Positions 1 through 11,230 of a DNA stretch of 11,230 nt are shown here, piece after piece. How positions within the stretch are numbered: position 1 is the stretch's first letter; each line of letters begins with the position of its first letter. Both the position numbers and the translations under genes were made by a program. The notes beneath the pieces were generated by a model. It saw nothing but the letters and a program-made list of their open reading frames with translations, was not told the origin of the DNA and searched no databases. Source of the stretch: an uncultured Parabacteroides sp. (GTDB lineage: Bacteria > Bacteroidota > Bacteroidia > Bacteroidales > Tannerellaceae); contig USAD01000065.1 of NCBI GenBank assembly GCA_900552415.1, positions 1 to 11,230 on the forward strand, in the 5' to 3' direction.

Positions 1-28
1 ACAAGGAACGAATCTTTCTTAAAAGGGG

Positions 29-100
29 AGGTTCCTGGCGGATTCGAACCGCCGTACACGGTTTTGCAGACCGCTGACTAAGCCACTCATCCAAGGAACC
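29..100 (-). tRNA. tRNA-Cys (anticodon GCA)
   Basis: Read on the minus strand this folds as a complete 72-base tRNA. The acceptor stem is GGTTCCT with AGGAACC, and a short D arm follows. The anticodon stem is GCGGT/ACCGT around the loop CTGCAAA, with GCA at tRNA positions 34-36. The T arm is GGCGG/CCGCC with loop TTCGAAT. The unpaired base before the 3' end is T, the usual discriminator base of tRNA-Cys. The CCA tail is not encoded, so it would have to be added after transcription. It lies downstream of the threonine operon on the same strand. The similarity of bases 1-20 to bases 91-110 suggests that another tRNA may follow in the same transcript, just outside the window. Confidence 0.95.
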
Positions 101-132
101 AAACTTTATTTAAAACGATCTCTTTCGTTTTT

Positions 133-200
133 GCGAGTGCAAAGAAAGGTATTTTTTCCGGAACAGCCAAATCTTTCCGGCGTTTTTTCTTCACACTCGC
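133..200. repeat. Nested inverted repeat between thrC and tRNA-Cys
   Basis: Three nested arms pair across this stretch: GCGAGTG (133-139) with CACTCGC (194-200), AAGAAA (142-147) with TTTCTT (186-191), and CCGGAA (158-163) with TTCCGG (175-180) around an 11-base loop. It lies just after the thrC stop codon. It could form a long 3' hairpin in the thr operon transcript, acting as a terminator, a stabiliser or a processing site before the tRNA. On the minus strand the outer stem is followed by A residues, not T residues. It is therefore not a textbook intrinsic terminator in that direction. On the plus strand the inner stem is followed by six T residues, but I see no plus-strand gene for it to serve. 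Confidence 0.5.
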
Positions 201-213
201 ATAACAGAACGCA

Positions 214-1527
214 TTATCTTGACATCAAATATTGTTTAAAGCCGTCAAAATCACGACCTAAGTTAACACTTTGTTTTTTCCCGGACATGAAAGCCTTCAG
301 CTTATCCGGAATCTCCAAATCGATCCCGAGAACCCGATCAACGATACTCTTGAATTTAGCCGGATGTGCCGTTTCCAGGAAAAGACCCGTCTCCTCTTTC
401 GTCAAGGCACTCTCAACGAGTCCCTGATAACCACACGCTCCATGTGGATCCAAAACATATCCTGTCGCGTTATAAACACGTTTCATGACAAAGGTGATAT
501 CCTCATCCAGGAAACGATGACAAGAGATCAACTCACGAATTTTCTCATACGGATCCTTATAAACGCTAAACAAATCCAAAATCCGGGCAAAATTACTGGG
601 ATCTCCCACATCCATCGCGTTCGCCAATGTTGGCACGGATGGCTTCGGCGTATAAACTCCAGTCCGCAGATACTCATAGAATACATCATTACGGTTATTG
701 GCGGCTACAAACCGCTTAATCGGCAATCCCATCCAATAAGCGAACAATCCAGCGGTAATGTTTCCGAAATTACCACTGGGCACGCATACGACCAGCTGAT
801 CTGCCTTTCCCTGACGATCCAATTGCGCATAAGCATTGAAATAATAGAATGCCTGAGGCAAGAAACGGGCCACATTAATAGAATTGGCCGAAGTCAACGT
901 CATATGCCTATTCAAAGCCTCATCCATGAAAGCCGCTTTCACCAATGCCTGACAATCATCAAAATTACCATCAATCTCCAAGGCAGTAATGTTCTGCCCC
1001 AATGTCGTGAACTGGCACTCCTGGATCGGACTGACCTTTCCTTTAGGATAAAGCACATACACATGAATGCCAGGCACACCCAGGAAACCATTAGCCACGG
1101 CACTTCCCGTATCGCCCGAAGTAGCGACCAGTACATTGACCTGACGCAATCCCTTCTTCCGGATAAAATAACCCAGTGTACGGGCCATAAAACGGGCACC
1201 GACATCCTTGAAGGCTAACGTAGGACCATGAAACAACTCCAAACTATAAATATTATCATCCACATGCACCACGGGAGTATCGAATGAAAGCGTATCTTTC
1301 ACGATCTCATCCAAAACATCCGGCTCGATATCCTCACCAAAAAAGGCACGAGCCACTACGCACGCGATCTCATGAAACGACTGATTCTTCAGGTTAGCGA
1401 TCACCGACTCGTCAAGTGACTCGATGTATTCCGGCATATACAAGCCCCGATCGCTCGCCAAACCCTTTACGACCGCCTCCTCCAATGAGGCCAGCGGGGC
1501 TATCTTGTTTGTACTATAATATTTCAT
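214..1527 (-). CDS. thrC: Threonine synthase
   Basis: This PLP enzyme of 437 residues converts O-phospho-L-homoserine to L-threonine and phosphate (EC 4.2.3.1) in the cytoplasm, the last step of threonine synthesis. The N-terminal stretch with LASDRGLYMPE is typical of the family. The PLP-binding lysine is K107 in the signature HGPTLAFKDVG, and the phosphate-binding loop reads SGDTGSA. The length matches the bacterial type. I place the start at the ATG at 1527; a TTG two codons upstream is possible, but the family begins MKYYSTN-like. The ATG lies 2 bases after the stop codon of the upstream apgM-like gene, so the two are very probably translated from one message and may be coupled. It is the third gene of the thrA / apgM-like / thrC operon. 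Confidence 0.96.
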   Translation of the reverse strand: MKYYSTNKIAPLASLEEAVVKGLASDRGLYMPEYIESLDESVIANLKNQSFHEIACVVARAFFGEDIEPDVLDEIVKDTLSFDTPVVHVDDNIYSLELFHGPTLAFKDVGARFMARTLGYFIRKKGLRQVNVLVATSGDTGSAVANGFLGVPGIHVYVLYPKGKVSPIQECQFTTLGQNITALEIDGNFDDCQALVKAAFMDEALNRHMTLTSANSINVARFLPQAFYYFNAYAQLDRQGKADQLVVCVPSGNFGNITAGLFAYWMGLPIKRFVAANNRNDVFYEYLRTGVYTPKPSVPTLANAMDVGDPSNFARILDLFSVYKDPYEKIRELISCHRFLDEDITFVMKRVYNATGYVLDPHGACGYQGLVESALTKEETGLFLETAHPAKFKSIVDRVLGIDLEIPDKLKAFMSGKKQSVNLGRDFDGFKQYLMSR

Positions 1528-1529
1528 GA

Positions 1530-2738
1530 TCAATCATTTAAGAATTCCTTAATAAACTCATCTTTCTCCAGCACACCAAATTTTCCCTCTTTCACCGAGA
1601 ACTCATCAAAACGGGTCACGCCATCAGGAGTCATTCCCGGCTTATAAATAAGGAATGGCACCGGCTCGGCCGTATGTGTCCGGACAGCGCAAGGCGTCGG
1701 ATGATCGGGCAGGACAGCGATCGCCACCGGCTCATCCCATCGGCAAACCTCCTCATATATCAAACGCACCAGACGATTATCCAAATACTCGATAGTCTTG
1801 ATCTTCAAGTCGACATCTCCCTCATGACCAGCCTCATCACTCGCCTCCACATGGAGATAGACAAAATCATGGGTACGCAAAGCCTCCAACGCCGCGGCGG
1901 CCTTTCCCTCGTAATTGGTATCATAAAGACCTGTCGCTCCCTCGACCGACAAGACCTCAAGTCCGGCATAAACACCGATACCCCGAATCAAATCGACCGC
2001 CGAGATGACCGCGCCTTTTCCGAATCCATACATCTCACGCATGGTCCGCATCGCCGGGCGATAACCGGGCGACCAAGGCCAGATGCTGTTCGCCGGATCC
2101 TTTCCTGCCGCCAAGCGCCTTAAATTCACCGGATGATGCGCCAATAATTCTTGCGACTTCAAGATCAAATCGTTCAAAAGGTCCGCAGTCGGCCGCGCCT
2201 CCTCCACTTCCGGTTTCACCAAAAGCGGGCGGAACGGTTTCAAGGGCACATCATGAGGCGGCGTACAATCCAACCGCTTGTCTCCTCCCTTAATCACCAA
2301 CAGGTGCCGATAAGAAACGCCCGTATAAAAATGAACCCGATCGGAACCCAATTTCTCGTCCAGGAAGCGGATCAACTCATCAGCCTCCGCATTCGAAATA
2401 TGACCGGCCGAGTGATTCTTCAACAAATCACCTTCCACACAAACCAGATTACAACGCATCGCCATATCCTCGGGCCCCAAATCAACGCCGATGCTGGCCG
2501 CCTCCAAAACACCACGTCCCTCATAAACTTTCGGCAGATCATAGCCTAAAACAGCCATATTCGCCACCTCACTGCCTGGATGGAAACCATCAGCCACGGT
2601 CTTCATCCGCCCGGTCACGCCCAATGTCGCCAACTTGTCCATATAAGGTGTCCGGGCATATTGCAAGGGAGTCAATCCTCCCAAGGAGGCTATTGGCTCG
2701 TCAGCCATGCCGTCGCCAAGAATAATGATGTGTTTCAT
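1530..2738 (-). CDS. apgM: ApgM-type phosphoglycerate mutase-like protein, probable homoserine kinase of the thr operon
   Basis: This 402-residue protein of the alkaline phosphatase superfamily is related to the archaeal-type, cofactor-independent phosphoglycerate mutases. Visible landmarks are the N-terminal metal site ILGDGMADEP (D9), the probable catalytic serine S56 in PGSEVANMAVLGYD, the HVEASDEAGHEGD segment and a late DHPTP...RTHTAEPVPF segment that supplies further metal ligands. By sequence alone it would be annotated as phosphoglycerate mutase (EC 5.4.2.12). Its position between thrA and thrC, with no thrB nearby, points instead to phosphorylation of homoserine. A subfamily of these proteins has been proposed as an alternative homoserine kinase (I recall TIGR02535) on the same context argument. 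The start at 2738 is 29 bases after the thrA stop. The fold is certain; the substrate is an inference. Confidence 0.9.
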   Translation of the reverse strand: MKHIIILGDGMADEPIASLGGLTPLQYARTPYMDKLATLGVTGRMKTVADGFHPGSEVANMAVLGYDLPKVYEGRGVLEAASIGVDLGPEDMAMRCNLVCVEGDLLKNHSAGHISNAEADELIRFLDEKLGSDRVHFYTGVSYRHLLVIKGGDKRLDCTPPHDVPLKPFRPLLVKPEVEEARPTADLLNDLILKSQELLAHHPVNLRRLAAGKDPANSIWPWSPGYRPAMRTMREMYGFGKGAVISAVDLIRGIGVYAGLEVLSVEGATGLYDTNYEGKAAAALEALRTHDFVYLHVEASDEAGHEGDVDLKIKTIEYLDNRLVRLIYEEVCRWDEPVAIAVLPDHPTPCAVRTHTAEPVPFLIYKPGMTPDGVTRFDEFSVKEGKFGVLEKDEFIKEFLND

Positions 2739-2767
2739 AAGAGTTTATTTATTGTTTTTCCTAATCC

Positions 2768-5209
2768 TTAACGGATATTCGCGATAGAGATGATATCCGC
2801 AAAAACACCGGCCGCCGTCACATCCGCGCCCGCGCCATATCCCTTGATAATCATCGGGTACTCATGATAACGCTCAGTCGAGATCATGATAATGTTGTTG
2901 CTGCCTTCCAAATCAAAGAAAGGATGATGACTATCGACGGCACGCAAACCGACACGGCACTCGCCATTCTCCATCGTCGCCACAAAGCGGAAATGCTTGC
3001 CTTCCGCCTCCAGCTGCTGCCGTTTCTCCTCGAACTCCGCATCCATCTCCTTTATGTCGCGCCAGAAATCCTCCAACGAGCCTTCAAAATACTTCTCCGG
3101 AATGAAAAGGTCACGCTTCACGTCGGATTGCTCAACCCGATAGCCCGCCTCTCTTGCCAGGATCACCAACTTACGGATAACATCCTTTCCACTTAGATCG
3201 ATTCGAGGATCCGGCTCCGAATAACCTGCCTCCTTCGCCATCAGGATGGCACGGCTCAACGGAATCTCGGCACTGATCGTATTGAATATGTAATTTAATG
3301 TACCAGACAGGACCGCTTCCAGCTTCAGGATATGATCGCCACTATTGATCAGATCGTTCATCGTATTGATGATCGGCAATCCGGCGCCAACATTGGTCTC
3401 GAACAGAAACTTGATATCACGATGACGGGCCGTATCTTTCAATCGCTCGTAATTCTCATATGACGACGAAGCCGCCTCCTTATTCGCCGCCACGACAGAG
3501 ACGTTATTCCTTAACAGTGTCTCATAAAGCGCTGCCACCTCCTGGCTTGCCGTGCAATCGACAAACACCGAGTTAAAGATATTCATCTCAAGAATCCGCT
3601 CACACAAATGCTTCGGGTCACTCTCCTCGCCATGCGTACGCAAATCCTCCCGATAATTATCCAGGTCAAGACCTCCGCGCTGGAACATGGCCCTCTTTGA
3701 GTTCGATATACCCACCACATTCAGCTTCAGGCCGTTTTGCGCCATCAGTTTCGGTTGTTGAGCCTTGATTTGCTCCAGCAAGTTGCCTCCTACCGTTCCA
3801 ATGCCGGCCACAAAAAGATTAAGCACCTTGTACTCCGACAGGAAAAAAGAATCGTGAATGGAGTTCAAGGCCTTACGCAAATATTTATGCTTGATGACAA
3901 ACGAGATATTTGTCTCTGAGGCACCTTGCGCGCAGGCAATCACACTGATACCCGCACGACCCAACGTGCCGAAAAGCTTTCCGGCAATACCTGGCGTCCG
4001 TTTCATGTTCTCACCCACGATCGCCACAGTCGCCAAATCGCGCTCGGCAACCGTATCGTTCATGTCGCCCTGATTCCGTTCCATAGCGAATTCCTCATCC
4101 AGGACCTTTACCGCCAATTCCGCGTCCGCATTACGCACGGCGAATGTCGTATTGTTCTCGGAGCTGGCCTGCGATACCATGAACACGCTAATGCCATTCT
4201 TCGCCAAGGTCTTGAAGATTCGATAATTGACACCGATAACGCCCACCATACCAAGACCCTGAACCGTGATCAGGCAGGTATCATTAATGGAAGAGATACC
4301 CTTAATAATCGCCTTGCCGGTCTCTTTCACCTTCTCCTTCGAGATATAGGTACCAGGCGCGGTCGGGTTGAACGTATTCAAGATACGAATTGGAATATTC
4401 TTATGATAAACGGGATAGATGGTCGGCGGATAGATCACTTTAGCGCCGAAGTTACACAACTCCATCGCCTCCGTAAAGCTCAATCGGTCGATCACGTAAG
4501 CCGAGCTGATCACACGGGGATCGGCCGTCATAAAACCGTCAACATCCGTCCAGATCTCAAGTACCGACGCGTCGAGGGCGGCCGCCAGGATAGACGCCGT
4601 ATAATCAGAGCCGCCACGACCCAAATTCGTCACCTCGCCATTCTCGCTACTCGACGAGATAAAGCCTGGCACCAAGGATACCTTTGGCAACGGATTGAAG
4701 GTCTCACGGATCAAGGCATTAGTCGCCTCGAAATCCACGATATGCTTATTGAATTGCTTGATTGTCTTGATAAACTTCCGGGAGTCGAACAAACGGGCGT
4801 CGCAGATCACGTTCGAAACGATCAACGAGGAGAGCCGCTCGCCATAGCTGACGATCGTATCAGACGTCTTTGATGACAAGTCATTAATCAGGTAAACACC
4901 CTTCAGGATATTACCGAGCTCCTCGAGCAGGATCATCGCCTGGCGCTGCACATACAGACGCAACTCATTATCCGTAATCACCCCGCCAATGACGTCGAGA
5001 TGGCGCGTGATGATCTCGGACATGTTCTTCTCATAAGCAAGATCGCCCTTAGCGGCCATCGACGATGTCGCGAGCAATTTATCCGTAATGCCACCCAAAG
5101 CCGAAACGACAACAATCACCGGCTCATCGATGGCCTCCACTATTTTCTTAACGCTTAATATACTTTCTACAGTACCGACGGAACTTCCGCCAAACTTCAA
5201 TACTTTCAT
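2768..5209 (-). CDS. thrA: Bifunctional aspartokinase / homoserine dehydrogenase
   Basis: A fusion enzyme of 813 residues catalysing the first and third steps of the aspartate pathway: phosphorylation of aspartate (EC 2.7.2.4) and NAD(P)H reduction of aspartate semialdehyde to homoserine (EC 1.1.1.3). The aspartokinase domain covers about 1-300, with KFGGSS at 5-10, GRGGSD at 197-202 and FTEAMELCNFGAKVIYPPT near 245-263. Two ACT-type regulatory segments lie at about 312-375 and 395-460 and would normally bind threonine as feedback inhibitor. The homoserine dehydrogenase domain runs from about 462 to the end, with the nucleotide loop GIGTVGGN at 469-476, AANKEA near 574-579, SGTLNYIFN near 635-643 and EPDPRIDLSGKD near 665-676. 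Length and order match the E. coli ThrA type. The start MKVLKFGGSS at 5209 is the family start. It is the first gene of the leftward thr operon. Confidence 0.97.
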   Translation of the reverse strand: MKVLKFGGSSVGTVESILSVKKIVEAIDEPVIVVVSALGGITDKLLATSSMAAKGDLAYEKNMSEIITRHLDVIGGVITDNELRLYVQRQAMILLEELGNILKGVYLINDLSSKTSDTIVSYGERLSSLIVSNVICDARLFDSRKFIKTIKQFNKHIVDFEATNALIRETFNPLPKVSLVPGFISSSSENGEVTNLGRGGSDYTASILAAALDASVLEIWTDVDGFMTADPRVISSAYVIDRLSFTEAMELCNFGAKVIYPPTIYPVYHKNIPIRILNTFNPTAPGTYISKEKVKETGKAIIKGISSINDTCLITVQGLGMVGVIGVNYRIFKTLAKNGISVFMVSQASSENNTTFAVRNADAELAVKVLDEEFAMERNQGDMNDTVAERDLATVAIVGENMKRTPGIAGKLFGTLGRAGISVIACAQGASETNISFVIKHKYLRKALNSIHDSFFLSEYKVLNLFVAGIGTVGGNLLEQIKAQQPKLMAQNGLKLNVVGISNSKRAMFQRGGLDLDNYREDLRTHGEESDPKHLCERILEMNIFNSVFVDCTASQEVAALYETLLRNNVSVVAANKEAASSSYENYERLKDTARHRDIKFLFETNVGAGLPIINTMNDLINSGDHILKLEAVLSGTLNYIFNTISAEIPLSRAILMAKEAGYSEPDPRIDLSGKDVIRKLVILAREAGYRVEQSDVKRDLFIPEKYFEGSLEDFWRDIKEMDAEFEEKRQQLEAEGKHFRFVATMENGECRVGLRAVDSHHPFFDLEGSNNIIMISTERYHEYPMIIKGYGAGADVTAAGVFADIISIANIR

Positions 5210-5652
5210 TGAGCATCTAATTTTTAACCGTCAATTCCCGACATGTCCGCCAACAAACGAACAAGGTTTCACGCTTGGCAAAACCGGAACGACTGAATTT
5301 AAGTTACTTGAATAATAAATTTAAGGAAATTTTGTAGTGCGGCAAGTGGCCGCCTCGAGCGAAGGACCTGTCCTTCCCTCTCCAGTTTTAATTGAAGTAG
5401 AAGCCAACCCCCCAAGGGGTCATCAATGCCCAAGTATAATATGAAGATACAACCGTCATTTGTTTCTCGACTTTTTATTCTTTTGCGGTGGCAATATTAC
5501 GCATTATTTTAAAAATAACAAACAAAACCCTTCAAAAAAACGACAATCCGTTAAATAAGCCATAGTTCAACATCAATTCAGACACAATCCCTATTTATTT
5601 GATACTTTTTATTACCTTTATAGCCGATGTTAAACCTCTAAATACTTTCATT
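5210..5652. other. 443-base divergent intergenic region between thrA and ald
   Basis: No convincing protein gene is present. The region must hold the leftward promoter of the thr operon and the rightward promoter of ald. On the minus strand, TTCGTTTG lies shortly upstream of thrA, with a TTTG 17 bases further upstream. On the plus strand, TTTATTTG (5594-5601) and TTCTTTTG (5478-5485) each differ by one base from the TAnnTTTG element. None is a clean match, so I assign no promoter. A GC-rich hairpin cluster occupies 5335-5460 and is listed separately. The rest is AT-rich with no further structure that I trust. Confidence 0.6.
5335..5460. repeat. GC-rich hairpin cluster upstream of thrA, possible dispersed repeat or structured RNA
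   Basis: Three short hairpins follow each other: GCGGC/GCCGC (5339-5353, 5-base loop), GAAGGAC/GTCCTTC (5361-5376, 2-base loop) and ACCCC/GGGGT (5407-5420, 4-base loop). The block is GC-rich inside an AT-rich intergenic region. Both strands are open in one frame. The minus strand carries a 23-codon reading frame (5459 to 5388) beginning MTVVSSYYTWALM and ending GFYFN. The plus strand has an open stretch of about 36 codons containing SPVLIEVEANPPRGHQC that ends at a TGA near 5441. Neither has a recognisable ribosome-binding site or family. No T tract follows any hairpin on either strand, so these are not standard terminators. A repeat family or a conserved RNA are both possible. Confidence 0.45.
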
Positions 5653-6738
5653 ATGATAATCGGAGTACCAAAAGAGATCAAAAACAATGAGAGCCGTATC
5701 GCATTGACCCCATCGGGAGCGAAAGAATTGGTAAAAAACGGTCATACCGTTTACATCCAGCACACGGCAGGTGAGAACAGTGGTTTTTCCGATAGCGCCT
5801 ATGAGGCTGTCGGAGCCCGGATACTTCCAACCATCGAAGAGGTCTATGCCGCTTCCGAAATGATCGTGAAGGTCAAGGAACCGATCGAACAGGAATACGG
5901 GCTCATCAAGAATGGACAAATCGTCTTTACCTATTTCCATTTCGCCTCCGACAGGAAACTGACCGAGGCCATGATGCGGAGCAAGGCGGTCTGTATCGCC
6001 TACGAGACGGTCGAGGCTCCGGACCATTCATTGCCCTTGTTGATCCCGATGAGCGAGATCGCCGGCAGGATGTCCATCCAACAAGGTGTCCATTTCCTGG
6101 AGAAACCTCACGGCGGCAATGGCCTGCTGATTGGTGGCGTGCCCGGCGTAAAACCAGGAAAAGTCCTCGTTCTCGGAGCGGGCGTGGTCGGACACAACGC
6201 GGCGTTAATGGCGGCGGGCCTCGGCGCTGATGTTACGATCGCCGATATCTCTCTACCTCGCCTACGTTATCTGGCGGACTCCCTGCCCAAGAACATCAAG
6301 ACCATGTTCTCCTCAACACATAATATAGAGGAAGAGCTGCCGACAACCGATCTTGTAATCGGCGCGGTGCTTATCCCGGGCGCCAAGGCGCCTCACCTTA
6401 TCAACCGGGAAATGCTCAAGCTCCTGAGGCCGGGCAGCGTGATGGTGGATGTCGCAATCGATCAAGGCGGTTGCTTCGAGACCTCACGACCGACAACCCA
6501 CGCGAATCCCGTATATGAGGTCGATGGCATCATCCATTATTGCGTGGCGAATATCCCGGGCGCTGTTCCACGCACCTCGACCTTGGCGCTTACCAACGCG
6601 ACATTGCCTTACGTGATCCGACTGGCCAACGCCGGATGGGAAAAGGCCTGCGAGGCGGATCCGGGATTCAAGCTCGGATTGAACATCGTCCATGGGGAAA
6701 TCGTCTATCCAGCCGTATCAGAAGCCTTTGATTTATAA
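5653..6738 (+). CDS. ald: Alanine dehydrogenase
   Basis: This cytoplasmic enzyme of 361 residues interconverts L-alanine and pyruvate plus ammonia using NAD (EC 1.4.1.1). The N-terminus [18 protein letters not shown] is the family signature. The residues known from studied alanine dehydrogenases are all in place: R15, K75 (in VKVKEP) and H96 (in YFHFA) for substrate and catalysis, and D270 (in DVAIDQGG). The NAD loop GAGVVG is at 175-180. Length is close to the usual 360-375 residues. The frame stays open for 18 codons upstream to 5599, but the family begins at this ATG, so the longer start is rejected. The gene stands alone: it is divergent from thrA, and a strong hairpin follows it. Confidence 0.96.
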
Positions 6739-6755
6739 ATAACATAGAAGGCAAT

Positions 6756-6795
6756 AACCGGCCCCGGACACCCATTTTCCCTTCCGGGGCCGGTT
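6756..6795 (+). terminator. Strong hairpin after ald, probable terminator
   Basis: AACCGGCCCCGGA (6756-6768) pairs perfectly with TCCGGGGCCGGTT (6783-6795), giving a 13-base-pair GC-rich stem with a 14-base loop, beginning 17 bases after the ald stop codon. Only a short T run (TTT, then ACC) follows, so the U tract is poor. The position still makes transcription termination or 3'-end protection of the ald message the likely role. Confidence 0.7.
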
Positions 6796-6834
6796 TACCA
6801 AGACAATTGTTTCTTGTTTAAAAAATGCAAAATA

Positions 6835-6876
6835 AATTGGAATTAGTAACTCTACTTACTAATTTAGTCGCCAATT
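6835..6876. promoter_or_regulatory. Two-part dyad symmetry upstream of the TPR protein gene, possible operator
   Basis: AATTAGTAA (6841-6849) and TTACTAATT (6856-6864) form a perfect 9-base inverted repeat around a 6-base spacer. This is flanked by a second pair, AATTGG (6835-6840) and CCAATT (6871-6876). It lies 46-87 bases ahead of the ATG of the TPR gene. TAAATTGG (6833-6840) resembles the TAnnTTTG -7 element with one mismatch; if it is the promoter, the dyad would sit at the transcription start. It could be a repressor site or a 5' hairpin in the message. No T tract follows it. Confidence 0.4.
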
Positions 6877-6921
6877 AAAAATATAAAGATCAAATCATAT
6901 CAATCTAAAATTACAATTACC

Positions 6922-7668
6922 ATGAGGAAAATCATTGTATTAGTAGCTTTATGCTTGGCTGTAGGAAACGTATTCGCGCAAGACGCGGACAAACTGAGAG
7001 ATGAGGGCGACGCTGCCTTGAACGCAAAAGATTACGCGACAGCGTTGACCAAATATGGCGAATACCTGAAATTAAACGAGTACAAAGACACGGTACGTAT
7101 CTATAACGCTGGTTTCGCCGCTAACCAAGCTAAAAATTACGCTGAAGCCGCTAAGTATTTTGACATGTCCATCAAATATAATTATAATGTGGATGACGCT
7201 TATGTCGGCGAGGCTATGGCTTACCGTAACTTGAACAACACAGAGGAGTTCCTGAAAACAGCCTCTGAGGGATTAAAAGCCATTCCCGCGGATAACAAGA
7301 ACCGCACTAATCTCGAGAAGTTGATCTACGCATATTGCATCAAGCAAGGACAGGCTGCCCAGAAGAAGGGTGACTTGGCCGGCGCTGAGAAACTGTACAG
7401 CGAGGTTTTGGCCGTCTCTAACAAGACATACCAAGGCAATGCCCTCTATAGCTTGGGCGCGATGTTCTATGGCAATGGCGCCAAGATCCTGCAGGCCGCT
7501 ACGCCGATAGCCACAACAGATCCCGACAAGTACAACGCTGAAAAAGCCAAGGCTAACGAGGATTTCAAGAAGGCTAAAGATTATTTGACTAAAGCGCTCG
7601 AGGTAAACCCGAACGATGCGAACTCAAAGAAAATCTTGGATGCGACAAACGCGGTCTTGAACCAATAA
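6922..7668 (+). CDS. Exported tetratricopeptide-repeat protein
   Basis: The 248-residue product starts with a typical signal peptide (MRKIIVLVALCLAVGNVFA) with likely cleavage after A19, before QD. C11 is not in a lipobox, so this is probably a soluble periplasmic protein. The mature part is built of helical TPR-like repeats: about 21-56 (DEGDAALNAKDYATALTKY), 57-92 (YNAGFAANQAKNYAEAAKYF), 93-127, 135-175 (GQAAQKKGDLAGAEKLYSEV) and a C-terminal one near 205-240 ending in LEVNPNDANSKKIL. TPRs usually hold protein partners, and no enzymatic domain is visible. The specific function is unknown. It has its own upstream region with dyad symmetry and a clean terminator, so it appears to be transcribed alone. 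Confidence 0.9.
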   Translation: MRKIIVLVALCLAVGNVFAQDADKLRDEGDAALNAKDYATALTKYGEYLKLNEYKDTVRIYNAGFAANQAKNYAEAAKYFDMSIKYNYNVDDAYVGEAMAYRNLNNTEEFLKTASEGLKAIPADNKNRTNLEKLIYAYCIKQGQAAQKKGDLAGAEKLYSEVLAVSNKTYQGNALYSLGAMFYGNGAKILQAATPIATTDPDKYNAEKAKANEDFKKAKDYLTKALEVNPNDANSKKILDATNAVLNQ

Positions 7669-7691
7669 TCATTCAGAGATAAATAATATCC

Positions 7692-7726
7692 GGCGGGGCG
7701 ATAGTTGATATCGTCCCGCCTTTTTT
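7692..7726 (+). terminator. Intrinsic terminator of the TPR gene
   Basis: GGCGGGGCGATA (7692-7703) pairs with TATCGTCCCGCC (7709-7720), a 12-base-pair stem with one G-U pair and a 5-base loop, followed immediately by six T residues. It begins 23 bases after the stop codon of the TPR gene. Form and position are those of a classical rho-independent terminator. Confidence 0.92.
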
Positions 7727-7771
7727 ATTCCTCAAAAAAAAAGATAAATAAAGAACGGATTTCCTTCGGAG

Positions 7772-7791
7772 AAAAACCGGATCCGGTCCGG
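7772..7791 (-). terminator. Candidate terminator of the small lipoprotein gene
   Basis: On the minus strand CCGGA and TCCGG pair across a 5-base loop (7777-7791) and are followed by five T residues (7776-7772). This is downstream of the leftward lipoprotein gene. The stem is only 5 base pairs, and the site overlaps two palindromes (CCGGATCCGG at 7777-7786 and GGTCCGGACC at 7785-7794). The assignment is therefore tentative. Confidence 0.4.
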
Positions 7792-7853
7792 ACCAAACTC
7801 CAGTCCTCCTCGAACCAAACTCCAGTCCCTTCCGAACAAACTGGCCTCTTTTC
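7791..7853. repeat. Short tandem repeat, about 22-base period
   Basis: ACCAAACTCCAGTCC occurs exactly twice, at 7792-7806 and 7814-7828, 22 bases apart. A decayed third unit starting GAACAAACTGG follows at 7834. The array lies between two convergent genes. It is too short and too imperfect to be a CRISPR array, and no protein reads through it convincingly. Confidence 0.6.
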
Positions 7854-7885
7854 AGGGAAAGGATCCAGACCCGCTTCTAACACGA

Positions 7886-8293
7886 TCAAAATTTGGAGAA
7901 GTGATAGCGCTTACCATCACCAGAAAGCCTCAACTCCTTCCCCGTGAGCGACTCGATCTCAAAATGTCGTTTGGCCGAATCCCAGTCTGTCAAGGGCAAA
8001 AAATCACGCACGCCCTCATAATCGAAAGTCAATTCCAAATCCAAAGAATGCTCGTCATTCATTACCTTGTAGCCGTAGCACACTTGATACGTGTCGCTGG
8101 CCCTGTCATATATTTGATATTGGAAAAGGGAGGTCTGGAAATTATACCAAACCGTATCCACCGGTGTCACGACGCCATTTTCTTCCACCTCTTTCAGCAG
8201 CCACTTGCCTTCCAACTGCCGCTCCGGCTTATCGCACGAGGCCAGCAGGAACAGCGACACCAACAAAACCATTACTCGAACCATATTCTCCAT
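7886..8293 (-). CDS. Small lipoprotein, lipocalin-like
   Basis: I read 135 residues from the ATG at 8293. The N-terminus is a lipoprotein signal, hydrophobic MVRVMVLLVSLFLLASC with lipobox LASC and C20 as the acylated residue. The mature part begins DKPERQLEGKWLLKEVEENG; the GKW turn followed by beta-rich, aromatic sequence is typical of small lipocalin-like proteins of Bacteroidetes. A DUF4847-type assignment is possible but not verified. The frame is open upstream to 8464, but that extension lacks coding character, would put the lipobox deep inside, and overlaps the promoter of the pheA leader. A TATATTTG element at 8319-8312 supports the short start; ATG at 8284 is an alternative. The gene is divergent from the aromatic operon and convergent with the TPR gene. 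Function unknown; cell-envelope location likely. Confidence 0.8.
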   Translation of the reverse strand: MENMVRVMVLLVSLFLLASCDKPERQLEGKWLLKEVEENGVVTPVDTVWYNFQTSLFQYQIYDRASDTYQVCYGYKVMNDEHSLDLELTFDYEGVRDFLPLTDWDSAKRHFEIESLTGKELRLSGDGKRYHFSKF

Positions 8294-8311
8294 ATCTCTG
8301 ATTAACACGGC

Positions 8312-8319
8312 CAAATATA
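8312..8319 (-). promoter_or_regulatory. Bacteroidetes-type -7 element for the lipoprotein gene
   Basis: TATATTTG on the minus strand fits the TAnnTTTG consensus exactly and lies 18 bases upstream of the chosen ATG (8293), implying a very short 5' leader. No convincing TTTG -33 partner is visible at the usual distance. The site favours the short start over the 57-codon upstream extension. Confidence 0.5.
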
Positions 8320-8404
8320 CGACAAAAAAGCGGATTACGCTCACGCCCGTCACGACGCCGGGTCCAAAAAATAAATTATATCCAAAAAAAATATCACGAT
8401 TTTC

Positions 8405-8433
8405 TTGTTTCTTAGAAAAAAGTGTTACTTTTG
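8405..8433 (+). promoter_or_regulatory. Promoter of the pheA leader and aromatic operon
   Basis: TACTTTTG (8426-8433) fits the Bacteroidetes -7 consensus TAnnTTTG exactly, with a TTG (8405-8407) 18 bases further upstream as a plausible -33 element. Transcription would start around 8438-8442, about 25 bases before the leader peptide ATG. It would thus include the whole attenuator. Confidence 0.65.
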
Positions 8434-8465
8434 CTCCCGTTAAACAAACAAACGAATAAAACAAA

Positions 8466-8540
8466 ATGAATCGATTTAGCTTTACATATTACTTTTATTA
8501 CTTTTACTTTAGCAAGGTAAGGGCAGGAGTTTGTATGTAA
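8466..8540 (+). CDS. Phe/Tyr-rich leader peptide of the pheA operon
   Basis: A 24-codon reading frame starts MNRFSFTYYFYYFYF and ends SKVRAGVCM, then TAA. Residues 4-15 contain five Phe (all TTT) and five Tyr (TAT or TAC) and only two other residues. Such crowding of one amino-acid class directly upstream of the biosynthetic gene for it is the mark of an attenuator leader peptide, as in the Phe-rich leader of enterobacterial pheA. Here both Phe and Tyr are represented. The leader lies 26-32 bases after the predicted transcription start and is preceded by an A-rich stretch, not a strong Shine-Dalgarno sequence. The peptide itself probably has no function; ribosome stalling on it would. The last codons encode the antiterminator strand. 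Confidence 0.9.
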   Translation: MNRFSFTYYFYYFYFSKVRAGVCM

Positions 8541-8593
8541 AGCATTGAGAATTCAAAAGTGAAATAATCAATTATAAGATATGAAGTCCTGCC
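8522..8593 (+). promoter_or_regulatory. Antiterminator pairing of the pheA attenuator
   Basis: GGCAGGA (8522-8528), inside codons 19-21 of the leader peptide, is complementary to TCCTGCC (8587-8593), the core of the left arm of the terminator. After one G-G mismatch, TT (8530-8531) can also pair with AA (8584-8585). If the ribosome stalls on the Tyr/Phe codons before about codon 13, this strand stays free and can sequester the terminator arm. If it reaches the stop codon (8538-8540), the strand lies under the ribosome and the terminator can form. A weaker pairing of 8498-8505 with 8555-8562 could form an additional upstream hairpin. Confidence 0.8.
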
Positions 8594-8616
8594 GGTTTTG
8601 GTGGGACTTTTTTTTT
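8584..8616 (+). terminator. Attenuator terminator ahead of pheA
   Basis: AAGTCCTGCC (8584-8593) pairs with GGTGGGACTT (8600-8609) over all ten positions, including two G-U pairs, around the loop GGTTTT, and runs into nine T residues (8608-8616). It stands between the leader peptide stop and the pheA ATG, with 23 bases from the end of the T run to pheA. An intrinsic terminator upstream of the first structural gene and downstream of its promoter implies regulated read-through. Confidence 0.92.
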
Positions 8617-8639
8617 AATAACAAGTCAGAGTAAAAAAC

Positions 8640-9485
8640 ATGAAAAAGAAAGTAGCGATTCAAGGTATAGCCGGTTCTTATCACGACATCGCGGCCCATA
8701 ATTACTTTGAGGGCGAGGAGATCGAGATCATTCCCTGCAACACGTTCCGCGACGTGATCGCGACCATCAAGAAAGATCCTTCCGTTTTGGGATTGATGGC
8801 CATCGAGAACACCATCGCGGGCAGCCTGCTCCAGAATCATGAGCTTATCCGCGAGAGCGGACTCAACATCATCGGCGAGTACAAGCTCCGGATCTCACAC
8901 TCGCTTGTCGCGCTTCCAGGCACGACCATCCACGACGTCACGGAGGTAAACTCTCACCCGATCGCCCTGATGCAATGCGGTGATTTCCTGGATACGATCC
9001 CACACGCCAAAATCGTCGAGAAAGAGGATACCGCCCTCAGCGCACGCTGGATCGCGGAAAACAAATTAAAAGGACACGCCGCCATCTGCGGAAAAATGGC
9101 CGCCCAGATCTATGGGCTTGAGGTCTTGGCTGAGGGCATCGAGACCAACAAACGGAATTTCACCCGCTTCCTCGCGATCGCGGACCGCTGGACGGCCGAT
9201 GAGATCCTGAGAGGCGTTGACAGGGATAAATCGTCGCTCGTGTTCGCCCTGCCACACACGGCGGGAAGCCTCTCGAAAGTCTTGTCCGTTCTTTCTTTCT
9301 ACGACATGAACCTCACGAAGATACAATCCCTTCCCATCATCGGGCGTGAGTGGGAATACCTCTTCTACATCGACTTGACATTCACGGATTTCCTCCGCTA
9401 CAAGCAAGCTCTCGAGGCGATCCGGCCACTGACAAAAGACTTAAAGATATTAGGAGAATACACAAATGGAAAGCAAAGCATGTAA
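8640..9485 (+). CDS. pheA: Prephenate dehydratase
   Basis: A monofunctional enzyme of 281 residues converting prephenate to phenylpyruvate (EC 4.2.1.51), the step that commits flux to phenylalanine. The catalytic domain begins VAIQGIAGSYHDIAA, carries AIENTIAGSL at 54-63 and the catalytic TRF motif at 175-177 (NKRNFTRFL). A C-terminal ACT domain spans about 199-275. There is no chorismate mutase domain at the N-terminus, unlike E. coli PheA. In the ACT domain the usual GALV and ESRP motifs, which bind phenylalanine in studied enzymes, read GSLS (209-212) and QSLP (229-232), so feedback inhibition may differ. Expression is expected to be set by the upstream attenuator. The last 20 bases overlap the start of the aminotransferase gene. 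Confidence 0.96.
   Translation: MKKKVAIQGIAGSYHDIAAHNYFEGEEIEIIPCNTFRDVIATIKKDPSVLGLMAIENTIAGSLLQNHELIRESGLNIIGEYKLRISHSLVALPGTTIHDVTEVNSHPIALMQCGDFLDTIPHAKIVEKEDTALSARWIAENKLKGHAAICGKMAAQIYGLEVLAEGIETNKRNFTRFLAIADRWTADEILRGVDRDKSSLVFALPHTAGSLSKVLSVLSFYDMNLTKIQSLPIIGREWEYLFYIDLTFTDFLRYKQALEAIRPLTKDLKILGEYTNGKQSM
9452..9457 (+). promoter_or_regulatory. Shine-Dalgarno site of the aminotransferase gene
   Basis: AGGAGA ends 8 bases before the ATG at 9466, inside the 3' end of pheA. Clear Shine-Dalgarno sites are uncommon in this group. This one supports the overlapping start and allows initiation by ribosomes finishing pheA. Confidence 0.6.
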
Positions 9486-10644
9486 CATACAGCCCGCCAA
9501 TCGGGTCAGCACCGTTCAGGAATACTATTTTTCCAAGAAGCTGAAAGAGGTCGCCGAGATGAACGCGGCCGGCAAGAACGTCATTAATCTGGGCATCGGC
9601 AGCCCGGACCTGCCACCTTCCAACGAGACAATCAACACCTTGTGCGAGCATGCCCGCCAAGCCAACGAGCATGGCTACCAACCATACGTCGGCATTCCGG
9701 AATTGCGCCAGGCGTTCGCGAACTGGTACAAGACCTGGTATCAGGTGGAACTGGATCCCAAGAGCGAGATCCAACCGCTGATCGGCTCCAAAGAGGGAAT
9801 CCTTCACATCTCGCTCGCTTTCCTGAATCCGGGCGATGGCGTATTGGTGCCCAATCCGGGTTATCCGACCTACACGTCGGTCAGCAAGCTGGTCGAGGCC
9901 AAGATCATCCCGTATGAGCTGAAAGAGGAACTCGGCTGGCAGCCCGATTTCGAAACCCTGGAGAAGATGGACCTGTCTGGCGTCAAGCTGATGTGGACCA
10001 ATTATCCCAATATGCCGACCGGCGCCAACGCGAGCGTGGAACTCTACCAGAAACTGGTCGATTTCGGACGCCGCCACGGCATTATCATCTGTAACGACAA
10101 TCCCTACAGCTTCATCCTCAACGAGCATCCGCTGAGCATCCTCTCCATTCCGGGCGCCAAGGATATCTGCATCGAGCTGAACTCCATGAGTAAGGCGCAC
10201 AACATGCCCGGCTGGCGTATGGCCATGCTCGCCTCGAACGCACAATTCGTGCAATGGGTCCTGAAGGTGAAGAGCAATATCGACTCCGGCCAGTTCAAGC
10301 CGATGCAATACGCCGCGGCGACGGCCCTGGGCGCGACCAAGGCATGGTACGACAAAATGAACGCTGTCTACCGGAGCCGCCGCAACCTGGCGGGACAGAT
10401 CATGGAGACCTTGGGCTGTACGTACGACAAGAACCAGGTCGGCATGTTCCTTTGGGGACGCATTCCCGAGACGGCCGACAGCTGCGAGGCGATCGCGGAC
10501 AAAGTCCTTTACGAGGCCAACGTCTTCATCACGCCGGGATTTATCTTCGGCTGCAAGGGCGACCGTTTTATCCGCATCTCACTCTGCTGCAAGAACGAGA
10601 CATTACAAGAAGCATTAAATAGAATAAAGAATAACATTAAATAG
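9466..10644 (+). CDS. Class I/II PLP aminotransferase, probably aromatic
   Basis: A cytoplasmic fold-type I aminotransferase of 392 residues. Visible landmarks are INLGIGSPDLPP near 40-51, GYPTYTS (132-138), the cofactor region TNYPNMPTG (178-186), D211 and Y214 in CNDNPYS, the PLP lysine K243 in SMSKAHNMPGWRM, and a C-terminal RFIRISL whose arginine would hold the substrate carboxylate. Its place between pheA and a DAHP synthase makes transamination of phenylpyruvate, hydroxyphenylpyruvate or prephenate the likely role. Sequence alone does not fix the substrate: aspartate, alanine or LL-diaminopimelate aminotransferases share these motifs. The start overlaps pheA by 20 bases and has a good ribosome site; the next gene starts 10 bases after the stop. 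Confidence 0.88.
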   Translation: MESKACNIQPANRVSTVQEYYFSKKLKEVAEMNAAGKNVINLGIGSPDLPPSNETINTLCEHARQANEHGYQPYVGIPELRQAFANWYKTWYQVELDPKSEIQPLIGSKEGILHISLAFLNPGDGVLVPNPGYPTYTSVSKLVEAKIIPYELKEELGWQPDFETLEKMDLSGVKLMWTNYPNMPTGANASVELYQKLVDFGRRHGIIICNDNPYSFILNEHPLSILSIPGAKDICIELNSMSKAHNMPGWRMAMLASNAQFVQWVLKVKSNIDSGQFKPMQYAAATALGATKAWYDKMNAVYRSRRNLAGQIMETLGCTYDKNQVGMFLWGRIPETADSCEAIADKVLYEANVFITPGFIFGCKGDRFIRISLCCKNETLQEALNRIKNNIK

Positions 10645-10654
10645 ACAGAACATT

Positions 10655-11230
10655 ATGGAAATGAAATTTGAATCCATTCTTTTACCAGGAATCGATCCTA
10701 AACGTCCGATCGTCATCGCCGGCCCCTGTAGCGCCGAGACGGAAGAGCAAGTGCTGGAAACAGCGAAAGGCTTAGCGGCCCGAGGTGTCAAAATCTTCCG
10801 TGCCGGCATTTGGAAACCCCGCACGAAACCAGGAGGCTTTGAGGGTATTGGCGCGATTGGCCTGCCTTGGCTGAAACGGGTAAAACAGGAAACAGGCATG
10901 TACGTCACGACCGAGGTCGCGAACCGTGATCATGTTTTCGAGGCCCTGAAGGCTGGAGTCGATATGTTGTGGATCGGCGCCCGCACGACGGTTAACCCAT
11001 TCGCCGTGCAAGAGATCGCCGACGCCCTGAAAGGCGTTGATATCCCTGTTCTGGTCAAGAACCCGGTCAACCCTGACCTGGAGTTGTGGATCGGCGCTTT
11101 CCAACGCCTCTATGGCGCAGGCATCCACCGTTTGGAGGCTATCCACCGCGGTTTCAGCTCTTACGACAAGAAAATCTACCGCAACCTGCCTTTATGGCAC
11201 ATCCCGATCGAATTGCGCCGCCGCATGCCC
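10655..11230 (+). CDS. 3-deoxy-7-phosphoheptulonate (DAHP) synthase, truncated by the window end
   Basis: The first 192 codons of a DAHP synthase of the KDO8PS-like (class I-beta) type, which condenses phosphoenolpyruvate and erythrose 4-phosphate (EC 2.5.1.54), the first step of aromatic synthesis. Motifs are IAGPCSAE (21-28), FRAGIWKPRTKPGGFEGIG (48-66), TEVANRDHV (86-94), LWIGARTTVNPF (105-116), VLVKNP (132-137) and HRGFSS (164-169). There is no N-terminal ACT domain. In Bacteroidales this protein commonly continues into a C-terminal AroQ chorismate mutase domain, which would complete the route to prephenate for the adjacent pheA product; that part lies outside the window. The start is taken at 10655; ATG at 10661 is an alternative. 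Confidence 0.93.
   Translation, partial: MEMKFESILLPGIDPKRPIVIAGPCSAETEEQVLETAKGLAARGVKIFRAGIWKPRTKPGGFEGIGAIGLPWLKRVKQETGMYVTTEVANRDHVFEALKAGVDMLWIGARTTVNPFAVQEIADALKGVDIPVLVKNPVNPDLELWIGAFQRLYGAGIHRLEAIHRGFSSYDKKIYRNLPLWHIPIELRRRMP

Follow-up and report, generated by a model that had tools for sequence, protein, structure and literature searches.

Organisation of the pheA locus

The window, that is, the whole stretch of 11,230 nucleotides analysed here from an uncultured Parabacteroides sp., carries a run of three plus-strand genes that begins with pheA and is preceded by a short leader region (Table 1). In locus L001 the homologue of the DAHP synthase (PF00793) has a C-terminal chorismate mutase domain (PF01817) and is followed by tyrA, encoding prephenate dehydrogenase (PF02153). 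The order pheA, aminotransferase, DAHP synthase/chorismate mutase, tyrA was found in 71 of 80 close-relative loci, and the other nine lie on contigs that end early. Regarding 20 more distant genomes, tblastn placed tyrA after the DAHP synthase gene in four, and in 13 a tyrA-like ORF lies between the aminotransferase and DAHP synthase genes (the four scanned match PF02153 and PF20463). In the remaining three (L210, L211 and L213) the DAHP synthase gene is present and no tyrA was seen nearby. The presence of tyrA in the gene run of the relatives fits joint sensing of phenylalanine and tyrosine, and it strengthens an earlier suggestion that equal use of Tyr codons suits an operon with DAHP synthase.

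Table 1. Coordinates of genes and regulatory features at the pheA locus of the window
Feature	Position	Strand	Remarks
Candidate -33 element	8405..8407	+	TTG, 18 nt before the -7 box
-7 box	8426..8433	+	TACTTTTG, match to the Bacteroidota TAnnTTTG; direct sequence reading
Leader ORF	8466..8540	+	ATG start, 24 codons, then TAA (8538-8540)
Strand 1 of the 1:2 anti-antiterminator	8482..8510	+	outer 8482-8489 with 8533-8540; inner 8491-8510 with 8514-8530
Aromatic codon tract	8487..8510	+	codons 8-15, YYFYYFYF
Strand 2, antiterminator 5' arm	8522..8536	+	core GGCAGGA, 8522-8528
Strand 3, arm common to antiterminator (with strand 2) and terminator (with strand 4)	8579..8593	+	
Strand 4, terminator 3' arm	8599..8610	+	
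Terminator T run	8608..8616	+	nine T; direct reading and terminator scan
pheA, prephenate dehydratase	8640..9485	+	PRK11898, E value 8.4e-57, below the model's curated cut-off
Class I/II aminotransferase	9466..10644	+	overlaps pheA; homologue in L001 matches PF00155
DAHP synthase	10655..11230	+	cut by the window end

Direct reading of the leader frame gives the peptide MNRFSFTYYFYYFYFSKVRAGVCM, in which ten of the 24 codons are aromatic: five for Phe (residues 4, 6, 10, 13 and 15) and five for Tyr (residues 8, 9, 11, 12 and 14). The TTG ahead of the -7 box is a candidate by its fit to the -33 consensus. A sigma-70 scan found no promoter, as expected if the Bacteroidota consensus applies.

Three alternative structures are predicted in the RNA ahead of pheA. 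The terminator spans 8583-8610, with a core of AAGTCCTGCC and GGTGGGACTT at 8584-8593 and 8600-8609 and 12 pairs including the flanks; its stem has a predicted energy of -16.1 kcal/mol (z -4.3), equalled by one of 200 shuffles. The antiterminator joins 8522-8536 to 8579-8593 through 14 base pairs and one mismatch, and the fold of 8522-8604 reaches -24.5 kcal/mol (z -4.8), with none of 200 shuffles equally good. The third structure, an anti-antiterminator of 8482-8510 with 8514-8540, was obtained by folding the leader alone. In it, codons 6-15 pair with the end of the frame, so that the pyrimidine-rich tract faces the purine-rich segment 8514-8530.

An earlier note on this DNA had described the TAnnTTTG element, the 24-codon leader with its ten aromatic codons in residues 4-15, and a 10-bp terminator with nine T ahead of pheA, and all of these are borne out. 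The antiterminator strand that it placed at 8522-8528 is present and complementary to the left arm of the terminator, but it is only half of the 14-bp helix. Likewise, the attenuator that it called complete does hold the leader, antiterminator and terminator, whereas the 1:2 anti-antiterminator had been overlooked.

Elsewhere in the window, a second short frame, MTVVSSYYTWALMTPWGVGFYFN (minus strand, 5459-5388), lies upstream of thrA, which encodes aspartokinase/homoserine dehydrogenase (5209-2768, minus strand). In all four related genomes searched it recurs before this same gene, for instance as MSAEFAYYTWALMTPWGVRIYSLRSN in L247 and with one additional codon in L250. This frame had no Rfam match and no terminator in the scan, and a strict DNA pattern for it matched in one of 296 genomes of the phylum. 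It is possibly an arrest peptide or another leader.

Conservation and covariation in close relatives

A scan for PheA relatives yielded 80 close-relative loci, mostly from Parabacteroides and Tannerella/Tannerellaceae, and including, among others, single Proteiniphilum, Dysgonomonadaceae and Symbiothrix records and two from Azobacteroides. Seventy-five of them were testable. L016, L028, L054 and L079 were excluded for short upstream sequence and L045 for an N in the leader; even so, a partial leader and terminator are visible in L016, and the leader start and terminator in L045. The aromatic leader followed by a terminator was found in 74 of the 75 testable loci, L064 being the only one without a leader. 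These 74 loci and the window make up an alignment of 75 rows (A1). An exact TAnnTTTG at most 60 nt before the leader ATG occurs in 72 rows; in one of the other three the upstream sequence is just 16 nt long.

All three pairings are conserved in A1 through changes on both sides. The 1:2 pairing holds in 91.7% of cells, with nine pairs and 55 cells changed on both sides, against 17.5 +/- 7.4 such cells in shuffles. The corresponding values are 90.6% of cells paired and 10 double-change cells (2.2 +/- 1.4 in shuffles) for 2:3, and 97.8% and 31 cells (6.3 +/- 2.1) for 3:4. When the partner strands were slid by 1-3 columns, paired cells fell to 37-62% in all three helices; at +3, the 1:2 helix gave 11 double-change pairs compared with nine in the true register, but 18 cells compared with 55. 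The support is uneven along the helices. In the middle part of 1:2, 78.8% of cells are paired. The core of 2:3 is nearly invariant, and for this helix five of 500 shuffles yield at least as many double-change pairs and 20 of 500 at least as many pair types. The distal half of 2:3 pairs poorly in some rows, with one distal pair broken in 29 of 75. Support is strongest for 3:4 and 1:2. For instance, the outer 1:2 helix of one clade (e.g., L061) carries AAT instead of TTT ahead of ACATAT and, on the other side, ATT instead of AAA following TATGT. Both things for which the earlier note had turned to relatives, a conserved frame and covarying pairs, are therefore found in the 75 aligned sequences.

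A covariance model (R1) was built on the close-relative element. Searched against 40 family genomes, some of which had also supplied rows of the model, it found one strong copy (at least 68 bits) in 37, and 35 of these copies lie directly upstream of pheA. The exceptions include G410, with pheA on another contig, G403, without a PheA match, and G407, with PheA and no strong copy.

The leader as a probable coding sequence

The aromatic stretch, counted from the ACA codon through the last codon of the tract, is 26, 29 or 32 nt long in 65, nine and one of the 75 rows, which means that its length changes in whole codons; in every row it differs from the window by 0, 3 or 6 nt. The segment after the tract and before strand 2 is 11, 12, 13, 14, 15 or 19 nt long and varies in single-base steps. 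Among the 611 tract codons of the alignment, 598 are Phe or Tyr codons, a purity that is partly by construction since the tract was delimited by a pattern starting and ending on aromatic codons. The first codon position is T in 608 and the third is C in 214. The leader frame therefore behaves in the alignment as a coding sequence and looks translated.

Codon usage within the A1 tract differs between the two amino acids: Phe is encoded by TTT 234 times and by TTC 22 times, and Tyr is nearly even (TAC 188, TAT 154). Pairing or decoding speed might account for the preference for TTT. A 17-codon variant of the leader, with its stop just before strand 2, was seen in L050, L051, L059, L060, L062, L065, L066, L068 and L071. 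The spacing is nevertheless kept, as eight of these nine have their last aromatic codon 13 nt from strand 2 and L051 has it at 10 nt.

Distribution across Bacteroidota

Of the 395 genomes sampled, 340 gave a PheA match, and 109 upstream regions were examined: 29 returned loci (L085 being a close relative) and 80 picked from ranked matches in the 340 genomes. A Phe/Tyr leader with a terminator precedes pheA in 74 of the 109, and 59 of these also have the antiterminator complement. All 74 belong to the best-ranked 83 of the examined upstreams. The leader and terminator were not found in 35 of the 109, including all 26 of the lowest-ranked, which are the most distant.

The full test (leader, terminator and complement) was passed by one of 1,090 dinucleotide shuffles, by none of 109 reverse complements and by three of 1,596 other windows of the close-relative loci. 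The leader test alone is passed by 77 of the 1,090 shuffles and 64 of the 1,596 other windows. Phe and Tyr each occur at least twice in all 59 full matches. The two are also interleaved: 51 distinct tracts, with the kinship of the leaders left in, contain 295 runs against 254 +/- 8.8 in shuffles, a value reached in none of 2,000.

Two aromatic leaders, each with its own terminator, were found in four of the 109 upstream regions. Within one family two leaders are present in eight of 29 loci and one in 20, the remaining locus, L225, also having one, with a terminator and no antiterminator complement. This family count did not require the complement, which for the first leader of a tandem pair is just 5 nt long. 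A single pheA is preceded by two successive Phe/Tyr leaders in L106, L111, L220, L221, L228, L230, L231, L245 and L090. L231 belongs to the same genome as L164, and the PheA match is split in two pieces in L245/L246.

Ribosome position and folding of the leader RNA

In A1, strand 2 begins 13-14 nt after the first nucleotide of the last aromatic codon in 62 of 75 rows, and every row falls within 10-18 nt; of the 59 full matches from the phylum, 54 show 9-16 nt. In E. coli the leading edge of the ribosome reaches some 12 nt beyond the first base of the codon in the A site. With this value, a ribosome on the last codon of the tract would just clear strand 2 in most rows. Once at the stop codon, it would cover the entire 7-nt core of strand 2 in 69 of 75 rows and fall short of this in six; among the 59 phylum-wide leaders, strand 2 would be fully covered in 33 and left wholly uncovered in six.

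Equilibrium folding was carried out first, and a co-transcriptional version, together with a range of footprints, was run afterwards. At equilibrium with strand 4 present, a stalled ribosome gave the antiterminator in 29 of 75 rows when placed in mid-tract and in 27 when placed on the last aromatic codon; with pairing across the ribosome allowed, the counts were 28 and one. The window itself does switch at equilibrium, unlike most of its relatives. Most relatives would therefore need 2:3 to form first, in the order of transcription. In the co-transcriptional model only the RNA ahead of the modelled ribosome is folded, before strand 4 exists. There the antiterminator was favoured in all 75 rows with the ribosome in mid-tract, in all 75 with it on the last aromatic codon, in none with it three codons further on, and in one with it at the stop. 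Leading edges from +9 to +15 gave antiterminator counts of 75, 72-75, 0-9 and 0-1 at these four positions, and at +16 the count for the last aromatic codon drops to 58.

For the window itself, folding the RNA ahead of the ribosome favoured the antiterminator with the ribosome stalled on any of codons 5-15 and turned to the terminator at codon 16 and beyond; allowing pairing across the ribosome narrowed the antiterminator range to codons 5-13. Both ranges fit the earlier proposal that a stall before about codon 13 leaves the antiterminator strand free. With no ribosome, and before strand 4, the 2:3 pairing exceeds 0.5 in 42 of 75 rows, which makes the state without translation ambiguous.

Proposed mechanism and alternative explanations

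Sequence-level features that characterise ribosome-mediated attenuators of the trp/phe/his type were found together at this locus. They comprise a short leader of the translated type with clustered codons for the products (10 of 24 codons, with the coding signature of the 75 rows), an intrinsic terminator between the leader and the first gene (8583-8610 and nine T), an antiterminator that excludes the terminator through the common strand 3, and a 1:2 anti-antiterminator that overlaps the leader codons. In silico, a stall frees strand 2 and completion of the leader covers it, a result that uses E. coli footprint values and that is mixed over the 75 rows at equilibrium. We propose that the Phe/Tyr leader and its alternative strands work as a classical ribosome-mediated attenuator of transcription, sensitive to phenylalanine as well as tyrosine, with a probability of roughly 0.93. 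The codon-sized insertions, the spacing to strand 2 and the co-transcriptional model point to ribosome-mediated attenuation. The interpretation given in the earlier note is very likely right, and understated.

According to this proposal, RNA polymerase would start near 8439, with translation of the leader following close upon its synthesis. A lack of charged tRNA-Phe or tRNA-Tyr would make the ribosome stall within codons 8-15, covering or melting strand 1 and leaving strand 2 bare; 2:3 would then form first, the terminator would be blocked and the operon would be read. When both amino acids are plentiful, the ribosome would continue to the stop codon, where it would mask strand 2; alternatively, 1:2 would form after its release. 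With strand 2 occupied, 3:4 and the T run would end transcription near 8616. As Phe and Tyr codons alternate, shortage of either amino acid should suffice, so that the leader would act as an OR gate and report, for the most part, on both products of the gene run.

Three other readings were weighed and rejected. The closest to our proposal accepts the attenuator and lets it sense phenylalanine only, the Tyr codons being kept for the 1:2 pairing with no role in sensing. The tract does pair with strand 2, which constrains its letters doubly, the E. coli pheL leader senses Phe only, and the leaders of the three distant genomes (L210, L211 and L213) hold four, two and three Tyr codons despite no tyrA having been seen nearby. 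However, Tyr codons are retained, at least two of them, in each of the 59 phylum-wide leaders, whose pairing sequences differ; the order of Phe and Tyr is interleaved beyond chance; and tyrA belongs to the gene run of those 71 close relatives. We consider sensing of Phe alone improbable.

A switch independent of translation, in which a protein or small ligand picks the fold and a pyrimidine-rich strand merely happens to read as aromatic codons, would draw on the strong alternative fold that the RNA adopts without a ribosome. It would leave unaccounted the insertions of codon size confined to the aromatic stretch, the asymmetry of codon positions in the tract, and the spacing and co-transcriptional model, both tied to the last aromatic codon; nor was any Rfam riboswitch or T-box matched at gathering score. 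Such a switch seems very improbable. The region can also be scored as a terminator alone, which would suit a plain terminator that ends an upstream transcript or a small RNA, next to a frame that is aromatic by chance. Yet the full element occurs in 59 of 109 upstream regions against one of 1,090 shuffles, the -7 box is conserved just before the leader, and the longest listed ORF directly upstream (7886-8464) is on the minus strand, so that this last reading is scarcely credible.

Returning to the dual-sensing attenuator, a broader reading is that it is ancestral and very wide in Bacteroidota: an OR gate before the whole Phe/Tyr operon, with strand 2 following the last aromatic codon at the distance of one ribosome edge, and doubled in series in one family. 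We lean slightly towards this reading. If true, it would offer footprint evidence that the ribosome closely trails RNA polymerase in Bacteroidota, a phylum that mostly does without Shine-Dalgarno sequences. The attenuator itself, if it acts as proposed, would be a gene-level control point for phenylalanine and tyrosine synthesis in these bacteria. The leader could serve as a simple natural reporter for transcription-translation coupling, its interleaved codons providing a clean two-input test, and the tandem leaders would let the effect of a second attenuator be measured.

Comparison with known systems

At gathering score, Rfam reports only a tRNA in the window, with no match to Bacteroid-trp, T-box or riboswitch models. 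A relaxed scan gave matches that are all below their gathering scores, including Phe_leader (RF01859) at 21.1 bits against 55. The window element resembles this enterobacterial pheL leader in its architecture, as both place a leader rich in codons for the product amino acid, a terminator and an antiterminator before pheA. It differs in that pheL is rich in Phe and lacks Tyr, whereas the window leader has both, and in its operon, which holds the aminotransferase and DAHP synthase genes and, in the relatives, adds chorismate mutase and tyrA. Leaders sensing several amino acids are known in thrL (Thr/Ile) and ilvL. Like them, the window has a single leader for several end products of an operon, although the amino acids are others and so is the phylum.

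Bacteroid-trp (RF01692) is known as a trp leader motif of this phylum. It was found in three of four family genomes searched, at coordinates other than pheA, and differs from the window element, which scores no match to it at gathering. It is listed among likely cis-regulatory RNAs of Bacteroidetes in Table 1 of PMC2864571. A structured 5' element without Rfam hits has been reported before pheA in Flavobacterium psychrophilum and other Flavobacteriaceae, in a paper that gives strong clues of leader-peptide attenuation before amino-acid operons (PMC9723704). Given the same gene, the same phylum and these clues, it is probably the same element as that of the window. The main text of that paper presents the pheA element with no leader sequence, Phe/Tyr sensing or pairing evidence. 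The doubt expressed earlier about a prior description is partly answered by this: a pheA 5' element is in print for Flavobacteriaceae, but under no description as a Phe/Tyr leader in the main text. Another study ties two candidate uORFs containing Phe and Tyr to shikimate genes (legend to Fig. 6 of PMC6429828); they share with the window a Phe/Tyr-rich upstream frame near aromatic amino-acid genes, and differ in that the five starting genomes of that study are not Bacteroidota. Together these two papers anticipate the window element in part.

Within the literature searched, chiefly freely readable main texts and including PMC9723704, PMC2864571, PMC4833913, PMC2659441 and PMC6429828, we found no description of a Phe/Tyr leader in Bacteroidota. 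Five aspects appear to be new within this searchable literature: the explicit Phe/Tyr leader, the three-way covarying pairing, the spacing rule, the reach across the phylum and the tandem form. Such a leader may be described in the 2010 survey by Lopatovskaya et al., which is cited in PMC4833913. The mechanism is of the textbook kind, in a less studied phylum.
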